Assembly (NCBI GenBank): GCA_020073015.1
Contig: JAIQFZ010000075.1
Coordinates: 1 to 57,001, forward strand
DNA length: 57,001 nt
Source: Terriglobia bacterium
GTDB taxonomy: Bacteria; Acidobacteriota; Terriglobia; Terriglobales; Acidobacteriaceae
Reading direction: 5' to 3'
A program made the position numbers and the translations under genes. Every line of letters begins with the position of its first letter. Within the stretch, counting starts at the first letter, position 1. This document shows, one piece after another, positions 1 to 57,001 of the stretch. The notes under the pieces are model-generated. The model was not told where the DNA came from. It searched no databases and worked only from the letters and a program-made list of their open reading frames with translations.

Positions 1-2
1 TC

Positions 3-638
3 GGCGCGCTTCATCGCCGTGGCTTGCTGTGCGGCGGAAGCCTGTGCTCGGCAAGAGTTCAGTTAATCATTGGAGGAAAAGTTGTAAGCGGAGAAACAGA
101 CACGGGAACGGGCAAGCTTACTGTATTGCTCCCAGCTGCGGGCGAGGGCACGCTCACAGTTTCCCGGCACGGCAAGCGAGTTGTGGTTCCGTTCACTGCC
201 GCCATGGGAGCGCAACTCACAACATGTGTTGATCTTCAAGCGCATGTGCTCATCTCGTTGAGACGGGCGGCGATTGGTCCCCGCAATGACGTAGTCCTGA
301 AGCTCAAGAATCTCGGGTATCGTGCGAGCCGGGTTCATTTTCGCGTCTGGGCTCACGAGGGCAGGCTAAATGGCCCGACAGATATGTCTTTGTTTCTTGG
401 AGCTGGGAAAAGTCGTTCATGGCTCATCGAGGTCGCAGCCTCATCTGCCACCTACGTAGTTGCATCTGACGTACAGTGGCAGTACGGACATGGCCGAGCA
501 TTGCTATATGCCCCAGGAGGAGAAAGAGCCTGCGACAGCGGCGACAAGCCAATTGATGATACCGAGGGAGTCCTCGTCCAGAATTCCAAGAAGTGTTGGA
601 ATGCACTAGAAATGACCACTCCCCCCAGGCACGATTGA
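3..638 (+). CDS. Hypothetical protein, 5' end outside the window
   Basis: The reading frame is open from the left edge to a TGA at 636-638, so the start is probably upstream; a TTG at 24 is the first possible start inside the window. The translation is rich in beta-forming residues with alternating hydrophobics, for example GKLTVLLPAAGEGTLTVS near the start and HFRVWAHEG in the middle. There is no signal peptide or membrane segment in the visible part, and I do not recognise a family. Base composition is lower in GC than the genes that follow, which would fit an acquired segment. The product may be the C-terminal part of a secreted or surface beta-sandwich protein, but that is a guess. Confidence 0.4.
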   Translation, partial: GALHRRGLLCGGSLCSARVQLIIGGKVVSGETDTGTGKLTVLLPAAGEGTLTVSRHGKRVVVPFTAAMGAQLTTCVDLQAHVLISLRRAAIGPRNDVVLKLKNLGYRASRVHFRVWAHEGRLNGPTDMSLFLGAGKSRSWLIEVAASSATYVVASDVQWQYGHGRALLYAPGGERACDSGDKPIDDTEGVLVQNSKKCWNALEMTTPPRHD

Positions 639-1135
639 AGGCTGCTTACCTACAGCACAAACTCGCAAAAAGTGCGCTCTATCTGCGCTCTGTTTGTTGG
701 ATTACCACTGCTTTTCACTGCTTTTTGTGTCATCCGCTGACCTGCATGTTGTTGAAACTACGTTAATTTGTACTTTCGAATCCTATAGCGCCCACCAGCT
801 CACCTCCTGCACTGGCTTCCTGCGGCGTGCGAAAATGTCCACTTGGACATAGATCCGCGTTTGCACGATCTCAGGTCCTCGAGCGGTCCGAACCACCTCA
901 CGAAACGCGGCCGATCGCTCTACCCCCTGAACAATCTACTGCTTTGGATTCCTCTCCGTCCCGGCCAGGGTCGCTTATAATCAGCGCATAGTCGTGGGGA
1001 AGGTTTGCGGGCTGTCGGCGAGTACAAGCAGCCTCCTCATTCTCGGTCTCTTCTCCAAGCCGCGGTCCGCACAGCGCGGCCACAACCGAAGCTGATGTTT
1101 CCCCGGGTCAAATTGTTTTCAGCGGAGTTGACACC
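639..1135. other. Non-coding gap before the iorA-like gene
   Basis: No convincing gene is present in this gap of about 500 bases. It is AT-richer at its left end. A perfect 7-bp inverted repeat with a 2-bp centre lies at 835-850 (ATGTCCA, CT, TGGACAT) and could be an operator. A TATAAT hexamer at 976-981 could be a -10 box for the gene at 1136, but no good -35 box lies at normal spacing. Confidence 0.35.
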
Positions 1136-1651
1136 ATGCCCTTCGAATTTGTGGTTAACGGGCACCCCACCCGCGTGGATGTGCCTGCCAACATGCCTTT
1201 GCTGTGGGTGATCCGTGACGTTCTGAATTTGCGCGGCACGAAGTACGGGTGCGGCATGGCGCTGTGTGGCGCCTGTACGGTGCTCATCGACGGCGAAGCC
1301 ACGCGCTCCTGCGTAACCGATGTTTCAAGCGTTGCGGGCAAGAAGATTACGACGATTGAGGGCCTCTCACCCGACGGCTCCCACCCCGCGCAGGTGGCGT
1401 GGCAGAAGGTCGACGTGCCGCAGTGCGGCTACTGCCAGGCCGGACAGATCATGTCGGCCGCGGCGCTGCTGGCGAAGACGCCGCAACCTACCAATGCCCA
1501 GATTGACGAAGCGATGGAAGGCAACTTGTGCCGCTGTGGAACCTACCTTCGCATTCGCGAGGCGATTCATCGCGCCGCGGCAATGTCTGCGGGCGGAGCC
1601 AAGCAAGCTGCGGCAGCCGCTCCTGCCAAAATCGCTGACGCGCTGAGCTAA
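1136..1651 (+). CDS. (2Fe-2S)-binding small subunit of IorAB-type molybdenum oxidoreductase
   Basis: This is the electron-transfer subunit of a molybdenum hydroxylase of the isoquinoline 1-oxidoreductase or aldehyde oxidase type. It holds two [2Fe-2S] clusters that carry electrons from the molybdopterin subunit to an outside acceptor. The plant-type cluster ligands are C39, C44, C47 and C59 (pattern CGMALCGAC). The second cluster ligands are C97 and C100 (QCGYC) and C132 and C134 (LCRC). Length is 171 aa against about 150 for the family; the extra is an alanine-rich tail after residue 150. A GGAG lies 9 bases before the ATG. The molybdopterin subunit follows after a 172-base gap holding palindromes. 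That partner is broken, so the complex may not work. The true substrate is unknown. Confidence 0.9.
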
Positions 1652-1693
1652 CAGGCTGCGGAAAAAGTCGATGTTGCACCTGATTTTGGGTGG

Positions 1694-1750
1694 CGCAGCG
1701 CTTCAGCGCTGCGATAACCGGTCAGTTATCAGTAGCGGCTTCAGCCGCTG
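1694..1750. repeat. Three short inverted repeats
   Basis: Three hairpins stand in a row: GCAGCGC/GCGCTGC with a short loop, ATAAC/GTTAT, and AGCGGCT/AGCCGCT around TC. They lie between the two subunit genes and belong in style to the GC palindromes found through the window. Confidence 0.7.
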
Positions 1751-1823
1751 AGGTCAAGATGCAGGTCGCGAAAGGAGTTTTCTTGCAACCTGCGAAATCG
1801 CTGACCTGAAATTAGGAGGCGCC

Positions 1824-3982
1824 ATGCAAGCTGTTCTCGGATCTGTTCAGATCGATCGTCGCTCATTTCTTCGCGTGACCGCCATGGCCGGCGGCGGCAT
1901 GGTGCTCAGTCTGTACCTCGACCCGCTTCTGCCGGGACAAGCGCCGCCGCCTGCCGCGCCCCTCTCACCCAGCGCCTTCGTTCGGATCGCAGCCGATGGA
2001 ACCGTGACCATCATGGCGAAGAACCCCGAGGTCGGCCAGGGCGTGAAGACGATGCTCCCCATGCTGATCGCGGAAGAACTGGACGTGGATTGGAAGGATG
2101 TAAAGATCGAGCAGGCCGATGTGGACGAGTCCAAGTACGGCGCGCAGTTTGCCGGGGGCAGCCGCGCGACTCCGCTGCATTGGGACTCGCTCCGGCGCGT
2201 GGGCGCAGCGGCGCGGCAGATGCTGGTCGCGGCGGCAGCGCAATCCTGGAACGTAGCCGAGCCGGAATGCACAACCTCGTCCGGGCGCGTCTACAATGCA
2301 AAGCGTTCGCTCGGCTACGGCGAACTGGCCGCTAAGGCTGCCAGCCTGACTCCGCCCGATCTGAAAGCGGTTCGGTTGAAGGATCCGAAGGATTACAAAA
2401 TCATTGGTCAGCCCATTCCGGGTGTAGACAACCACGCGATCGTGACCGGCAAGCCGATCTATGGAATTGATTTCACGGTTCCTGACATGCTGTGGGCGGT
2501 GTTTGAGAAGTGTCCCGTGTTCGGCGGCAAGGTGGTCAGCGCGAATCTCGACACCGTCAAGGCCTTGCCCGGAGTGCGCCATGCCTTTGTGGTGGCGGGC
2601 GACGGCGACCCGATGAGCCTGAGCAGTGGCGTGGCCATTGTCGCCGACAACTGGTGGGCCGCCCGCACGGCGCGCGAGAAACTCGAAGTCAAGTGGAACG
2701 AAGGAGCGACGGCCACCCAGAGCAGCGAAGGGTTTGCGCACCAGGCGGAGGAATTGTCGAAGCAGCCGCCGGCACGTACCCTGCGCAAAGATGGCGACGT
2801 GGACACCGCGCTCAAGGTCGCGGGCAAAGTGGTGGAGGCCTCGTACTTTTATCCGTTCCTGGCGCACGCGCCGATGGAGCCGCAGAACTGCACGGCGCGC
2901 TACAAAGATGGCAAGCTTGAGATGTGGGCTCCGTCGCAGACTCCGCAGCGAGGCCTGCCGATGGTTTCAAAGGCGCTCGGCATCCCGGCCAGCGACATCA
3001 CGATTCACCTGCCGCGCCTCGGCGGAGGATTCGGGCGGCGCCTGAACGACGATTACATGGTCGAAGCGGCTTGGATTGCCAAGGTCGTCGGCGTCCCCGT
3101 GAAGCTGTTGTGGACGCGTGAAGACGACATGCGCCACGACTTCTATCGTCCAGCCGGATTCCATTTCCTGAAAGGCGGCGTCGATGCGTCGGGCAAGCTG
3201 GTGGCGTGGCGCAATCACTTTGTTACCTTTGGCGAAGGCGAACACTTTGCTCCCGCTGCCGGGTGCCGCTGGGTGTGCCGACGGGCGCTCTGCGTGCCCC
3301 GGGCAGCAACGGGATCGCCTTTGTCATGCAGTCGTTCCTCGACGAACTGGCGCACGCTGCCGGCAAGGACCCGCTGCAATTCCGTCTGGCTCTTCTCGAA
3401 ACCGCGCCGCTGCCTTTCTCGGCGGGAAACCAGGGAGCCCCTCCAGCAAATCTGTTCAACGCCCAGCGCATGCACGGGGTGTTAGAACTGGTGCGCGACA
3501 AATCCGGATGGGCCGCGCACAAGCCCGCGAAGGGTACCGGGATGGGAGTGGCCTTCCACTTCAGCCATCTCGGATATTTTGCCGAAGTGGCAGAGGTGCA
3601 CGTTGACCAGAAGAGTCAGCTGAAGGTCAGCAAGGTTTGGGTTGCTGCGGACATTGGCAGCCAGGTCATCAACCCGAGCAACGCCGTGAATCAGGCGCAG
3701 GGCTCGGTGATCGACGGACTGAGCCACATGATGGGATACGAAATCACTATCGAACGCGGCCGGGTGCAGCAGAGCAACTTCGACGACTATCCGCCCGTGC
3801 GGATCTCGCAGGCTCCGCCAGAGATCGAAGTGCACTTCCGCAAGACGGAGTTCTCGCCGACCGGACTCGGCGAGCCTGCGCTTCCGCCGGTTCTGCCAGC
3901 GGTGTGCAATGCCATCTTCGGCGCCACCGGAAGAAGGATCCGCAAGTTGCCGCTAGCCAAGAACGGTTTCAGCTGGGCCTAG
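1824..3982 (+). pseudogene. IorB-type molybdopterin-binding subunit, frameshifted with internal loss
   Basis: This is the catalytic subunit of an isoquinoline 1-oxidoreductase-like enzyme in two frames. The first part starts at ATG 1824 with a twin-arginine signal (RRSFLR, residues 13-18) and a hydrophobic stretch, so export by Tat is expected. It reads well to about 3260 ([11 protein letters not shown]). The family then resumes in another frame at about 3271 with [16 protein letters not shown] and runs to TAG 3982. From memory of the family, roughly 20-25 residues are missing at the join, and the loss is not a multiple of three. The C-terminal GLGEPALPP motif with the catalytic glutamate is present. 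It could be a true pseudogene or an assembly error. Confidence 0.8.
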
Positions 3983-3984
3983 GG

Positions 3985-4011
3985 TAGTGTAGGGCGGACA
4001 CTCTTGTCCGC
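3985..4011. repeat. GTAG-type palindrome (GGACACTCTTGTCC core)
   Basis: It begins 2 bases after the TAG stop of the iorB-like gene. The 25 bases at 3987-4011 recur exactly at 45173-45197, and a related copy lies at 41873-41895. The core folds as GCGGACA/TGTCCGC. Confidence 0.8.
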
Positions 4012-4029
4012 GCAGCGGCGCAAGGATGG

Positions 4030-4063
4030 GGCCCCGCTTTTGAGTTGGACCGACTGCGGGGCC
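4030..4063. terminator. Hairpin between convergent genes
   Basis: An 8-bp perfect stem, GGCCCCGC with GCGGGGCC, encloses an 18-base loop between the ends of the iorB-like gene and the minus-strand gene at 4113. There is no clear T run, so its role as terminator is only suggested. Confidence 0.35.
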
Positions 4064-4112
4064 GGGATGTGCCGTGCACGGACTTGGGCTACTGGATCGT
4101 TCTCTCTACTTC

Positions 4113-5780
4113 CTACTTCTTCTGAACCTCCACCGAGTCGGGGACGTGGAGTGCGCCTCGGGTCTGGTCTTCCACTTTGATGGGTTGGCCGTGCTTCAGG
4201 TAGGGGGCTAGAGCGGCGGGCTTGGCCCAATCGAGGTCCCATCCGTCATCGATCGCGATCAGGGTGTAGGAGCCGGGGACCACGCTGTGCAGGGTGAAAC
4301 TGCCGTCGAAATCGCTCTGGTCCCGGCGGAAGAGTTCATGGTTGGCTTCGGGATCCTTGGGGACGAGAACAATCATTGCTCCGGAGGCTGGCTTGCCGGC
4401 GCGCTTGGCAGCTCCTTCGACGTTGACTTTGCCTTCGACCAGCGTGAGTGACACGGTGAGGGATGCGTCCTCGGGAACGGTCAGCGTGTGTCCTCGAGTT
4501 TCACTGTCACCGGAAGCGATCCCAACCACCGAATATGCCTTGGTGGACGTGCCCGCCAGCACCTCGTACGTACCCGGAGCGGCGTCCTGGAATTCGACCT
4601 CGCCTTTGGGGTTCACCAGTTCCCAGGCGAGGAAGCGGCCTTTGCCGTTGCGCAGCGCGACGTGGAGTTCCTCGGGAAGGTTGGCGGCGCCGCGCACATG
4701 GACGGCGGCCTTGATCTTGCTCACAGAACGGGCGGAGTTGGGATCGAGTTCCTGGCCGTTCGACAGGTCCATCTCGGCCGGCTCTTTGAACTGGCCGGAG
4801 GAATCGGGCATGCGGACGAAATACTTGCCGGCGGGGATTCCGCTTACCTCATAAACGCCGGGCGAGATCATCTGCGCGCCTTGGGCCGGGATCTGCTCCA
4901 CTCCGTCAAAGGCGGGTGCCTGCAACAAAGGTGGCTGGACTCCGTGCTCCGCATCTTCGCGGGTATGAAAGATGAGATGAAGAGACGGCGCCGGGGCCAG
5001 GTGAATATCGGCTTCGAGATGGTCGCCGCCGCGCAGGGGGATCGGGGTGGCCTCGTCCGCTTCCGTGGTATCGCCGTAGTAAGTGACTGGATAGGCGACG
5101 TCGAGCGAGCGGTCCACCGATGAAGGTTCGTGGCCGGTCACCGGATGGACGGCATACCAGGGACTGGCATGCACCGACACGAAGTACGTGCCCTCGTCGA
5201 GCGGAGTTGCTTCGTAGGCGCCTTGATCGTCGGTCGTCACATTGCTCACCGGCAAGATGCGGCTGACGCCGGAGCCTCGGTCTTCGCGGTAAATCCGCAC
5301 CGATGCTTCGCGCACCGGCTCCTGGGCTTCATCGAGGACTGTGCCGGCAAGCACGGCAACCGGGGGCAGACGGAGAACGAGGTGCTCGGTGTCAAGGCCG
5401 GCGCCCGTGACAATTGCGGTCGAGAATTGTTCGTGCTGGTTGTAGGAGGAGGTGATGTATCCGCGCTTGGCTCCCTGCAGCGTGAACTTTCCCGCGATGA
5501 CTCGGAATTCGAAGCGGCCGTCGTTGGCCGTGACCAGCGATCGCTGGCTCTGGGGATTGCGGGCGTCCATGATCTGGACGCGGACCCGGGCGAGCACGGA
5601 GCCGCCTTTGCTGCTCACGACCGTTCCCGCGATGCGATAGGGTCCAATGGCAAGCGGTTCAGTCTTTGCTGCTTGCGCAGCCGAGATTGCCGGCAAGTGC
5701 AGGAACAGCAGCAAAAGACCGAGAAGGACAGCGGAGAATGAGCGCCGTCCGCTGGTCGTTGCTGAATTGGGGTTGATCAT
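4113..5780 (-). CDS. Secreted carboxypeptidase-regulatory-like domain protein
   Basis: An exported protein of about 555 aa built from beta-sandwich repeats. A signal peptide is visible (RRSFSAVLLGLLLLFLHL followed by an alanine-rich cleavage region). Repeated modules of the carboxypeptidase D regulatory type start with phrases such as YRIAGTVVSSKGG and VAVLAGTVLDEAQEPV and end in DGRFEF or DGSFTLHSVVPGSYTL. I see no peptidase catalytic site and no TonB barrel, so an adhesive or carbohydrate-binding surface role is only a guess. The ATG at 5780 is preferred; a GTG at 5786 directly after the TAA of the upstream gene is possible. No good ribosome site is visible. It is likely co-transcribed with the related gene at 5787-7586. 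Confidence 0.8.
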   Translation of the reverse strand: MINPNSATTSGRRSFSAVLLGLLLLFLHLPAISAAQAAKTEPLAIGPYRIAGTVVSSKGGSVLARVRVQIMDARNPQSQRSLVTANDGRFEFRVIAGKFTLQGAKRGYITSSYNQHEQFSTAIVTGAGLDTEHLVLRLPPVAVLAGTVLDEAQEPVREASVRIYREDRGSGVSRILPVSNVTTDDQGAYEATPLDEGTYFVSVHASPWYAVHPVTGHEPSSVDRSLDVAYPVTYYGDTTEADEATPIPLRGGDHLEADIHLAPAPSLHLIFHTREDAEHGVQPPLLQAPAFDGVEQIPAQGAQMISPGVYEVSGIPAGKYFVRMPDSSGQFKEPAEMDLSNGQELDPNSARSVSKIKAAVHVRGAANLPEELHVALRNGKGRFLAWELVNPKGEVEFQDAAPGTYEVLAGTSTKAYSVVGIASGDSETRGHTLTVPEDASLTVSLTLVEGKVNVEGAAKRAGKPASGAMIVLVPKDPEANHELFRRDQSDFDGSFTLHSVVPGSYTLIAIDDGWDLDWAKPAALAPYLKHGQPIKVEDQTRGALHVPDSVEVQKK

Positions 5781-5786
5781 CGTCAC

Positions 5787-7586
5787 TTATTGCTCGCTCG
5801 TCAGGATGAGGTGCAAGGTCACGTGTTCTTTCTGTCCGCCGGACAAGCGGACGGCTGGGCCCATGTTGTCGTAAGTCTTCATCGCTTCGGGATTGCGGTA
5901 CTCGAGTTGGGGCTGTTCGCGGTCAAAAGCCAGCACGCGGTACGTTCCGGGTGGCAGGGGTTGCGAAGCGAAACTTCCATCAGGATTGACCGCGATCTGA
6001 GCTGCTTCGCCGCTGCTATCGGGCAGCGGAATGCAGTAGATATGAGCAGGGGCAGGTCCAGGCGCAGAGACGGGCGCGCCAGTTTCGAGTTCCGGTTGCG
6101 GCGCGGACGATGGGCTCGCTGGCGGGACGATGCCGTCGACATTGCCGTCGATGGTCGCGGTATCGTCGAGCATCGTGATTTCGATGGGAGAAGCTGCACC
6201 TCCAGCGCCCACCACCAACGGCTCACGCTGCAGGTCGGTTGTGCCGGAACGGACGGACGCAGCGTAGCCGCGTGCGGTTTGGACTCGTACCCAGTAGCGG
6301 CCGGGCGCAACGTTTTCGATCACCAGCGCGTCGTCCTCCGGGCCCTTGGGAGGGCGGAGGAAGCCATTTTGCGCCCGGCCGAACTCGTCTGCCGATTCGA
6401 GGTTTACGTTCAGGTAGCGCCGTGGTCCGCGGAGATTAAAGGTGCGCTTGCCATTGTTGAAGGTGGCGGTACCCTCATCTTCCTTGCTGGTGAACTCTTC
6501 TTTCACATTGATGGGGACGGAACCGCCGGGCACGAGCGTCATGTGCGCCCCTTCGACGGCGGCGCCTTTGATGTTGAGCGTCAGCAGGCCCGAGGATGTC
6601 GTCTGTCCAAATCTGGTGGCTTCGACCGTGTAAGTACCGTTCGGAAGCATCCCGTCGATGCTTCGTGTGCCGGCGTTGTATCCGAGGGAATAACCGGGCC
6701 CGTTCCGACCCTGACTGTAGACATTCACATTGAGTCCAAGACCCGGCGGCACATTCTCGACCGCGATCTTGACGTTGTAGTAGGGCTGCTGGACGAGGGA
6801 AATGTGCGCCTGCGCGGTCTCCCCCGCCGATAACTCGATGGTGGTCGCGGAGTCGAAATCGGCGGCGTCCTGGTAGTAGACGGGCGGGTATCCGTAGAGT
6901 TGGCCGCGCGGATCGAAGGTCAGGGGATCGCGATCCAGCAATTCGCGCGTCAGCAGCTTGTAGGTGCCAGCGTGGAGGTCGGCGAAACGGAACTCGCCGG
7001 TGGATCTGGACACGGCGGTTCCGGCCGGAACCCAGTGGGCGCGGCCATCCTGTACCTGGCGGCGGTAAAGTTGCAGCTGGATGCTGTCGGGCGCTTCGGA
7101 AGTGGGAAGCGAAACTTGGCCGGCGATGATGGCTTCCGGGACCAGCGACAAGCTTAATTCTTTCGCGTTCTGCGCCAGGGTTGGTCGGTTGTTGGAGTCC
7201 TCAAGGAAGCCGGGCTTGCGGGCCGAGAGCACGTCGGGGAGATTGGTCTCGTGGATTCGAACCCCACCAACGAAGGTGCCGGCGGCAGGGTCAGCACTCT
7301 CGTGGACTTGTGGGGCTGTGAACTCGAAGCGGCCCTGACCGTCTGTCATGGTGGCAAAGCGCTCATCCGGCGAAACAACGAGGGCGCGTGGGATGGCCTC
7401 GTGGGTGACGGCGTTTACCACCGTTCCGTGAATGCTGTCGGGGGCGTCGGACGAAGACTGAGCGGAGACTGGCGGGGTCGTCGTGGAGAGTAAGAGCACG
7501 AAGACGGCAACACTAAGAAATCGCAATCGACGGGCTGGGATGGCGCGGACTCGAGTCGAGGAAAAACCTTGCTGGCGGCTATTCAA
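5787..7586 (-). CDS. Secreted carboxypeptidase-regulatory-like domain protein, second copy
   Basis: A 599-aa exported protein of the same build as its downstream neighbour, which begins within a few bases of this stop. The signal peptide is around residues 19-42 (LRFLSVAVFVLLLS then a cleavage region ending in SAQ). The first module starts with SIHGTVVNAVTHEAIPRA and contains DGQGRFEF. Further beta modules follow, with a proline-rich linker near residue 510 and a final module ending PPGTYRVLAFD. The start is a TTG; an in-frame TAG lies just upstream, and no Shine-Dalgarno is visible. It is transcribed away from the hydrogenase operon out of the shared gap 7587-7900. Function is unknown. Confidence 0.75.
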   Translation of the reverse strand: MNSRQQGFSSTRVRAIPARRLRFLSVAVFVLLLSTTTPPVSAQSSSDAPDSIHGTVVNAVTHEAIPRALVVSPDERFATMTDGQGRFEFTAPQVHESADPAAGTFVGGVRIHETNLPDVLSARKPGFLEDSNNRPTLAQNAKELSLSLVPEAIIAGQVSLPTSEAPDSIQLQLYRRQVQDGRAHWVPAGTAVSRSTGEFRFADLHAGTYKLLTRELLDRDPLTFDPRGQLYGYPPVYYQDAADFDSATTIELSAGETAQAHISLVQQPYYNVKIAVENVPPGLGLNVNVYSQGRNGPGYSLGYNAGTRSIDGMLPNGTYTVEATRFGQTTSSGLLTLNIKGAAVEGAHMTLVPGGSVPINVKEEFTSKEDEGTATFNNGKRTFNLRGPRRYLNVNLESADEFGRAQNGFLRPPKGPEDDALVIENVAPGRYWVRVQTARGYAASVRSGTTDLQREPLVVGAGGAASPIEITMLDDTATIDGNVDGIVPPASPSSAPQPELETGAPVSAPGPAPAHIYCIPLPDSSGEAAQIAVNPDGSFASQPLPPGTYRVLAFDREQPQLEYRNPEAMKTYDNMGPAVRLSGGQKEHVTLHLILTSEQ

Positions 7587-7803
7587 AGGAGACTACCCCG
7601 TAGTTTGTATTGTGGCTGAAGATCGGAAAAATGCAAATGCGCAGGCGCAAGTCTCTGTCGGCGTTCGCTGATCCACTCCATCACCCTTCTGGTCGTTGAT
7701 TTACCTGGATGCTACCGGCTTTCGACAAGTCCCCCGAAACGTCACGCGGCGGGGCCGTGTCAGGTTAGCGAAAGGACGACCTTCCCTAACATTTGCTCAC
7801 AGC

Positions 7804-7850
7804 GATCAGTGATCGAAGTCACTGATCCTATGTGTGGATGTACTAACATT
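7804..7850 (+). promoter_or_regulatory. Crp/Fnr-type operator and -10 box before the hydrogenase operon
   Basis: The 24 bases at 7804-7827 are a perfect inverted repeat with 9-bp arms (GATCAGTGA, TCGAAG, TCACTGATC). The core GTGA-N6-TCAC is the half-site layout of the Crp/Fnr family. A possible -10 box, TAACAT, lies at 7844-7849. This puts the start of transcription near 7856 and the operator centre near -41, the usual place for a class II activator. No good -35 box is seen, which fits activator dependence. The rest of the 314-base gap 7587-7900 shows nothing else. Confidence 0.6.
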
Positions 7851-7900
7851 CGCGGACATCGGTCACAAAGAAAGTTTTCCAGGTCCGATCGAGGCACTCT

Positions 7901-9001
7901 ATGGAAAGTCTCCTGCGCAAAACCACTACCTACGATGTTCTGCGAGAGCATGGAATTGATCGTCGCCGGTTTGTGAAGTTCTGCACCATGATGGCTGCGG
8001 CCTTGGGATTGGAGGCAACTGTCGTCCCGCAAATTGTGGAGGCGCTGGAGACCAAGCCGCGCCTACCAGTGATCTGGCTGCATGGCTTGGAGTGCACGTG
8101 CTGCAGCGAGTCGTTCATCCGCTCGTCGCACCCGATCGCGCAGGACGTCGTGCTGAACATGATCTCGCTCGACTATGACGATACCCTGCAGGCGGCGGCG
8201 GGCTTCCAGGTGGAGGAGATCCGCAAACGCATCATGAAGGAGTATGCCGGCCAGTACGTGCTGGCGGTGGAGGGCAACGCACCGACCGCCGATGGCGGCG
8301 TGTACTGCACGGTGGGTGGGGAGACCTTCCTGAGCATCCTCGAAGAAACGGCCGAGAACGCCAAGGCGGTGATTGCCTGGGGTTCCTGCGCTTCGAACGG
8401 ATGTGTACAGGCGGCCAAACCAAATCCGACCGGCGCGAAGCCGGTTCGCAAATTAATTTCACACAAGGCCATCGTGAATGTGCCGGGATGTCCGCCGATT
8501 GCGGAAGTGATGACCGGCGTCCTCACGTACATTCTCACCTTCGGCGCTCTGCCGGAGTTGGATCGCTACGGGCGTCCCAAGATGTTCTACGGGCAGCGCA
8601 TCCACGACAAGTGCTACCGGCGGCCGTTCTTCGATGCGGGGCAGTTTGTCGAGTCCTGGGACGACGACGGAGCGAAGAAGGGCTGGTGCCTGTACAAGAT
8701 GGGCTGCCGCGGACCGACCACCTACAACTCGTGTCCGACGTTCAAGTGGAACAACGGCGTGTCGTATCCGATTGGCTCGGGACACGGGTGCATCGGCTGC
8801 AGCGAGGACAACTTCTGGGACAACGGTCCGTTCTACGAGCGGCTAACGTCGATTCCGGTGCCGGGGATTGAGTCCACGCCGAACGAAGTCGGCGCAGTAG
8901 TGGCGGGAGCGGCGGCGGTGGGTGTGGGATTGCACTTTGTCTCCACCGAGATCCGGCGCGCGACCCAAAAAGAGAAAGCTCCGGAAAAGGAAGGAAGGTG
9001 A
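7901..9001 (+). CDS. hyaA: [NiFe]-hydrogenase small subunit, oxygen-tolerant type (group 1d-like)
   Basis: The electron-transfer subunit of a membrane-bound uptake hydrogenase. A Tat signal (DRRRFVKFC, residues 20-28) sends the folded pair across the membrane. Proximal-cluster cysteines are C65, C67, C68, C163, C168 and C197. Taking away 48 gives 17, 19, 20, 115, 120 and 149, the six positions that bind the [4Fe-3S] cluster in oxygen-tolerant hydrogenases such as E. coli Hyd-1. The distal cluster region (RIHDKCYRR to KMGCRG) and the medial region (NSCPTF, HGCIGC) are complete. A C-terminal hydrophobic stretch ([17 protein letters not shown]) is the expected membrane anchor. The ATG is preceded by GAGG at 7 bases. 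The large subunit starts 3 bases after the stop. Confidence 0.96.
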
Positions 9002-9004
9002 GGC

Positions 9005-10726
9005 ATGGCGACTCGAGTCGTGGTTGATCCCGTCACTCGCATCGAGGGCCACCTGCGGGTGGAAGCGATGCTCGACGATCGCGGCGTCATTAAAGACGCC
9101 ATGTCTTCCGGAACGATGTGGCGCGGCCTGGAGGTGATCCTGAAGGGCCGCGATCCACGCGATGCCTGGGCGTTCTGCGAGCGCATCTGCGGCGTGTGCA
9201 CCACGGTGCATGCGCTGGCTTCGGTGCGGGCGGTGGAGAACGCGCTGAACGTCAAGGTGCCGCAGAACGCCGAGATCATTCGCAACATCATGTTCCTGAC
9301 CCAATACGTGCAGGACCACGTGATTCACTTCTACCATCTGCACGCGCTCGACTGGGTGGACATTGTTTCGGCATTGAAGGCGGACCCGGCGGCAACCTCT
9401 GCGCTCGCCCAAAAGGTCTCGCCCTCGTGGCCAATCGCCAGCACTGGCTACTTCAAGGACCTCGCCGGCACGCTGAAGAAATTCGTAGACTCGGGGCAGT
9501 TGGGCATCTTCCAGAACGCCTATTGGGGGCATCCGGCATACAAACTGCCGCCGGAAGCCAACCTGATGGCGGTCGCACATTATCTGGAAGCGCTGAAGTG
9601 GCAGAAGGAAATCATTAAGATCCACACCATCTTCGGCGGGAAGAACCCGCACCCGAATTACCTGGTCGGCGGGATGGCGTCGGCGATCTCGATGCAGGGC
9701 GACAACGCCATCAACATGGAGCGGCTGAACTATGTGAAGGGGCTGATCCAGGACGCAATCCAGGTGGTCGACAACATGTACATTCCCGACCTGCTGGCAG
9801 TGGCGTCGTTCTATACGGACTGGGCAGCGATCGGCGGCGGGCTCGGAAACTACATGGCGTACGGCGACGTTCCGCAGAATGGCATTGGCGATGTGAGCCA
9901 GTTCCGCATGCCGCGCGGGGTCATCCTGAACAAGAACCTGAGTGAGGTGCTGCCGCTCGATTTGACCGACGCCGGTCAGGTGCAGGAAGAGGTGGCGCAC
10001 TCCTGGTACGAGTACCCCGAGGGTAAGGGCGCGCTACATCCCTGGGACGGCGTAACGGTTCCCAAGTACAGCGGGCCGAAGCCGCCATACAAGCAATTGG
10101 ATGAGAACGCGAAGTATTCGTGGTTGAAGTCTCCGCGCTGGAAGGGCAATGCGGTTGAGGTTGGACCGCTGTCGCGCATGCTGATCGGCTTCGCCAGCGG
10201 CAAGACAGAGTATAAAGACGTGGTGACCGAGGCGTTGGGCGCATTGAAAGTGCCGGCCACGGCGTTGTTTTCGACGCTGGGCCGGACCGCGGCGCGCGGA
10301 CTTGAGACGAAACTGTGCGTGCACTGGCTGATGGCCGAGTACGAGCACCTGATCGCTAATCTGAAGGCAGGAGACTCGGCGACGGCCGATACGTCGCGCT
10401 GGGAGCCTTCCAGTTGGCCGTCGGAAGCCAAGGGCTACGGCTTTACCGAGGCGCCGCGCGGTGCGCTGGCGCACTGGATTCACATCAAAGACACAAAGAT
10501 CGAGAACTATCAGATCGTTGTGCCTTCGACGTGGAATGCCTCGCCCAAGGACAGCAAGGGCCAGCATGGGGCGTACGAGTCGGCGCTGCTGAACACGCCG
10601 ATGGCAGACCCGAAGCGGCCGCTCGAAATCCTGCGGACGATTCATTCGTTCGATCCGTGCCTGGCGTGCGCTTCGCATGTGTTCGGGCCGAATGGCGAGA
10701 AGCTGGCGGAGATCAAGGTGCGGTAG
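9005..10726 (+). CDS. hyaB: [NiFe]-hydrogenase large subunit
   Basis: The catalytic subunit that splits H2 at the NiFe(CN)2CO centre, 573 aa. The first nickel-binding pair is C62 and C65 in RICGVC; the second is C552 and C555 in DPCLACASH. Cleavage after H558 by the maturation protease would remove a 15-residue tail starting VFGPNG. The N-terminal [11 protein letters not shown] motif is typical. The start overlaps the ribosome-site region at the end of the small-subunit gene (GGAAGG). It pairs with the small subunit before Tat export, and the heme b subunit downstream passes electrons to quinone. Confidence 0.97.
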
Positions 10727-10739
10727 TCAGGAGGAACCT

Positions 10740-11465
10740 ATGGCGAGTTCCGTTCACGAGTTTGATCCGCGCCAGATGGCGCTGCACCCGGAAGACTATT
10801 TTCGCCGGGAGTATGTGTGGCAGTTGCCGGTGCGGATCACGCACTGGGTGAATGCCACCTGCCTGATCGTGCTGTTTCTGACCGGGCTGTATATCTCGCA
10901 TCCCTTGCTGGCTCCAAGCGGTGAGGCTGTGCGCAACTTCGTGATGGGACGCGTGCGCCAGATTCACTTTTGCGCGGCCATGATTTTCACGGTCAGTTTC
11001 CTGCTGCGGATCTACTGGTTCTGGATGGGCAACGCATATTCACGATCGGGCTTCCCGTATGTCTGGAGACCAGGGTGGTGGAAAGATCTATTCCGGCAAG
11101 CCACCGACTATCTGCGCCTCGAGCGCGGGCACGTGCACCTGGGACACAATTCGCTGGGCGGCGTGGCCTACACCATGTTTGTGATCCTCTTGGGGTGGTG
11201 CCAGATCTTCACGGGCATGGCGATGTATTCGGAGAGCAATCCCGGAGGCTTCCTGAATCGCGTGTTCGGCTGGGTGCTGCCGCTGCTGGGTGGATCGTTT
11301 CAGACGCGCATGTGGCACCACACGTTCGCATGGGGCTTCGTGGTGTTTGCGATTCTGCACGTGTACATCATCCTGTATGACTCCACGCAGTACGGCAACG
11401 GGCTGATCACCTCGATCATTTCCGGGTACAAGTTCTATCAGAAGGGGGATTTCAAGGAAGACTAG
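10740..11465 (+). CDS. hyaC: Hydrogenase cytochrome b subunit
   Basis: The membrane subunit that anchors the hydrogenase and passes its electrons to the quinone pool, 241 aa with four likely helices (CLIVLFLTGLYI, IHFCAAMIFTVSFLL, YTMFVILLGWCQIF, FAWGFVVFAILHVYIIL). Candidate heme-binding histidines stand in RITHWVN, RQIHFC, MWHHTF and ILHVYI, as in the HyaC/HupC family. The start is set by the strong ribosome site CAGGAGGAACCT directly before the ATG at 10740; the frame runs further upstream only through the large-subunit gene. It is the third gene of the operon, 13 bases after hyaB. Confidence 0.95.
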   Translation: MASSVHEFDPRQMALHPEDYFRREYVWQLPVRITHWVNATCLIVLFLTGLYISHPLLAPSGEAVRNFVMGRVRQIHFCAAMIFTVSFLLRIYWFWMGNAYSRSGFPYVWRPGWWKDLFRQATDYLRLERGHVHLGHNSLGGVAYTMFVILLGWCQIFTGMAMYSESNPGGFLNRVFGWVLPLLGGSFQTRMWHHTFAWGFVVFAILHVYIILYDSTQYGNGLITSIISGYKFYQKGDFKED

Positions 11466-11531
11466 GCGTCCTGGGATTCGCCTCGAGAATTGTTTTCAAA
11501 AGAACCGCTCTCAGGAATCGGTTTTGGGAGG

Positions 11532-11590
11532 GGCACGGCTTGAGCCGTGCCGCTCAGAGCGCAAAATAAGGGCTTTAGCCCCTGAGGGCC
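11532..11590. repeat. Two adjacent palindromes
   Basis: GGCACGGC-TTGA-GCCGTGCC is followed by AGGGCTTTAGCCCCT. They lie between the cytochrome b and maturation protease genes and may form a weak break in the operon. Confidence 0.65.
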
Positions 11591-11606
11591 GCCCTTCTGA
11601 ACTCCG

Positions 11607-12119
11607 ATGCAACTCTTCGATCAATTCGTGCCTCCGGTGCTGGTGTTGGGTTTGGGGAATATTCTGCTGGGCGACGATGGCGTGGGGCCGGCGCTCCTGC
11701 GCGAAGTGCACCGGTTGTATGCCGGCGTGCCGACCGTAGAGTGTGTCGATGGCGGTACGCAGGGGATGTCCTTGCTCGGCTATCTGGCGGGACGCGAGGC
11801 GCTGGTTATTCTGGACGCGTTTGCGGGCGGGAGAAACCCGGGAGCGGTGTCGGTTCTGGAGGGAGCGGAAGTGCTGGGCTGCGGAGTGACCCGGTCCACG
11901 ACCGCGCACGAAGGGAATGCGGGAGAACTTCTGGCAGCGGCTCAACTGCTGGACGGTCTGCCCGAGCGGATTTTCCTGGTTGGCGTTGAGCCGGAACGGG
12001 TGCGCACGGAACTGGGGCTTTCCCAGCGCGTAACCAGCGCCTTTCCTGCGGCGTTGATGAGAGCTTGCGGCGTGGTGGAGCGGGCCTTGTCAGAGTTGAA
12101 AGTACACAGGGTAGCGTAA
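11607..12119 (+). CDS. hyaD: Hydrogenase maturation endopeptidase
   Basis: A 170-aa nickel-dependent protease of the HyaD/HycI family that trims the C-terminal tail of the large subunit after nickel insertion. The family opening VLGLGNILLGDDGVG is at residues 12-26, with the metal-binding aspartate/glutamate of GDDG and the later LDAFAGG. It is separated from the cytochrome gene by 141 bases with palindromes, yet lies in the same direction. No hypABCDEF genes are in the window, so the rest of the maturation set must be elsewhere. Confidence 0.93.
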   Translation: MQLFDQFVPPVLVLGLGNILLGDDGVGPALLREVHRLYAGVPTVECVDGGTQGMSLLGYLAGREALVILDAFAGGRNPGAVSVLEGAEVLGCGVTRSTTAHEGNAGELLAAAQLLDGLPERIFLVGVEPERVRTELGLSQRVTSAFPAALMRACGVVERALSELKVHRVA

Positions 12120-12154
12120 GCGGGGGCCCCTTCATTCTCCGGCGAAATGCTAAG

Positions 12155-13096
12155 ATGCCGGGAATGCCCCTTCGCAGCAAACTCACAAAGGTCGCGCGCA
12201 CGGCAGGCAAACTGGTGCGCCGGAAGGCCGACCATCGCGATGGCGCCGAACTGGTCATTATCACCGGCATGAGCGGTTCGGGGAAGGCCTCCGCGCTGAA
12301 GGCGTTTGAAGACCTCGGCTACTACTGCGTCGACAACCTTCCCGTCGAGTTGATTCCGCGCTTTGCCGAACTGGCGTTGCAGTCCGGGGAAATTCCACGC
12401 ACGGCGCTGGTGGTGGACGTGCGCGAGGGCGCGCAACTGGAAAAGTTGCCCGCCATCTTGAAGTCGGTGAAGCGGCTGATTCCGACGCGGGTGATTTATC
12501 TGGAAGCGAGCGATGCTGTGTTGCTGCGCCGGTTCAGTGAAACACGGCGGCCGCATCCATTGGGGACCGACACGCCGGTGCGGGCATCGCTGACGGCGGA
12601 GCGGCGTCACCTCAAGGCCATTCGCGCCATTGCCGACCTGGTGATCGACACTTCGAAATTCAATGTGCACGAACTGCGATCGCACCTGACGGATCGATTC
12701 AAAGCGCACGCGGGCGGACATCAGACGATCTTGGTTTCATGCGTGAGCTTCGGGTACAAGCATGGCGTGCCGGACGATGCCGACCTGGTGTTCGACGTCC
12801 GGTTCTTGCCGAATCCGCACTTTGTGCCGGAATTTCGTCCGTTGACCGGGCGCCATCCGAGGGTGGCCAAGTACATCCGATCGTTCCCGCAGACGAAGGA
12901 GTTCATCAACCGCATTTCGGATCTGCTGGTGTACCTGTTGCCGCACTACGTCCGCGAGGGAAAGAGCTATCTGACGATCAGTTTTGGTTGCACCGGCGGA
13001 CAGCATCGCTCGGTGATGATCGCTGAAGACGTTGGCACGCGCCTGCGCAAGGCGGGATACAAGGTGAAGGTCGTACACCGGGATAGTCCGAAATAG
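12155..13096 (+). CDS. rapZ: RNase adapter protein RapZ (YvcJ family nucleotide-binding protein)
   Basis: A P-loop protein of the RapZ/YvcJ family, which in E. coli controls amino-sugar synthesis through RNase E and small RNAs. The P-loop is GMSGSGKA, with alanine in place of the more usual serine at its end. Family marks YYCVDNLP, FDVRFLPNPHF and CTGGQHRSV are all present. The start is not certain: ATG 12155 or 12164 gives 313 or 310 aa, slightly longer than usual because of a basic lead of about 30 residues. The gene lies 35 bases after the hydrogenase protease. Its TAG stop is also the first word of a repeat hairpin. Confidence 0.92.
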   Translation: MPGMPLRSKLTKVARTAGKLVRRKADHRDGAELVIITGMSGSGKASALKAFEDLGYYCVDNLPVELIPRFAELALQSGEIPRTALVVDVREGAQLEKLPAILKSVKRLIPTRVIYLEASDAVLLRRFSETRRPHPLGTDTPVRASLTAERRHLKAIRAIADLVIDTSKFNVHELRSHLTDRFKAHAGGHQTILVSCVSFGYKHGVPDDADLVFDVRFLPNPHFVPEFRPLTGRHPRVAKYIRSFPQTKEFINRISDLLVYLLPHYVREGKSYLTISFGCTGGQHRSVMIAEDVGTRLRKAGYKVKVVHRDSPK

Positions 13097-13172
13097 GCTT
13101 TAGGGCTCTAGGCTTTCAGTACTATGCCCGGCATTCACAGGCGACCGCCTAGAGCCTAGAGCCTAAAGCCCG
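13094..13172. repeat. Word-type hairpin starting at the rapZ stop
   Basis: The left arm TAGGCTTTAGGGCTCTAGGC begins with the rapZ TAG. The right arm at about 13148-13171 is its complement with one extra base. The arms are made of varied copies of TAGGCTT and GAGCC. Confidence 0.75.
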
Positions 13173-13194
13173 TATAGAATTGAGCGTTACCCGC

Positions 13195-15057
13195 ATGGCA
13201 ACCACCACAGTGGCGGACGCGACTGGTGTAGATGTAGCAGCACCAGCCTACGGTCAACTGACCCGTCTCTTGCGCTATGTTTTGCCGTACTGGTGGCAAT
13301 TTCTTGCGTCCGTTGCGCTTATGGCGGTGGTCGGACTGCTCGATGCTTTCCGCGTCCTGCTCATCGGCCCGATCTTCGATCGCGTGCTGAACCCGGCTGT
13401 GCCCGGCAGAACTCTCCAGCTGTTCAAGCTTCCTGGTACAGATCGCGTTTTCTATCTTCAGCAATTGATTCCTTCGCATTTTCAACACCCGTGGACCGCG
13501 GTGGCGTTTGCGCTGGTTGCGGCAACCGTGCTGAAGGGAATTTTCGATTACGTCGGCACCTACCTCGTGAGCTACGCGGGCCTCGGAATGATCACGGACC
13601 TGCGCGACAGCCTGTACAACGCGATCCTGCGGAGGTCAGCGGCATTCTTCACAAAGCATACGACGGGCACCCTGCTCTCGACGATCGTAAATGACATTGA
13701 GCGTGTGCAGTTTGCGATGTCCAGCGTGCTGGCGGAGTTTCTGCAGCAGTTCTTCACCCTACTCTTCACGGCGGGGGTGGTCGTGCTGCTGGGAGGAAAG
13801 CTGGCGTGGGTGCTGCTGCTGTTCGTTCCCGCTATTTTGTACTCGTCGCGAAAAATCGGCCGGCAAGTTCGCAGCACGACCCGCAAGGGGCAAGACAAGC
13901 TGGCCGAGATTCAGAACATCTTGCACGAGACCATCACCGGCAACCGGATTGTGAAGGCGTTCGGGATGGAGAACTGGGAAATATCGCGCTTCCGCACCGC
14001 GGCGAGGCGGTTGTTCCGCGCGAACCTGCGCTCAGTAGCAGCGTCTGCCATCAGTTCTCCGCTGATGGATATTTTTGGCGCGATTGCCATCGGCCTGCTC
14101 TTGCTGTTGGGCCGAGACCAGATCAATAAACACGTCTTCACCGCCGGAACGTTCCTGGCGTTCATCGTGGCGGTGTTCAAGTTGTACGATCCGGTACGGA
14201 AGTTCGCGCTTTTCAATAACAGCTTCCAGCAGGCGCTGGGAGCTTCGTCGGAAATCTTCCGCTTCATGGATATTGAGGATGAGGTGCGGGAGAAGCCTGG
14301 CGCAAAGGCGCTAGCGAAATTCTCCCGGGGCATCCGGTTTGAGCATGTTTCGTTTGCTTACGAGAGCGGAGAAGGGTCGCGGGACATTCTGCGCGAAATC
14401 AATCTCGAGGTGCAGGCGGGCGAAGTGCTGGCGGTGGTGGGATCGAGCGGTGCAGGCAAGAGTACGCTGGTGCACCTCATTCCACGGTTTTTCGACGTCA
14501 CCGGCGGCCGCATTCTGATCGATGGCAACGAAATCCGCGACGTGACGCTGGCATCGTTGCGTTCACAGATCGGGATCGTCACCCAGGAGACCGTGCTGTT
14601 CAATGACACGGTGCGCAACAACATCGCCTACGGGCAGCCGCACGTTCCGCAGGAGCGGGTAGTGGCGGCGGCACGAGCTGCCCTGGCGTACGATTTTGTA
14701 CAAGCCCTTCCCGAAGGCTACGAGACGATGATTGGAGAGCGTGGCGTGCGGCTCTCCGGCGGGGAGCGGCAGCGGATTGCGATTGCGCGCGCCATCTTGA
14801 AGAATGCCCCGATCCTGATTCTGGATGAGGCCACGTCGGCGCTTGACAGCGAATCGGAATCGCTGGTGCAGTCGGCACTGCAAAATCTGATGAGTGGGCG
14901 TACGGTGTTTGTGATCGCGCACCGGCTCTCGACGGTGCGGCGCGCCGACCGCATCGTGGTGCTGGAGAATGGAACCATCAGCGACATTGGCGCGCATGAA
15001 GAACTCATGCAAAAGTTGGGTACGTACCGCCGGAAAGCAGGAGCCGTGCCACAGTAG
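13195..15057 (+). CDS. ABC exporter, MsbA-like (fused membrane and ATPase domains)
   Basis: A half-transporter of 620 aa that likely flips a lipid or exports a hydrophobic substrate as a homodimer in the inner membrane. Residues 1-340 hold the six-helix membrane domain; the ATPase domain follows. Walker A GSSGAGKST is at 416-424, the signature LSGGERQR near 520, Walker B ILILDEATSALD near 540, and the H-loop histidine is in VIAHRLST. The layout and the SGERQR-type ABC are those of MsbA and LmrA-like exporters; the substrate cannot be read from sequence. ATG 13195 is chosen over TTG 13180. Confidence 0.9.
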   Translation: MATTTVADATGVDVAAPAYGQLTRLLRYVLPYWWQFLASVALMAVVGLLDAFRVLLIGPIFDRVLNPAVPGRTLQLFKLPGTDRVFYLQQLIPSHFQHPWTAVAFALVAATVLKGIFDYVGTYLVSYAGLGMITDLRDSLYNAILRRSAAFFTKHTTGTLLSTIVNDIERVQFAMSSVLAEFLQQFFTLLFTAGVVVLLGGKLAWVLLLFVPAILYSSRKIGRQVRSTTRKGQDKLAEIQNILHETITGNRIVKAFGMENWEISRFRTAARRLFRANLRSVAASAISSPLMDIFGAIAIGLLLLLGRDQINKHVFTAGTFLAFIVAVFKLYDPVRKFALFNNSFQQALGASSEIFRFMDIEDEVREKPGAKALAKFSRGIRFEHVSFAYESGEGSRDILREINLEVQAGEVLAVVGSSGAGKSTLVHLIPRFFDVTGGRILIDGNEIRDVTLASLRSQIGIVTQETVLFNDTVRNNIAYGQPHVPQERVVAAARAALAYDFVQALPEGYETMIGERGVRLSGGERQRIAIARAILKNAPILILDEATSALDSESESLVQSALQNLMSGRTVFVIAHRLSTVRRADRIVVLENGTISDIGAHEELMQKLGTYRRKAGAVPQ

Positions 15058-15084
15058 TCTCGAGCGCAAAAGAAAAGAGCCCCC

Positions 15085-15972
15085 ATGCCACTCCGTTCCA
15101 TGACGGGTTTTGCGCAGGTCCGGGGACAAGTGAACGCCCAGTTGGCGTTTGCGCTGTCACTGAAATCGGTCAATCACCGCTTTCTTGATCTTCACTTCCG
15201 GCTGCCGTCCGATACCGATTCGCTGGAGATGAAGCTGCGCCGGTTGCTGAAAGAAAAGCTGGCACGTGGACATGTCGAGGTGACCTTAAGCCTCGATTAC
15301 TCCAGCGCGAACGGGGTAGCGTTCAACCGGCAGCTGGTCGGCGCCTATGTGCAGGCATTCCGGTCCGCGGCGGATGAGTTCGGCGTTACCGGCGAGCCCG
15401 ATCTGAACGTGGTGTTGCGTATGCCCGGAGCGATGGATTCCGGCGCGGAACGAGCCGGAGCAGAACTCGAGGCGGCAGTGATGGCGTGCGTGGAAGAGGC
15501 ACTCGCCAGGCTGAACGAGATGCGCGAAGAAGAGGGCCGGGGGATTGGGCAAGAACTGCGGGATCGCATGCGGCATCTGGAGAAGGCGGGGGTAGGTGTA
15601 GAAGGCCATCGCAGCGCCATCTTGCGCGGCTACGCGGAGCGGCTGCAATCGCGTATGCAGGAGATGCTGGGCGCGCAGATCGATAAAGAACGCATCCTGC
15701 AGGAAGCGGCAGTGCTGGTGGATCGCAGCGACATCCAGGAAGAAATGGTCCGCCTGAATACTCACGTGAAACATTTTCTCGGCCTGCTCGACCAGGGCGG
15801 CGAGGTGGGCAAGAAACTCGACTTCCTGCTGCAGGAGATGAATCGCGAAGCCAACACGCTGCTGTCGAAGACCTCCGGCCTGGCGGGCGAGGCGCTGAAG
15901 GTTACCGAGATGGGCCTGCTGATGAAATCGGAGATCGAGAAATCGCGCGAGCAGGTACAGAACCTGGAATGA
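15085..15972 (+). CDS. yicC: YicC family protein
   Basis: A 295-aa member of the YicC/YloC family, reported to act as an endoribonuclease or an aid to RNA turnover. The N-terminal mark LRSMTGFAQVRG and the C-terminal mark QEMNREANTLLSK are both intact. Glutamate-rich helices fill the middle. The last four bases overlap the gmk start (ATGA), so the two are translated together, the order seen in many bacteria (yicC-gmk-rpoZ). Confidence 0.93.
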   Translation: MPLRSMTGFAQVRGQVNAQLAFALSLKSVNHRFLDLHFRLPSDTDSLEMKLRRLLKEKLARGHVEVTLSLDYSSANGVAFNRQLVGAYVQAFRSAADEFGVTGEPDLNVVLRMPGAMDSGAERAGAELEAAVMACVEEALARLNEMREEEGRGIGQELRDRMRHLEKAGVGVEGHRSAILRGYAERLQSRMQEMLGAQIDKERILQEAAVLVDRSDIQEEMVRLNTHVKHFLGLLDQGGEVGKKLDFLLQEMNREANTLLSKTSGLAGEALKVTEMGLLMKSEIEKSREQVQNLE

Positions 15973-16646
15973 GCATCGTCTATATCGTGTCCGCGCCTTC
16001 GGGTTCGGGCAAGTCCACGCTGGTGAATGTACTGTTCAAGGTGGTCGGTCACCTGGATTTTTCGATTTCGTACACCACCCGGCCGCCGCGGGGCAGCGAG
16101 CAGAATGGCAAGGAGTACTTCTTCGTTACGAAGGAAGAGTTCGAGGCCATGATCGCTGCGGACGAGTTTCTGGAATACGCCAACGTATTCGGAAATTACT
16201 ACGGCACCGCGCGCCGCTTTCTGCGCCAGGCCGAGGCAACTGGAAACGACCTGCTGCTCGATATTGATGTGCAAGGGGCGGCGCAGATCAAGAAGAAGAT
16301 CCCGGAGGCAGTGAGTATCTTCATCCTTCCGCCGGGCCGGGAGCAGTTGGAATGGCGGCTGCGGAACCGGGGGCTGGATTCGGAAGCGGTGATTCGTCGC
16401 CGGTTGGACACGGCCCGCCGGGAGATTGAGAATTACTCGAAATACGACTATATACTAGTAAATGATCGGCTTGAGCAGGCGACCGACGAGCTAAAGGCAA
16501 TTGTGTTAGGGGAGCGCGTGCGGCGTTCTGGCAAGCAACCTTCGGTGGAGGAAGCGTGCCTGCTGGCGACTACTCGGGAGTTTCGCCTGGACCAGGCACG
16601 GGAACGCGTGCAGCCGATTCTGGCGTCATTTGAACAGGGGAGATGA
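15969..16646 (+). CDS. gmk: Guanylate kinase
   Basis: Phosphorylates GMP (and dGMP) to the diphosphate in the cytoplasm. The P-loop APSGSGKST is at residues 9-17; the GMP-binding region SYTTRPPRGSEQNGKEYFFV and the later LLDIDVQGA follow. Length 225 aa is a little longer than usual because of a C-terminal helical tail. It overlaps yicC by four bases and is followed after 18 bases by rpoZ. Confidence 0.97.
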   Translation: MSIVYIVSAPSGSGKSTLVNVLFKVVGHLDFSISYTTRPPRGSEQNGKEYFFVTKEEFEAMIAADEFLEYANVFGNYYGTARRFLRQAEATGNDLLLDIDVQGAAQIKKKIPEAVSIFILPPGREQLEWRLRNRGLDSEAVIRRRLDTARREIENYSKYDYILVNDRLEQATDELKAIVLGERVRRSGKQPSVEEACLLATTREFRLDQARERVQPILASFEQGR

Positions 16647-16664
16647 AGTTCTGGGAGAGGGTGT

Positions 16665-16904
16665 ATGAAACTCATAGAAGGCTTCGACAGCAATTACCGC
16701 TACATTCTGGTGGCGGCGCGGCGGGCCCGGCAACTGCAAGGTGGCGCTCCGCCGGTCATCGATACCGGGTCTCGCAAACCCTGCCGCATCGCGCAGGATG
16801 AAATTAAAGCGGGAAAAGTGAAATGGTTGATTCCGGAAGTTCCGAAATCGCCGGTGGATACTGCGGCCGAGACGCTGGAGAAGGCGGTCGGACAGGATTC
16901 GTAA
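16665..16904 (+). CDS. rpoZ: RNA polymerase omega subunit
   Basis: A 79-aa small subunit that helps RNA polymerase assemble. The N-terminal region SNYRYILVAARRARQLQGG matches the omega fold, followed by a short acidic-to-basic tail. A strong ribosome site, GGGAGAGG, stands before the ATG. The gene closes the yicC-gmk-rpoZ group and is followed by a terminator-like hairpin. Confidence 0.93.
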   Translation: MKLIEGFDSNYRYILVAARRARQLQGGAPPVIDTGSRKPCRIAQDEIKAGKVKWLIPEVPKSPVDTAAETLEKAVGQDS

Positions 16905-16910
16905 GATTGG

Positions 16911-16936
16911 AAGCCGGCTGCGAAGGCCGGTTTTTG
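16911..16936 (+). terminator. Rho-independent terminator after rpoZ
   Basis: A stem AAGCCGGC / GCCGGTTT (one G-T pair) with a 7-base loop is followed by a run of Ts, starting 6 bases after the rpoZ stop. Confidence 0.75.
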
Positions 16937-16996
16937 TTTGTGCTGCAACGACTACGTTTGAAACTCGCGCACGGTTTGCGGCATCAATTCTTCAGG

Positions 16997-17035
16997 CGGG
17001 CGCCGGGATTCGAATGAAAATGCGCCCGTCTTTTT
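16997..17035 (+). terminator. Terminator-like hairpin just before coaBC
   Basis: A 7-bp stem CGGGCGC / GCGCCCG with an 18-base loop is followed by TCTTTTT and ends 4 bases before the coaBC ATG. It could be a second terminator or a leader control site. Confidence 0.55.
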
Positions 17036-17038
17036 ATC

Positions 17039-18247
17039 ATGAAAATTGCGCTGGGCGTGTCCGGTGGAATCGCAGCTTATAAGTCGGCGGAAATCGTCCG
17101 CCTGCTGCAGGACCGCGGTATTCGCGTGCAGGTGGTGATGACGCGTGCGGCCCAGGAGTTTGTTCGTCCTCTCACGTTCGCTGCGCTCTCCGGAGAAAAG
17201 GTTATTACCGACCTGTTCGGCACGGACGAGTCGCAGGCGAATGTCGAATCGGCCATCGAACATATTGCGATTGCGCAGACGATTGACGCCCTGCTGGTGG
17301 CTCCGGCGACGGCCGACGTGCTAGCGAAATTCGCGCAGGGAATCGCCAATGATTTCCTTTCGACTCTGTATCTGGCTACGACCGCTCCGGTCGTTGTGGC
17401 GCCAGCGATGAACGTCAACATGTGGAACCATGCGGCCACCCAGGCGAATCTTGAAATCCTGCGCAAGCGCGGCGTTCGTATCGTCGATCCGGGCAGCGGG
17501 TATCTGGCCTGCGGGATGACGGGCGCTGGTCGGCTGGCCGAGAACGAGACGATTGTTGCGGCAGTGCTGGAGGCGCTCGGCGCCTCGCAGGATCTGGCCG
17601 GCGAAACGTTGCTCGTCACCGCCGGTCCGACGCGCGAGAAGATCGATCCCGTGCGTTACCTCACCAACCGATCGAGCGGGCGGATGGGGTATGCCATCGC
17701 CGAGGCGGCATTGCGGCGCGGGGCGCGCGTGCTGCTGGTGAGCGGGCCGACTGCGATTGCGCCTCCGGGCGCAGCCGAGTTGACCCGGGTTGAGACCGCC
17801 GAGGAAATGCGCGCGGCCGTTCTGAAATTGCTGCCGGAGAGCACGGTGGTGATCAAAACGGCAGCCGTCGCTGACTTCCGCCCAAAAGTGGCGGCGGGGC
17901 AGAAGATCAAGCGCAAAGGTCCGATGACGCTCGAACTGGAGCCGACGGCAGACATTCTGGCCGAGTTGACGCGGGCAAAGAGCTCGCAAATCGTTGTGGG
18001 ATTCGCCGCCGAAACCAATGATGTTCTGGAAAATGCTCGCAAGAAGTTGGCGTCGAAGTCGCTCGATGCGATCGTGGTGAACGACGTTTCCCGCGAGGGC
18101 GTAGGGTTTGATTCCGACCGAAATGCCGTCACGATCATCACGCACGGCGAAGTGGTCGAGGTGCCGGAGACTTCGAAGTGGGAGGTCGCGCAACGGGTCC
18201 TGGACCAGGTGGTGAAGTTGCGCAAGCGGATAGCGATGCCAACGTAG
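17039..18247 (+). CDS. coaBC: Bifunctional phosphopantothenoylcysteine decarboxylase / phosphopantothenate-cysteine ligase
   Basis: Carries out two steps of coenzyme A synthesis: joining cysteine to 4'-phosphopantothenate (CoaB) and removing the carboxyl group (CoaC, FMN-dependent). The CoaC half opens with IALGVSGGIAAYKSAEI, holds PAMNVNMW and the active-site cysteine in LACGMTGAGRLAE. The CoaB half starts near residue 185 with LVTAGPTREKIDPVRYLTNR and SSGRMG, and has the lysine-rich KIKRKG motif. Length 402 aa is normal. The TAG stop is part of a GTAG palindrome. Confidence 0.96.
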   Translation: MKIALGVSGGIAAYKSAEIVRLLQDRGIRVQVVMTRAAQEFVRPLTFAALSGEKVITDLFGTDESQANVESAIEHIAIAQTIDALLVAPATADVLAKFAQGIANDFLSTLYLATTAPVVVAPAMNVNMWNHAATQANLEILRKRGVRIVDPGSGYLACGMTGAGRLAENETIVAAVLEALGASQDLAGETLLVTAGPTREKIDPVRYLTNRSSGRMGYAIAEAALRRGARVLLVSGPTAIAPPGAAELTRVETAEEMRAAVLKLLPESTVVIKTAAVADFRPKVAAGQKIKRKGPMTLELEPTADILAELTRAKSSQIVVGFAAETNDVLENARKKLASKSLDAIVVNDVSREGVGFDSDRNAVTIITHGEVVEVPETSKWEVAQRVLDQVVKLRKRIAMPT

Positions 18248-18290
18248 GGACAGTCGCCCTTCGGCTGTCCGCTCGAGCGAAGCTCGACAG
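18244..18290. repeat. GTAG palindrome overlapping the coaBC stop
   Basis: GTAGGGACAGTCGCCC is followed by TTCGGCTGTCC, then CGAGC-GAA-GCTCG. The TAG in GTAG is the stop codon of coaBC. Confidence 0.75.
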
Positions 18291-18352
18291 TGTTCGATGG
18301 CACCCGGCCCTGTTTTCAGCGAAACCCAGGAAGCAGCTCGGTAGGAGAACTC

Positions 18353-19018
18353 TTGAAAGATCTTTCTTGCTTCGCCCTTGCGTTCGTGTTTTCCGGAGTT
18401 CTCGTGGCCCAGCCATCGTCCGTCGCGGTAGAAGAGGAACCGCATCATCACGTCCTGCTGAAAAGCGAATCCGTCCTTGTGATGCGGGTAACACTTCCGC
18501 CAGCAGAGAGTACGCTGTTCCACACACACTCGCATGACCGGGTGGCGATTGATTTGACCGACACCGCAATCACCCTGCAAAGGCTCGGCGAGCCGGAAAG
18601 CGCGCCCGAGTCGACGAAACCCGGACGCGTGTCGGCGTCGGAGTTGAATGGCCCTTACACCCACCGGGTGCATAACGTCGGCCCCGGCGTACTCGAAGTG
18701 TTGGATGTGGAACTGCTTTATCGTCCAAAGCAGCCTGGCAGCACCGCGGCCGCGAAGGTGGAAGCGGAGAATCCCAGCGCACGCGTTTACAAGTGGACGC
18801 TCGGGCCGGGAGCTACATCCGCGATGCACACCCATGAGCGTCCCTATTTGATCGTCTCGGCGACCCCGCTAACGCTGAAGATGACGGATCCCGAAGGGAA
18901 GTCGTTTACGCACGATGTGAAGGCTGGGGACTTTCATTGGGTCGATGCCAGGGTCACGCACACGCTGGGCAATGAAGGGACGACCGCAGGGCAGATTGTG
19001 GAGATTGAATTGAAGTAA
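18353..19018 (+). CDS. Secreted double-cupin protein
   Basis: A 221-aa protein with two cupin-like halves. TTG 18353 is chosen as start because GGTAGGAGAAC stands just upstream and the first residues then form a signal peptide (LSCFALAFVFSGVLVAQ). Metal-binding-like histidines appear in each half: FHTHSHDR in the first and AMHTHERPYL in the second, followed by KAGDFHWVDARVTHTLGN. Reaction unknown; small bicupins often bind a metal and a small ligand. It stands alone between coaBC and the uracil-DNA glycosylase gene. Confidence 0.75.
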   Translation: MKDLSCFALAFVFSGVLVAQPSSVAVEEEPHHHVLLKSESVLVMRVTLPPAESTLFHTHSHDRVAIDLTDTAITLQRLGEPESAPESTKPGRVSASELNGPYTHRVHNVGPGVLEVLDVELLYRPKQPGSTAAAKVEAENPSARVYKWTLGPGATSAMHTHERPYLIVSATPLTLKMTDPEGKSFTHDVKAGDFHWVDARVTHTLGNEGTTAGQIVEIELK

Positions 19019-19044
19019 AGATCGCGATCAAAGCTGATCCGCTT

Positions 19045-19072
19045 TTCGCGGGCAGGAATGCCCGCGCCACAC
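19045..19072. repeat. Palindrome (GCGGGCAGGAATGCCCGC), copy of the TrmD insert
   Basis: These 28 bases are the exact reverse complement of 31203-31230, which lies in frame inside trmD. Confidence 0.85.
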
Positions 19073-19095
19073 CATCCTTTGTTATCCTTACCGCA

Positions 19096-19965
19096 ATGCC
19101 CCGCACTTTGGACCCTGAGCTTCGACGCGCGCTTGCGGCGCGAATCCGTTACTACAACGAGATGGGGATCTACGACTTCTACCGGCGTGAGACCTCGGGG
19201 GAAGTTGCGGAAGCAGCCGTTTCGGATGCCGTTGCCGTGCCAATCCAGCCAGAATCGAGAGAAGAGATGAGTCCACGCAAGGCCGCGGCGGTCGCGGTTG
19301 AAGAGAACATTTTTGAAGTCCTCGCACCGAAGCCGGAGCAGGGCGTCAGCGATCCGGCAAAAGGACTGAAGATCATCCGCGAAGACCTGGGCGACTGCAC
19401 GCGCTGCCCTCTTCACAAGCAGGGGCGGAAGCAGATCGTGTTTGGCGTGGGCAATCCGGCGACAGATCTGATGTTCGTCGGCGAGGGACCGGGCGCCGAT
19501 GAAGACCAGCAGGGCGAGCCCTTCGTGGGCCGCGCGGGGCAGTTGCTCAACAACATGATCAAGGCCATGGGGATCACGCGCGAGCAGGTGTACATCGCGA
19601 ACATCGTGAAGTGCCGTCCGCCGGGGAATCGCACACCGGAGCGCGAAGAGTGCGAGACCTGCTCGCCATTCCTGATGCGCCAGATCGCAGTGATCAAGCC
19701 GAAAGTGGTCGTCGCGTTGGGCGCGGTCGCGGCGAAGACGTTGCTCGCAATGAACGCCTCGATGGCACAGCTGCGCGGACGCTTTTACGACTTCAAGCCA
19801 GCGGGCGTTCGCAGCAACGATCCCAACTGGGAGGGATGCAAGCTGGCCGTGACGTACCATCCGGCGTTCCTGCTGCGCGATCCGCGGCAGAAGGGTGAGG
19901 CATGGAAAGATCTGCAGATGGTGATGAAGGAGTTGGGCCTGAAGGCGCCGAAATCAACCACGTAG
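19096..19965 (+). CDS. Uracil-DNA glycosylase, family 4 (iron-sulfur)
   Basis: Removes uracil from DNA in base-excision repair. The core from residue 90 has the family-4 marks: motif [21 protein letters not shown] (130-148) and motif [10 protein letters not shown]. Four cysteines suited to a [4Fe-4S] cluster are C101, C104, C173 and C189. About 90 residues at the N-terminus are poorly conserved and acidic, as in many family members annotated as phage-polymerase-related. Residues [10 protein letters not shown] match the thermostable UDG type. The TAG stop forms part of a GTAG repeat. Confidence 0.92.
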
Positions 19966-20067
19966 GGACGGCCGCCCTCGGCCGTCCAGCCGGGCAAAGC
20001 CCGGCAGTGGCAAACACGTCGAGCGTGAGTGTTAGCATTTCTTAGCCGGCGAGGCGCCGGCGCTACC
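19962..20067. repeat. Run of GTAG palindromes before priA
   Basis: GTAGGGACGGCCGCCCTCGG with CCGTCC starts on the glycosylase stop. CCGGGC-AAA-GCCCGG follows, and AGCCGGCGAGGCGCCGGC plus GCTAC ends just before the priA ATG. The last unit recurs inside priA. Confidence 0.75.
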
Positions 20068-20073
20068 TCCCAC

Positions 20074-22575
20074 ATGCCCACCTTCGCCGACGTTGCTCTA
20101 CCCGTGCCGCTGGATATGGCGTTCACCTACGCCATCCCTCCGGGCATGGAGCCGGTCGTCGGCGGGCGCGTGCTGGTGCCGTTCCGGCAGCAACGCATGT
20201 CGGGCATCGTGGTTGAGCTGCATGACCGTCCGCCGCAGGCCAAGACCAAGAACGTCATCGAAGCGCTCGATCTCTCGCCGGTCCTCGACGAAAAACTGCT
20301 GAAACTGGGGAAGTGGATTGCCGATTACTATCTCGCACCGGTGGGCGAGGTGTTTCGCACCATGCTGCCGCTGTCCGCGGAGTTCAAGCGCGCGATCACG
20401 TATCGCATTACCGACGGAGGCCAGATGGCGCTGCATCTGGCGGGAATGTCGGGGTCTCCGGCGCGATCGCGGCGCACGCCGGAGGAACAGTTGGTCGAGT
20501 TCCGCGTGCTCGACTATCTAGCGGAGCGCGAGAGCGTAAGGGAAGAGCGTTTGCGCGCCGCGACCCGAGCTCCGAAAACGCTGCTGAGCGGTATGGTGCG
20601 CAAGAAGTGGATTGCGCGCGAGGATGTTTCAGCGGCCCGCGATGCTGCCCGCACGGTGAAGGTGGCGGTGCTCTTGGCGGCGGAAGAGAATAAGGAGACC
20701 GGCGAGGGCGAGACGCCCTCGCGACAGCCGGCGGGACGCCGGCGCTACACTTCCAAGCTCAACGAGAATCAGCAGACCCTGGTCGAAGCGCTCGCTGCTG
20801 CCGGCGGCCGCGTTCCAGTCGAGACCTTGCGTGGCCTTGAAATCCCGCGCACTACACTCGGCACGCTCGTAAAGCGCGGGATGGTTGCACTCGTCGACGA
20901 GCCGCAGGACTTCACGATGTCGAAAATCAAGCCGCGGCGGTCGCCCTTTGAATTTGAGTTCAGCCCGGCGCAGAAAGAGGCGCTCGCGAAGATTCTAGAG
21001 GGAGTTTCTTCAGGCAAGTTCAGCGGAATGCTGCTGCACGGTGTCACCGGATCCGGCAAGACTGCGGTCTATCTAGCCGGGATGCGCGAGGTACTGGAGC
21101 AGGGCCGCTCGTCGATCCTGCTGGTTCCTGAAATCGGCCTGACTCCCGCGTTGGCGGCCGACCTGCATCAGGCCTTTGGCGACGAAGTCGCGATCCTGCA
21201 CTCCGGGCTTACGGATGCGGAACGTGCCGAGCAATGGCATCGCATCAAGCGCGGTGAGGCGCGGGTCGTCGTGGGGACGCGCTCGGCGGTGTTCGCTCCG
21301 GTCAGCGATCTGGCATTGCTCATCGTCGACGAAGAGCAGGACTCCTCCTACAAGCAGGAAGAGACGCCGCGCTATCACGCGCGCGACGTGGCGGTGATGC
21401 GGGCGAAGATGGCCGGCGCGGTCGTTGCGTTGGGGTCGGCCACGCCTTCACTCGAGTCGTACTACAACGCAAAGAAGAACAAATACGCGCTCGTGGAGTT
21501 GCCCGACCGCGTCGAGCAGCGTCCGCTGCCGGAGGTCGAGATTCTCGACATGCGGCAGGAGTTTCAGGAGACCGGCCACGAGCAGGTGATCTCGCGCAAG
21601 CTGGCGGAGGAAATCCGTGAGCGGCTGGAGAAGAAAGAGCAGGTGATGGTGCTGCTCAACCGGCGCGGGTACTCGCCCGTCGCACTCTGCCGCACCTGTG
21701 GCAAGACGCTCCAATGCAAGAACTGCGCGGTGTCGATGACCCACCACAAGCGCGAGCACAAGATGGAATGTCACTACTGCGGATATGTCGCCCGCATTCC
21801 CGACAAATGCATGCATTGCGGCAGCGAGTACGTGTATTTTGTCGGGACGGGTTCGGAGAAGCTGGAAGAATTGCTGCACGGCATGTTTCCACAAGCGCGC
21901 ATCGGGCGGCTTGATCGCGACACGGTGCGCGGGCGCGAAGATTTCGAGCGCGCCCTGAATGCGCTCAACGAAGGCGAACTCGACATGCTGGTGGGCACGC
22001 AGATGATTGCCAAGGGGCACGATGTCCACGGCGTGACGCTGGTGGGCGTGGTCGGGGCAGACATTGCGCTCGGGTTGCCCGATTTCCGCGCCGCCGAAAG
22101 AACTTTTCAGTTGCTCACCCAGGTGGCAGGCCGCGCGGGTCGGGGACAGGCGCCGGGAAAAGTCGTACTGCAGACATATTTTCCGGATCACTACGCCGTG
22201 CAATTCGCGGCGCGCCACGATTTCGCCGGCTTCTACGACAAGGAACTGCAATTTCGCAGCTGGATGCACTATCCGCCCTACAGCGCGATCGCCAACGTCC
22301 TGATCCGCAGCGAAAAGCTGGACGATGCGCTCACCTGGTCAGGCGAACTGGGCCGGTGGTTTGAGAAGACGCGGCACGAGGGCATCCGCGTGCTCGGCCC
22401 GGCGGCGGCGCCCATCCTGCGGCTGAAGCGGGATTACCGGTATCACTTCATTCTGAAGTCTCCGAGCCGCGAGAAGATGAATACGCTGCTGCGGGCCATG
22501 CTGGCAGAAGCGGCAGCACGGAAGATTCCGCGCACTCAGATCATCGTGGATGTGGATGCGGTGTGGCTGATGTGA
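20074..22575 (+). CDS. priA: Primosomal replication restart helicase PriA
   Basis: A superfamily 2 helicase that reloads the replisome at stalled forks. The N-terminal DNA-binding part opens FADVALPVPLDMAFTYAIP. Walker A GVTGSGKT is near residue 323. The Walker B box reads DEEQ near 419 in place of the DEEH of E. coli. The zinc-binding cysteines are in CRTCGKTLQCKNC (about 539-551), CHYCG and CMHC. Length 833 aa is longer than usual, partly because a palindromic repeat at 20697-20749 is translated in frame (residues about 209-226). ATG 20074 is the natural start; the frame upstream is repeat DNA. Confidence 0.95.
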   Translation: MPTFADVALPVPLDMAFTYAIPPGMEPVVGGRVLVPFRQQRMSGIVVELHDRPPQAKTKNVIEALDLSPVLDEKLLKLGKWIADYYLAPVGEVFRTMLPLSAEFKRAITYRITDGGQMALHLAGMSGSPARSRRTPEEQLVEFRVLDYLAERESVREERLRAATRAPKTLLSGMVRKKWIAREDVSAARDAARTVKVAVLLAAEENKETGEGETPSRQPAGRRRYTSKLNENQQTLVEALAAAGGRVPVETLRGLEIPRTTLGTLVKRGMVALVDEPQDFTMSKIKPRRSPFEFEFSPAQKEALAKILEGVSSGKFSGMLLHGVTGSGKTAVYLAGMREVLEQGRSSILLVPEIGLTPALAADLHQAFGDEVAILHSGLTDAERAEQWHRIKRGEARVVVGTRSAVFAPVSDLALLIVDEEQDSSYKQEETPRYHARDVAVMRAKMAGAVVALGSATPSLESYYNAKKNKYALVELPDRVEQRPLPEVEILDMRQEFQETGHEQVISRKLAEEIRERLEKKEQVMVLLNRRGYSPVALCRTCGKTLQCKNCAVSMTHHKREHKMECHYCGYVARIPDKCMHCGSEYVYFVGTGSEKLEELLHGMFPQARIGRLDRDTVRGREDFERALNALNEGELDMLVGTQMIAKGHDVHGVTLVGVVGADIALGLPDFRAAERTFQLLTQVAGRAGRGQAPGKVVLQTYFPDHYAVQFAARHDFAGFYDKELQFRSWMHYPPYSAIANVLIRSEKLDDALTWSGELGRWFEKTRHEGIRVLGPAAAPILRLKRDYRYHFILKSPSREKMNTLLRAMLAEAAARKIPRTQIIVDVDAVWLM
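20697..20749. repeat. Palindromic repeat inside the priA coding frame
   Basis: Two units: GGCGAGGGCGAGACGCCCTC, then AGCCGGCGGGACGCCGGC with GCTAC. It encodes GEGETPSRQPAGRRRYT. The second unit matches 39756-39782 in rnr at 26 of 27 bases on the other strand. Confidence 0.85.
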
Positions 22576-22597
22576 GGTAGGCAATCATCCGTCGGCT

Positions 22598-23650
22598 CTA
22601 CTTGCGGTGTAGCAGGTGCCGAACCCCGTCGCCGAGATCGTGCAGGGCCCCACGGGCGTCGTCGCGCAACTCCGGCCATACCTCTCGTCCGGAACTGTGC
22701 GTAAACGGGGCCGGGGTGAAACTGAGAACCAGTATTACTAGTGCGAACATCGCGATGGCGCGCCGCCGACCTGCGACTTCGGGATAGCGTGGAACCAGGG
22801 GATGTCGGGCCGTCAGCGCCAGAAGTACAGCCCAGAGGAACCAGCCTGTCCAAAAATACTTTCCAAGAGGCACAAGTGCGAAAACGGTGACGATGGAGAT
22901 CACGCGATGGAGGCCCGGCACAACCGAGAAAATGATGTGTCCGCCATCGAGTTGTCCGCCAGGCAACAGATTCAGGGCCGTGGCGAACATCCCCACCCAG
23001 GCTGCAGCCGCGACCGGATGCAGCGACAGAGCGGTCAGCGGCACACCGCTATGCAGGAATCGTGCGGCGAGATGAAAGGCGAGCGGGAATCCGAGCTGAA
23101 AGCCGGAAGCCGGGGGTCCTGTGATCGGACGGGAGAGAGACAGTCCGGCGAACAGTGCAATACACGCGGGGATGAAGCCCGCGATCGGCCCCGCGATTCC
23201 GATATCGAATAACGCGGCGCGCGAGGGGATTGGGCTCTTGATGCGGATGAAAGCCCCGAGTGTCCCGATCAAGCTGGGAAAGGGCACAAAGAACGGGGGC
23301 GTTGCGTAGACGCGATAGTGGCGGGCGTAGAGATAGTGCCCCATCTCGTGCGCGAACAAGATGGCCATCAGCGTAAGAGAAAAGGGAACGCCCAACAGCA
23401 GATTCGACGGTTTTTGCAGAACCCAGCCGAGCGGGAAGAGCGAAACCGTGTCGTCATTCAGCAAAAACACCGGCTGGTTGTGGAGGTAATTGAACTGCAT
23501 GCGAGCCCCGACCACCAGCGTGCTGAACATCGTCAGCACGAAGAAGAGCACATAGAGCCACCAGTGCTGGCGCGGCGGTGTGATGATCCAGACTTCCTGC
23601 GGACGCTCATTTTCGGGAGCGGGTGGGAAAGGCGGCGTGGGTTCAGACAT
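22598..23650 (-). CDS. Site-2 protease family membrane metalloprotease (M50)
   Basis: A 350-aa polytopic zinc protease. HEMGH at residues 101-105 holds the zinc histidines and the catalytic glutamate, and NLLPGGQLDGGH near 227-238 gives the third ligand (D235). Membrane helices surround these (LYVLFFVLTMFSTLVVG, FSLTLMAILFA, IAGPIAGFIPACIALFAGL and others). The N-terminal 28 residues are proline-rich and cytosolic. It has no PDZ domain, so the substrate is open; such proteins are common in Acidobacteriota and Cyanobacteria. It lies downstream of the HU-family gene, 111 bases away, with repeats between. Confidence 0.88.
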   Translation of the reverse strand: MSEPTPPFPPAPENERPQEVWIITPPRQHWWLYVLFFVLTMFSTLVVGARMQFNYLHNQPVFLLNDDTVSLFPLGWVLQKPSNLLLGVPFSLTLMAILFAHEMGHYLYARHYRVYATPPFFVPFPSLIGTLGAFIRIKSPIPSRAALFDIGIAGPIAGFIPACIALFAGLSLSRPITGPPASGFQLGFPLAFHLAARFLHSGVPLTALSLHPVAAAAWVGMFATALNLLPGGQLDGGHIIFSVVPGLHRVISIVTVFALVPLGKYFWTGWFLWAVLLALTARHPLVPRYPEVAGRRRAIAMFALVILVLSFTPAPFTHSSGREVWPELRDDARGALHDLGDGVRHLLHRK

Positions 23651-23682
23651 GAAATATCAAATCGAATCTGGATGCACCCCAC

Positions 23683-23761
23683 TCCGGCCCGGACGCGGGC
23701 GTCCGCGTCGTCAGTCCGGCAGAGCCTGCCTTGAGGCGAGCCGAAGGGATGCCGGCGCTAC
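23683..23761. repeat. Palindromic repeat abutting the HU gene stop
   Basis: Contains GGACGCGGGCGTCC, a unit CCTGCCTTGAGGCGAGCCGA related to the one in gtrA, and ends with CCGGCGCTAC. On the minus strand GTAGCGCCGGC begins one base or less after the HU gene stop. Confidence 0.7.
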
Positions 23762-24031
23762 TTAGTCAATCGACTGCAGTTCCTTGCCGGGTTTGAACCG
23801 CACGGCCTTTCCGGGCGGAATGGAAACTTCGGCGCCGGTGCGCGGATTGCGTCCGATGCCCGTCTTGCGCGGGCGCACATTGAAGACGCCGAAGCCGCGC
23901 AATTCGATGCGGTCGCCGGTGGCCAGCGCCTTCTTCATGCTTTCGAAGACGGTTTCGACCGCGAGTTCCGCCTTGGTCTTGGTGATCCCCGTGCGGTTGA
24001 CTACTTCGTTGATGATGTCGAGTTTAATCAC
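23762..24031 (-). CDS. HU/IHF family DNA-binding protein
   Basis: An 89-aa histone-like protein that bends and packs DNA as a dimer. The N-terminal helices run MIKLDIINEVVNRTGITKTK; the beta arm contains the family core GFGVFNVRPRKTGIGRNPRTG. The GTG start is preceded by GGGAG at 7 bases. A near-consensus promoter lies upstream at 24077-24105, and the 5' leader can form a small hairpin (GAGGCA/TGCCTC). Confidence 0.94.
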   Translation of the reverse strand: MIKLDIINEVVNRTGITKTKAELAVETVFESMKKALATGDRIELRGFGVFNVRPRKTGIGRNPRTGAEVSIPPGKAVRFKPGKELQSID

Positions 24032-24076
24032 GCGGCGTCTCCCATCCCCCGAGGCAAAGCCTGCCTCAAGTTATTG

Positions 24077-24105
24077 ATGCTAAGGGAGATAGGGCGGATT
24101 GTCAA
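24077..24105 (-). promoter_or_regulatory. Sigma70-type promoter of the HU-family gene
   Basis: On the minus strand TTGACA (24105-24100), a 17-base spacer and TAGCAT (24082-24077) are found. Transcription would start near 24070, about 40 bases before the GTG. Confidence 0.75.
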
Positions 24106-24146
24106 CCGGGGGATCAATCTCGTAATATGGCAGCACCAGCCGAGCG

Positions 24147-24249
24147 ATTTGTAATTGGCGATTTGTCATTTGTGATTGAAACTTCGCCCTGCCCCCGGTT
24201 TCGATCTCGCCGCAAGATTGCCTATTACAAATCACCAATTACAAATTCC
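24147..24249. repeat. Word-type inverted repeat (ATTTGTAATTGG)
   Basis: The left arm ATTTGTAATTGGCGATTTGT pairs with the right arm ACAAATCACCAATTACAAAT with one mismatch, with about 50 bases between. It is AT-rich, unlike the genes, and ends 11 bases before dcd. Confidence 0.75.
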
Positions 24250-24259
24250 AAGGAGCTGC

Positions 24260-24811
24260 ATGATTAAGAGTGACCGCTGGATCCGCCGCATGGCGACCGA
24301 GCACGACATGATTAACCCCTACTCCGAGAAGCAGGTGAACGAGGGCGTGATTTCCTACGGCGTGTCCAGCTACGGATACGACCTGCGCGTGGCCGACGAG
24401 TTCAAGATTTTTACCAACGTCAACAGCACCATCGTGGACCCGAAACATTTCGACGAACGCTCGTTTGTGACCGTGAATGCAGACGTGGCCATCATCCCGC
24501 CGAATTCGTTTGCGCTGGCCCGGTCGGTGGAATATTTCAAGATTCCGCGCGACGTGCTGACGGTGTGCGTGGGCAAGTCCACCTATGCCCGCTGCGGGAT
24601 CATCGTCAACGTGACGCCCTTCGAGCCGGAGTGGGAAGGCTTCGTCACGCTTGAGATCTCCAACACCACGCCTCTGCCCGCCAAGATCTATGCGAACGAA
24701 GGCCTGTGCCAGATTCTCTTCTTCCAGTCCGACGAGGTCTGCGAGACCAGCTACAAGGACCGCAAAGGAAAATACCAGGCGCAGAAGGGGATCGTGCTGC
24801 CCAAGTTGTAG
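24260..24811 (+). CDS. dcd: dCTP deaminase
   Basis: Turns dCTP into dUTP for thymidylate supply (183 aa). The family core is intact: [22 protein letters not shown] and [14 protein letters not shown], which holds the catalytic glutamate. It could be the form that also hydrolyses dUTP; sequence alone does not tell. ATG 24260 has AAGGAG 5 bases upstream. The frame open upstream is repeat DNA. tmk lies 2.7 kb away on the other strand, so both belong to the pyrimidine deoxynucleotide route but not to one operon. Confidence 0.94.
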
Positions 24812-24814
24812 GGG

Positions 24815-24996
24815 CAGGCTTTCGGCTTTGGGCGCTGGGCCTTAGGCTAAGCAGTCAGCACTCGGCGTTTGGTCCGGGGTGAAGGTGCAAGCCTCTGCCC
24901 GCCAGAAGATGCGGGAAATCTTGAAATCCTATGAATGGATGAAGATAGCCGTGAAGGGCCTAACCCGAGAGCCTAACGCCCAAAGCCCAGAGCCGA
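24815..24996. repeat. Word-type inverted repeat between dcd and hfq
   Basis: The left arm starts TCGGCTTTGGGCGCTGGGC, and the right arm at 24968-24996 is its complement at 22 of 26 positions. It fills the gap between two convergent genes and may serve as terminator for both. Confidence 0.7.
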
Positions 24997-24999
24997 CTC

Positions 25000-25404
25000 T
25001 CACTTCTTCCCGTTCTCGCCTTCCTTGAACATGTACTTAATGGCGGGCTTGTAGATCATCAGGTTGGGGGCGCCGGTGCGGTTCAGCTTGATGCACTGTT
25101 TGTCGTACCACTCGATGTAGCCGTGGACTTCCTCGCCGTCACGCAGCACCACGACCATGGGAGTCTTGGTCTGCATCTGTTTCTGGTAATAGAAGTTCTC
25201 GGCGTTGGTCTGCTCGGTGGGGGCAGTCTTCTTGGCCGGCGCGGCGGAACGTTCGCGGTCGCGGCGCTCGCTGGGCGCGTGGTTGTGCGCGTGATTGTGG
25301 TTGTGATCGTTGCGGCTGAGCGAAGGGCGGATCAGCTTGCGATTCGCGAAGCCTTCCTGATCGCCGGATTGTTCGGCTGGTATGGGATCGACGGTGTCTT
25401 TCAT
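25000..25404 (-). CDS. hfq: Hfq-like RNA chaperone with long N-terminal extension
   Basis: A 134-aa Sm-fold protein that likely binds small RNAs and mRNAs. The Sm1 region is residues 80-110 (TPMVVVLRDGEEVHGYIEWY) and Sm2 is 112-126 (NLMIYKPAIKYMFK). The usual YKHA of E. coli Hfq reads YKPA here. A 70-residue extension precedes the core, with a histidine-rich patch HNHNHAHNH at 34-42 and a basic stretch ERRDRERS. The usual C-terminal tail is almost absent. Related forms are seen in other Acidobacteriota as far as I recall. It stands alone, ending close to the repeat hairpin. Confidence 0.85.
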   Translation of the reverse strand: MKDTVDPIPAEQSGDQEGFANRKLIRPSLSRNDHNHNHAHNHAPSERRDRERSAAPAKKTAPTEQTNAENFYYQKQMQTKTPMVVVLRDGEEVHGYIEWYDKQCIKLNRTGAPNLMIYKPAIKYMFKEGENGKK

Positions 25405-25636
25405 ATCGCACCACCTGCGCGCATGGCGGCAGAATATGCCACAACACTTGAGCCTGTGCTTGTGGGTTCTGAGGTGTGAACTTAACGATTACGGTATCAC
25501 AGCCAACTGGGGATGACAATCATTTGTGCGGCTTGGGAGGCAGTTTCTGAGCCAAGACTGAAGGAGATCAAGCGCGCCCCAACGGTCGATTTCCAGTCTC
25601 TGGTGGAAGCTGAATTCCCGGGCGGCGAGTCCCCTG

Positions 25637-26737
25637 TCAGGGGACTCTTTCGAGCGCGGTGGCGAAAGCGTCGAGCGAGAGCGACCGCAACAGGTTCCGC
25701 CGCATACCGCGCTCCACTTCTCCTAGCCCCTCGCTGGCGCGCTGAATCCAGGCAAAATCGGCGGCGTCGGCCATCTTCTTCAGCTCTCCCAGGATGTCGG
25801 TGTTGCGCACCAGTTGCGCCGTGCCGGACTGCAGGAACAACATGTCTTCGAGCAGCGAGTAGAGAGTGCGCAGCAGAACGTCTGTCTTCTCGCGGCCATC
25901 GGCGCCTGGACGGTAGGTCTCAGTCGTCTTGAAGAGTTCGCTGTGGTCGCTGCCGCGCAGCGCGGAATTCAGCAGGATGAGTGCGTGAGAGCGGGCGGCG
26001 GTATAGGTGTCAAGGTCGAACGACAACGCGCGCCCAACGGCGCCATCGCTCAGCCGGGCGACGAGCGCGCGCTGCTTTGGATTCCATTCGGGACGACGCT
26101 TCGCGAGCAGCGCTTCGATTTCAGCGGATGCGAGTGCACCCAATGCAAAGGTCATCGAGCGTGAGCGAATCGTCGGCAGCAGTTCGCCAGGGTTTTCTGT
26201 CAGCAGGAAAATCGTGGCAAAATCGGGCGGCTCTTCTAAAACCTTCAACAGCGAGTTGGCCGCCTCTTTCATAAAAGCAGAATCGGTAAAGATGTAAACG
26301 CGCTCGCGGGCTTCGCCCGGGCGATAGTAAATGGTTTCGATGACGTGCCGGACCTGGTCCACCTTGATCATGAGTTGCGGCGGATCGGGAGGAATGACCA
26401 GCACGTCGGGATGAGTCTGCACAAAGATGCGAGTCTCTTTCTTGTCGGTCTCGCGCAGGTTTTCACGGACTTCGACAGCCTCGGCGAAGCGAGCGTCCAG
26501 GTCCTCGGCCTGGGCGATGCGGGTGCAGTTCGAGCAGCGTCCGCAGAAGTCGGGCAGGCCGTCGGAGGCGGGTGGTTCGAGACAATTCATGGCGCGCGCG
26601 AGCATGAGCGCCAGCGTGTACTTGCCTGATCCGTGCGCGCCGGAAAGAACCACGGCGTGCGGAAACCGGTTGCGCGCCAGCATTTCGCGCAAGCGGTGCA
26701 CAGTTTCCGGGTTGCCAACAAAATTAGAAAACGGCAT
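25637..26737 (-). CDS. holB: DNA polymerase III delta' subunit
   Basis: A clamp-loader subunit of 366 aa. The AAA+ P-loop-like segment GAHGSGKYT is at residues 33-41. The zinc module is C52, C65, C68 and C71. The sensor region follows in the usual order (IKVDQVRHVIE, ANSLLKVLEEPP, TIRSRS). An extra stretch of about 20 residues sits between the zinc module and THPDVLVI. It lies downstream of tmk in the same direction, the common tmk-holB order, with a repeat hairpin between. Confidence 0.92.
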   Translation of the reverse strand: MPFSNFVGNPETVHRLREMLARNRFPHAVVLSGAHGSGKYTLALMLARAMNCLEPPASDGLPDFCGRCSNCTRIAQAEDLDARFAEAVEVRENLRETDKKETRIFVQTHPDVLVIPPDPPQLMIKVDQVRHVIETIYYRPGEARERVYIFTDSAFMKEAANSLLKVLEEPPDFATIFLLTENPGELLPTIRSRSMTFALGALASAEIEALLAKRRPEWNPKQRALVARLSDGAVGRALSFDLDTYTAARSHALILLNSALRGSDHSELFKTTETYRPGADGREKTDVLLRTLYSLLEDMLFLQSGTAQLVRNTDILGELKKMADAADFAWIQRASEGLGEVERGMRRNLLRSLSLDAFATALERVP

Positions 26738-26776
26738 GAGACTTCTTTCTGCTGCAGAAGGGCGAGAGAATCGCTG

Positions 26777-26830
26777 TTGGCTCTTAGCTCTTGGCTTTTA
26801 GCTAAGGGCTAAAGGCTAAGAGCCAAGAGC
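26777..26830. repeat. Word-type hairpin between tmk and holB
   Basis: TTGGCTCTTAGC on the left pairs exactly with GCTAAGAGCCAA on the right, with further pairing of the inner TTTTAGC words. It is followed by a unit CTCCGTGTCTCTGTGGTG. Confidence 0.75.
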
Positions 26831-26859
26831 GGTTTGTCTCCGTGTCTCTGTGGTGAGTC

Positions 26860-27519
26860 CTACACCTTCAGCTTCTTCCGCACCAACTCCATAATAGCCG
26901 CATGCGTCTCTCCCGGCGTCCCGCGCGCATTGATCACCTGTACGCGGTGGGATTCGCGGGCGGCGATGGCGAGGTAGGCGCCTCGAACACGTCCGAAAAA
27001 GGCCCGGTTTTCCTGCTCGAAGCGGTTCTCGTCTTTGTCCGAGCGGCCGCTCTTGTGCTTACGATTGCGGCGGCGGGCGCGCGCCACGCTGAAACTGACT
27101 TCATTGTCGAGAAGGATCGTCAGGTCCGGTTGCAGATTGCCGCAGAGGATTTCGTGCAAGAGCAGGACGGGTTTGCTGCCCAGTTTTCGTCCTCCACCCT
27201 GGTAGGCCTCGGTCGAGTCAGTGAAGCGGTCGCAGAGCACGACCCGTCCCTCGGCGAGCGCGGGCAGAATCACCTCGTGAATATGCTGAGCGCGGGAGGC
27301 GAACATGAGAGCCATCTCAGCCAGTGGAGCGAGCCCGGAAGTCGCCGAGTGCAGCAACACTTCGCGGATCTTTTCGCCGGCGGCGGTGCCGCCTGGTTCG
27401 CGTGTGACGGTGACGGAGACGCCGTGGGCGCGCAGGGATCGCGCCAATTTCTCGATTTGCGTGCTCTTGCCGCTGCCATCGAGGCCTTCGAACGTAATAA
27501 ACTTTCCGCGTGGGGACAC
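26860..27519 (-). CDS. tmk: Thymidylate kinase
   Basis: Phosphorylates dTMP to dTDP (219 aa). The P-loop EGLDGSGKST is at residues 11-20, the DRF motif is in CDRFTDSTEAYQGGGR, and TREPGGTAAGEKIR is typical. The lid region is long and very basic (RARRRNRKHKSGRSDKDENR), longer than in E. coli. The start is GTG at 27519. It is transcribed toward holB. Confidence 0.93.
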   Translation of the reverse strand: MSPRGKFITFEGLDGSGKSTQIEKLARSLRAHGVSVTVTREPGGTAAGEKIREVLLHSATSGLAPLAEMALMFASRAQHIHEVILPALAEGRVVLCDRFTDSTEAYQGGGRKLGSKPVLLLHEILCGNLQPDLTILLDNEVSFSVARARRRNRKHKSGRSDKDENRFEQENRAFFGRVRGAYLAIAARESHRVQVINARGTPGETHAAIMELVRKKLKV

Positions 27520-27644
27520 GCCGGAAATGATAGCAGGGCAGCCGGTGTTCCATGCATGTCATCGCGAGGGCAACTGGACTGGTATATTCATGGGGCTGCA
27601 ATATCTAAATCGTCGTGGAGTGGTGAACAAATCCGGGAGGGAGA

Positions 27645-29525
27645 ATGATCTCACGCTGGGGTGGGGGAACACTTCTGAGTTTTGTATTCTTGTTCGCGTC
27701 CGCAGTGTCGGGTCTTGCCGCAACCGCCCCGACCATTGCGCTTTTCGTGGACGCTTCGGACGCGCCTCGCAAGCTCATCCACGTGCAACTGCGGATTCCA
27801 GCTTCTCCTGGAACCTTGACTCTCTACTATCCGAAATGGATTCCCGGGGAGCACGGGCCGACCGGCCCAATCCAGGACCTGACCGGATTGAAGTTCACGG
27901 CCAGCGGCAAGGTCTTGAAGTGGCGGCGCGATTTGCTGGACGGTTGGACATTCCACGTGGAAGTTCCAGCGGGCGAGAACGAGATCGCAGCCCATCTTGA
28001 ATATGCATCCCCAGCAGCGCTAAAGGGCGGGTACGGCTCCGGTTCCGCGGCAACAGAGAAGCTCTACACCCTCAATTGGAATACGCTGCTCCTGTATCCG
28101 AGCGGCTGGACTTCGGACCAACTCACCTACAATGCCAGCCTGAAGCTGCCATCGGGTTGGAAATTTGGAACCTCCCTGCCAGTTGCAAACCAGGCCGGAA
28201 GCGAGATCCATTTTGCGCCGATCTCCCTGACCATGCTGGTGGATGGCCCCGTCATCACCGGTGAGTATCTGAAAGTCGTTCCGCTCAGCACCGGCGAGCC
28301 GCCGGCTGAGATCGACGTGGCTGCCGACAGTTCCGCGGCGCTCGAGGCTCCCCCCCAGGTTTGGGAGCACTTGAAACAATTGGTTGCGCAGGCCGGGATT
28401 CTGTTTGGGGCGCGCCACTATCGCGATTACCACTTTCTGCTGACGCTCAGCGATCACGTCGCACATTTCGGGTTAGAGCATCACGAATCCAACGACAGCC
28501 GCATCAACGAGCGCTCCCTGGTGGAAGAGGACGGAAGGAACCTTTCCGCCGGACTTCTAGGGCATGAGTATGTGCACAGCTGGAACGGCAAGTACCGTCG
28601 CCCCGCCGATCTGGCCACTCCCGATTTCGAAAAGCCGATGCAGACGGACCTGCTCTGGGTGTACGAAGGTCTCACATCCTATCTGGGCGATGTGCTCACG
28701 GCGCGCAGTGGCGTGCGAACTCCCGAGCTGGCTCGAGACTCCCTCGCTCTAATCGCTGCCGACATCGACCATCGTTCGGGCAGAGTGTGGCGTGACTTGC
28801 AGGACACCGCCGATGGCGTTCCCGCGATGCAGGGCGCTACGGACGGATGGTACGATTTCCGCCGCGGACTCGATTACTACGCCGAAGATGTGCTGAACTG
28901 GCTGTGGGCCGATGTGATCATCCGCCAGCAAAGCAAAGGTGCCAAGTCTCTCGACGATTTCTGCAGGCTGTTTTACGGCGGGCAGAACAGCCCTCCGGCT
29001 TTGAAACCCTACACATTCGAAGACGTTGTGAATGCACTCAACCAGGTTGTGCCCTACGACTGGCACGGATTTTGGACGGAGCGGCTCACCAACCACGGAC
29101 CGGACGGCCCGCTCGGTGGCGTGAATGGCAGCGGCTGGAAACTCGTGTACGACGAGAATCCTTCGTACCTGACGACTGCCGAAGAACGCCGGCGCAAGAC
29201 GATCGATACGCAGTGCTCGGTGGGCCTGTTCCTGAAGGATAACGGCGGCGTGCAGGATACGGTCGAGGGGATGATTGCAGCCAAATCCGGTATCGGACCA
29301 GGAATGACTATCGTCGCCGTGAACGGTCACAAGTTCTCTTCGGACGCATGGCATGACGCCATCCGAGCGGCGAAGACCAGTGCAACCCCAATCGACCTGA
29401 TTGTTGAGAATACCGACTACTTCCGTACCGTGAAGCTCGACTATCACGGCGGGGACAAATATCCGCATCTCGTGCGGGACGAATCGAAGCCGGATCTGCT
29501 GACCGATATCCTCAAGGCCAAATAA
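27645..29525 (+). CDS. Secreted M61 family metallopeptidase with PDZ domain
   Basis: A 626-aa exported peptidase of the glycyl aminopeptidase family. The signal peptide is residues 1-26 (LLSFVFLFASAVSGLAA). The N-terminal beta domain starts APTIALFVDASDAPRKLIHV. Zinc site HEYVH is at 307-311 in GHEYVHSWNGKYRRP, with the following glutamate about 30-50 residues on (VYEGLTSYLGD). A degenerate PDZ domain near 510-600 (GPGMTIVAVNGHKFSSDAW) ends the protein. The ATG has a very strong ribosome site, GGGAGGGAG. It is expected in the periplasm. Confidence 0.92.
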   Translation: MISRWGGGTLLSFVFLFASAVSGLAATAPTIALFVDASDAPRKLIHVQLRIPASPGTLTLYYPKWIPGEHGPTGPIQDLTGLKFTASGKVLKWRRDLLDGWTFHVEVPAGENEIAAHLEYASPAALKGGYGSGSAATEKLYTLNWNTLLLYPSGWTSDQLTYNASLKLPSGWKFGTSLPVANQAGSEIHFAPISLTMLVDGPVITGEYLKVVPLSTGEPPAEIDVAADSSAALEAPPQVWEHLKQLVAQAGILFGARHYRDYHFLLTLSDHVAHFGLEHHESNDSRINERSLVEEDGRNLSAGLLGHEYVHSWNGKYRRPADLATPDFEKPMQTDLLWVYEGLTSYLGDVLTARSGVRTPELARDSLALIAADIDHRSGRVWRDLQDTADGVPAMQGATDGWYDFRRGLDYYAEDVLNWLWADVIIRQQSKGAKSLDDFCRLFYGGQNSPPALKPYTFEDVVNALNQVVPYDWHGFWTERLTNHGPDGPLGGVNGSGWKLVYDENPSYLTTAEERRRKTIDTQCSVGLFLKDNGGVQDTVEGMIAAKSGIGPGMTIVAVNGHKFSSDAWHDAIRAAKTSATPIDLIVENTDYFRTVKLDYHGGDKYPHLVRDESKPDLLTDILKAK

Positions 29526-29569
29526 GTGGGCAGCAACTTCGGGAGTTTCGAGGACGGACGAAATTGCCC

Positions 29570-29660
29570 ATCCAATCTTGGGTGGTGCGGACCCTCGGCA
29601 GCTGCGGTAACGGACTCGCTTTCAGTGCCGGCTTGAGCCGCTGCGGTCAGACTGCCATCC
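29570..29660. repeat. Short imperfect palindromes after the M61 gene
   Basis: Units such as GCAGCTGC and CCGGCTTGAGCCGCTG lie between the convergent M61 and rnhB genes. They are degenerate compared with the other copies. Confidence 0.5.
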
Positions 29661-29683
29661 GGAAAGTGCCTTTCAGCAGCATG

Positions 29684-30448
29684 CTAGGAGTCGGAGGCGG
29701 CTGCGAACACTTCCTCCTCGCCCGAGCCGTCGGAAGCCGGCTCGTCCAGCATGAAGCTGAGAACTTCCTGCGGTATCGGGGCGTTCCACACTGGTGCAAA
29801 CGATTGCCGGTGCAGCGGCGATGGGCCGTGCTCGCGTAGCGCCGCGATGTGATGTGTGGTGCTGTATCCCTTGTTCGAAGCCAGTCCATACATCGGGAAC
29901 ACCGGGTCCCAGGCGGAAATCATGCGATCGCGCTCGACCTTCGCGAGGATAGACGCGGCTGCGATCGAAGCCGAGAGCGCGTCCCCATGAATGATCGGCT
30001 GTTGAGGGAGATCGCAGTCGAGCCGGACTGCATCCACCAGAAGATAGTCCGCGGAGCACGCCAGTTGCTGCACCGCGTGCAGCATGGCCACGCGCGAAGC
30101 CTGGTAGATGTTGATCTGGTCGATGCGGGCCGAATCGACGGCTGCAATCGCGTAAGCGATCGAATGCTCGCGAATGCGCTGGGCCAGGTCTTCGCGGCGC
30201 TCGGCCGGAAGCAGTTTCGAGTCTCGCAACCCGCGAATCCGGTACGCAGGCTCGAGGATGACTGCGGCCGCAACGACCGGGCCGAAGAGCGATCCGCGGC
30301 CGACCTCATCGACTCCGGCAACGCGCTGAGCGCCCGATGCCCACGCCTGTTTCTCAAATTTCAGAGTGCACCGCAGTTTCTTCAGCAGGCGTAGCTTGGC
30401 TGCGGCAGGAGAAAGGCCGGCGTTCGAGTTCTTCGATCGGGAGGACAC
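29684..30448 (-). CDS. rnhB: Ribonuclease HII
   Basis: Cuts RNA in RNA-DNA hybrids, including single ribonucleotides. The catalytic acidic residues D47 and E48 are in GVDEVGRG; later ones are in LLVDAVRLD and the family motif ASILAKVERDRM is intact. The length of 254 aa includes an N-terminal lead of about 40 residues and an acidic C-terminal tail. The start is GTG at 30448 with no clear ribosome site, so the true start may be a little downstream. It is the last gene of the rpsP cluster, 139 bases after rplS. Confidence 0.92.
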   Translation of the reverse strand: MSSRSKNSNAGLSPAAAKLRLLKKLRCTLKFEKQAWASGAQRVAGVDEVGRGSLFGPVVAAAVILEPAYRIRGLRDSKLLPAERREDLAQRIREHSIAYAIAAVDSARIDQINIYQASRVAMLHAVQQLACSADYLLVDAVRLDCDLPQQPIIHGDALSASIAAASILAKVERDRMISAWDPVFPMYGLASNKGYSTTHHIAALREHGPSPLHRQSFAPVWNAPIPQEVLSFMLDEPASDGSGEEEVFAAASDS

Positions 30449-30587
30449 AGGCTTGCCAGCATCTTCGCCGAGGAAGACGCCTTACGCAAGCCCAGATTGC
30501 GCCCTGGGCCGCGCCCAGCAGCAGCCAGGTGTGCTTAAGACTGCCGGCGCCCGAGCGGACGCCGGTTGATCAGAAACGCGAAGCTGC

Positions 30588-30932
30588 CTACTCGACTTCC
30601 TTCAGGCGAGCCGCTTTGCCCCTCAGAGAGCGTAAGTAGTAAAGTTTGGCGCGGCGGACTTTGGATGAACGCACGACGTCAATCTTGTCGATCACCTTGG
30701 AGTCGAGGGGGAAGATCCGTTCCACACCCTGGCCAAAACTGATCTTGCGGACGGTAAAACTGGGTTGCGCGCCACGGCTGCGCGCGATGACGACGCCTTC
30801 GAACGCCTGCAACCGTTCTTTGTCGCCTTCCTTGATCTTGACCTGAACTTTGATGGTGTCCCCCGGACCAAACTTGGGAATGTCGGTGCGGCGACTCTTG
30901 GCCAGCAGCTTTTCGATGATCGCGTTTCGCAT
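30588..30932 (-). CDS. rplS: 50S ribosomal protein bL19
   Basis: A 114-aa ribosomal protein at the interface of the two subunits. The family marks [28 protein letters not shown] and [22 protein letters not shown] are complete. It begins 13 bases after trmD, with AAGGAAGAAGTT as ribosome site, in the usual trmD-rplS order. Confidence 0.97.
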
Positions 30933-30945
30933 AACTTCTTCCTTC

Positions 30946-31779
30946 CTAACTCCTGCCCTTGATCTGGGCCAGCAATTCCTTATCTTCTTCGGTCAGCGCA
31001 ACCCGCTCGATCAGGTCGGGCCGGTTGCGCAGTGTCTTCGCCAATGCCGTTCTGCGGCGCCAGCGGCGAATCTGGTCGTGGTTGCCGTTCACCAGCACTT
31101 CCGGAACAACCATCCCCCGGAAATCCGCCGGCCGCGTGTAGTGCGGATAGTCCAGCAATCCGCCGGAAACACAAGTCGAACTCGGCCCCGATTCGCCGTC
31201 ACGTGTGGCGCGGGCATTCCTGCCCGCGAACGCGTCCTCCGTAAATGACTCCTGCCGAGTCGAAGCTTCGTTCCCGACAGCCCCTGGAATCAGTCGCGTG
31301 ACCGTATCCACAATCACCGCTGCGCCCAACTCACCGCCGCTCAGCACGTAATCGCCAATCGAGACTTCGCGATCGGCCAGATGCTCGCTGACGCGTTCAT
31401 CCACGCCTTCGTACCGTCCACAGATCAGCACGATCCGATCGAGCGCGGACAGTTCCGCAGCCAGGGACTGATCCAGCCTGCGTCCCTGCGCCGAAAGCAG
31501 GATGACTGACTGCTTAGCGTCTCCGACCACGCGCTCTGAGCGCCCAGCCAACTCGCCCAACGACTCCAGACATTCAAAGATCGGTTCCGGTTTCAGGACC
31601 ATGCCTTCGCCGCCGCCGAATGGGCGGTCATCCACGGTGCGGTGCTTATCTTTCGTAAAGTTCCGCAGATCGTGAATGCTGACTTCCACCAGACCCGTCT
31701 CACGAGCCCGGCGGACAATTCCGTAATCCAGTGGTCCGCGAAAGAAGTCGGGAAAGATCGTGAGAATGTCGATCTTCAT
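30946..31779 (-). CDS. trmD: tRNA (guanine37-N1)-methyltransferase
   Basis: Methylates G37 next to the anticodon, which prevents frameshifting. The knot domain carries [27 protein letters not shown] and [14 protein letters not shown]. Length is 277 aa against about 245, because a palindromic repeat is translated in frame around residues 183-192 (FAGRNARAT), between [11 protein letters not shown] and [11 protein letters not shown]. That is the flexible linker between the two domains, so function may be kept. It lies in the ribosome/tRNA cluster. Confidence 0.95.
31203..31230. repeat. Palindrome inside the trmD coding frame
   Basis: It is identical over 28 bases to the reverse complement of 19045-19072. 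The core is GCGGGCATTCCTGCCCGC. Confidence 0.88.
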
Positions 31780-31787
31780 TTCGAGAT

Positions 31788-31861
31788 CGTAGTTAGTAGT
31801 TCGTAGCTCGTAGTTCGTGAAAACTGCAGTTTTGGCTTGCGAGCTACGAACTCCGAACTAC
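31788..31861. repeat. Word-type hairpin starting at the rimM stop
   Basis: The arms share AGTTCGTAGCTCG as an exact inverted match. On the minus strand the first word begins with the TAG stop of rimM (TAGTTCGGAGTTCGTAGC). Confidence 0.75.
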
Positions 31862-32409
31862 CGGTTCACATCCAACAATCCTTCCGGCAACCGCATCCGA
31901 ACCTGCTTGCGTTCCAGATCCACTTTCTCCAGATACGCTTCCGCGAACGGAATCTCGTAAGGCAACTTCGCTCCGCCCGGCACAATCAGCAGCGGTGCTT
32001 CACCGGCTCCAAACTGCACGTCCTCAATCGGGCCAATCTCGCGCTCGACGTCAAACACCGTGCAACCGATCAGATCGCTCAGGTACGTCCAGCCCGGCTC
32101 CAACGGGGCGCGTTCACTGCTCGGCAGCTGAAGCTCAGCGCCCACCAGCGGCTCGGCATCGGAAATCGTCTCGACGCCCGCAAACTTCAGCACCAGAAAT
32201 CCCTTGTGCGGCCACAAATCCTCGACCGATACCTCGCGGCGCTCGCCCGTTTTCAGGAGCGCCCAAAGCCGCATGTCTTCCCGGATGCGGTCCGGAACAT
32301 CGGTGTGCAGCTCGACGGCGACTTCTCCGCGGCGTCCCTGGGTCTTGATCACCAGCGCCAGGGTAATAAACTCGCCGCTAGAGTTCTCTGTTGCGATGGG
32401 ACTCGCCAC
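31858..32409 (-). CDS. rimM: Ribosome maturation factor RimM
   Basis: Assists late assembly of the 30S head and binds S19 (183 aa). The N-terminal domain has ALVIKTQGRRGEVAVEL and the PRC-type C-terminal domain has GPIEDVQFGAGEAPLLIV and LPYEIPFAEAYLEKVDL. The start, a GTG at 32409, lies inside a word-type repeat, so the exact N-terminus is uncertain. It sits between khpA (17 bases upstream) and trmD, the usual order. Confidence 0.93.
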   Translation of the reverse strand: MASPIATENSSGEFITLALVIKTQGRRGEVAVELHTDVPDRIREDMRLWALLKTGERREVSVEDLWPHKGFLVLKFAGVETISDAEPLVGAELQLPSSERAPLEPGWTYLSDLIGCTVFDVEREIGPIEDVQFGAGEAPLLIVPGGAKLPYEIPFAEAYLEKVDLERKQVRMRLPEGLLDVNR

Positions 32410-32429
32410 TCGCTACCCGCCACTCGCTA
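32400..32429. repeat. Direct word repeat over the khpA stop and rimM start
   Basis: On the minus strand TAGCGAGTGGCGGG is followed by TAGCGAGTGGCGAG. The first TAG is the khpA stop, and the second unit contains the rimM GTG. Confidence 0.7.
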
Positions 32430-32678
32430 CTCAATAATCTCCAGCGCGTAGCGCTTGTTCTGCTTCGACCCCGCCGCGCTCAACACCGTGCGCAAGGCGC
32501 GGGCGACTCGGCCCGACCGCCCAATCACTTTGCCCAGATCGGCCTCAGCCACTTCCAGTTCGATGACGATTTCATCGCCATCCTCGTACTCGTCAATGAA
32601 AACCTCACCCGGCGTATCGACGAGCGCTTTGGCAATGTGCTCGATCAGCGCACGCGTGTTGGCAGCCTGCTCAATCAT
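32427..32678 (-). CDS. khpA: KH-domain RNA-binding protein KhpA
   Basis: An 83-aa single KH-domain protein. The RNA-binding GxxG loop is in GKVIGRSGRVARALR. The acidic first half (DEYEDGDEIVIELEVAEAD) and the rest match KhpA. It lies between rpsP and rimM as in many bacteria. A ribosome site, AGGAG, precedes the ATG. In other bacteria KhpA works with KhpB; no khpB is in the window. Confidence 0.93.
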   Translation of the reverse strand: MIEQAANTRALIEHIAKALVDTPGEVFIDEYEDGDEIVIELEVAEADLGKVIGRSGRVARALRTVLSAAGSKQNKRYALEIIE

Positions 32679-32716
32679 TCGGGCTCCTGAATGGCGATTC
32701 TTTCAACTGCACCTCC

Positions 32717-32775
32717 CCCGATTGTCATCCAACCTTCCCCTCTCGATTGTCATCCCGAGCGGAGCGAGGGATCTG
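32717..32775. repeat. Doubled CGATTGTCATCC unit
   Basis: CGATTGTCATCC occurs at 32720-32731 and 32744-32755; the second copy continues CGAGCGGAGCGAGGGATC. It lies between rpsP and khpA. Confidence 0.6.
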
Positions 32776-32803
32776 CAGTTGGACGTTGGACGAGGAGGAA
32801 AAG

Positions 32804-33055
32804 CTAGGCGACCGGCGCGGCCGCCGCTGGCACAGGCAGGGCAATCAGCTTCCGGACGCGGTCCGAGCACTGGGCGCCTTTTGAAACCCAGTAGTCGATG
32901 CGTTCGCGCTTCAGGTCCACGCTGGCCGGCGTGGTGCGCGGATTGTACGTGCCCACCACTTCCACCGAGCGGCCATTGCGCGCCCGTTCCTTCTCAATCA
33001 CCACCACACGGTAATACGGTTGTTTGCGCGCACCAATGCGCGCCAGTCGGATCAT
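32804..33055 (-). CDS. rpsP: 30S ribosomal protein bS16
   Basis: An 83-aa small-subunit protein. IRLARIGARKQPYYRVVV and the later ERIDYWVSKGAQ are typical. The tail is alanine- and proline-rich. It is the first gene of the cluster rpsP-khpA-rimM-trmD-rplS-rnhB. A GGAG ribosome site and a clear promoter at 33089-33117 stand upstream. Confidence 0.97.
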   Translation of the reverse strand: MIRLARIGARKQPYYRVVVIEKERARNGRSVEVVGTYNPRTTPASVDLKRERIDYWVSKGAQCSDRVRKLIALPVPAAAAPVA

Positions 33056-33088
33056 CGGAATGCTCCGGCGGGGTTAAGACAAACCATT

Positions 33089-33117
33089 ATTATGCCGGAG
33101 CTTAGCGCTTTTCGCAA
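33089..33117 (-). promoter_or_regulatory. Sigma70-type promoter of the rpsP cluster
   Basis: On the minus strand TTGCGA (33117-33112), a 17-base spacer and CATAAT (33094-33089) are found. The start of transcription would be near 33082, about 27 bases before the rpsP ATG. Confidence 0.75.
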
Positions 33118-33210
33118 TGGGGCCGCGGGTCCGTACTAACGGCACAGGGCATTCGATCTGATACGCTTCCATCCCGTACCCCAACGCCACCTCATTCGGA
33201 GCAAGGACGC

Positions 33211-33672
33211 ATGGCCGTCGAATTCCACTTGGCGCATCCAGAAGACCTGATCGAACTGGTCGCCATGATGAAAGAGCTTCAGCTCGACGACCCCTGGTCC
33301 TGCCGCTTCGACGAGCGCCTGGCCAGCAACGCGATGGACGAACTCCTGCGCAATCCCTCCCTCGGCCGAGTCTGGACCATCGCCGATGGCCTGGAAACCA
33401 TCGGCTACATCGTCATGGCCTTCGACTACAGCCTGGAGTATCGCGGCAAAGGCGCGTGGGTTGACGAGTTCTTTGTCCGTCGAACCCGTCGTGGCCAGGG
33501 AATCGGGGCCCAGGCGCTAGAGTTTTTCGCCGAGCAGGCCAGACAACTCGGCGTCACCGTCGTCCACCTGGAAGTGAATCACGGCAACCCCGCCATCGAA
33601 CTCTACCGCCGCATGGGCTTCGAAGAACACGAGCGCTATCTGATGACGAAGTGGATTACCGAGAAGCCGTGA
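33211..33672 (+). CDS. GNAT family N-acetyltransferase
   Basis: A 153-aa acetyl-CoA-dependent acetyltransferase. The acetyl-CoA binding motif is RRTRRGQGIGAQALEFF, and the C-terminal HLEVNHGNPAIELYRRMGFEEHERYLM is typical of small GNAT enzymes. The substrate is unknown. The ATG has AAGGA just upstream. It stands divergent from the rpsP promoter, with 93 bases between that promoter's -35 box and this start. Confidence 0.9.
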   Translation: MAVEFHLAHPEDLIELVAMMKELQLDDPWSCRFDERLASNAMDELLRNPSLGRVWTIADGLETIGYIVMAFDYSLEYRGKGAWVDEFFVRRTRRGQGIGAQALEFFAEQARQLGVTVVHLEVNHGNPAIELYRRMGFEEHERYLMTKWITEKP

Positions 33673-33774
33673 ACACTGCCAACTCGCGCTTTGTATCAGG
33701 GTATCGCCTTAGCGATGCCGTAAGTCGCGAGCCATCAAGGGGCTGCCGCTGCGATACGCCAAGGAGTCGCTGGA

Positions 33775-35082
33775 CTAGTTCTCGATGACGCGTCCCTGCT
33801 CGACGATCTGGCGGAGCAGGTCTTCAATTTCCTTTTCCGACGTGGCCGGATTCATGCAGGTGAACTTGAGGCATTGCCGTCCGCGAACTCGAGTGTGGCC
33901 GATCACGGCTACTCCTCGCTCGAACAGCTTCTGTCGAAGGGCGGAGTTCAGCGCGTCGCTGTCAGAGTCACGCGCAGGACGGTAGCGGAACACGACGCAT
34001 CCGTACTGGGGATTGTGCAGAAGTTCGAGCGCGGGACTATTGCGAATGAACGCAGCGGCATGCGCGGCCAGTCCGATCGTCCGGTCGACCATCTGCCCGA
34101 ACTTTTCGCGCCCCAGCACCTGGAACGAAAGCCAGAGTTTGAGCGCATCGAAGCGGCGGGTTGTGGACAGCGACTTGTTCACCAGGTTCGGGAAATCGGC
34201 CTGATCGAATCCTCTAAGAAGATCGCGATGGCGCCGTGAGAGCAACAACGCCGAGCCGTAAGCGGCATCAACGTGAAGCCACGCACCGGCTTCGCGCGCC
34301 AGTGATGCGATTTCGGCCAACGGATCAATCGACCCGAAGTCAGTTGTGCCCGCGGTGCCGACGATTGCCGCAGGAATCAGATCGTTGTCTTTGAGTCGTC
34401 GGAGCGATTTCGCGAGTTCGCCCGGAATCATGCGGTAATCGTCGTCAACACGAACTTTGATCACGGCGTCGGTTCCAAGTCCGAGTTGGGCGGCGGATTT
34501 CTCCACCGTGAAGTGCGCGACGTCCGAGCACAGGAAACGCAGACGGTTTGCCTGCGGCGGCAGTCCTCGGCGCTGCACGGACCACTGCCAGCGCGAGGAA
34601 ATGCAGAAATCGCGAGCAAGCAGCAATCCCATGAAGTTTGATTGCGTGGCGCCGGAGGTGAAGATCGCATCGGACCCAGCTGGTAGACCGGCCTCATCGC
34701 AGAGCCAGCGCGACATTGCCAGTTCGAGCACAGTGGCGGCGGGAGCCTGGTCGAACGAGTCCATCGACTGATTCAGTGCCGAAACGATAACCTCGGCAGC
34801 CAGGGAAGCAATCAGCGGTGGGCAATGAAGGTGAGCGATTGTGTTCGGGTGCGTCAGGACGATCGAGTTGGCGATCAGCGGACGCAAGCGGTTGAGACCT
34901 TCTTCAATCCCCGTCCCGTTCGTGGGCAAGATTTTGCTCTCCAGCAGTACTGCAAGTTCGTCCGCAGACTTGCCGGAGTAGGACCGGGAAGGCAGAGCTG
35001 CCAGAAGAGTGTCGACGGCCTTGGCGACGGCGTCGCGGTAGGCGGCGCCGTGAGTCGGAGTGAGGAAGTCGGTTTCGAACAT
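33775..35082 (-). pseudogene. PLP-dependent decarboxylase lacking the lysine segment
   Basis: A group II decarboxylase-like protein (435 aa) related to 2,4-diaminobutyrate and aromatic-amino-acid decarboxylases. TSGATQSNFMGLLLARD and HVDAAYGSALLLS are present, as are the later PNLVNKSLSTTRRFDALKLW and the C-terminal domain. Between RGFDQAD and PNLVNKS about 40 residues usually found in this family are missing, and with them the DxHK motif whose lysine binds PLP. The frame is kept. A protein could be made but should not work as a decarboxylase; an assembly error is also possible. ATG 35082 is chosen for its GAGG upstream. Confidence 0.75.
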
Positions 35083-35123
35083 TGCTGCCTCGCGACGATC
35101 GCGGTAGAACTCCCGCAGCAAGA

Positions 35124-35858
35124 CTAACCGATGCCCTCAAGCTTGCTCAGGATTTCGAGCGGCTCCGGCCTTTCTGTGTAGTCCTCGTTCGCGGAGGCGA
35201 AGAGAACCGTCCCGTCACCATCGATGATGTAGGTTGCGGGAATCGGTAGTGTCCAGCTGTCGTCGCCGTTTACCAGGGGAAGATTGACGAAGGTACGGCG
35301 ATAAAGGTCCTGCTGTTCTTGCGAGGCACGGTACGCCAGGCGATAAAGGTCCTGCTGTTCTTGCGAGGCACGGTACGCCAGTCCGAACTGGCGGGCGACT
35401 TCGTTATGGGTGTCCACCAGCAAGGGGAACGCGAGTTTGTGCTGGTCGTGCATGAAATAGGCCTGCTTCTCGGTCTGCGGCGAGATGGCCGCGAGAGAAG
35501 CTCCGGAGGCGACGATCTGCGCAGCTACGTAATTCATGGCCTCCATCTGCCCAACGCAGAAAGGACACCATCGCCCGCGAATGAACAGTAGAACCAGGCG
35601 TCCCTTCGCGAGCAGGTCCGACGAGGTGACCATCTTGCCGTCGTGGTCGTGGAGCGCGAACGGAAGAGACTTGGCCCCAACACCGAGCGCCCGGGCAGCG
35701 AAGCCCTGCGCCTTTAGTACGGCGATGGCGCGGTCGTGGATGGCCTGCACGTCAGCGGGAACATATTTGGCGATGAGTTCTTTGCGCTCCGCAAAGATCT
35801 GCCGCAGGGGGCGAGTGTCGTCGTAGGAACCGGATTCTGAGAGGGAACGCCACTTCAT
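35124..35858 (-). CDS. Peroxiredoxin-like protein with internal tandem duplication
   Basis: An AhpC/TSA-type thioredoxin-fold protein of 244 aa. The catalytic site is in FIRGRWCPFCVGQMEAMN, with the peroxidatic cysteine at CPFC. It begins with a helical lead of about 70 residues. A 14-residue block, LAYRASQEQQDLYR, is doubled in tandem, and its 42-base units are nearly identical, so the event is recent. The block lies in a helix-loop region after the core strand, and the effect on folding is unknown. It is followed 41 bases later by the decarboxylase-like gene. Confidence 0.88.
   Translation of the reverse strand: MKWRSLSESGSYDDTRPLRQIFAERKELIAKYVPADVQAIHDRAIAVLKAQGFAARALGVGAKSLPFALHDHDGKMVTSSDLLAKGRLVLLFIRGRWCPFCVGQMEAMNYVAAQIVASGASLAAISPQTEKQAYFMHDQHKLAFPLLVDTHNEVARQFGLAYRASQEQQDLYRLAYRASQEQQDLYRRTFVNLPLVNGDDSWTLPIPATYIIDGDGTVLFASANEDYTERPEPLEILSKLEGIG
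35299..35382. repeat. 42-bp tandem duplication
   Basis: Copies 35299-35340 and 35341-35382 agree at 41 of 42 bases and keep the reading frame of the peroxiredoxin gene. Confidence 0.95.
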
Positions 35859-35872
35859 GGGAATGGATGCTG

Positions 35873-36196
35873 TCAGATTTTCGTCGGCTGCCCAGTCACA
35901 GCCACCAATTCTTTGTGGAGTTCGCCTGTTTTGAAGAAGTTGATAAAGGCAAACTGACCAATCATGAAACGAACGACAGATAAGAACAGTTGGCCTTGGC
36001 GGTGTTCCACGCGAATCACACGGCCAAGCCCGTGGAGCCGGAATAGTTCCGCCGCTAACAGGTCTTCGCTTAGAACTATGACTTCGCTGGGACCACTGAC
36101 ATGCAGTCCTGTGTCGTCAAGCCAAGCCTCGCCTCGCTCCACCTTCGTTTTCAAGGAGAGTTCGTTGCCCTGATGGAAGAAGACCTTGTATTTCAT
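35873..36196 (-). CDS. Hypothetical protein, possible PH-like fold
   Basis: A small 107-aa protein that I cannot name. The pattern VERGEAWLDDTGLHVSG, then DLLAAELFRLHGLGRVIRV and LFLSVVRFMI, looks like a bacterial PH-like (membrane or protein binding) beta barrel with a C-terminal helix. It has no signal peptide; the IGQFAFINFF stretch is hydrophobic but short. It lies between ffh and the peroxiredoxin gene in the same direction, 14 bases before the latter. Confidence 0.65.
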   Translation of the reverse strand: MKYKVFFHQGNELSLKTKVERGEAWLDDTGLHVSGPSEVIVLSEDLLAAELFRLHGLGRVIRVEHRQGQLFLSVVRFMIGQFAFINFFKTGELHKELVAVTGQPTKI

Positions 36197-36243
36197 AAAC
36201 CCCCAGGGAGTTGGAACGTTGACAGCACGACGAGCCCCTGCTC

Positions 36244-37602
36244 TTACATTCCCGGTAGTTTCATCCCCGCCAATCTACGCGCGAAACTCGCCTTGCCCAT
36301 CTGCTTGAACATCTTTTTCATCTGGGCGTATTGGCGGAGCAGGTTGTTGACTTCCTGCACACTGGTGCCTGAGCCCCGGGCGATGCGTTTGCGGCGGCTG
36401 CCGTTAATGACTTCGTGGTGGTCGCGCTCGTGGGCGGTCATCGAGTTGATGATGGCTTCGACACGATTGATCTGCTTTTCGTCCACTTTGTCGGCGGCCT
36501 TCTGCATGCCGCTGAATGGGCCGATCGAGGGCAGCATACCGATAATGCTTTGCAGCGATCCCATCTTCCGGACCTGCCTGAGCTGATCGCGGAAGTCTTC
36601 GAGCGAGAAGCCATCGCCGGTGAGCGCTTTGGTCGCGAGTTCCTGGGCCTTCTTCTTGTCGATCTGCGACTCGGCTTTTTCGATCAGCGACATGATGTCG
36701 CCCATGCCGAGAATGCGTGAGACGATGCGGTCGGGATGGAAGGGTTCGAGCGCGTCGTACTTTTCGCCGATACCGATGAACTTGATCGGCTGCCCAGTAA
36801 CTTGCCGGATGGAAAGCGCCGCGCCACCGCGGGCATCGCCATCCATCTTCGTAAGGACGACGCCGGTGAGCGTGAGCTTCTTGTGGAACTCGTCGGCCGA
36901 CTTCACCGCATCCTGTCCGGTCATGGAGTCGGCGACGAACAGGATTTCCTGCGGATTCAGCATCCGCTTGAGCGACTGCATCTCATCCATGAGCTGCTCG
37001 TCGATATGGAGACGGCCAGCGGTATCGACGATGAGCACGTCGCAGCCGGAGTTGATGGCCTCGCGGCGCGCTTCTTTGGCAAGGCGCTCGACGGTGGCAG
37101 TGTTGGATTCGCCAACTTCGCCTTCGTAAAGGTTGGCCTTAATGGCCGCCGCAACCACTTTGAGCTGTTCGCGAGCGGCGGGGCGGTAGACGTCGACGGA
37201 AACCAGCAGCGGACGGTGTCCACCATTTTTGAGCCAGTTGGCGAGTTTACCCGAGGTCGTCGTTTTGCCGGAACCTTGCAGTCCGGCCATCAGAACGACC
37301 GTGGGCGGCTGCGAGGCAAACTTGAGTTTGGCGGTATCTTTGCCGAGCGTTTCGACCAGTTCGTCGCGGACGATCTTGATGACCTGTTCGCCGGGTGAGA
37401 GAGCGGTCATGACCTCCTGGCCGACGGCTTTCGCCTGGATACGGTCGATAAGATCCTTGACGACTTTGAAATTGACGTCGGCCTCGAGCAGCGCCAGACG
37501 GATTTGCTTCAGCGCCTCAGCAATATTCTCTTCTGTGAGGACGGCCTGTCCGCGGAGTGTCTTGAAAGCGCGCTGAAGTTTTTCCTGGAGATTCTCAAAC
37601 AT
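36244..37602 (-). CDS. ffh: Signal recognition particle protein Ffh
   Basis: The GTPase of the signal recognition particle, which brings membrane proteins to the translocon (452 aa). The P-loop GLQGSGKTT is at 107-115, DTAGR at 193-197 and TKMDGDARGG at 251-260. The methionine-rich M domain for signal peptides and 4.5S RNA is at the end (GSRRKRIARGSGTSVQEVNNLL, MKKMFKQMGK). ATG 37602 is preferred over an upstream start. No 4.5S RNA gene was seen nearby. In many bacteria ffh lies beside rpsP; here 3.2 kb of other genes lie between. Confidence 0.97.
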   Translation of the reverse strand: MFENLQEKLQRAFKTLRGQAVLTEENIAEALKQIRLALLEADVNFKVVKDLIDRIQAKAVGQEVMTALSPGEQVIKIVRDELVETLGKDTAKLKFASQPPTVVLMAGLQGSGKTTTSGKLANWLKNGGHRPLLVSVDVYRPAAREQLKVVAAAIKANLYEGEVGESNTATVERLAKEARREAINSGCDVLIVDTAGRLHIDEQLMDEMQSLKRMLNPQEILFVADSMTGQDAVKSADEFHKKLTLTGVVLTKMDGDARGGAALSIRQVTGQPIKFIGIGEKYDALEPFHPDRIVSRILGMGDIMSLIEKAESQIDKKKAQELATKALTGDGFSLEDFRDQLRQVRKMGSLQSIIGMLPSIGPFSGMQKAADKVDEKQINRVEAIINSMTAHERDHHEVINGSRRKRIARGSGTSVQEVNNLLRQYAQMKKMFKQMGKASFARRLAGMKLPGM

Positions 37603-37706
37603 AAGCGTAATCAATAATTTTAACAGCCAGGGCACGCCGCGATGGGTTGAACCTCACTGTGCCTCATTGCCCTCAGGGTTCGGACCGTCCCAAATCGGGC
37701 TCACTG

Positions 37707-38363
37707 TCATCGCGTCTTGCGCGAATAATTGTGCAAGTAGGCCGGCAGTTCGCGCTGGCAGCGCTCGTCGGGGATCGGACTGCCGACCTTCATCTCCAGG
37801 GGAATGACGCCGGCCCAGGTCGGAAACGAATAGTCCTCTTCGTCATCCACCGGCGGGCCGCCGCGGACTTTTGCCGAGAATTCTTCGAGTGGGATCCGCA
37901 GGACCGACGTGGCTTTCAGTTCCTTTTCATTGGGCTGGCGGGAGTCGTCCCAGCGGTGCGGCAGGATGTGCTCGCTCAGGGCGCGCAGGGCGGCGATTTT
38001 TTCTGCTGGGTCGTTGACTAACGTGGCTGTGCCGAGAATCACCACCGAGCGGTAGTTCATCGAGTGGTTGAAGATCGAGCGCGCGAGCACGAGTCCGTCG
38101 AGCAGCGTGACCGTGATGCAGACCAGGACACCCTGGTCGAGGTGGCGCAACATGCGGCTGGCGGCTGAGCCGTGGATGTAAAGCGCATTGCCATCGCGGC
38201 CGTACGAGGTGGGGATGACGTAGGGTTGGCCGTCGGCGACGAAGCCGACGTGGCAGAGGAAACCTTCGTCGAGGATCTGGTTGACGGCGTCGCGGTCATA
38301 GACGGCGCGCTGCGGTTCGCGCACAACTCGGGTGCGCGTGGTTGGATTGGGGTTGCTGGACAT
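37707..38363 (-). CDS. Pyridoxamine 5'-phosphate oxidase family protein (FMN-binding split barrel)
   Basis: A 218-aa split-barrel protein of the family often named with nitroimidazole resistance proteins. LDEGFLCHVGFVADGQPYVIPTSYGRDGNALYIHGS is in the typical form (shown here only in part as GFVADGQPYVIPT). Further marks are SRMLRHLDQG, GLVLARSIFNHSMNYRSVVI and an alpha-helical tail. Most members bind FMN or heme, but the reaction is unknown. It stands alone upstream of ffh on the same strand. Confidence 0.85.
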   Translation of the reverse strand: MSSNPNPTTRTRVVREPQRAVYDRDAVNQILDEGFLCHVGFVADGQPYVIPTSYGRDGNALYIHGSAASRMLRHLDQGVLVCITVTLLDGLVLARSIFNHSMNYRSVVILGTATLVNDPAEKIAALRALSEHILPHRWDDSRQPNEKELKATSVLRIPLEEFSAKVRGGPPVDDEEDYSFPTWAGVIPLEMKVGSPIPDERCQRELPAYLHNYSRKTR

Positions 38364-38694
38364 GAAACGGACTTCCTAGGCAGGCGCCAAGAATGTTGAA
38401 AAAGAATTCTAGCAGGACAGTTGGTGTAAACGCCTTCCACGAGAGGATCGGTAAGTATCAAGGTCAGTGCTCAGTTTTCTGCCGTCGTTTGGCCGCGTTG
38501 AGCTGAGCGCCACGGTCGCTAACCTTCTACTCGCACTGTTGAGTGGGCGATTGTCGCTCGGTGTAGCCGGAACCGTGATCGGTTCGATGCGAGTGTAACG
38601 CTTGAACGCTGAAACGCACTATCAAACGTGTGGTGTCGTGCAGGCTGGGTATCGTCGCAGGCCAGGAGGCCAGCCCAACACCGAGGAGGTTGAC

Positions 38695-39111
38695 GTGTTT
38701 GCCCGCAAGGTTGCTGCTCGCCTGAAACCGAACTCGCTTACGGAATTTAAGGATCTCATGGAGCGTGAAATCCTTCCCTGGTTGCGAAAGCAAGAAGGCT
38801 TCCTGGACTTGATCACCCTGGCTGTCCCCGATAGCAGAGAAGTCGCAACCATCACCTTCTGGGACCACCAAGGGAAAGCGCAGGCTTGCAACTCGAGCGG
38901 TTATCCGGAAGCGCTGAAGATTCTGGGCGAACTCTTGGACGGGACTCCTCACGTTAAGACGTTTGAGGTTGTCAACTCGACAGTTCAAAGGGTCGCCCTC
39001 GCGCGGCCACGGGAAGCAGAAAATCCGGTCCAAGAGAGCGAGGAGTCTCCAACGCACCCGTGCAACATAGAGACTTCATTCCCGGCCGCGATCCGTCCGT
39101 GCACTGAATGA
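38695..39111 (+). CDS. Antibiotic biosynthesis monooxygenase-like protein
   Basis: A small ferredoxin-like fold protein of 138 aa. The GTG at 38695 is chosen because GAGGAGGT stands 5 bases before it and the conserved part begins there (VFARKVAARLKPNSLTEF). ILPWLRKQEGFLDLIT and ATITFWDHQGKAQA follow in the order of the ABM family; the closing part TPHVKTFEVVNST is also typical. The last 35 residues are not conserved. An open frame runs upstream to 38602 but has no ribosome site. Such proteins may be degrading enzymes or simple binders. Confidence 0.75.
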   Translation: MFARKVAARLKPNSLTEFKDLMEREILPWLRKQEGFLDLITLAVPDSREVATITFWDHQGKAQACNSSGYPEALKILGELLDGTPHVKTFEVVNSTVQRVALARPREAENPVQESEESPTHPCNIETSFPAAIRPCTE

Positions 39112-39276
39112 CCAGGACATCGCCGACCGGGCGGCTTTCCAGGCACAGCTGCATCACGCCTCCTCAAGGTTGAAATTGCGACTTAATCACGGCTCCCTCT
39201 GCCTGATCGACCACGCCCGTGCCGCCCCAAGTTGCTCGGTGACCCGATAGTACGGGATGGTCTGACCTGCAAGGGA

Positions 39277-41859
39277 TCACTTGCGGCAGCTTTTCCCCGA
39301 CGGCTTGGGCTGCTCGGCGAGCACTGCGAACTGGATTTTCTTCTCCACGGGATCAATCCGATCGACTAGAACACGTACGCGGTTGCCCAGGCTGTAGGTC
39401 TTGCGCGAACGCTGGCCAATGATCTGGCGGGTGGTTTCGTGGAAGGTGTAGCGGTCGTCGGTGAGGGTGTTGAGGGGCACGAGCCCCTCGACGAACAGGT
39501 CGGTGAGTTCGACGAAGAAACCGAACTTGGTCACGCTGACGATAAGGCCGTCGAAGTCTTCGCCGATGCGGGGCTCCATGAACTTCACTTTTTTCCATTC
39601 CATCAGTTCGCGCTCGGCGTCGTCGGCGCGGCGTTCGGACTGGCTGGATTCCTCAGCGATGCTGTGGAGTTCTTCGAGCGAGATGGGGTCGGCCAGGGGC
39701 TCGAGGGAGAGCTGATGGGAGCCGTGATCGCGGCGTTTGGACCAGGGAGAAGGCACGGTAGCGCCGGCGCCCCGCCGGCTGTCGGGCAGGCGACTCGCCT
39801 GCCCTGCGGAGGGCAAGTTGCCCTCCGCGACTGCCGGCAAGTTGCCGGCGCTACGGTCTGGCATCAGCGAACTGCCTACCGGGATTGCGCCATCCAGCCA
39901 TTCTGCTGATTCTTTCAGCACTTCTTTCAGGATGCGGTGGACGATCAGGTCTGGATAGCGGCGGATGGGCGAGGTGAAGTGCGTGTAGGTCGTCGCGGCC
40001 AGCGCGAAGTGGCCTAGATTCTCTTCGGAATAGCGGGCCTGCTTCAGCGAGCGCAGCATCAGGTAGCTCAGGATGCGCTCTTCGGGCTTGCCGGCAATTT
40101 TGGCCGTCAGCTTCTGGTACATGCGCGGGGTGATGTGCACTTCGTTCGGGACTTCGATCTCGCGCACGCGTTGGCCGGTGCCGTGGGCGGCTCGGCGATC
40201 GGCTTTGAGCTGCACGCGGTGGATGGGCAGCGCGCCCACTCCGAGCGAATATCCGAAGGTCGCGGCGATGACTTCGAAGTCGTACACGCGCTTGGCGTCG
40301 GGCTTTTCGTGGATGCGGTAGAGCGATGCAATGCGCTTGTTTTCGAGATAATGCGCGACGCACTCGTTGGCCGACAGCATGAATTCTTCGATGAGTCGGT
40401 GGGCGAGGTTGCGCTCGGAGCGCGTAATGCTTTTCATCAGGCCGAATTCGTCGAACTCGATGATGGGCTCGGGCAGGTCGAAGTCGATTGAGCCGCGGCG
40501 CTCCCGCTTGCGGTTCAGGATCATCGCCAGATCGCGCATGCGCTCGAAATCCTCGATCAGCGGGGCATATCGTTTGCGCATCTCAGGATCGCCTTCGAGC
40601 ACCGCGTTCACGGCGGTGTAGGTCATGCGCTCGGCGGAGCGGATGATGCCCTCGTTCACTTCGTAGCCGACGATCTCGCCGTGGTGGTCGATTTCCATGG
40701 TGCAGGAGAGCACGAGGCGGTCGACCTGCGGGCGCAAACTGCAGATGTCGGTGGAGAGTTCGAGCGGCAGCATGGGGACGGCGCGGTCAGGAAAATAGAC
40801 GCTGGTGCCACGCAGGCGGGCTTCCTGATCGAGCGGCGAGTTGGGCTTGACGTAGTTTGCGACGTCGGCGATGTGGACTTGCAGTTCGTAGTTGCCGTTG
40901 TCGAGTTGGCGGACGTGGACGGCGTCGTCGAAGTCGCGCGCAGTTTCGCCGTCGATGGTGACGATGGGAAGCTGGCGGTAGTCGCGGCGATGGCGCAGTT
41001 CGCGGGCGGGAATGACATTCTCGATCGCCTGCGCTTCTTCGATCACCTCGGGCGGGAAGCGGTGCGGGAGATGAAATTTGCGGATCATGATTTCGACGTC
41101 GACGCCGAAATCGTTTTCTTCGCCGAGAATCTCGATGACGCGGCCGCGCGGATTCTGGGTGGCGCTCGGCCAGTCGGTGATTTCTACATCGACGACTACA
41201 CCGTTGAGATCCTGCCAATCAGTGTGGCGGGCGGCCTCGTCGCCGATGACTCGGTTGGCCAATACTGGGTGGGGGCGAGGCGCCCCCACGACAGCCGCCG
41301 AGGGCGGCGTTACAGTCGGGATTTCGGCGCCGGGTGGGATGATGATTTCCTGGGACACTTTCTCATCAATGGGCTTGACGGTGTTGTGGCGGTGTCCGTA
41401 GTGGAAAATGCCGACGACGGTGGGATGCGCGCGCGAAACGGAACGGACGATGCGGCCCTCCGCGCGGCCGTCGGTGCGAAAAGCGGCGATTTCGACCAGC
41501 ACCCGGTCGCCGTGCATCGAGGATCCGGTGGCGTGGGGAGGAATGAAGACGTCTCCCGCGAGCCGGGTTTTGAGGTTGGCATCGAGCGTATTGGCATCAG
41601 GAATGACAAAGCCGAAACCATCGCGATGCATGCTGAGGCGCCCGACTAGCATGTTATGGCCGGACTTCGCCTGCGGGATGGCGTAACGGTCGGAATCGAC
41701 CTGCAGCAGTTCGCCTTTTTTCACGAGGGAATGCAGGCGGTCGGCCAGTTCGCGGCGCGCCTCGCCTTTTACGCCCAGCTCGCGCAGAAGCTGCTTGTGG
41801 CCAGCCGTTTTCTTAGGCTGGCGGCCGATGTGGCGAAGGATGGCGGAGTCGGAGAGCAT
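39277..41859 (-). CDS. rnr: Ribonuclease R
   Basis: A 3'-to-5' exoribonuclease able to degrade structured RNA (860 aa). Cold-shock-like domains precede the RNB domain, whose catalytic part is DGETARDFDDAV near residue 305 and YTHFTSPIRRYPDL near 640. The S1 domain follows (FDGLIVSVTKFGFFVEL). Palindromic repeats are translated in frame at residues about 183-197 and about 669-701. The second stretch reads RSAGNLPAVAEGNLP and onward and sits between the RNB and S1 domains. ATG 41859 (LSDSAILRHIG) is the natural start; the longer open frame upstream runs through repeat DNA and antisense to the DinB gene. Confidence 0.94.
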   Translation of the reverse strand: MLSDSAILRHIGRQPKKTAGHKQLLRELGVKGEARRELADRLHSLVKKGELLQVDSDRYAIPQAKSGHNMLVGRLSMHRDGFGFVIPDANTLDANLKTRLAGDVFIPPHATGSSMHGDRVLVEIAAFRTDGRAEGRIVRSVSRAHPTVVGIFHYGHRHNTVKPIDEKVSQEIIIPPGAEIPTVTPPSAAVVGAPRPHPVLANRVIGDEAARHTDWQDLNGVVVDVEITDWPSATQNPRGRVIEILGEENDFGVDVEIMIRKFHLPHRFPPEVIEEAQAIENVIPARELRHRRDYRQLPIVTIDGETARDFDDAVHVRQLDNGNYELQVHIADVANYVKPNSPLDQEARLRGTSVYFPDRAVPMLPLELSTDICSLRPQVDRLVLSCTMEIDHHGEIVGYEVNEGIIRSAERMTYTAVNAVLEGDPEMRKRYAPLIEDFERMRDLAMILNRKRERRGSIDFDLPEPIIEFDEFGLMKSITRSERNLAHRLIEEFMLSANECVAHYLENKRIASLYRIHEKPDAKRVYDFEVIAATFGYSLGVGALPIHRVQLKADRRAAHGTGQRVREIEVPNEVHITPRMYQKLTAKIAGKPEERILSYLMLRSLKQARYSEENLGHFALAATTYTHFTSPIRRYPDLIVHRILKEVLKESAEWLDGAIPVGSSLMPDRSAGNLPAVAEGNLPSAGQASRLPDSRRGAGATVPSPWSKRRDHGSHQLSLEPLADPISLEELHSIAEESSQSERRADDAERELMEWKKVKFMEPRIGEDFDGLIVSVTKFGFFVELTDLFVEGLVPLNTLTDDRYTFHETTRQIIGQRSRKTYSLGNRVRVLVDRIDPVEKKIQFAVLAEQPKPSGKSCRK
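39757..39853. repeat. Cluster of palindromes inside rnr
   Basis: Four units in a row: GTAGCGCCGGCGCCCCGCCG, GGGCAGGCGACTCGCCTGCC, GGAGGGCAAGTTGCCCTCC and GCCGGCAAGTTGCCGGCG with GCTAC. Both outer ends carry the GTAGCGCCGGC word, in opposite directions. Confidence 0.85.
41269..41312. repeat. Second palindrome pair inside rnr
   Basis: GTGGGGGCGAGGCGCCCCCAC is present as a perfect hairpin (arms GTGGGGGC and GCCCCCAC), followed by GCCGCC-GAG-GGCGGC. It is translated as part of a linker. Confidence 0.8.
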
Positions 41860-41871
41860 GAAAGCAGGTCT

Positions 41872-41950
41872 TGTAGCGCCGACACTCTTGTCCGCGTGTC
41901 GGCAGCACTCGTGGTGCATGCAGGTGCGGACAGGAGTGTCCGCACTACAC
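41872..41950. repeat. Composite inverted repeat between rnr and the DinB gene
   Basis: The ends are GTAGCGCCGACACTCTTGTC on the left and GACAGGAGTGTCCGCACTAC on the right, in inverted order, with smaller hairpins within. It fills the whole gap of 95 bases. Confidence 0.8.
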
Positions 41951-41954
41951 GCAT

Positions 41955-42506
41955 TCACTGAGTCCTGACACATTCTTTCAGGTACTTCTCTTCCAGAATC
42001 TGGCGATGATGCAGTTCGTGTCCGGCGATGATGTAGGCCAGGGCGCGCACCGTCACTTCGTTCTTGTTGGCTACACCGCGACGGGCCCAAGCGACCTCGT
42101 CCAGATTGCGAAACAGCGAGAGGGTGGCGCGGCGCACCGCGATGTAGTCCTCGATCAAGTCGGCCAGTGGACGCCGTACGAAGGGTCCATGGCGCACGTA
42201 GTCGTCCTGCTCGAAGCCTTCGATGGGCATCGCGTCGCTGCGCGCAATGCGCAGGGCGCGGTAGCTCATGATGCGCTCGGTATCGTTGAGGTGGCCGAGG
42301 ACTTCTTTCAGGCTCCACTTGGCAGGCGCGTAGCGGAGATCGCCGTCGGCTTCGGTGCGTCCGGAGAGCAGGAGCACCGTCTGGCGGCGCTGTTCGTCGA
42401 GCGTGGCAAGAATGTCGTCGCCGGGAACCAGCGAGATATAGCGGTCGTAGTAGGGAGCGTTTTCGCCCGGCTGAGGGCGGAAGGAGGTCGTCGCGATTGT
42501 GCTCAT
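41955..42506 (-). CDS. DinB family protein
   Basis: A four-helix-bundle metal-binding protein of the DinB/YfiT type (183 aa). The metal-binding histidines fit EVLGHLNDTERI, then GHELHHRQILEEKYL near the C-terminus. ATG 42506 has GAGGA upstream; a longer open frame starts at 42530. Members act as thiol transferases or have no known reaction. It precedes rnr on the same strand, with the composite repeat between. Confidence 0.85.
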   Translation of the reverse strand: MSTIATTSFRPQPGENAPYYDRYISLVPGDDILATLDEQRRQTVLLLSGRTEADGDLRYAPAKWSLKEVLGHLNDTERIMSYRALRIARSDAMPIEGFEQDDYVRHGPFVRRPLADLIEDYIAVRRATLSLFRNLDEVAWARRGVANKNEVTVRALAYIIAGHELHHRQILEEKYLKECVRTQ

Positions 42507-42559
42507 GGATTCCTCGTCAGGGGATTGCACACCATTGGCGCGTGCCCCACGGCTCCATA

Positions 42560-42571
42560 CTATCGCGATAG
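42560..42571. promoter_or_regulatory. Perfect 12-bp palindrome, possible operator
   Basis: CTATCGCGATAG lies in the 277-base gap between the divergent DinB and bactofilin genes. No regulator family was assigned. The rest of that gap shows no other clear signal. Confidence 0.35.
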
Positions 42572-42783
42572 AAGAATTACCGCAGGCCGGGCAGGGCTTA
42601 CACGACTCTGGGATGGCGTGGCCCCGGAAGGAAAAGGGCGGTTGGGCGGTGGAACTACGAAAACTCCTATCAAAATATGGATTTCCACAGCCCGTAGCGT
42701 TTGCTCCAGGAGTACAATTCGCTTTGGCCCTCGAAGTGCGGCGGTAGCTCTGAATCCCTTATAAGGAAAGGATTTCAACGACA

Positions 42784-43308
42784 ATGTGGAAGCCCACGAA
42801 TCAACCTGCGACGCCTGGCCGGCCAGCGGAGCCGGAGCGCCCGAGCACGGCTGCTCCCACGGCGGCACCCTCGCTGAGTGAACCTGCTGCCCCGCGCCCG
42901 GTTACCACGACCACTGCTTCGGACCAAGCCACGATCGGCAAGTCGCTGGTGATCAAGGGAGAAGTAACGGGTTCTGAGTCTTTATATATTGACGGCCGGG
43001 TGGAAGGATCGATCAACCTTTCCGGCAACCGCGTAACCGTGGGCCGGAACGGCGTGGTCGCGGCCAACATCAACGCGCGTGAAATCGTAGTTCTCGGCAA
43101 GGTGCGCGGGAATCTCACGGCCAGTGACCGCGTGGATATCCGCAGCGACGGCTCGCTCACGGGCGATGTCGTGGCGGCACGCATCTCGATCGAAGACGGT
43201 GCCTTCTTCAAGGGTGGCATCGATATCCGCAAAGCTGGGGCGAAGCCGGAGGAAGTGAAGGCATCGACCTCGAGCACCGCGGAACCGGCGATTGCGGCCA
43301 GGGCGTAG
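42784..43308 (+). CDS. Bactofilin
   Basis: A 174-aa cytoskeletal protein that forms filaments without nucleotide. The beta-helix core runs from about residue 48 to 155 (ATIGKSLVIKGEVTG, LYIDGRVEGSINL, VTVGRNGVVAANI, ISIEDGAFFKGGI), flanked by proline- and threonine-rich tails as usual. murJ lies next to it on the opposite strand, so both serve cell wall or shape, though they are convergent. Its TAG stop opens a repeat hairpin, and a terminator follows. Confidence 0.94.
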   Translation: MWKPTNQPATPGRPAEPERPSTAAPTAAPSLSEPAAPRPVTTTTASDQATIGKSLVIKGEVTGSESLYIDGRVEGSINLSGNRVTVGRNGVVAANINAREIVVLGKVRGNLTASDRVDIRSDGSLTGDVVAARISIEDGAFFKGGIDIRKAGAKPEEVKASTSSTAEPAIAARA

Positions 43309-43473
43309 AGCCGGCTTTAGGCTCTCGGCTTTGGGCTCAGGGTTTCGGAAGATAAGTTCGACGAAGAGGGCATCCTTGGTTTTGAGGGTGCCCTCTTGTT
43401 TTGGGAACTAGTGGCTGTACGGCAATTCGGACTCAATGGCCTAGAGCCTTGCGCCCAGAGCCGAAAGCCTGGT
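43306..43473. repeat. Word-type inverted repeat between bactofilin and murJ
   Basis: The left arm starts on the bactofilin TAG (TAGAGCCGGCTTTAGGCTC) and the right arm (GAGCCGAAAGCC) ends about 2 bases from the murJ stop. The arms enclose a terminator. Confidence 0.7.
43364..43402 (+). terminator. Rho-independent terminator of the bactofilin gene
   Basis: The stem AAGAGGGCATCC pairs with GGGTGCCCTCTT (one G-T pair) around a 10-base loop, followed by TGTTTT. Confidence 0.8.
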
Positions 43474-43474
43474 G

Positions 43475-45094
43475 TTATGGCTCCTTGCCGGTGGCCATCG
43501 TTTCGGCCGCTTGGCCTTCGGCGACTCGTGGAAAAGCTGAGGGTTTTTTTCTGCGCAGGTCGGCCGGTAGTTCGGAGCGCAGCAGCCACAACCCCGCCGC
43601 TACGGCTGCCGCCCACGTCAATGAGCCAAGTGCGAGCGCGGTGAGGTCGGCGCGGCGGCTGCCATCGAGCGACACGACCTGCATCACCTCATAACTCAAC
43701 CCACCGGAAACGATGCCCACCAGTGCAGCCTTCCCCAGTTCCTTCCAGTTCATGCCGGCGAACGGGACCATGCCGCGGATGTGCAGGAGGAGAGCGATGG
43801 CCAGGGCATTAGCGGCGATGCCCACATCGGAAGCGATGGCCAGTCCCGTCACGGAAAGGGTGTGGAACAGCAATTTGTAGATCGGCAACGAGGCGAGCGT
43901 GATCAGGCTGCTGGCGACCATGGGTGTGATCGTGTTGCCGGAGGCGTAGAAGGCACGCGCATAGAGTGCCTGCCCCGACCACAGCGCCAGCGACAGCGAA
44001 AACCAGAAAAAATAGCCCGCGGTCGATCCGGAATCGGCAAGCGTGAAATGCCCGCGGCGATAAACCAGATCGACCAGCGGAAGAGCAATCGCCATCATCC
44101 AGCCGGTGATCAGCAGCGAGGCCGCCGCGATGCGATAGACCGAAGCGTTCACGGTGGTGGCAAACTCTTCGAATTTCTTCTCCCCGAACAGGCGGGAGAA
44201 GAAGGGAAGCGAGGCCTGCCCGGTGGCTTGTCCGAGAATGGCGATGGGGACGGCGAAGAGGCGTTTGGCGTAGTTGAGGCGCGCGATGTCGCCGATGCCG
44301 CTGGAGGCGAAGTAGCGCAGGATCCAGTCGTCAGCGGTGACCAGCGAAACGCCGAGCATCAGCGGAATCGAAAGCCGTACCCACTCGCGGAAGGCCGGGT
44401 TCTTCACGTCAAAACTTGGCCGGTATCCCGTGCCGATTTTGGCCGCTCCGATGGCATTCACCAGAAAGGGGCCCACAATGCTGCCGAATAGCGCTCCGTA
44501 GGCGAGCGACGCGATGCCGAACTGATGGCCAGCCACGACGCCGCCCACGATGATGAACACGTTGTAGATCAGCGGCCCGAACGCCGGGAACAGAAATAGA
44601 CGGTGCGAGAGCAGAACGGCCGACACGACTCCGCCTACATAGAAGAAAATCTGGGCCGGCAGCAGGATGCGTGTCAGGTGAATGCAGAGCTGCATCTGCT
44701 CGGGCGTGAAGCCGTGGAACATCCAGCCGGCGAATTGTGGCGTGAAGATCTCCGCGACCAGAGTGCCCGCGATCAGGACAGTGGTCATCACGGTGATGAT
44801 GATCGAGAAAGTTTTCTGCGCGTCCTGTTCGCGTTTCTGCGCCACGAACCGCGTGTAGATGGAGATGAAGGTGATGGATGCGGTGCCGCCGGCCACGATG
44901 TAGTTAAGCCAGTCAGGCAAGGTGAAAGCCGCGACGTAGGCATCGGTCTGCTGGCCCGCACCGAAGGCGTAGGCGATGTAGGCTTCGCGAATGTAGCCGA
45001 TCACGCGCGAGAGCGTGATGGTCGTCATCAGCAGCACGGTCGCGGAAAACGCGCTGTGCTGGTGGGACGGCCGCAGTAAGCGCAACAGACGCAT
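43475..45094 (-). CDS. murJ: Lipid II flippase MurJ
   Basis: A 539-aa inner-membrane protein of the MviN/MurJ family that moves the peptidoglycan precursor across the membrane. About 14 hydrophobic helices are visible. The family marks LSRVIGYIREAYIAYAFGAG near residue 29 and YAKRLFAVPIAILGQATGQA are present. The C-terminal 30 residues are polar. The start ATG 45094 has no strong ribosome site. It converges on bactofilin. Confidence 0.94.
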   Translation of the reverse strand: MRLLRLLRPSHQHSAFSATVLLMTTITLSRVIGYIREAYIAYAFGAGQQTDAYVAAFTLPDWLNYIVAGGTASITFISIYTRFVAQKREQDAQKTFSIIITVMTTVLIAGTLVAEIFTPQFAGWMFHGFTPEQMQLCIHLTRILLPAQIFFYVGGVVSAVLLSHRLFLFPAFGPLIYNVFIIVGGVVAGHQFGIASLAYGALFGSIVGPFLVNAIGAAKIGTGYRPSFDVKNPAFREWVRLSIPLMLGVSLVTADDWILRYFASSGIGDIARLNYAKRLFAVPIAILGQATGQASLPFFSRLFGEKKFEEFATTVNASVYRIAAASLLITGWMMAIALPLVDLVYRRGHFTLADSGSTAGYFFWFSLSLALWSGQALYARAFYASGNTITPMVASSLITLASLPIYKLLFHTLSVTGLAIASDVGIAANALAIALLLHIRGMVPFAGMNWKELGKAALVGIVSGGLSYEVMQVVSLDGSRRADLTALALGSLTWAAAVAAGLWLLRSELPADLRRKKPSAFPRVAEGQAAETMATGKEP

Positions 45095-45172
45095 CCATGG
45101 CAGATTAACGCATCTTCCAGCCGCGCCGGACAGTTATCGCAGACGAAGAATCGCGGAAGACAATCGCGCCCC

Positions 45173-45263
45173 GTGTAGGGCGGACACTCTTGTCCGCCTT
45201 TCCTTCTCCCTCTGTGTCCTCTGTGGTTCCGGCTTTTGATCTCAACCACAGAGGGCACAGAGG
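45173..45263. repeat. GTAG palindrome plus a 20-bp inverted repeat
   Basis: 45173-45197 is an exact copy of 3987-4011. It is followed by CCTCTGTGTCCTCTGTGGTT at 45209-45228, whose inverted copy lies at 45244-45263 with one mismatch. Confidence 0.85.
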
Positions 45264-45320
45264 AAACCGTCACATCGTCTCCGCTTTGACACTCCATTCG
45301 TCCAACCCGATAATCGCTTT

Positions 45321-46620
45321 GTGGCCGAACCCGTTCTCACTCACCAGCAACTCCGCACGCCCGTTCTGCGCCGTTCCTTCCGCAAGCCTTATCCCGCCGC
45401 CGTGCGAGGCGAGGGAGTTTATGTTTGGGATGCCGAGGGCAATCGCTATCTCGATTTTTCCGGATCCGCGGCGGTGAACTTCATCGGCCACGGGGTGCGC
45501 GAGATTTCCGATGCCATGGTGGAGCAGGCCCGAAAGCTGGAATTCGTACATACCAGCCAGTTCACGACTCCCGTCGCCGAGGAGTTCGCGCAGGAGTAGA
45601 TCGGAGCTGAAGCTTGCGCGCCAGTACCAGGTGGAGATAGGCCAGACGAAGCGCCACCAGATTCTCAGCCGCAACCAGAGCTATCACGGGGCAACGCTCG
45701 GGGCGCTGGCGGTTTCCGGCAATAGGAAGCGTCGCGAAATCTATCTGCCGATGATGCGTGAGTTCGAGCACATCGGCATGCCGTATTGCTATCGCTGTGC
45801 CTTCGACTGCACGGATAACTGCTATAACTGCGGCCAGCAATATGCCGCCGAACTGGAACGGGCGATCGAAGCGGCGGACGGCAAAGCCGCGGGCTTTATT
45901 TTCGAGCCCATGAGCGGAGCCACGCTGGGTGCGGTCACGCCGCCGCCGGGATACTTGCAGGCCGTCGCCGGAATCTGCCACCGCCACGGCGTGTTGCTGA
46001 TCGCCGACGAAGTCATGACTGGCATGGGCCGCACGGGACAAAACTTTGCTGTCGACCACTGGCAGGCTGCGCCAGACATTCTGATCACCGCTAAAGGCAT
46101 TTCTTCGGGATACGCGCCGCTCGGGGCTGTGATTGCCAGCAAGAAAGTTGTCGATGCCCTCGCCGCCGGCTCGGGAGCGTTCCTGCACGGATTCACCTAC
46201 AACGCACATCCGATTTCCGTGGCGGCAGGACGCGCGGTGCTGCGGCGCATCCGGTCTCAGAACCTGGTACACGTCGCCGATTCTGGTGCGGAGGGAACGG
46301 CGGGCTCTGCGTTGAAGAAAGCGCTCGAAAGTCTGCGCGATGTGGACGCCGTCGGCGAAGTGCGCGGGTTGGGCATGCTGTGGGGCGTCGAGTTTGTCGC
46401 CGACAAAAAGACCAAGGCGCCTTTTCCGCAAGAGAAGAACTTTTCCAACTTGGTAGGGCAGGCATGCCTTCGCCGAGGGCTGCTGGTTTATCCCATGCAG
46501 GGATCGGTGGACGGGGTCGCCGGCGACCACCTGCTGATTGCGCCTCCCGCAGTCATCACGGCGGACGAGATCGCCTGGGCTGTGGATCAATTGCGGGCGG
46601 CAATCGAGCAGTGCATGTAG
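45321..46620 (+). pseudogene. Class III aminotransferase, frameshifted with internal loss
   Basis: A PLP-dependent aminotransferase in two frames. The first frame (GTG 45321 to TAG 45599) covers the N-terminal domain up to FVHTSQFTTPVAEEFAQE. The second resumes near 45606 with LKLARQYQVEIGQTKRHQ and continues to TAG 46620 with the PLP lysine in ITAKGISSGYAPLG. About 25 residues seen in relatives at this point (the GGSEA-type phosphate-binding strand) are missing. It is a close type to the intact enzyme at 48920 only at family level. It could be decay or an assembly error. Confidence 0.82.
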
Positions 46621-46769
46621 CGCCCTCCGAGACTGAGCGCCAGGAAACCAGCCCGAAAAAGCTCTGCAAAACTGACGGTGTTCAAACGCGAAACCCCGTC
46701 AATGAGCGTAATCGGGATTTTACGCCAATATCATGATGCACACTCGAAGCCTCAGCTACCATTGCATTC

Positions 46770-46985
46770 ATGAACGCACACATGATGCGACTCGTGATCG
46801 CCCTGCTCTGGCTTTCAGGAGGAGCATATTGTTTATACGAACGAAAAGCCGTTCGCGCATACCTCAGTCAGCTCAGGGACTCACCGGGCAATCGCCGTTT
46901 GAAGAAACGACGCCTGTACTTCCGAATCGCTGGCGCGGTCGCTATCGGCATCGGACTTTGGCAGTTATTCAGCTTGTTTAGATAG
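46770..46985 (+). CDS. Small membrane protein, unknown
   Basis: A 71-aa protein with two likely membrane segments (LVIALLWLSGGAYCLY and IAGAVAIGIGLWQLFSL) joined by a basic stretch (RKAVRAYLSQLRDSPGNRRLKKRRLYF, quoted only to show charge: mainly R and K). I do not recognise a family. It stands alone before a MITE-like element. Confidence rests on composition and the hairpin-like topology only. Confidence 0.5.
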   Translation: MNAHMMRLVIALLWLSGGAYCLYERKAVRAYLSQLRDSPGNRRLKKRRLYFRIAGAVAIGIGLWQLFSLFR

Positions 46986-46998
46986 CTAACGTTAACAG

Positions 46999-47151
46999 GC
47001 GTGGGTGTTGAAAAACTCCCTTTTCGTCTCAAACAGCCAAAATTGGGGGGATAGAAAATGTCTACCCGACCCGAGAAGATCGATTGTGGGGCTTCCTGAC
47101 GCGATTTTGTTTTTGCGAATTTCGCGGGTAGGAGTTTTTCAACAGCCACGC
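46999..47151. mobile_element. MITE-like element with 21-bp terminal inverted repeats
   Basis: The ends at 46999-47019 and 47131-47151 are inverted copies with 20 of 21 matches (ends read GCGTGG, then TGTTGAAAAACTCC). The 153-base element holds no gene. The TGTTGAAAAACTC end looks like insertion-sequence ends. The remaining bases of the gap up to 47329 show no clear signal. Confidence 0.7.
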
Positions 47152-47329
47152 AAAACGACTGAAGCGAGCGACGGTGGGTTAGAAAAACATACCTTCGCGC
47201 CTTCTTCACGCTGACATCCTATGCCATCCCATTGTTAACAATGGGGATATCTGTTGATCCACGTTTTACCTGCCCTGCATTGTCATTCCGTCGCCAAAGC
47301 CACAAAGTGTCCGCAGAACGGAGGCAATT

Positions 47330-48055
47330 ATGGCGACCTCACTTGCTGATTTTGCGGAGCAGATCGACCCTAAGACCCTGGCCGAGGCCCGCCGCGCCGG
47401 CTTCCGGCAGGCGACCCGCGTCCATGGAAGTTTCCTGGCGTCCGCCGAGAAACGGGCTCTGGTCTGGATGGCCGAGCGCATGCCCGCCTGGGTTAATTCC
47501 GACCACCTGACCATCCTCGGCTTCGCCGCCCAGATTGCTACTGGCGTCTGCTACGCCCTTGCCATCCACGATCGCCGGATGCTGCTCGCCGCCATTGTGT
47601 GTCTCGCGGTGAACTGGTTCGGCGACAGCTTGGACGGCACGCTCGCCCGCGTGCGCCAGCAGCAGCGTCCGCGCTACGGCTTCTACGTGGACCACATCAT
47701 CGATTCAGTCGGCGCGGTCGCCATGATGGGCGGACTGGCGCTCTCGGGATACATGCATCCCGTGATCGCCGTTGGTTTGCTGATTGCCTTCTTGCTGCTT
47801 TCCATTCAGTCGTATCTGGCGACGTACACGCTGGGTGAGTTCCACATTTCGTTCTGGCGCTTTGGTCCGACCGAGCTGCGGATCCTGCTCGCCATCGGCA
47901 ACCTGGCGCTGCTTCGCTGGGCGTGGGTGATTCACGGACGCTACCGCCTGTTCGACGTCGGCGGTGCGATCGGGCTGGTGGGAATGACGGCAATGCTGAC
48001 TTTCGTCAGCGTGAAAAATACCGTTCGACTGTACCGGGAAGAGAGGATCGGGTGA
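47330..48055 (+). CDS. CDP-alcohol phosphatidyltransferase family protein
   Basis: A 241-aa membrane enzyme that joins a CDP-linked lipid to an alcohol. The metal and CDP motif is D102 G103, A106 R107, G117, D121, D125 (DGTLAR, then GFYVDHIID), with nine residues between R107 and G117. Five or six helices follow. A long N-terminal part (about 55 residues) is polar. The acceptor alcohol is unknown. It overlaps gtrA by four bases (GTGA), which suggests a shared lipid-glycan task. Confidence 0.9.
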   Translation: MATSLADFAEQIDPKTLAEARRAGFRQATRVHGSFLASAEKRALVWMAERMPAWVNSDHLTILGFAAQIATGVCYALAIHDRRMLLAAIVCLAVNWFGDSLDGTLARVRQQQRPRYGFYVDHIIDSVGAVAMMGGLALSGYMHPVIAVGLLIAFLLLSIQSYLATYTLGEFHISFWRFGPTELRILLAIGNLALLRWAWVIHGRYRLFDVGGAIGLVGMTAMLTFVSVKNTVRLYREERIG

Positions 48056-48576
48056 AGAGGCAAATCCCATGTGGGGACGGGCGCCCTCGCAAGCCTGCCC
48101 TGAGCGAAGTCGAAGGGTCCAGTCCGAGCGAACCGGGTCCCCCGGCCAGCCCGCTGTTGGCTGGGCGGGGTAGAGAAGTTCGGCAGGCTTTCCTGCGCTG
48201 GCTGAAGTTCAATGCCGTGGGCGGAATCGGTATCGCCGTGCAACTTGCCGCCCTGGCTCTGTTCCGCTCAGGGTTGCACCTCGACTACCTGGTAGCCACC
48301 GCCCTAGCCGTTGAAACTGCCGTCATCCACAACTTCTTGTGGCACGAGCGCTTCACCTGGGCCGACCGGCCTGCGCACCGGTTCGCTCACTCGCTCGCCC
48401 GGCTGGCCAAGTTCAACACCAGTAATGGGCTGGTCTCTCTGGTGGGCAATCTTCTGATCATGCGGGCGCTCGTCGGCCAGTTCCACATGAACTGCTTCAT
48501 CGCGAACCTGATCGCCGTGGCTACCTGTTCCATCGTCAACTTCCTGCTCAGCGACCGGTTCGTGTTCGAAAGTTAG
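48052..48576 (+). CDS. GtrA family membrane protein with repeat-derived N-terminus
   Basis: A 174-aa protein with four helices, of the GtrA family thought to pass lipid-linked sugars across the membrane. Core: FLRWLKFNAVGGIGIAVQLA near residue 45, then VIHNFLWHERFTW and NFLLSDRFVF. The start is GTG 48052 overlapping the stop of the preceding gene. The first 40 residues come from a GC repeat and include PALSEVEG, a peptide produced by a widespread palindromic repeat; the natural start may have been downstream. Confidence 0.85.
   Translation: MKRQIPCGDGRPRKPALSEVEGSSPSEPGPPASPLLAGRGREVRQAFLRWLKFNAVGGIGIAVQLAALALFRSGLHLDYLVATALAVETAVIHNFLWHERFTWADRPAHRFAHSLARLAKFNTSNGLVSLVGNLLIMRALVGQFHMNCFIANLIAVATCSIVNFLLSDRFVFES
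48074..48172. repeat. Palindromic repeat in the gtrA coding frame
   Basis: Contains CCTGCCCTGAGCGAAGTCGA, related to the unit at 23683-23761, followed by other short palindromes. Translated as PALSEVEG and flanks. Confidence 0.75.
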
Positions 48577-48919
48577 CCCGACGATTACTTTTGGGGGTTC
48601 CGCCACAGAAGAATCCAAGCTATAATGTATTCAGTCATCGTGCGCTCGAACGGCTCCATTTCGCGTCTCCGGATGTGCTGGATCGAGGGACGTGCCTGTC
48701 CTCGCCGGTACCTCTCCGTTCTGCCCTCGCACGTGCGCGCCAACCTCTTCGGCAGCGACTAGTTCTTCCTTCTCCGCTTTCCTGCAGTGGTTACAGCTAT
48801 TAGCTCTTAGCCTTTAGCTCTTAGCTTTTACCCGGTGCGGCAACCATGCTGCGTGAATCTGGGCTCAACCACTGGCAACTGGCAACCGAGAACTGACAAC
48901 TGCTTTTGGAGAAACTGCC
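48577..48919 (+). promoter_or_regulatory. Gap before the aminotransferase gene
   Basis: A perfect TATAAT lies at 48621-48626, with only a weak -35 (TTCCGC) at 17 bases. Single arms of word-type repeats (TTAGCTCTTAGCCTTTAGC near 48798-48825 and CAACTGGCAACC near 48880) occupy the second half. No gene is seen. Confidence 0.45.
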
Positions 48920-50278
48920 ATGACCACCAAAACTCTTACAATCGGCCCCAAGATCACGACCGCCCTCCCGGGCCCCAACGCCAAGCGCATTCTCGCGGGC
49001 GATGACAAGTACATTTCGCCGTCCTACACGCGTTCCTATCCGATGGTGGCCAAGCGGGGCCGCGGCATCGTGGTCGAAGACGTGGACGGCAACGAGTTTT
49101 TCGATTTCTCTGCCGGTATCGCCGTGACTTCCACCGGCCACTGCCATCCTGACGTCGTCGCCGCCATTCAGCAACAGGCGGGCGAACTGATCCACATGTC
49201 AGGCACCGACTTCTATTACGAGAGCATGGTGACGCTCGCCGAGCGGCTGTCGAAAATCGCACCCATGCCCGGGCCGCACAAGATCTACTACGGCAACTCG
49301 GGCACGGAAGCGGTCGAGTGCGCTCTGAAGCTGGCGCGCTATCACACCAAGCGCCAGCAGGTGATCGCCTTCCTTGGAGCCTTCCACGGGCGCACCATGG
49401 GCGCTCTTTCGCTGACCGCTTCCAAGCCGCAGCAGAAGCGCCGCTTTGGGCCGCTCGTGCCCGGCGTGACGCACATCCGCTATCCCGATGTGTATCGTGG
49501 CTGCGAGGGCGGACCGCAGGACGCCGAAAAATTCGCGCTCGGCTGCGCGCGCTACATTGAAGACAAGCTCTTCAAGACCGTTCTAGCTCCGGAAGAAGTG
49601 GCCGCCATCTTCGTCGAGCCGATTCAAGGCGAAGGCGGCTACGTCATCGCCCCAACCATTTTCATGCAGGAACTGCGCCACATCTGCGACAAGCACGGAA
49701 TTCTGCTGGTCGTCGACGAAGTGCAGAGCGGCGTGGGCCGCACCGGCAAGTGGTGGGCGGTCGAGCACACGGGTGTTCATCCCGACATCGTGTGCAGCGC
49801 CAAAGGCATTGCTTCCGGTATGCCGCTCGGCGTCGTCATCAGCAAGGCCGACGTCATGGACTGGGTGCCCGGTTCGCATGCCTCGACCTTCGGCGGCAAC
49901 CCGGTGTGCATTGCCGCGGCGCTGGCCACGCTCGACGTGATCGAGAAGGAAGGGCTGCTGCGGAATGCGAAGGACGTCGGCGACCACATGCTTAAGCGCA
50001 TGGCCGCATGGCCGAAGAAGCACAAGCTCGTGGGCGACGTCCGAGGGCGCGGGCTCATGGTCGGCGTCGAGATCGTGAAAGATCAGAAGACTCGCGAGTA
50101 CGGCAACGCCGAGCGCGACCGCATCGTTGAGCAGGCGTTCGAGCGCGGCATTCTCTTCCTGGGCTGCGGTCCGAATACGGTGCGCATCTCGCCACCGCTG
50201 GTCGTGACCAAAGACGAAGCCGACGTGGCCATCGATGTGCTCGAAGAATCGATTGCCATCGTCGAGAAGAACGCGTAA
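48920..50278 (+). CDS. Class III aminotransferase (4-aminobutyrate or acetylornithine type)
   Basis: An intact PLP-dependent transaminase of 452 aa. The phosphate-binding strand YYGNSGTEAVECALKLAR, the aspartate region VVDEVQSGVGRTG and Lys295 in SAKGIASGMPLG are all present. SHASTFGGNPV is the usual dimer-contact motif. It is closest in type to the GabT/ArgD group; the natural amino donor cannot be named. It is followed after 16 bases by a MOSC gene and may be co-transcribed. Confidence 0.92.
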   Translation: MTTKTLTIGPKITTALPGPNAKRILAGDDKYISPSYTRSYPMVAKRGRGIVVEDVDGNEFFDFSAGIAVTSTGHCHPDVVAAIQQQAGELIHMSGTDFYYESMVTLAERLSKIAPMPGPHKIYYGNSGTEAVECALKLARYHTKRQQVIAFLGAFHGRTMGALSLTASKPQQKRRFGPLVPGVTHIRYPDVYRGCEGGPQDAEKFALGCARYIEDKLFKTVLAPEEVAAIFVEPIQGEGGYVIAPTIFMQELRHICDKHGILLVVDEVQSGVGRTGKWWAVEHTGVHPDIVCSAKGIASGMPLGVVISKADVMDWVPGSHASTFGGNPVCIAAALATLDVIEKEGLLRNAKDVGDHMLKRMAAWPKKHKLVGDVRGRGLMVGVEIVKDQKTREYGNAERDRIVEQAFERGILFLGCGPNTVRISPPLVVTKDEADVAIDVLEESIAIVEKNA

Positions 50279-50294
50279 TCGCCGGAGGTACACG

Positions 50295-50753
50295 ATGTGG
50301 AACGGAACCGTGGAGTCGATCCACATCGCCTCCGCCCCAGAGCGGCCGATGGAGGCCCGCAATCAGGCCTTGGCGATTCCCGGTGTCGGGCTGGAAGATG
50401 ACCGTTACGCGCTGCGTAAGGGCACTTTCTACAAGCCCGAGCCGGATTTCGAACTCACGCTGATCGAGGCGGAAGCGGTCGAAGCGCTGCGGCGCGATTA
50501 CGAAGTCGAACTCGCCGCCGGCGACGCTCGCCGCAACATTGTCACGCGCGGCGTTCCGCTGAATCACCTGGTCGGATGTGAGTTTCGCATCGGCGATGTT
50601 CGCATCCGCGGCATCCGATTGTGCGAGCCCTGCGAACACCTGCAGCGGGTGACGGGTCGGCAATTGATCAAAGGCCTTCGCCATCGCGGCGGATTGCGCG
50701 CACAGATCCTGACGCAAGGCACAATTCACGTCGGGGATGGAATCAACGTGTAG
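50295..50753 (+). CDS. MOSC domain protein
   Basis: A 152-aa protein of the MOSC family, which carries sulfur for molybdenum cofactor or handles other thio compounds. The family marks ARRNIVTRGVPLNHLVGCEF and LCEPCEHLQ (with the conserved cysteine) are in place. The ATG 50295 has GGAGGT upstream. It is not next to the molybdenum enzyme genes, but the window does hold one such system. Its TAG stop is part of a GTAG palindrome. Confidence 0.88.
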   Translation: MWNGTVESIHIASAPERPMEARNQALAIPGVGLEDDRYALRKGTFYKPEPDFELTLIEAEAVEALRRDYEVELAAGDARRNIVTRGVPLNHLVGCEFRIGDVRIRGIRLCEPCEHLQRVTGRQLIKGLRHRGGLRAQILTQGTIHVGDGINV

Positions 50754-50805
50754 CGCCGGCGCCTCTCCGGCTGCCGCGCGGGCAACTTGCCCGCGCACTG
50801 TAAGC
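50749..50805. repeat. GTAG palindrome overlapping the MOSC stop
   Basis: GTAGCGCCGGCGCCTCTCCG is followed by GCGCGGGCAACTTGCCCGCG. The first TAG is the stop of the MOSC gene. Confidence 0.8.
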
Positions 50806-50841
50806 CCGTGCTGCAGCTGCTGTTGAGCAAGGAAGGAATTT

Positions 50842-51345
50842 ATGGGCGACACCACACTCCGCGAGCTGGTGTACGGCAAAGGCGCACACGTGGACCCCGT
50901 CGCCTGCGTGGAAGATATCCCGGCGGAACTCGCGACCCGCACCGTCGAGGGCTATCCCCACTCCATCTGGCAGATCGTCGAGCACATGAACTTCTGGATG
51001 GAATACGATTTGCGCAAGGTCGCGGGAGAAAACCCGCCGTACCCAGAGAAGGCAATCGAAAGCTGGCCCGCGCATCCTGAGCCAGCAAACGAAGAACAGT
51101 GGCAGGCCGCAACTCAGCGATTCAGCCGACTGTTGACGCGGCTTGCCGCGCTGGCGGAGTCCGATTCGGCAACGCTCCAACGAATTGTCAGCGATGCCGG
51201 TTCGCCGCAGTCCCCGCGGCAGTCCACCGTGCACGCCATGCTGTGGCAGGTGGCTGCCCACAATAGCTACCACGCCGGACAAATCGCGCTCCTGCGACGA
51301 CAACTTGGCGCCTGGCCTCCCCGACGGGGCGGCGATACCTGGTAG
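50842..51345 (+). CDS. DinB family protein, second
   Basis: A 167-aa four-helix-bundle protein. Likely metal ligands are H in QIVEHMNFW and in HNSYHAGQIALLRRQLG near the C-terminus, which is the typical DinB ending. It has no clear reaction. GGAAGG stands before the ATG. It differs in sequence from the DinB protein at 41955 and may share a transcript with the genes on either side. Confidence 0.85.
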   Translation: MGDTTLRELVYGKGAHVDPVACVEDIPAELATRTVEGYPHSIWQIVEHMNFWMEYDLRKVAGENPPYPEKAIESWPAHPEPANEEQWQAATQRFSRLLTRLAALAESDSATLQRIVSDAGSPQSPRQSTVHAMLWQVAAHNSYHAGQIALLRRQLGAWPPRRGGDTW

Positions 51346-51400
51346 TGTCGCGCGCCCGTCACTTTTCCTGATAACGAACTCTCACTGGAAGGAGGCCTCC

Positions 51401-52315
51401 ATGCCGCGCTTCACCTCTCGCACTCTGTTCGCCCTGGCGTTCACTCTGGTCGTGTGGGCCTCAGCCTTTGCCGGAATTCGCGCCGGACTGCGCGCATATT
51501 CGCCGTCAAACTTGGCCATCCTGCGTTTTCTGATTGCGTCGCTCGTGCTCGCGATCTACGCCGGCATCGCTCACTTCCGCCGTCCGGACCTGCGCGATCT
51601 CCCGGGCTTGGCATTTACAGGCGCCATCGGGATCAGTTTTTATAATCTGGCGCTCAACTACGGAGAGACGCGCGTGACCGCCGGCGCCGCCAGCCTGCTG
51701 ATTGCGTCGGTGCCCATCTGGACCGCGCTGGCCGCGCGATTCTGGCTGCATGAAAAATTGACGGCCGCAGGCTGGGGCGGCGTGTTCGTAAGCTTCGCTG
51801 GAGTTGCCCTCATCGCCAGCGGGGAAGGCGACGGCATCCGCCTCTCACCACAGGCGCTGATCATCCTGGCCGCGGCGATTACTTCGGCGGCCTACATGAT
51901 CCTGCAGAAGCACTACCTCGGCCGCTACAGCGCGCTCGAGTTTACCGCCTACTCGATCTGGTTCGGAACCGCGCTGATGCTGCCTTTGGGGAGCGGCCTC
52001 GCGCACAGTCTGCGGACCGCGCCGGTCGCCGCCACGCTGTCGGTCGTCTACCTGGGCATCTTCCCGGGCGCTCTCGCCTATGTCGGGTGGGCGTACGTGC
52101 TCTCGCACGGCGCGGCCGGACGCACATCGACGCTGCTCTATGTGATTCCGGTGCTTGCGATCGGCATTGGATGGCTGTGGCTGGGCGAGGTGCCGACCAT
52201 GATCTCCTTGATCGGCGGCTCAATCGCGCTCGCGGGCGTGATCGTCGTGAATACGAAAGGTAGAGCCGGCGCTGCTCAATCCGCTCCTGTGCTCACGCCT
52301 GAGGTGGAGAGCTGA
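51401..52315 (+). CDS. EamA family transporter (DMT superfamily)
   Basis: A 304-aa inner-membrane protein with ten helices in two repeats (FALAFTLVVWASAFAGIRA at the start of the first; IILAAAITSAAYMILQK at the start of the second). It probably exports a metabolite or amino acid. ATG 51401 has the strong site GGAAGGAGG. The last 20 residues are polar. It converges on the MFS gene with only a few bases between. Confidence 0.92.
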   Translation: MPRFTSRTLFALAFTLVVWASAFAGIRAGLRAYSPSNLAILRFLIASLVLAIYAGIAHFRRPDLRDLPGLAFTGAIGISFYNLALNYGETRVTAGAASLLIASVPIWTALAARFWLHEKLTAAGWGGVFVSFAGVALIASGEGDGIRLSPQALIILAAAITSAAYMILQKHYLGRYSALEFTAYSIWFGTALMLPLGSGLAHSLRTAPVAATLSVVYLGIFPGALAYVGWAYVLSHGAAGRTSTLLYVIPVLAIGIGWLWLGEVPTMISLIGGSIALAGVIVVNTKGRAGAAQSAPVLTPEVES

Positions 52316-52318
52316 AGT

Positions 52319-53464
52319 TCAGCGATGTTCTGCGAGCGCGGAATTCCGGCCGCGAGATTCAGTGAGACACAGCGCGACCACGAACAGCACCGCCATTCCT
52401 CCGGCCGACATCAGCAGAGGCATGCGCAGCCCGAACCTCTCCGCCATCGCGCCACCGAAAATTGGCGCAACCGTTGCCCCCATGATCTCCCCGACCAGCG
52501 TTGCGAGCCCGATCGCCGTCGCGGAAAACTGTGGCGGCACAGTTTCCGCAGGCACGAGCACGATGATCATGGCCGCAATGGCTTGTCCCGCATTGCACAG
52601 GAATAGAATCGTTGCCAGCAACCATGGAAAGCGATACAGCCCACCCACTTGCAGGGATAACGGCACCATGGCCGACAAGACTGCGAGGATTAACAGCACT
52701 GGTTTGCGCCCCAGCCGATCCGAAACGGCAGGAAGCACAAAGCCGAGAAAGAAGCCTCCCAGGCCGCTGGCACCGAGCAGAAAGCCGGCCGTCGTGGGCG
52801 CTTCATGCCTGACCTCGGTGATGTAGAGCGGGGCAAAAACATTCAGCAGAAACAGCCAGCACATGAACCCCGACGCCCCGATACAGCTTAGCCACATGTT
52901 CCGAAACCGCAAGATCAAGATGTATTCCGAAAGGCGGGCAACGCCGTGATGGCCTCCCCCCGCCTCCCCTGTGTCCGGCTCTCGCACAAATTTCCAAAGA
53001 AGGGTTCCCATCACTAACCCGGGAATGCCTGCTACGAAAAAGGCCCAGCGCCAGCCGAACCGCGCAGCCACCTGGGTGGTGAGGACGGGCGCTGCGGCAA
53101 GTCCGACCAGGGCCGCTGCGCTCACCACAATGCCGACATTTCGTCCGCGCCGGGTGGGTGGAGACGTCTCTTCGATAATCGCCGTGATGATCGCCCAGCA
53201 TGGGCCTTCGGCCACGCCCAGCAGCGCACGCACCAGCAGAAGCTCGCCAAAGTTGTGAACCATTCCCGAGATCCACGAAAGCCCGGAGAAGAGGAAGATT
53301 GCAGGCACCAGCACCGGCCGTCGGCCGAACCGGTCCGAAAGGGCGCCAAAGAAAAAAGCGGACACCGCCCATGCAATCGCGACGACCGAGGCCAGAATCC
53401 CAATCTGTTCGCTGCTGAGGTGAAACTCCGGCGCGAAGAACGGTGCCAGATACATTTGGGACAT
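52319..53464 (-). CDS. MFS transporter, N-terminus likely disrupted
   Basis: A major facilitator protein; 381 aa from ATG 53464. The family motif GALSDRFGRRPVLV between helices 2 and 3 is present, and about 11 helices follow. Upstream in the same frame, 53465-53570 encodes what looks like helix 1 (ENFLVLILFLTWGTVFLDRM) but offers no ATG, GTG or TTG before an in-frame stop. A start exists at 53585 in another frame. Either a base was lost or gained near 53540-53570, or the visible start is used and helix 1 is missing. The substrate is unknown. Confidence 0.8.
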   Translation of the reverse strand: MSQMYLAPFFAPEFHLSSEQIGILASVVAIAWAVSAFFFGALSDRFGRRPVLVPAIFLFSGLSWISGMVHNFGELLLVRALLGVAEGPCWAIITAIIEETSPPTRRGRNVGIVVSAAALVGLAAAPVLTTQVAARFGWRWAFFVAGIPGLVMGTLLWKFVREPDTGEAGGGHHGVARLSEYILILRFRNMWLSCIGASGFMCWLFLLNVFAPLYITEVRHEAPTTAGFLLGASGLGGFFLGFVLPAVSDRLGRKPVLLILAVLSAMVPLSLQVGGLYRFPWLLATILFLCNAGQAIAAMIIVLVPAETVPPQFSATAIGLATLVGEIMGATVAPIFGGAMAERFGLRMPLLMSAGGMAVLFVVALCLTESRGRNSALAEHR

Positions 53465-53743
53465 GCGATCGAGAAAGACGGTGCCCCAGGTTAGAAACAG
53501 GATCAGGACCAGAAAGTTTTCGTAGCGCTTTGCGACGTTGGAGTGGATGGTTCCTCCGCCCAGTCTTCGATTGGTTCCGGATCATGACTGCCGCTCAGCG
53601 CATTTCCGGATGCGTCAATTTAAGTGACTTTGCGCCGGAGGTCAACTTCTGCCGCACGGACCAAATCGACCGAAACGGTGGTGATAACGATCACATCCCG
53701 CGACACGACCCGGCTTTAGAGTGAAGACGGAGTTACTGATTCC

Positions 53744-54202
53744 ATGTTCGCCGGACGCCTGACGCAAGCCACGGTGCGAGCACTCGATTGGCTGTCGGAT
53801 CGAACCCTGCCGCCGGAGGAGATGCCTGCCCACCAGCGCACCGGCCGCCGCGGGGAAGAGGATGCCTATTTCTATCTTCGGCGGCGCGGCTACGTGATCA
53901 TCGCGCGCAACTATCGTTCTCCCCATTCTCGCGGAGAACTGGACCTGGTGGGCTGGGACCGGGATGTGCTCTGTTTTATCGAAGTCAAGACCCGAACTAC
54001 GCATGACGTAAAGCCCGCGGAAGCGGCGGTAGATGACGCCAAACAAAAGGAGTTGGGGCTGGTTGCCCGCGAGTTTCTCCGCCTGGTTGCACCATCGTGC
54101 CAGTGGCGTTTCGACGTGGTTTCCGTATACTATGACCGCCATCGCAACCAGCCTTCATTTGAGTTGTTTCAAAATGCGTTTTCCCTGTCGTACAATCGTT
54201 AG
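53744..54202 (+). CDS. YraN/UPF0102 family nuclease-like protein
   Basis: A 152-aa protein of the UPF0102 family with a restriction-endonuclease fold. The core GEEDAYFYLRRRGYVIIARN, then GELDLVGWDRDVLCFIEVKTR, gives the E-D-ExK active residues. The first 35 residues are extra. GGAG stands 9 bases before the ATG. It may cut branched DNA, but no member role is settled. The galT-like gene follows after 31 bases. Confidence 0.92.
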   Translation: MFAGRLTQATVRALDWLSDRTLPPEEMPAHQRTGRRGEEDAYFYLRRRGYVIIARNYRSPHSRGELDLVGWDRDVLCFIEVKTRTTHDVKPAEAAVDDAKQKELGLVAREFLRLVAPSCQWRFDVVSVYYDRHRNQPSFELFQNAFSLSYNR

Positions 54203-54233
54203 CTTGGAAACCGCTACTGAAAGGATTTAGTTC

Positions 54234-55271
54234 GTGCCTGAATTGCGAAAAGACCCCATCGTGGGCCGGTGGGTCATCATTTCCACGGATCGTGCCAAGC
54301 GGCCCACCGACTTCGTTCGTGAAGGCGTGAAAATCAAAGGCGGATTCTGCCCGTTCTGTTACGGCAACGAAAACAAGACCCCGCCAGAAATCCTGGCATA
54401 CCGCCCCACCACCAGCGGCGCCAGTCCTCAGAAGGATAGTTCCGGGTGGACCATTCGCGTTGTGCCCAACAAGTTCCCGGCGCTTGGCATCGAAGGCAAC
54501 CTCGCCAAGCAGGCTGAGGGTATGTTCGACAAGATGAATGGCATCGGCGCCCACGAAGTGATCATCGAAACGCCCGACCACAACCTGAGTCTGGCCACGC
54601 TGCCGCCGAAGCGCATCGAAGACGTGCTGTGGGCCTTCCGCGACCGTATCCTTGATCTGAAGAAAGATCGCCGGTTCAAATACATCCTCATCTTCAAAAA
54701 TCACGGCGAAGCGGCCGGAGCCTCGCTGGAGCATGCGCACTCGCAGTTGATTGCGCTGCCGATTCTCCCGATCTACGTGGTGGAAGAACTGCAGGGAGCC
54801 AAGCAGTATTACATCTACAAGGAACGCTGCGTGTTCTGTGACATCATCCGGCAGGAAACCGATAACGGCATTCGCGTGGTGGCCGAAAACGAAGACTTCC
54901 TGACTCTCGCGCCCTACGCTCCGCGCTTTCCCTTCGAAACCTGGGTCCTGCCCAAGCGGCACGAATCGGCCTTCGAGAACTCGTCGTCGCAGATGTTCGA
55001 GAATCTCGCCAAGGCGGTGAAGTTGCTGCTCATGAAGGCCGATCGCGTGCTCGACAATCCCCCCTACAACCTGGTGGTGCACAGTTCGCCCGTGCAGGAT
55101 CCGACCAACGACCACTACCACTGGCACATCGAGTTCATGCCCAAGCTGACCAAGACCGCAGGATTCGAGTGGGGCACCGGTTTCTATATCAATCCCACCC
55201 CGCCCGAAGAAGCAGCAAAATTCCTGCGCGAAGCGAGTGTGGAAGAGCCCGTGCCTGCTGCCGTGCGGTAG
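54234..55271 (+). CDS. galT: Galactose-1-phosphate uridylyltransferase-like protein
   Basis: A HIT-superfamily nucleotidyl transferase of 345 aa. The zinc pair is C39/C42 (CPFC), with a second pair in CVFCDII. The catalytic motif is H167-A-H169-S-Q within GASLEHAHSQ, close to the HPH-Q of GalT. Other members of this group are ADP-sugar phosphorylases, so the sugar is not certain. The start is GTG with AAGGA upstream. A terminator follows. Confidence 0.88.
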   Translation: MPELRKDPIVGRWVIISTDRAKRPTDFVREGVKIKGGFCPFCYGNENKTPPEILAYRPTTSGASPQKDSSGWTIRVVPNKFPALGIEGNLAKQAEGMFDKMNGIGAHEVIIETPDHNLSLATLPPKRIEDVLWAFRDRILDLKKDRRFKYILIFKNHGEAAGASLEHAHSQLIALPILPIYVVEELQGAKQYYIYKERCVFCDIIRQETDNGIRVVAENEDFLTLAPYAPRFPFETWVLPKRHESAFENSSSQMFENLAKAVKLLLMKADRVLDNPPYNLVVHSSPVQDPTNDHYHWHIEFMPKLTKTAGFEWGTGFYINPTPPEEAAKFLREASVEEPVPAAVR

Positions 55272-55298
55272 CGGGACGAAAACACCAAGCCAAAAATA

Positions 55299-55321
55299 GG
55301 GCACGGTCATTGACCGTGCCC
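55299..55321. terminator. Hairpin between convergent galT and iscX
   Basis: GGGCACGGTC-ATT-GACCGTGCCC, a 10-bp perfect stem, with A-rich bases on the left and a weak T run on the right; it may serve both strands. The rest of the gap shows nothing clear. Confidence 0.6.
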
Positions 55322-55483
55322 TTGAATTCGTAAGGAGAAAGAGGGTTATCGCAGCGTGGGCGAAATCCTCATTCCGGAGTCAAACACGCGCGATAACGGA
55401 CTGGCTTCATCCTAAAGAGTGGGGCCGCCCACAGTTGTCACGAAGAGGTAAAAACATTGTCGTTTCAGCGGAGACGAACCAGG

Positions 55484-55705
55484 CTAGCCCTGCGTCCGAT
55501 CCAGAACTTCCGCGTGCCAAGCCATCTGGATCGCCTCCAGTTTCGCCTCATTCGAGTTCTTCGGATCGTCCTTGAAATCGGGCAACTCGGTGACATACTT
55601 GTGCAGGTCGGTGAAACGGACCGCCAGCGGGTCGAGTTCAGGATGGGTCTCGGACAGCAGAATTCCAATGTCTTCCGAATCAGCCCAGGTAAGTTGTTTT
55701 GGCAT
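55484..55705 (-). CDS. iscX: IscX-type iron-sulfur assembly protein
   Basis: A 73-aa acidic protein that binds IscS and iron in cluster assembly. TWADSEDIGILLSETHPELD and VRFTDLHKYVTELPDFKDDP are characteristic. ATG 55705 (MPKQLTW) is preferred; a longer frame starts at 55720. It ends the hscA-fdx-iscX group. Confidence 0.9.
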   Translation of the reverse strand: MPKQLTWADSEDIGILLSETHPELDPLAVRFTDLHKYVTELPDFKDDPKNSNEAKLEAIQMAWHAEVLDRTQG

Positions 55706-55726
55706 GAACGATAGCTCCATCGAAAG

Positions 55727-55790
55727 CTCTTGGCTTTTGGCCTTCAGCCATTAGCTAGAGCGATCCGCACTTCGGATCGCTAAATGCTGA
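55727..55790. repeat. Word-type repeat and hairpin between fdx and iscX
   Basis: AGCTCTTGGCTTTTGGCC words are followed by a perfect 9-bp hairpin AGCGATCCG-CACTT-CGGATCGCT at 55759-55781. Confidence 0.65.
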
Positions 55791-55800
55791 GAACTGTTCT

Positions 55801-56214
55801 TCAATGTTCCTCTGAAACGTAATTCCGATTCCACGCCGGGATCTCCACCACCACTCTCCCTGGCTTCTGGATCACGGCCTGACATCCGAGGCGCGAGTTC
55901 AACTGCAGGTCGGCAGCCATGTCGAGTTTGTCCGCCTCATCGTCTTCCAGTTCCGAGATCAGCTCCGCGCCCTCTTTTACCCACACATGGCAGGTCGTAC
56001 ATGCGCAGTTCCCACCGCAAGCATGATCCAGGTGCACACCGTAGTTGAGCGCGACATCGAGGATGGACTGCTCTTTCCCGTGATCCTTGTAGGGAAGCTT
56101 GCCGTGCTCAAACGTGACTGTCTTCCCTTCGGGGAGGAAAGTCACCTCCACTGTGTTTTCAGCCAGAGAATCCACGGTCGCAGCTCCGCTTCCCTGCGTT
56201 GTTTCGTCAGACAT
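55801..56214 (-). CDS. fdx: [2Fe-2S] ferredoxin, ISC type
   Basis: An electron donor for iron-sulfur cluster assembly (137 aa). Ligands C66, C72, C75 and C111 follow the ISC-ferredoxin spacing (HACGGNCACTTCH, then SRLGC). An extra cysteine, C70, is present. The N-terminal 22 residues are an added polar lead. It lies 17 bases after hscA and before iscX, which supports the ISC role. Confidence 0.93.
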   Translation of the reverse strand: MSDETTQGSGAATVDSLAENTVEVTFLPEGKTVTFEHGKLPYKDHGKEQSILDVALNYGVHLDHACGGNCACTTCHVWVKEGAELISELEDDEADKLDMAADLQLNSRLGCQAVIQKPGRVVVEIPAWNRNYVSEEH

Positions 56215-56231
56215 AGAAGAACCCCACTGTT

Positions 56232-57001
56232 TTATTCAAATTCCGCCTTCGCCACCGGATGCCCGGCCTGCTGGCCTTCCTCAATCCCCGTGTCATCCAT
56301 GGCTTTCCCCTTGAGGGCCGTCGAGACTGCGCTGTCCATCATCAGCTCCGCCAGCCGCATCGTTCCCTGGTTCAGCGCATCGATGCCTTCGCGAATCGCC
56401 TGGTAATCGTCGCCATCCTTCACCGCGACCAGGGCCTCTTCCAATGTCTCGATCTTCCGCCTTTCGTCGCTGGTGAGGTCCTTCCAGGCCTCGTTCTTCT
56501 TTCCCTTGGCGAGCGCCGCGAGAATCGTCTCTGCTTCGCGCCGCGCTTCGATCACCTGCCGCTGGCGAAAATCTTCCTCCGCATAGTCGAACGACGCCAG
56601 CAGCATGTTCTCGACCTGCTCGTCCGTCAGTCCGTAGCTGGGCTGGACGTCGATCTCGGCCTCTTTGCCGCTGCGCTGCTCGCGCGCGGAGACATGCATA
56701 ATGCCGTTCGCATCAATCAGAAACTTCACCTCGATGCGCGGCATGCCCGCCGGCATCGGCGGCACGCCCTTCAGGTCGAAGCGCGCCAGCGACCGGCAAT
56801 CGCGCGCCAGTTCGCGCTCGCCTTGCAGAACATGAATCGCGACGTTCGTCTGACCATCCACCTGCGTGGTGTAGTACTGCGTGGCCGACGCAGGAATGGT
56901 CGAATTTCGCAGAATGATTTTGTCGGTGACGCCGCCCGCGACCTCAATTCCCAGGGAGAGAGGCGTCACATCGAGCAACAGCATTTCCTTTGTGATCGCG
57001 G
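56232..57001 (-). CDS. hscA: Fe-S protein assembly chaperone HscA, C-terminal part
   Basis: A DnaK-type Hsp70; only the last 250-odd residues are in the window and the frame is open to the right edge (AITKE stands before LLLDVTPLSLGIE). The substrate-binding domain begins with SLGIEVAGGVTDKIILRN. The helical lid is complete to EGQQAGHPVAKAEFE. The gene next to fdx and iscX points to HscA rather than DnaK; hscB and iscSUA may lie further right. Confidence 0.9.
   Translation of the reverse strand, partial: AITKEMLLLDVTPLSLGIEVAGGVTDKIILRNSTIPASATQYYTTQVDGQTNVAIHVLQGERELARDCRSLARFDLKGVPPMPAGMPRIEVKFLIDANGIMHVSAREQRSGKEAEIDVQPSYGLTDEQVENMLLASFDYAEEDFRQRQVIEARREAETILAALAKGKKNEAWKDLTSDERRKIETLEEALVAVKDGDDYQAIREGIDALNQGTMRLAELMMDSAVSTALKGKAMDDTGIEEGQQAGHPVAKAEFE

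Follow-up and report, generated by a model that had tools for sequence, protein, structure and literature searches.

The window, by which we mean the whole stretch of 57,001 nucleotides analysed here, carries paired hairpins and single repeat arrays in the gaps between its protein genes. A hairpin of GGCTYTN words follows rapZ at 13094-13172, with a left arm (about 13094-13117) that begins in the TAG stop codon of the gene and a right arm at 13147-13170 (period 7; fold z -4.6). The dcd leader holds a RATTTGT/AATTGGY hairpin (24144-24251; arms 24144-24177 and 24224-24251; z -5.2) whose second arm adjoins the ribosome-binding site, and the convergent gap after dcd holds another GGCTYTN hairpin (24817-24994; z -3.9) with arms at 24817-24851 and 24960-24994, 108 nt apart. 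Between a DNA polymerase III delta-like gene and a thymidylate kinase gene lies a TTRGCTN hairpin without any spacer (26769-26834; arms 26769-26801 and 26802-26834; z -7.6), while a GTAGTTC hairpin separates trmD from rimM (31784-31861; arms 31784-31818 and 31839-31861; z -7.5) and a further GGCTYTN hairpin occupies the convergent gap between the bactofilin gene and murJ (43311-43470; arms 43311-43338 and about 43438-43470; z -5.7). Three arrays are partnerless: ACTCGCY at 32401-32432 (period 7; z -0.4), overlapping the boundary between the rimM start and the khpA stop; TTAGCTN at 48795-48833 (z -0.6); and, in the same gap as the latter, CAACTGR at 48871-48902 (period 7/14). A TTGGCTN-type array at 55726-55757 is partly self-pairing (z -3.6). 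An Rfam scan of the window returned 0 matches at the gathering score.

A sequence-only reading of this DNA had placed paired hairpins at 13094, 24147, 24815, 26777, 31788 and 43306, and all six indeed fold far below shuffles (z -3.9 to -7.6), with words that differ between the loci as it had claimed. Its description of 32400, 48798 and 55727 as single arms fits the first two, which are structureless; at the third, the fold z takes in a separate GCGATCC/GGATCGC hairpin. Arms had also been said to begin at the TAG stops of four genes, and all four were recovered (rapZ, 13094-13096; bactofilin, 43306-43308; rimM, 31858-31860, and khpA, 32427-32429, both on the minus strand), the four gene names being confirmed by Pfam. 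We saw no significant excess of TAG among the stops beside arrays (9 of 17, vs 143 of 380 among all stops of this genome, p = 0.14).

Other features of the window were noted alongside these loci. REP-like GTAG/CGCCGGCG and GCGGGCA palindromes occur in several gaps (3983, 19045, 20702, 39755, 41867 and 50748), and a perfect 42-bp tandem duplication (35297-35380) lies within a minus-strand reading frame (35124-35858). The minus-strand gene at 25000-25404 codes for a protein with an Hfq-related domain (Pfam E-value 1.7e-8); its leader, 25405-25636, shows strong conservation within the genus, with 58 of 140 columns invariant across 10 aligned genomes, and represents a candidate promoter and regulatory leader RNA. 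The dCTP deaminase is 96% identical to that of an Acidobacteriaceae bacterium MAG from a fen, the nearest named record found in a search that may omit records very close to this genome; Terriglobia and Terriglobales MAGs come next, and the source may be a relative of Ca. Sulfotelmatobacter.

The arms of all nine loci are united by a seven-base period: they are degenerate heptamer arrays, a tandem make-up that the sequence-only reading had overlooked. When the window was compared with itself over lags 2 to 30, lag 7 and lag 14 each produced 6 segments and no other lag more than 1, while one Markov-resampled window sequence gave at most 1 segment per lag. Tandem Repeats Finder (TRF) called a period of 7 or 14 at 13147, 24144, 26773-26820, 31787, 32401, 43312, 48795 and 48871; it made no such call at 55726, where the array was found by a sensitive lag scan. 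On the basis of the lag signal and the TRF periods, we interpret the varied words as degenerate heptamers. The names used here for the window words (GGCTYTN, TTRGCTN, GTAGTTC, RATTTGT/AATTGGY, ACTCGCY and CAACTGR) are our own summaries of degenerate units.

The same signal extends beyond the window. From the source genome, a 5.5 Mb draft in 245 contigs, we scanned 445,777 bp (window included), in which a simple codon-usage gene caller defined 291 gaps totalling 65,225 bases. Lags 7 (25 segments) and 14 (22 segments) were the main repeat signal in these gaps, followed by lag 21 (6 segments) and lag 8 (4 segments), compared with 0 and 0 in resampled gaps and 2 and 2 in coding DNA. A more sensitive lag scan of this genome detected 56 segments vs 0 in its control, a few of them repeats of other kinds (e.g., CCTCTCT), and added the words AGGTCWC, TCAGCNN, CTAGCTN and AGTTCTC, so that several different words coexist in one genome. 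As tandem 7-base units in non-coding DNA, these loci are heptanucleotide repeat arrays (STRR, or long SSR), although they depart from the near-exact single word per array expected of that class, since the units within an array are degenerate, with TRF matches of 81-94% at most loci. Clustering of 104 arrays, including those of relatives, gave three broad groups of 50, 36 and 16 members without sharp borders, plus two singletons, and species-specific word "dialects" were weak (p = 0.03) and vanished when this genome was left out (p = 0.2). The array detector behind such counts is strict, to the point that the hairpin at 43311 was not counted as an array-bearing gap.

Next, we evaluated how often arrays pair within their own gaps. 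The excess of inverted partners over chance called for by the sequence-only reading was found: 21 of 40 arrays in this genome had a same-gap inverted partner within 160 nt that beat all 100 resampled flanks (0.4 expected), as did 31 of 64 arrays in same-genus stretches (0.6 expected), leaving about half (19 of 40 and 33 of 64) partnerless. Likewise, a score of 14 was reached by the arrays' own flanks in 18 of 40 cases vs 1.6 with swapped flanks, and in 28 of 64 vs 2.0 in the same-genus stretches. When neighbouring arrays were compared, 36 of 38 pairs were more similar inverted than direct, 33 of these with a similarity ≥0.7, in a set that takes in 18 regions picked by a GGCT pattern and orthologous loci, that required both arms to be detected as period-7 arrays, and in which 7 of the 33 are dcd leaders. 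Two generic GGCT-word arm finders were discarded as too loose because they accepted coding DNA, and their permutation values (0.78 and 0.0) were left unused. In-register similarity between the arms of one hairpin was 17.1, compared with 15.0 for arms of other hairpins with a similar word (n = 29, p = 0.013); the arms of a hairpin have a word in common more than a sequence. The earlier suggestion that arms are copied locally thus holds more for the word than for the exact arm, which exceeds the same-word background only slightly. Folding of whole gaps, a blunter test, gave z < -3 in 39% of 38 array gaps vs 15% of 211 other gaps, but a rank test on these z-scores gave p = 0.10.

The two arms also follow a polarity rule. 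The left arm was richer in G+T in 31 of 33 clear pairs (17 of 19 in this genome, p = 7e-4), a set in which species are not independent and to which dcd leaders contribute 7 pairs. Over 103 arrays, orthologs included, G+T averaged 0.63 in the left half of the gap vs 0.465 in the right (p = 9e-7); for this genome alone the values were 0.58 (13 arrays) and 0.45 (27 arrays; p = 0.006), and 562 array-free gaps displayed 0.506 and 0.505 in their two halves. The polarity is strand-symmetric, the sense strand tending to carry G/T words after a stop and A/C words before a start. Outside the genus, 4 of 6 inverted pairs agree with the rule and 2 fail, with a record titled Verrucomicrobia (L086) placed with the other phyla in this test and a seventh pair, from a near relative (L077), not counted.

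Arrays are concentrated at gene ends and in particular gaps. Within 12 nt of a stop we found 43 of 102 arrays vs 23.3 expected under uniform placement, and within 12 nt of a start 25 of 104 vs 14.4 expected. Orthologous gaps held arrays in 24 of 43 cases where the gap of this genome has one and in 22 of 112 where the gap of this genome is array-free (p = 2e-5, with orthologs not independent of each other); of the latter 22 arrays, 19 fall in two gaps, and seven well-sampled gaps gave 0 of 55. This concentration of ortholog arrays indicates that some gaps are favoured, which can simply reflect descent and by itself does not demonstrate selection.

The orthologous gaps of same-genus genomes show how the words change. 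In the gap after rapZ, read by eye in 24 genomes, GGCT hairpins occur in this genome, G001 and G023, with a weaker one in G019; TCGCTNT words appear in two genomes and 8-base ATTGANTC words in two, all as single arms, REP-like pairs occur in at least 4 genomes, and the remaining genomes are without such words. In the gap at 26738-26859, a word-built hairpin was recognized by eye in 10 of 12 genomes, this one included, spelled with at least 5 words, while one of the two others has a REP pair and the other has none; among the 11 orthologs of this gap, the automatic detector finds arrays in 6 and reading by eye in 9. The gap at 31780-31857 has heptad hairpins in six of nine genomes (by eye, this one included) and a long palindrome in a seventh, and its words GTAGTTC, GTGGTTN and GTCGTTN differ mainly at one base, in most units and on both arms. 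After priA (22576-22597), the gap of this genome is array-free and 10 of 15 orthologs carry arrays of several words. For two gaps, arm similarity was 0.89 and 0.85 within species vs 0.76 and 0.75 for the same arm between species, and right arms resembled the left arms of their own species more than those of other species (the observed pairing was reached by 2 of 720 and 5 of 720 reassignments in an exact permutation), in a test on six species each for which gaps were chosen and arms delimited by eye and species without a heptad hairpin were excluded. Taken together, the occurrence in one gap of hairpins spelled with a different word on both arms in related species suggests that the fold can survive the loss of the sequence that spelled it. 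The proposal that form is kept while text changes is borne out at these gaps, but since elsewhere orthologs are without the hairpin or have a REP-like pair in its place, the hairpin is not always kept.

Further elements were observed in the same comparisons. In orthologs of 23651-23761, most relatives have a GAGGTCA/GATTGCA hairpin upstream of an HU-type gene or after the next gene and G015 has a CTAGCTN hairpin, with neither type in this genome or G001. Relatives carry TGTAGAGACGGGGC...GCCGCGTCTCTACA REP-like pairs in orthologous gaps, and some of their hairpins (in G012, G003, G015 and others) include the 8-base units ATTTTGTA and ATCGGGTA.

The dcd leader hairpin, seen in most same-genus genomes with its word family retained, is the only hairpin that could be aligned well. 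A dcd match was obtained in 20 genomes, two of which could not be scored, one having weak arrays and one no hairpin; among the other leaders, unit length on the two arms was 7/7 in 11, 8/8 in 6 and mixed in 1, i.e., in agreement for 17 of 18 (Fisher p = 0.0014 for the first 16 leaders, phylogeny ignored). Pair-by-pair covariation, tested on this leader only, was nil across ten aligned sequences (term 0.05), with two-sided change in 3 of 30 pairs. The view that pairing rather than a fixed sequence is under selection therefore needs qualification, as the words are bound to a unit of 7 bases, or sometimes 8, and covariation is nil in this leader.

Word-built heptads are not confined to the genus. 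The GGCT word pattern was found in all 24 genus genomes searched, this one included, and in the single genome searched from another genus of the family; of 16 more distant genomes, 4 had one or two matches apiece. The backward control pattern of this search gave 18 matches in one distant genome, so that a control may happen to be a heptad word too. Stretches from other families of the class carry other words (CTGAGTG, GCCGGTT and CAGTTGA), and named loci of other phyla contained 6 lag-7 segments in 53,205 gap bases vs 26 in 63,189 here, with the record titled Verrucomicrobia in neither group. Heptamer arrays were also noticed in Anaerolineales, Gemmatimonadetes and Deltaproteobacteria records (L130, L135 and L116), and L135 includes an inverted pair, GATTGCG/CAATCCG.

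How might such hairpins arise and change? We consider that they reflect concerted evolution, through unit slippage and templating between arms, of stems kept at gene ends, an account to which we give about an even chance of being correct. Replication slippage by whole units would gain and lose words and so homogenise an arm, and, where two arms pair, one could template the rewriting of the other by template switching at the quasi-palindrome. Repeated rounds would homogenise the units of both arms, such that a stem could endure through drift or exchange of its word. The stem may mark or shield transcript ends and, in the dcd leader, lies beside the ribosome-binding site, so that a stem would be retained but its spelling would not, and a retained role of this kind would account for favoured gaps and for persistence. 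Concerted evolution fits best because some loci change most units of both arms alike, or change their period alike. Word changes of larger step could equally be replacement by a new hairpin.

Selection on the stem may be dispensable. Neutral heptanucleotide microsatellites, which slippage preferring 7-base units and template switching at any quasi-palindrome would generate in any DNA free to vary, are a possible explanation that we would hold only tentatively: roughly half of the arrays stand alone, heptamer repeats, known to be common, have been attributed to slippage (PMC4679880), and many orthologs have lost or lack the hairpin, the gap after rapZ being an example, but free slippage alone would not lead one to expect recurrent gaps, placement at gene ends or the polarity. 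Alternatively, REP- or MITE-like mobile hairpins could exist as many ready-made sub-families that Y1 (RAYT-type) transposases disperse and that displace each other in preferred gaps. The genome has 8 Y1_Tnp matches, 7 above the cut-off, and an 8-base element, TTTTGTAA-TTTGGTAA-TCGGGTAA, recurs with similar unit order 23 times, spread over 13 of the 24 genus genomes (0 control matches; none of the 23 in this genome), which together make replacement by dispersed hairpins the chief alternative for the larger swaps; REP-like pairs in the rapZ and 26738 gaps of some relatives point the same way. As a general explanation we nevertheless regard mobility as rather unlikely, given that hairpins of the same word lack a common fixed sequence and that the words of the 31780 gap vary mainly at one unit base across both arms, resembling drift.

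Two further explanations assign the hairpins a conventional RNA role. Ordinary stems selected for pairing and maintained by single compensatory changes, the main interpretation of the sequence-only reading, would be consistent with stems that persist through changes of text and with strong fold z at six loci, yet such selection does not predict a 7-base period, the recurrence of one change across most units or a 7-to-8 shift shared by both arms, and with covariation nil across the ten dcd leaders we consider it improbable. The position of many arrays directly 3' of stop codons could suggest intrinsic transcription terminators, but just 3 of 66 hairpin sides are followed by a T-tract, compared with 1.8% of random gap positions, spacers reach 108 nt, the dcd hairpin precedes a start codon, and arrays occur in 5 of 53 divergent vs 3 of 46 convergent gaps of this genome, making termination highly improbable.

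Heptad stems as such already have a precedent. In the P6b stem-loop of the Nostoc tRNA-Leu(UAA) intron, both arms consist of 7-base repeats of Class I (TDNGATT) or Class II (NNTGAGT); one word class has repeatedly replaced the other with a similar stem, and whole units come and go (PMC4476775). The window hairpins have the same complementary heptad arms and word swaps, making P6b the closest known case. Yet P6b is a single intron locus with two words, whereas the loci described here sit between protein genes rather than in a tRNA-Leu group I intron, are numerous and variously worded, include variants with 8-base units and obey a polarity rule. The GGGNATC heptamers that Rehm and colleagues described in Xanthomonas and Nostoc are likewise intergenic and have the same polarity, the G-rich strand lying nearer the 5' neighbouring ORF in either direction (PMC4692102). 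They differ in having one word per organism, explained by G-quadruplexes, instead of many per genome, and inverted arms within one gap, as found here, do not figure in the sections of that study considered. TAACTGA heptamers of Beggiatoaceae, Cyanobacteria and Bacteroidetes also form intergenic arrays, mostly just upstream of starts and in one orientation, but with a nearly invariant word and one inverted repeat in 170 sets (PMC4679880). REP/GTAG palindromes are small and intergenic, and Y1 transposase genes are present here as well, but each REP family has a fixed sequence that bears a GTAG or CGTC tag (PMC3733652), unlike period-7 arrays of changing words; where GTAG occurs in some heptad words, it does so through their own spelling. 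Finally, template-switch mutation, by which one event rewrites an arm of a hairpin to match the other and produces multi-base paired changes, is an established general route, studied in RNA genes and, in the parts of that work considered, unconnected with heptads (PMC8794818). The literature searched, from which subscription journals were mostly missing, yielded no description of heptad hairpins in Acidobacteriota, nor of genome-wide, many-word heptad stems with orthologous gaps, 7-to-8 shifts and this polarity.

Searches for functional RNAs rely on conserved text or on pair-by-pair covariation, and stems rewritten wholesale would escape both. Given close strains, the series of gaps that hold different words provides natural material to separate slippage, template switching, mobile replacement and selection on structure, and the orthologous gaps bear on why 7-base repeats are so frequent between bacterial genes. 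For this bacterium, we tentatively propose, as a possibility still well short of probable, that the genome keeps a text-independent stem at preferred gaps, G/T arm first, whose arms are jointly rewritten in 7- or 8-base units, and that relatives differ in their words. That the heptamers of Xanthomonas and Nostoc have the same polarity hints at a common mechanism, perhaps coupled to replication, by which heptad stems are made and kept, and in which the cell may read shape over sequence.
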